Assembly: GCA_021847125.1 (NCBI GenBank)
Contig: JAJZUK010000041.1
Coordinates: forward strand, 1 to 7,829
Length of the DNA stretch: 7,829 bases
Direction: 5' to 3'
Origin: Pseudomonadota bacterium
GTDB taxonomy: Bacteria > Pseudomonadota > Gammaproteobacteria > Burkholderiales > SG8-39
The notes under the pieces: generated by a model
What the model saw: only the letters and a program-made list of their open reading frames with translations
Databases searched by the model: none
What the model was told of the DNA's origin: nothing
Position numbers and translations under genes: made by a program
Part shown: piece after piece, positions 1-7,829 of the stretch
Position numbering within the stretch: the first letter of the stretch is position 1
How the letters are laid out: each line of letters opens with the position of its first letter

Positions 1-1242
1 TTTCTGGCTGGTGAGGCCCTCCAGGCCGACCGGGCCGCGCGCGTGGATTTTGTCGGTGGAAATGCCGATCTCCGCGCCCAGGCCGTATTCGAAGCCGTCG
101 GCGAAGCGCGTCGAGGCGTTGACCATCACCGAACTCGAATCGACTTCGCGCAGGAACCTTTGCGCTTTTGCCTGATCTTCGGTGACGATGGCGTCGGTGT
201 GCGCCGAGCCGTATTTGGCGATGTGTTCCATCGCCTCGTCGATGTCCTTCACCACGCGCACCGCCAGGATGGGCGCGAGATATTCCGCGTACCAGTCGTC
301 CTCGCTCGCGGGTTTGATCGCGGGCACGAGCTTGCGCGAAGCTTCGTCGCCGCGCAGTTCCACGCCCTTGTCGAAATAGATCTTCGCCAGCGGCGGCAGC
401 ACCCGCGCCGCCATGCTTTGCGCCACCAGCAGCGTTTCCATGGTGTTGCAGGTGCCGTAGCGCTGGGTCTTGGCGTTGTCGGCGATGCGTATCGCCTTGT
501 CCGGGTCCGCGGCATCGTCGATGTACACGTGGCACACGCCGTCGAGATGCTTGATCATCGGGATGCGCGACTCCTGCATCACGCGCTCGATCAGGCCCTT
601 GCCGCCGCGCGGCACGATGATGTCCACATACTGGTTCATGCTCAGCAGTTCGCCCACTGCGGCGCGGTCGGCGGTCGCGATCACCTGGATCGCCGTGCGC
701 GGCAGTCCGGCCGCGTCCAGCCCCTCGTGCATGCACGCGGCGATGGCGCGGTTCGCGCGCAGCGCCTCGCTGCCGCCGCGCAGGATGGCGGCGTTGCCCG
801 ACTTCAGGCACAGGCCGGCCGCATCGGCGGTGACGTTGGGGCGCGATTCGTAAATGATGCCGATCACGCCCAGGGGCACGCGCATGCGCCCGACGCGGAT
901 GCCGCTGGGGCGCTCGCGCAGCTCGGTGATGGCGCCGATCGGATCGGCCAGGCGCGCGATCTGCTCCAGGCCCTCGGCCATGTCTTCGATGCCGGCGGGG
1001 GTGAGCGCGAGACGGTCGAGCAGCGCCGGCGCCAGGCCTCGGTCGCGCGCCTCGGCCAGGTCCTGGGCATTGGCCTCGAGCAGCCGGGCGGCGTCGCGCC
1101 GTATCGCGGCGGCGGCTGCGGCGAGCGCGCGGTCCTTGGTCGCGCTGTCGGCGCGCGCGAGCACGCGAGCAGCCGCGCGCGCCTGCTCGCCCACCTGGCG
1201 CATGTAGGCCTTGATGTCCCGGATTTCGGCGACTGCGTTCAT
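1..1242 (-). CDS. proA: Gamma-glutamyl phosphate reductase (3' end cut by window edge)
   Basis: This enzyme makes L-glutamate 5-semialdehyde from gamma-glutamyl phosphate with NADPH, the second step of proline synthesis in the cytoplasm. I read 414 codons without a stop. The family is about 417-425 residues, so only the last few residues lie outside. Aldehyde-dehydrogenase-superfamily motifs are clear: [13 protein letters not shown] at about residues 134-146, [16 protein letters not shown] at about 151-166, [10 protein letters not shown] near 217-226, and the catalytic cysteine in [14 protein letters not shown] (Cys265). HTDAIVTED and [17 protein letters not shown] mark the C-terminal part. 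The start is ATG at 1242, giving [14 protein letters not shown], a length that fits related proteins; the ribosome-binding site is weak. The gene upstream is a toxin-like gene rather than another proline gene, so this is probably a single transcription unit at this end. Identification is secure; only the 3' end is missing. Confidence 0.97.
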
Positions 1243-1389
1243 GCGCGCGATTTTACCCCTCTAACCCGTTCAAGTCTCGGGCGGGAGCGGTCCATCGCGC
1301 TGCCGCGCCGGGGGCCGCGGCGCGGGGAAGGTTCAATATCCATGTTCGCGGTTCTCGATGCGCGGGAGGACTGGGCAGACGTCGTCTCT
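1243..1389. other. Gap between proA and the toxin gene
   Basis: This 147-nt gap must hold the proA promoter. I see no convincing -35/-10 pair in it: a TAAAAT-like -10 near 1251-1256 has no -35 at proper spacing. A GC-only inverted repeat, CCGCGCC (1303-1309) and GGCGCGG (1319-1325) with a 9-nt loop, lies downstream of the toxin gene. It could act as a weak terminator, but no T-run follows it on the minus strand. Confidence 0.3.
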
Positions 1390-2028
1390 CTATCCCAGTG
1401 CTTTCTTGGTCAGCGTGACGCATTCGTCAAAGCTTCGCCGATAATCGAGAACCTCAAGCGCCGCGAAGGCCTGTTTCAACGCTGCCTCGTGCGAGGCAAT
1501 TCTTTCGAGTATCGGTTCCCGGCGGTCACGCAGGATGGGCTGAATTTTCCAGAGCGCCTTCGGCTCTTTCTCCGCCACCATCGCCAGATCGAAAATGTCT
1601 CGTGCCGTGAATCGATCGCCTCTGTACCAGACTTTCTTGGCGATGATTTCGGACGAGGTCTCCACCTGAATTTCGCGCGCGAACAAGGTCTCGGCAGTCG
1701 TCGCATTTTCCGTTAATGGCGCCGACGCGACGAAATCGATTTCGCCTTCTGCGAAGTTAAGCTTCAGAAACTCAGCCTGTTCGACGTAATCGGAGGTCAG
1801 CGAATCGGCCGTGTCGTTAAGCCGGGGACTCAGGTAAGGCAGACACTGTGGATCGAGCACAAAAATGTCGATGTCCTTACTGAAACGATGCTGATACCGC
1901 CGCATGAGCACGGTGCCGCCGCCGAAGCTCCAGTTGTCGAGCGTAGCCCCGCCGTCGCGGGCCGAATCGATCAGCAGCAGAGCCCGCTGAAACAACGTCT
2001 CCCAGAGCTTCAGGCGGCTTTCATCCAA
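1390..2028 (-). CDS. Short AbiEii/AbiGii-family nucleotidyltransferase toxin
   Basis: This 212-residue protein carries the nucleotidyltransferase signature of the AbiEii family (DUF1814). FGGGTVLMRRY at 35-45 is the glycine motif. SKDIDIF at 50-56 supplies the paired acidic residues D52 and D54. GEIDF at 95-99 gives a probable third carboxylate, D98. EIIAKKVWYRGDRFTARDIFDL at about 127-148 holds the conserved lysines K131/K132 and the R143-D144 pair. AbiEii proteins serve as toxins in type IV toxin-antitoxin/abortive-infection systems, and the related MenA/MenT enzymes add nucleotides to tRNA 3' ends. Classical AbiEii is near 300 residues, so this is a compact form. The start is TTG at 2028, with AAGGA 7 nt upstream; the next in-frame codons upstream reach a stop without an ATG. 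It overlaps the XRE gene by 19 nt, which implies translational coupling. No frameshift or missing catalytic residue is visible. Substrate and activity are inferred from family only. Confidence 0.85.
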   Translation of the reverse strand: MDESRLKLWETLFQRALLLIDSARDGGATLDNWSFGGGTVLMRRYQHRFSKDIDIFVLDPQCLPYLSPRLNDTADSLTSDYVEQAEFLKLNFAEGEIDFVASAPLTENATTAETLFAREIQVETSSEIIAKKVWYRGDRFTARDIFDLAMVAEKEPKALWKIQPILRDRREPILERIASHEAALKQAFAALEVLDYRRSFDECVTLTKKALG

Positions 2029-2507
2029 TTCGCTATCCTTCGCGCGGCGCCGATGTCATGGGCGATCTTCTCCAGGTTCTTCTCCACCCTCCCGGGTTTG
2101 GTCCATTTGCTTGCCTCGTCGACCAAACCCCTCAGCAACGCCGGCGCAGCCTCGTCCAGGAGTGAACGCAGATGCGGATGTTTGCTGGCGGCCAGCTTTC
2201 CCGTGAGCAGTGCGTGGATGAGTTCGTCCTCGGTAAGCTCGATCTTATAGCTTACGTTGGCCGTGGCGCACGCCATGCGGATGAAATCCGGGCGGCGGGT
2301 TTCCGGGGCCGGCTGGACGGCGAGATCGAGGCCCAGCTTTTCGAGGATCGCAAGAACCTTCCTCACGCCCAGATCCGGGAATAAGCCATTCTCCATCTGA
2401 GTCAGCGTAGTCCGGGACAGCCCCGCCGCCTTTGCCAGTTGGGCCTGCGTCAGTTCGCGTTCGAGCCGCGCCCGCCGAATCTCGTAGCCAAGCTCCTGAA
2501 GCCGCAC
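2010..2507 (-). CDS. XRE-family helix-turn-helix protein, likely antitoxin and autorepressor
   Basis: The N-terminal half is a Cro/C1-type helix-turn-helix. With the start used here, LTQAQLAKAAGLSRTTLTQM spans about residues 19-38 and is followed by ENG and a further helical segment (VLAILEKLGLDL). The remaining ~95 residues are a helical, charged tail that I cannot assign to a named domain. Lying directly upstream of, and overlapping, the AbiEii-type gene, it is most likely the antitoxin and the operon's repressor. This differs from the classical AbiEi antitoxin, which has a winged-helix fold. Start choice: GTG at 2507 (165 residues) has GGAG at 6-nt spacing. A TTG at 2519 (169 residues) lies in frame but has no Shine-Dalgarno sequence, and the first stop upstream (2541-2543) excludes any ATG start. 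The promoter and a palindrome lie immediately upstream, which supports autoregulation. Confidence 0.85.
   Translation of the reverse strand: MRLQELGYEIRRARLERELTQAQLAKAAGLSRTTLTQMENGLFPDLGVRKVLAILEKLGLDLAVQPAPETRRPDFIRMACATANVSYKIELTEDELIHALLTGKLAASKHPHLRSLLDEAAPALLRGLVDEASKWTKPGRVEKNLEKIAHDIGAARRIANWMKAA
2036..2040 (-). promoter_or_regulatory. Ribosome-binding site fixing the TTG start of the toxin gene
   Basis: AAGGA on the minus strand sits 7 nt before the TTG at 2028, inside the end of the XRE gene. There is no in-frame ATG near by, so this site decides the toxin start and suggests low, coupled translation. Confidence 0.6.
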
Positions 2508-2513
2508 TTTGGA

Positions 2514-2517
2514 CTCC
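2514..2517 (-). promoter_or_regulatory. Ribosome-binding site favouring the GTG start of the XRE gene
   Basis: GGAG on the minus strand lies 6 nt before GTG at 2507. The alternative TTG at 2519 has only AT-rich sequence before it and itself overlaps this GGAG. Confidence 0.55.
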
Positions 2518-2530
2518 AATATTGTTATAT

Positions 2531-2541
2531 ATGTTAAACAT
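2531..2541. promoter_or_regulatory. Palindrome ATGTTAAACAT, candidate operator of the XRE gene
   Basis: Two perfect 5-bp arms (ATGTT/AACAT) surround a single central base. On the minus strand the palindrome touches the -10 element and covers the expected transcription start, a typical place for autorepression by an XRE antitoxin. A second, looser palindrome (CTGTT-GAT-AACAG, 2570-2582) lies just upstream of the -35 with a similar TGTT/AACA core, about 40 bp away centre to centre. Operator function is inferred. Confidence 0.5.
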
Positions 2542-2567
2542 TATAGCTTACTTGATCGCTTTTTCAA
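2540..2567 (-). promoter_or_regulatory. Sigma70-type promoter of the toxin-antitoxin pair
   Basis: On the minus strand, TTGAAA (2562-2567) and a perfect TATAAT (2540-2545) are separated by 16 bp. The predicted start of transcription is near 2533, about 25 nt before the GTG start of the XRE gene. An inverted repeat CTTGA-N8-TCAAG (2551-2568) overlaps the spacer and -35, and could be a further regulator site. Confidence 0.7.
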
Positions 2568-2628
2568 GCCTGTTGATAACAGCATTTGCCAGATAATCTA
2601 TAGCAGAAAACCAGGAAGTCATGGAAGC

Positions 2629-2658
2629 TTGATTTCATCTAAAATACTATAGTACTAT
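2629..2658 (+). promoter_or_regulatory. Possible promoter of the SeqA-N/RAMA-like gene with nested palindromes
   Basis: TTGATT (2629-2634) and TACTAT (2653-2658) are 18 bp apart, each matching consensus at four of six positions. The -10 region is made of two overlapping perfect 10-bp palindromes, TACTATAGTA (2645-2654) and ATAGTACTAT (2649-2658). This could be an operator, perhaps for the protein encoded downstream. The promoter match is modest. Confidence 0.35.
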
Positions 2659-2702
2659 TTTGCTTCCGACTCCCACAAGCTCAAGCTGCGAGTGCGCTGA
2701 CC

Positions 2703-3095
2703 ATGAGAACCATTGAAGTCGATTTCGACGTGTACAAGGCCCTGACTGTGCGCCGCCCGTCCGAGGACGTCACGGAAAATGACGTTCTGCGCGAATTGCT
2801 CGGTCTTCCCCGAAGCAGCAAGTCCATCCCTGCGGCGAATGCTCCCGCTCCGGGCGACTGGGTCACTAAAGGCGTTCGATTTCCAGCCGGAACAGAGTTC
2901 CGGGCAAACTACAAGGGCCAAACTTATCTTGGGCGCGTCGTCAGTGGGGCGCTCGTGCTGAGCGGCGCGCGTTTCGATACGCCCTCGGCGGCGGCAATGT
3001 CGATAACGAGAAATCCCGTCAACGGCTGGACCTTCTGGGAATGTAGAATGCCTGGCCGCGCGTCCTGGCAGATACTCAAGGCGCTGCGCAAGTGA
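2703..3095 (+). CDS. SeqA-N-like ribbon-helix-helix protein with RAMA-like domain
   Basis: A 130-residue protein with two parts. Residues 1-35 (MRTIEVDFDVYKAL, then helices through ENDVLRELLGL) resemble the N-terminal ribbon-helix-helix segment of SeqA, which in SeqA drives dimer and filament formation. A polar, proline-rich linker runs from about 36 to 56. Residues 57-128 match the RAMA-like pattern: FPAGTEFRANYKGQTY, then a beta strand pair, then TPSAAAMSI (93-101) and NGWTFWECR (107-115), ending in a W...L..LR helix. RAMA (restriction enzyme adenine methylase associated) domains are predicted, from computational studies, to recognise modified DNA bases. I therefore infer an oligomerising DNA-modification reader or regulator; this is untested. 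ATG at 2703 is the only usual start codon between the upstream in-frame stop (2640) and the domain, although its Shine-Dalgarno is poor. It is divergent from the XRE/AbiEii pair, which suggests shared regulation or function. DUF2924-like proteins are a possible alternative relative. Confidence 0.75.
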   Translation: MRTIEVDFDVYKALTVRRPSEDVTENDVLRELLGLPRSSKSIPAANAPAPGDWVTKGVRFPAGTEFRANYKGQTYLGRVVSGALVLSGARFDTPSAAAMSITRNPVNGWTFWECRMPGRASWQILKALRK

Positions 3096-3111
3096 TCGCG
3101 CTGCTGAAACT

Positions 3112-3153
3112 CGTAGCTCAGCGGCGCAGAACCGGGACACCGCCCGAGCTACG
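3112..3153. terminator. Hairpin between convergent genes, candidate bidirectional terminator
   Basis: An 8-bp perfect inverted repeat, CGTAGCTC (3112-3119) and GAGCTACG (3146-3153), encloses a shorter GGCG/CGCC stem (3123-3126 and 3141-3144). It begins 17 nt after the stop of the SeqA-N/RAMA-like gene and ends one base before the yjbQ stop codon, as expected for a shared terminator. There is no clear T-run on either strand, so Rho-independent action is doubtful. Confidence 0.4.
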
Positions 3154-3154
3154 C

Positions 3155-3568
3155 TCACCCGACAACCGTAACCACCACCCGCCGCAATTGCGCGCCGGTA
3201 CGGTGCTCCCACAGATAGATCCCCTGCCAGGTGCCGAGCAGCAGTTCGCCGTTCCCGACCGGCACGCTCACCGAAGTTCCGGCGAGCAGGCTGCGCGCAT
3301 GCGCGGCCATGTCGTCATCGCCTTCGGTGTCATGCCGGTAATCCGGGTCGGCATCCGGCGCCCAGCGCGCGGCCAGCGTCTCGAGGTCGCGGCGCACCGC
3401 CGGGTCGGCGTTCTCGGTGATCATCACCGCGCAACTCGTGTGCTGCACGAACACCTGCGCGATGCCGGTCGCGATCGCCGCCGCACGCACGGCGCGCGCG
3501 ACCTCGGCGGTGATGTCCGTCGTGCCGCGGCCGCGGGTGCGAATCTCGAAAAACTGCTGCTGGCTCAT
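3155..3568 (-). CDS. yjbQ: YjbQ/UPF0047 family protein (secondary thiamine-phosphate synthase type)
   Basis: The 137 residues match the full single-domain YjbQ family, usually about 130-140 residues. Conserved segments appear in order: VQHTSCAVMITENADPAVRRDLE (split here as H43-T44-S45 and E52-N53, D55), the acidic HDTEGDDDMAAH stretch with H79, D84-D86 and H90, and the GELLLGTWQGIYLWEHR block (107-123), with TWQ as the hallmark. Members of this family show weak thiamine-phosphate synthase activity and can suppress thiE defects, but the physiological role is unsettled. The protein should be soluble and cytoplasmic, forming a trimer with metal-binding histidines in known relatives. The start is ATG at 3568, with AAGGA nearly abutting it and no better upstream start in frame. 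It is divergent from the cupin gene and convergent with the SeqA-N/RAMA-like gene, so it is probably expressed alone. No thiamine genes are near by. Confidence 0.93.
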   Translation of the reverse strand: MSQQQFFEIRTRGRGTTDITAEVARAVRAAAIATGIAQVFVQHTSCAVMITENADPAVRRDLETLAARWAPDADPDYRHDTEGDDDMAAHARSLLAGTSVSVPVGNGELLLGTWQGIYLWEHRTGAQLRRVVVTVVG

Positions 3569-3607
3569 GTCCTTGGCGGCTCCCGCCTCGAAATCCCGTC
3601 GATCAAC

Positions 3608-3634
3608 ATCTTAGCCGAGCTCTGCTGCTAAGAT
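3608..3634. promoter_or_regulatory. Perfect inverted repeat in the yjbQ-cupin gap, candidate operator
   Basis: ATCTTAGC (3608-3615) and GCTAAGAT (3627-3634) form perfect 8-bp arms around an 11-nt spacer. The right arm contains TAAGAT (3629-3634), a fair -10 for the cupin gene, with a likely start near 3641. The site sits between two divergent genes, so it could be a regulator-binding site for one or both. The same sequence could also fold as an RNA hairpin; no T-run follows it. Confidence 0.4.
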
Positions 3635-3661
3635 AAGTGCGTCTACGGACATCAACCCAAT

Positions 3662-3666
3662 GGAGG
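3662..3666 (+). promoter_or_regulatory. Strong ribosome-binding site favouring a TTG start for the cupin gene
   Basis: GGAGG lies 5 nt before TTG at 3672. The ATG at 3660 overlaps this very sequence and has no Shine-Dalgarno of its own, so the TTG is the better start. Confidence 0.6.
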
Positions 3667-3671
3667 CCAGA

Positions 3672-3953
3672 TTGACACAGGCAACAGCGACGGTTCAGAT
3701 CGACAACGAGCGGGTAGCGGTGACCGAATGGAAATTTGCGCCGGGGGCCGAAACCGGCTGGCATCGCCATCAATACGACTATGTGGTGGTGCCGCAGACC
3801 AGCGGCAAACTGCTGCTGAAAACCAAGGATGGCGACAGCGTGAGCGAACTTGCCAGCGGGAAATCGTACTTTCGCAAGGCCGGGGTCGAGCACAATGTGA
3901 TCAACGCCAGCGGCGGCGAGTTCGTGTTCATTGAAATCGAGTTGAAAACCTGA
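3672..3953 (+). CDS. Small single-domain cupin, probable metal-binding protein
   Basis: A 93-residue single-domain cupin when started at TTG 3672 (97 residues from ATG 3660). Cupin motif 1 is seen in WKFAPGAETGWHRHQYDYVVVP: numbering from the TTG start gives H31 and H33, with Y37 near the metal. Motif 2 is YFRKAGVEHNVIN, with H74 as the third histidine ligand. The usual motif-1 glutamate position is taken by D36/Y37, as in many short cupins of this type, some of which are found with beta-alanine or amino-acid breakdown genes. The reaction is unknown; a small metal-dependent enzyme or a ligand-sensing cupin are both possible. There is no signal peptide, so it is cytoplasmic. It stands alone on the plus strand, divergent from yjbQ and convergent with the ABC transporter operon; no operon partner points to its substrate. 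Confidence 0.85.
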   Translation: MTQATATVQIDNERVAVTEWKFAPGAETGWHRHQYDYVVVPQTSGKLLLKTKDGDSVSELASGKSYFRKAGVEHNVINASGGEFVFIEIELKT

Positions 3954-3956
3954 GCG

Positions 3957-3998
3957 CTGGCGGCAGCCAGCCCTCTCCCCGCGCTCGCGAGTAGAGGG
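3957..3998. repeat. REP-like intergenic palindrome after the cupin gene
   Basis: Two small hairpins follow the cupin stop: CTGGC-GGCA-GCCAG (3957-3970), then CCCTCT (3971-3976) pairing with AGAGGG (3993-3998) around a GC-rich centre holding CGCG twice. The CCCTCTCCCC...AGAGGGG layout resembles degenerate copies of short extragenic palindromes common in GC-rich proteobacterial genomes. Whether this is a dispersed family here cannot be told from one copy. The hairpins may also end cupin transcription. Confidence 0.4.
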
Positions 3999-4013
3999 GT
4001 GGTGGTGTGACCG

Positions 4014-4029
4014 GGCCGCAGGAGCGGCC
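4014..4029. terminator. GC hairpin between cupin and binding-protein genes
   Basis: GGCCGC-AGGA-GCGGCC is a perfect 6-bp stem with a tetraloop, 11 nt beyond the stop of the binding-protein gene and also downstream of the cupin gene. Its position fits a bidirectional terminator or mRNA-end stabiliser. No T-run follows on either strand. Confidence 0.4.
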
Positions 4030-4040
4030 TTGGGCGTGCC

Positions 4041-5273
4041 TTACTTCCGCTGCGCGAAAGCCGGCACCGGATAGACCGGCTTGGCCGTGGCCACGGGCGG
4101 CGGATACACCACCTCCAGGCCGTTGGGCAGGGTCTGGATCACGGCGAACTCGTTCTTGAGCTGCTTCCCGGTGTCGTCGATCTGGTATTCGCCGGTGACG
4201 GTGACGATCTTGCCGCTCAGCTTGACCGCCGCGTCCTTCAGCTTGGCCGCATCGAGGGACTGCGCGCTATTGATGATCGCTTCGGTGATCACGCCGGCGC
4301 CGTAGGCGAGCGCGGTCTGGAAATCGGCCGGGAATTTCGCGTTCGGGAAGAGCTTGTTATAGCGCTCTATCATCTGCGCCCGGTTCAATCCCTGCGTCAC
4401 CTTCCAGTTGATCTTGTCGTGCAGCAGGGTCTCGCTGAAGACGTAGTGGCCGTCCTTGCCCGCCTGCTGCAGGAATTGCGGCTGCGAGCCATAGAACAGC
4501 ACCACCGCCTTGAAGTCCGCGTTGGACTCGCGGATCTGGCGCGCGATGGTCATCTGGTCGCCCTCGTACGCGGTCGGATAGAACGCTTCCGCGCCGCTCG
4601 CCTTGGCCTTCTGGATCAGAATGTTGAAATCCTTGGTGCCCTTGGCGAATTTCTCGTCCATGGTGACTTGCATGCCGAGCTGCTTCGCCAGATCGATCGC
4701 GCCCTGCGTCAGCGCGGCCGGGAACGGCTCGTCCAGATAGGCGAAGGCGATCTTCTTCACGCCCATGGCGTGCAGCGCGCGCACCGGCGGCTGGCCGAGC
4801 AGCGAGCCGGCTTGCTGCGTCGCCGAGACGATGTATTTGTACCCCTGCTTGTACAGCGCGTCGGCCGAGGCGGACCAGATCACCAGAAACTTGCCGGCGG
4901 TCTCGGTGGCATTGGCTGCCGTCTGGGTCAAGGTCGAGCCGAACGGTCCGAACAGCAGATCGGCGTGCTCGTCCTTGATCAGGGTTTCGTACACCCGGGG
5001 CACCAGCGCCTTGTCGCTGCGGTCGTCGAGCTTGACCAGCTCGACCTTGCGCTTCTTGCCGCCGATGTCTATGCCGCCGCGGCTGTTGACGTCGTCGACC
5101 CAGATTTCGACGCCGCGCTGGCCCGACTGCGCCTGGAGCGCGAACGTGCCGGCAGAGGATACGGTCATGCCGATGCGTATCGGCTTGTCCGCTTGCGCTG
5201 CGGCTGTGCCCGTCCACAGTGTGGCGAGCAGCGCCGGCGCGGCGAGCGCGAGCAGGAATGATCTGCGTTGCAT
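4041..5273 (-). CDS. LivJ/LivK-type periplasmic binding protein of an ABC transporter
   Basis: This 410-residue protein is the periplasmic receptor that delivers ligand to the LivH/G/F-type complex encoded just upstream. Residues 1-28 form a signal peptide: MQRRSFLLAL, a hydrophobic stretch, and AQA before D29. The RRSFL sequence also resembles a twin-arginine motif, so Sec or Tat export are both possible. The mature part starts DKPIRIGMTVSSAGTFA, typical of type I (Leu/Ile/Val-binding-protein-like) receptors, with VNSRGGIDIGGKKRKVELV and FGPFGSTLTQTAANA (about 114-128) as family landmarks. The start is ATG at 5273 because GAGGAG lies 7 nt upstream; the frame is open farther, but that extension precedes the signal peptide and is rejected. 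It is the last gene of the operon, separated by 144 nt that includes a hairpin. The ligand cannot be read from the sequence: branched-chain amino acids, other amino acids, amides/urea and aromatic acids are all known for this family. Confidence 0.92.
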   Translation of the reverse strand: MQRRSFLLALAAPALLATLWTGTAAAQADKPIRIGMTVSSAGTFALQAQSGQRGVEIWVDDVNSRGGIDIGGKKRKVELVKLDDRSDKALVPRVYETLIKDEHADLLFGPFGSTLTQTAANATETAGKFLVIWSASADALYKQGYKYIVSATQQAGSLLGQPPVRALHAMGVKKIAFAYLDEPFPAALTQGAIDLAKQLGMQVTMDEKFAKGTKDFNILIQKAKASGAEAFYPTAYEGDQMTIARQIRESNADFKAVVLFYGSQPQFLQQAGKDGHYVFSETLLHDKINWKVTQGLNRAQMIERYNKLFPNAKFPADFQTALAYGAGVITEAIINSAQSLDAAKLKDAAVKLSGKIVTVTGEYQIDDTGKQLKNEFAVIQTLPNGLEVVYPPPVATAKPVYPVPAFAQRK

Positions 5274-5303
5274 AAGTGTTCTCCTCGATAGTTTATTGAT
5301 TAT

Positions 5304-5321
5304 GCGGGGATTGCTCCCCGC
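5304..5321 (-). other. Strong hairpin between livF-type and binding-protein genes
   Basis: GCGGGGA (5304-5310) and TCCCCGC (5315-5321) form a perfect 7-bp stem with a 4-nt loop. On the minus strand it lies 18 nt before the GAGGAG ribosome-binding site of the binding-protein gene and is followed by AU-rich, not U-only, sequence. It could protect the 5' end of a processed binding-protein mRNA or partly terminate after the livF-type gene. I found no convincing promoter in the 144-nt gap (5274-5417); TAGAAT (minus, 5358-5363 region) lacks a -35. Confidence 0.45.
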
Positions 5322-5417
5322 CCGCTGCCTCTGCACCAACCTCTTGTAAAATCGATTCTACCTCTGCTGCCTGCTGCGAGTATCGGAGCCGCTTGCAGCG
5401 CCGCCGACGCCGGCCCC

Positions 5418-6192
5418 TTACGCGTCGATGCGGTAATCCACCCATTCGGCGATCAGGCTGCGCAAATCGGCGTCGCTGGTAAAGTCGCCGACCGAACCGT
5501 CCACCTTGTTGCGCCCGAGTTCGAGCACGTAGACATGGTCCGCAATGCGCACGCATTGGCGCACGTTCTGGTCCACCAGCAGCACGGTGATCCCGCGCGC
5601 CGGCAAACCATGGATGAATTCGTAGATCTCCGCCGCCAGCTTGGGCGCGATCATCGCCGTCGGCTCGTCGAGCAGGATCGCGCGCGGCTGCAGCGCGAGC
5701 GCGCGGCCGAGCTCGAGGAAGCGCTGCTGGCCGCCGCTCATCGCGCCGGCCGCGTGCTGGCGGCGCTCCTTGAGCATCGGAAACTGCTCGTAGGCGCGCG
5801 CCAGCGCATCCGCGACGCGCGCCTTGTCCTTGCGGAACGACCAGCAGGCGAGGCGCAGATTGTCCTCGACGGTCAATTCGTTGAACAGGCTGCGGCCTTG
5901 CGGCACCAGCGCGATGCCGCGTTCGATGAAACGCCAGGGCTTCATGCCGGTGACCACCTCGCCGTCGATCAGCACCTCGCCTGCGACCGGTTTCAGCAGG
6001 CCGTAGAGCGCGCGCAGCGCCGTCGACTTGCCGGCGCCGTTGGGCCCGATCACGCCGGTGATGCTGCCCGGACGCACGGCCAGCGACACGCCCTGCAGGA
6101 TGCGGATGTCGCCGTGGTAGGCCACGTCGACCGCGCGCAGCTCGAGGACCGGCTGCCGATCCGGTCTGCTGTCCGCGGCGGCGCCCACGCGC

Positions 6193-6203
<11 letters not shown>
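5418..6203 (-). CDS. livF: LivF-type ABC transporter ATP-binding protein
   Basis: One of two ATPases that power the branched-chain-amino-acid-type importer at the cytoplasmic membrane face. It is 261 residues, a little longer than the usual ~235 because of a ~17-residue hydrophilic N-terminal extension. Seen in order: A-loop Y29, Walker A GPNGAGKST at 53-61, Q-loop Q102 (ALVPQGRSLFNELTVEDNL, the LivF-type segment), signature MSGGQ at 155-159, Walker B AILLDEP with D179 and E180. The switch region reads VLLVDQN, with Gln where most ABC ATPases have His; LivF proteins normally have VEQN there. The stretch after Walker B is PTAMIAPKL, where LivF usually has GLAP. The start is TTG at 6203, backed by GGAGG 6 nt upstream. 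It overlaps the livG-type gene by 11 nt, showing a coupled operon. The LivF assignment over LivG rests on the VPQGR and VDQN segments. Confidence 0.92.
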
Positions 6204-6914
<711 letters not shown>

Positions 6915-6918
<4 letters not shown>

Positions 6919-7796
6919 CGCTGCACCCGCCAGCCGAGCAGGCCCGTGGGCCGGATCAGGATGGTGCCGACCAGAATGGCGAAGCCGACGATCTGCGCCA
7001 GCGCCTGCGGCAGGAACACCGTGGCGAGCTGCTCGGCGAGGCCGTAGAGGATGCCGGCGATCAAGGCGCCGATCGGATTGCCCAGCCCGCCCAGCACCAC
7101 CACGATGAAGCCGATGATGGAATACTCCGCACCCGAAAAGGCGTTGAACGCCGGAAACACCAGTGCGATCAGCACGCCGGTCACGCCGGCCAGGCCGGTG
7201 GCGAGCGCGAAGGCGAAGGCGGAGAGCTTGTCCACGTCGACGCCGACGATCTGTATCGCCTCGCGGTTCATGATGGTGGCGCGCAGCGCCTTGCCGGGAA
7301 GCGTGCGATACAGAAACCAGGCCAGGGCCAGCGAGATCACCAGGGTGACGCCGAAGGCGACGATGCGCGCCGTCGACACGTAGATGGCCCCGACTTTCAT
7401 CGAGATCGGCGTGAAGGCGTAATCGATGGAGCGCGAATCCGCCTCGAAGATCAGCAGCATCACCGCGGCCAGCGCAATCGACAGGCCGTACATCATGAGG
7501 AAGGACATGGACTCCGGATCGTCGCTACGCGCGAGCCGGGGGATCAGCAGGTAATAAGAGGCCCAGCCGGCCGCGAAAAACGTCAGCGCCGCGACGGGCA
7601 GCGCCGCGAGCGGCGGAATGCCCAGGCTGTGGAACAGCACATAGGCGAGAAACGAGCCGCCGATGACGAACTCGCCGTGGGCGAAATTGACGATGCGCAG
7701 CACCCCATAGAGCAGGGTCAGGCTCAGACCGATCAGCGCATACACGCCGCCGACGATCAGGCCGTTGATCAAACCGTTGAGGACGAGGATTTCCAT
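6915..7796 (-). CDS. livH: LivH-type ABC transporter permease
   Basis: An inner-membrane permease subunit of the importer, 293 residues, the normal LivH length. The N-terminal block is characteristic: NGLINGLIVGGVYALIGLSL (7-26), then LLYGVLRIVNFAHGE with R34, N37 and H40. About eight hydrophobic membrane segments follow, including those near 45-80, 97-116, 140-165, 190-215 and 220-250. The cytoplasmic coupling loop lies around RTLPGKALRATIMNREAIQI (about 169-188), where the family contacts the ATPases, and GLGNPIGALIAGILYG (about 238-253) is another conserved stretch. ATG at 7796 has only a weak ribosome-binding site, but the preceding gene ends 9 nt before it, so coupled translation is likely. 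The partner permease LivM is not between this gene and the ATPase genes, unlike the common H-M-G-F order. Confidence 0.94.
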
Positions 7797-7805
7797 GCTG
7801 TGCGC

Positions 7806-7829
7806 TCAGGGAATGAAGCGCCGCCACTG
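7806..7829 (-). CDS. C-terminal end of an upstream gene, possibly the LivM-type permease
   Basis: Reading in from the right edge on the minus strand, one frame gives QWRRFIP and then a TGA stop 9 nt before the livH-type start. The tight spacing suggests the same operon. Since no second permease is found elsewhere in the window, a LivM-type gene is the likeliest owner, but seven residues cannot prove it or even prove that this frame is coding. Confidence 0.35.
   Translation of the reverse strand, partial: QWRRFIP

Follow-up and report, generated by a model that had tools for sequence, protein, structure and literature searches.

The window, a 7,829-nucleotide stretch of DNA, contains at positions 2703..3095 of the forward strand an open reading frame with homologs that encodes a 130-amino-acid protein (RR), in which a ribbon-helix-helix (RHH) segment like that of SeqA-N is followed by a RAMA domain. 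A conserved repeat lies at the putative promoter of this gene, and in one clade RR stands beside a gene pair encoding an XRE-type regulator and an AbiEii-family nucleotidyltransferase, with correlated evolutionary distances. We propose with moderate confidence that RR is a small autorepressor that binds DNA as a dimer and was recruited a single time next to an XRE-AbiEii toxin-antitoxin operon. The SeqA-N-like RHH would pair two RR chains, and the RAMA domains, which are strongly basic, would grip tandem 8-bp boxes, either alone or together with the RHH ribbon; since the boxes overlap the gene's own putative promoter, RR would shut off its own transcription. In the one clade, RR would have been captured once and placed divergently to the operon, and RR, XRE, and AbiEii would move and be inherited together as a three-gene cassette. 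XRE is most likely the antitoxin and the autorepressor of the toxin operon, and RR most likely acts on the shared intergenic region as a second input based on DNA binding, which would tune or gate the cassette.

A search of approximately 5.8 billion proteins retrieved 1,617 RR relatives (E ≤ 1e-3), and the best 120 of these 1,617 cover 99 to 100% of the query, which shows that the two halves form one protein and were not joined by chance. The two-domain layout claimed by the initial annotation was borne out by profiles and by the predicted fold. The RHH, which is most like SeqA-N, occupies residues 1 to 35 (2703..2807, forward strand), is acidic, and is likely a dimerization module; a variable linker (residues 36 to 52; 2808..2858, forward strand), only 22% identical between two operator groups, leads to the RAMA domain (residues 53 to 130; 2859..3092, forward strand). 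The net charge is −2 over residues 1 to 38 and +9 over residues 53 to 130, a split that suits a dimerizer joined to a DNA binder. In their source databases, RR-like proteins are named hypothetical, DUF2924 domain-containing, or DUF4357 domain-containing proteins and, once, a predicted CopG family antitoxin. The DUF2924/DUF4357-annotated proteins of three plasmid loci (L028, L029, and L032) align to 98 to 100% of RR with 45 to 59% identity; unlike the RR of the window, they are solo, without an XRE-AbiEii pair.

The C-terminal part, described as RAMA-like by eye in the initial annotation, matches PF18755 with an E value of 4.5e-7, and its predicted RAMA fold has MPND and CcrM as the best PDB matches. 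Precomputed Pfam assignments give PF18755 to all of the best 120 of the 1,617 relatives. The window protein scores below the Pfam gathering cutoff (30.2 versus 35.2 bits), which relatives L016, L018, L021, and L023 also fail and relatives L017 (43.6), L019 (41.6), and L020 (47.5) pass. Because this cutoff is a curation threshold and not a structural feature, the claim is worded here as a RAMA-like fold. Residues 54 to 130 of RR have this fold in common with CcrM (6pbd) and MPND (7ydw and 7ydt), and S315, N330, and W332 of CcrM, which contact phosphates (S...NGW), correspond in the same order to S95, N107, and W109 of RR. Unlike CcrM and MPND, RR is a 130-residue protein with an RHH and without a methyltransferase or MPN domain. 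The CcrM and MPND structures have backbone contacts with DNA, and in CcrM this domain contacts phosphates (excerpts of PMC6787082). With 130 residues and a candidate natural DNA site, RR is a small test case for RAMA recognition.

The resemblance of the first 35 or so residues to SeqA, also noticed by eye, is supported in that SeqA-N is the top PDB match of the RR N terminus both by profile (E value of 0.0048) and by predicted fold; these residues are 31% identical to those of Escherichia coli SeqA (PDB 1xrx and 3fmt), with like helices (1.3 Å). The Pfam SeqA_N profile reaches 14.3 bits on RR-type N termini against a cutoff of 23 bits, spanning residues 1 to 12 only. SeqA and RR have in common the order of oligomerization domain, linker, and DNA-binding domain. 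This identical layout and the proximity of SeqA-N in sequence and fold would suit a SeqA-like, chromosome-wide organizer, filament-forming and bound to numerous modified sites, but such a role is very improbable. An excerpt of PMC6225831 documents SeqA-N as an oligomerization domain and Thr18, Ile21, and Ala25 as its oligomerization residues, and these are replaced in 63 RR-type sequences by R18 (62/63), E21 (60/63), and mostly E25 (55/63). The C terminus is SeqA-C in SeqA and RAMA in RR, and Pfam scans gave no match to the hemimethylated-GATC domain. The target of SeqA is hemimethylated GATC, whereas RR has a single local putative operator, with close sites occurring once per genome. RR is also rare, being present in 5 of 369 and 16 of 399 genomes, counting the genomes used as centers. 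Thus, the function suggested in the initial annotation, that of a SeqA analog reading modified DNA, is only partly supported: the architecture holds, but the filament residues are replaced and a GATC-type mark is not enriched nearby.

The putative RR operator of the window, AAAATACTATAGTACTATTTT, consists of 8-bp boxes (2641..2661, forward strand; boundaries set by eye) and lies over a putative −10 element (TACTAT; 2653..2658, forward strand), with a putative −35 element (TTGATT; 2629..2634, forward strand) upstream. Both promoter elements were read by eye only and are absent from the consensus scan output; several relatives have TTGACA at the place of the −35 element. The window operator has two mismatches to the pattern ATAGNNCTATAGNNCTAT (shuffle P value of 0.01). 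With up to two mismatches, this pattern is found in 17 of 29 RR upstream regions, and variant AGTCT/AGACT-like boxes replace it in 6 others (L004, L006, L008, L010, L012, and L015); it is weak in L021 and L029 and missing from L023, L026, L030, and L031. Among further RR loci read by eye, the pattern is mostly present, with L072 lacking it. Over 27 loci, both operator groups have a self-identity of 0.65 when shifted by 8 bp, versus 0.41 and 0.38 for control stretches at this lag; lags of 5 to 13 other than 8 give 0.36 to 0.54 upstream, and the controls reach up to 0.65 (lag 11, group of six). In the 23 cassette intergenic regions, AGNNCT occurs 44 times, versus 11.4 expected. In the variant-box clade, the operator is swapped with the 8-bp period kept, and the protein has fixed differences at five positions.

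Exactly one site with at most one mismatch is present in 10 of 16 whole genomes, each directly upstream of RR. Of the other six genomes, three have variant boxes, two (L016 and L017) have a site with two mismatches, and L023 is without a site. When up to two mismatches are allowed genome-wide, the pattern is no commoner in the 16 genomes than its reversed control. A close site that is single in the genome and located at the promoter of RR itself suggests that RR regulates its own gene locally. Solo RR genes of alphaproteobacteria and of a viral contig are likewise preceded by the putative operator, which indicates that this element is associated with RR rather than with the toxin-antitoxin pair. 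From these sequence patterns, the RR gene is probably self-repressed via the repeat at its own promoter.

Which part of RR would read the boxes can be considered in two ways. RR could be a classical RHH repressor whose ribbon reads the 8-bp boxes and whose RAMA domain is a nonspecific backbone clamp only, to which we give somewhat less than an even chance. MetJ-type repressors bind tandem boxes, and the 8-bp period would suit RHH dimers bound side by side; a conserved repeat at the gene's own promoter is itself a trait of DNA-binding RHH repressors. In addition, RR N termini match RHH families of the antitoxin type, namely VAPB_antitox (PF02697; 19 of 26 N termini, best E value of 6.4e-5) and DUF7557 (PF24434; 2 of 26). 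RHH antitoxins carry a toxin-binding tail after the RHH, where RR carries RAMA as its second part. However, known DNA-binding RHH ribbons of the MetJ/Arc/CopG kind have basic or polar outward residues, and in the 63 RR-type sequences, position 5 of the ribbon is E in 56 and D in 6 (62 of 63 together; outward-pointing positions are inferred). The domain is moreover acidic, and its nearest relative is the SeqA-N documented for oligomerization in the excerpt of PMC6225831. A clamp would agree with the phosphate binding of the CcrM RAMA-type domain (excerpt of PMC6787082). In the reading that we favor, the basic RAMA domains would contribute to gripping the boxes.

Next to RR in the window lies an XRE/HipB-type helix-turn-helix protein (2010..2519, reverse strand; profile HTH_3), a predicted antitoxin and autoregulator, whose start would be a few codons inside this open reading frame judging by its relatives and whose nearest NCBIfam is of the Y4mF/HipB type, below the cutoff. 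Its gene is divergent from RR and is overlapped by that of an AbiEii-family nucleotidyltransferase (1390..2028, reverse strand), a predicted toxin with the motif GGGTVLMRRYQHRFSKDIDIF, which matches PF08843 with an E value of 4.7e-18 and 66.4 bits, over the cutoff of 22.5. The GG...DhD catalytic motif is present in 20 of the 23 cassette loci, and in the remaining three that part of the gene is absent or truncated; an excerpt of PMC3985639 gives GG...DID as the motif of the AbiEii/DUF1814 nucleotidyltransferase. In the AbiE type IV toxin-antitoxin system described there, an AbiEii/DUF1814 nucleotidyltransferase is likewise encoded downstream of a regulator gene with inverted repeats in the promoter, as in the window. 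However, the partner in AbiE is the winged-helix antitoxin AbiEi (COG5340), whereas in the window the partner is the XRE with HTH_3 and RR is an extra divergent third gene.

In total, 47 loci were examined, and after fragments or a duplicate (L022, L024, L027, L032, L068, and L071) were set aside, 41 remained, of which 23 have a divergent XRE alongside RR and 18, some with short upstream flanks (L018 and L070), do not. RR and XRE in the cassettes are 109 to 197 bp apart (tblastn ends). Three cassettes are exceptional, with AbiEii missing (L007), broken (L002), or cut off by the contig edge (L061). In L002, AbiEii is split into two frames, and in L007, it is absent next to XRE and RR; both loci have thus kept RR and the gene of the antitoxin type but no intact toxin gene. 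Flanking genes differ among most of the loci, with L001 having the same site as the window.

The 23 cassette RR proteins form one side of one branch (97/92), which was recovered in 98% of 200 bootstrap trees, with none of 500 shuffles as low, in an incompletely settled bootstrap with long branches at mostly solo loci. Among 20 loci, the distance correlations were 0.89 for RR-XRE, 0.90 for RR-AbiEii, and 0.83 for XRE-AbiEii, part of which shared host descent would also yield. The 16 RR-containing genomes of the 399 comprise 10 with the cassette (one of them, G005, without AbiEii), 4 with solo RR, and 2 with fragments. AbiEii is likewise found in 16 genomes of the same set: RR is present in all nine with AbiEii relatives of at least 60% identity (split over two contigs in G612) and in none of the seven with relatives of at most 52% identity. 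AbiEii relatives were matched in 157 plasmid records, and the five plasmid XRE-AbiEii pairs examined all lack RR within 2.5 kb. The best reading of this distribution is that RR was recruited once as the third component of an XRE-AbiEii cassette.

The XRE-AbiEii promoter of the window consists of a −35 (TTGAAA; 2562..2567) and a −10 (TATAAT; 2540..2545) element found by consensus scan on the reverse strand, with 11 of 12 consensus positions, and overlaps a putative XRE operator of the TGT-N12-ACA palindrome type (2523..2540, reverse strand). This palindrome type precedes XRE in all 10 of the RR-less pairs whose upstream region is available (an eleventh is ended by a contig edge). Regulation of the operon by XRE therefore probably does not require RR, and XRE is most likely both antitoxin and autorepressor; RR should add something else. 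Among the 23 cassettes, the palindrome is complete in 13 and incomplete in 10 (L002 to L004, L006, L008, L010, L012, L014, L015, and L059), including all six variant-box loci. RR may have taken over part of the regulatory work of XRE in these loci, which is a guess. An independent, self-regulated mobile gene linked to the pair as a passenger without effect on it is the rather unlikely alternative. The 18 solo RR genes among the 41, many of which share the operator type, and the presence of a palindrome of XRE's own with or without RR are consistent with a passenger. However, the single clade, the joint inheritance in varied flanks, and RR in nine of nine genomes with close AbiEii relatives exceed what an idle passenger would lead one to expect, and the palindrome is partly lost in cassettes and kept in RR-less pairs.

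Another possibility is that RAMA senses modified phage or host DNA, which would either remove RR from its operator or draw it to the cassette and so trigger the toxin-antitoxin pair; we regard it as improbable. Published data on RAMA and modified DNA are in conflict: in the excerpts concerned, RAMA domains are proposed as 6mA readers (PMC11037411) and, in a recent paper, called known recognizers of modified bases (PMC12839542), but the 6mA preference reported earlier for MPND failed to reproduce (PMC9963953), and CcrM looked the same with hemimethylated DNA (PMC6787082). The survey of neighboring genes for methylases suggested by the initial annotation gave a mixed outcome. Restriction-modification (RM) or DNA methylase genes are near RR in 8 of 41 loci, with flanks partly scanned (cassettes L007, L009, L012, L015, and L067, solo loci L021 and L029, and phage locus L031), and 4 of 24 genomes (G005, G006, G010, and G766) have an N6_Mtase match no farther than approximately 10 kb from RR, versus 0.23 expected (P ~1e-4). 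This is above chance, but it is a minority pattern that shared genomic islands explain equally well; most loci, including the window, have no methylase close by, and the conserved neighbor is XRE-AbiEii. Neither GATC nor GANTC is enriched in the 23 shared intergenic regions, and no fixed methylation site was seen in the putative RR operator. A three-gene system in which an RHH-dimerized RAMA would relay the chemical state of DNA to XRE-AbiEii via the shared intergenic region has, in our judgment, a small chance of being right; if it were, foreign modified DNA or lost host marks would release the toxin, a nucleotidyltransferase whose homology indicates action on tRNA. CCWGG occurs 8 times in the 23 shared regions (2.8 expected), in 7 of them, possibly from related sequences.

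A solo RR relative on a Rhizobium plasmid (L029) adjoins a type I RM methylase/specificity pair, and another in Rhizobium phage RHph_X2_26 (L031) adjoins a phage DNA adenine methylase. On viral contigs L025 and L026, the assignment of phage families to which is inferred, a solo RR lies in a moron-like position on the opposite strand amid apparent phage structural genes; L025 has a full operator and L026 has none.

No description of the RHH-RAMA architecture or of the three-gene cassette was found among the matches listed in the open-license literature. With RR, a family of XRE-AbiEii toxin-antitoxin pairs gains a third component that is conserved and binds DNA by prediction. As it travels as the third cassette gene, a DNA-binding input may be added to a known kind of growth control, which raises the question of whether XRE-AbiEii pairs take orders from the state of DNA.

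Elsewhere in the window are genes for an aldehyde-dehydrogenase-family protein (1 to 1242, reverse strand), a YjbQ-type UPF0047 protein (3155 to 3568, reverse strand), and a cupin (3660 to 3953, forward strand), followed by a periplasmic binding protein and, by eye, transport genes of the branched-chain amino acid ABC type (4041 to 7796, reverse strand). The UPF0047, cupin, and aldehyde-dehydrogenase-family genes flank the cassette of L001 too.
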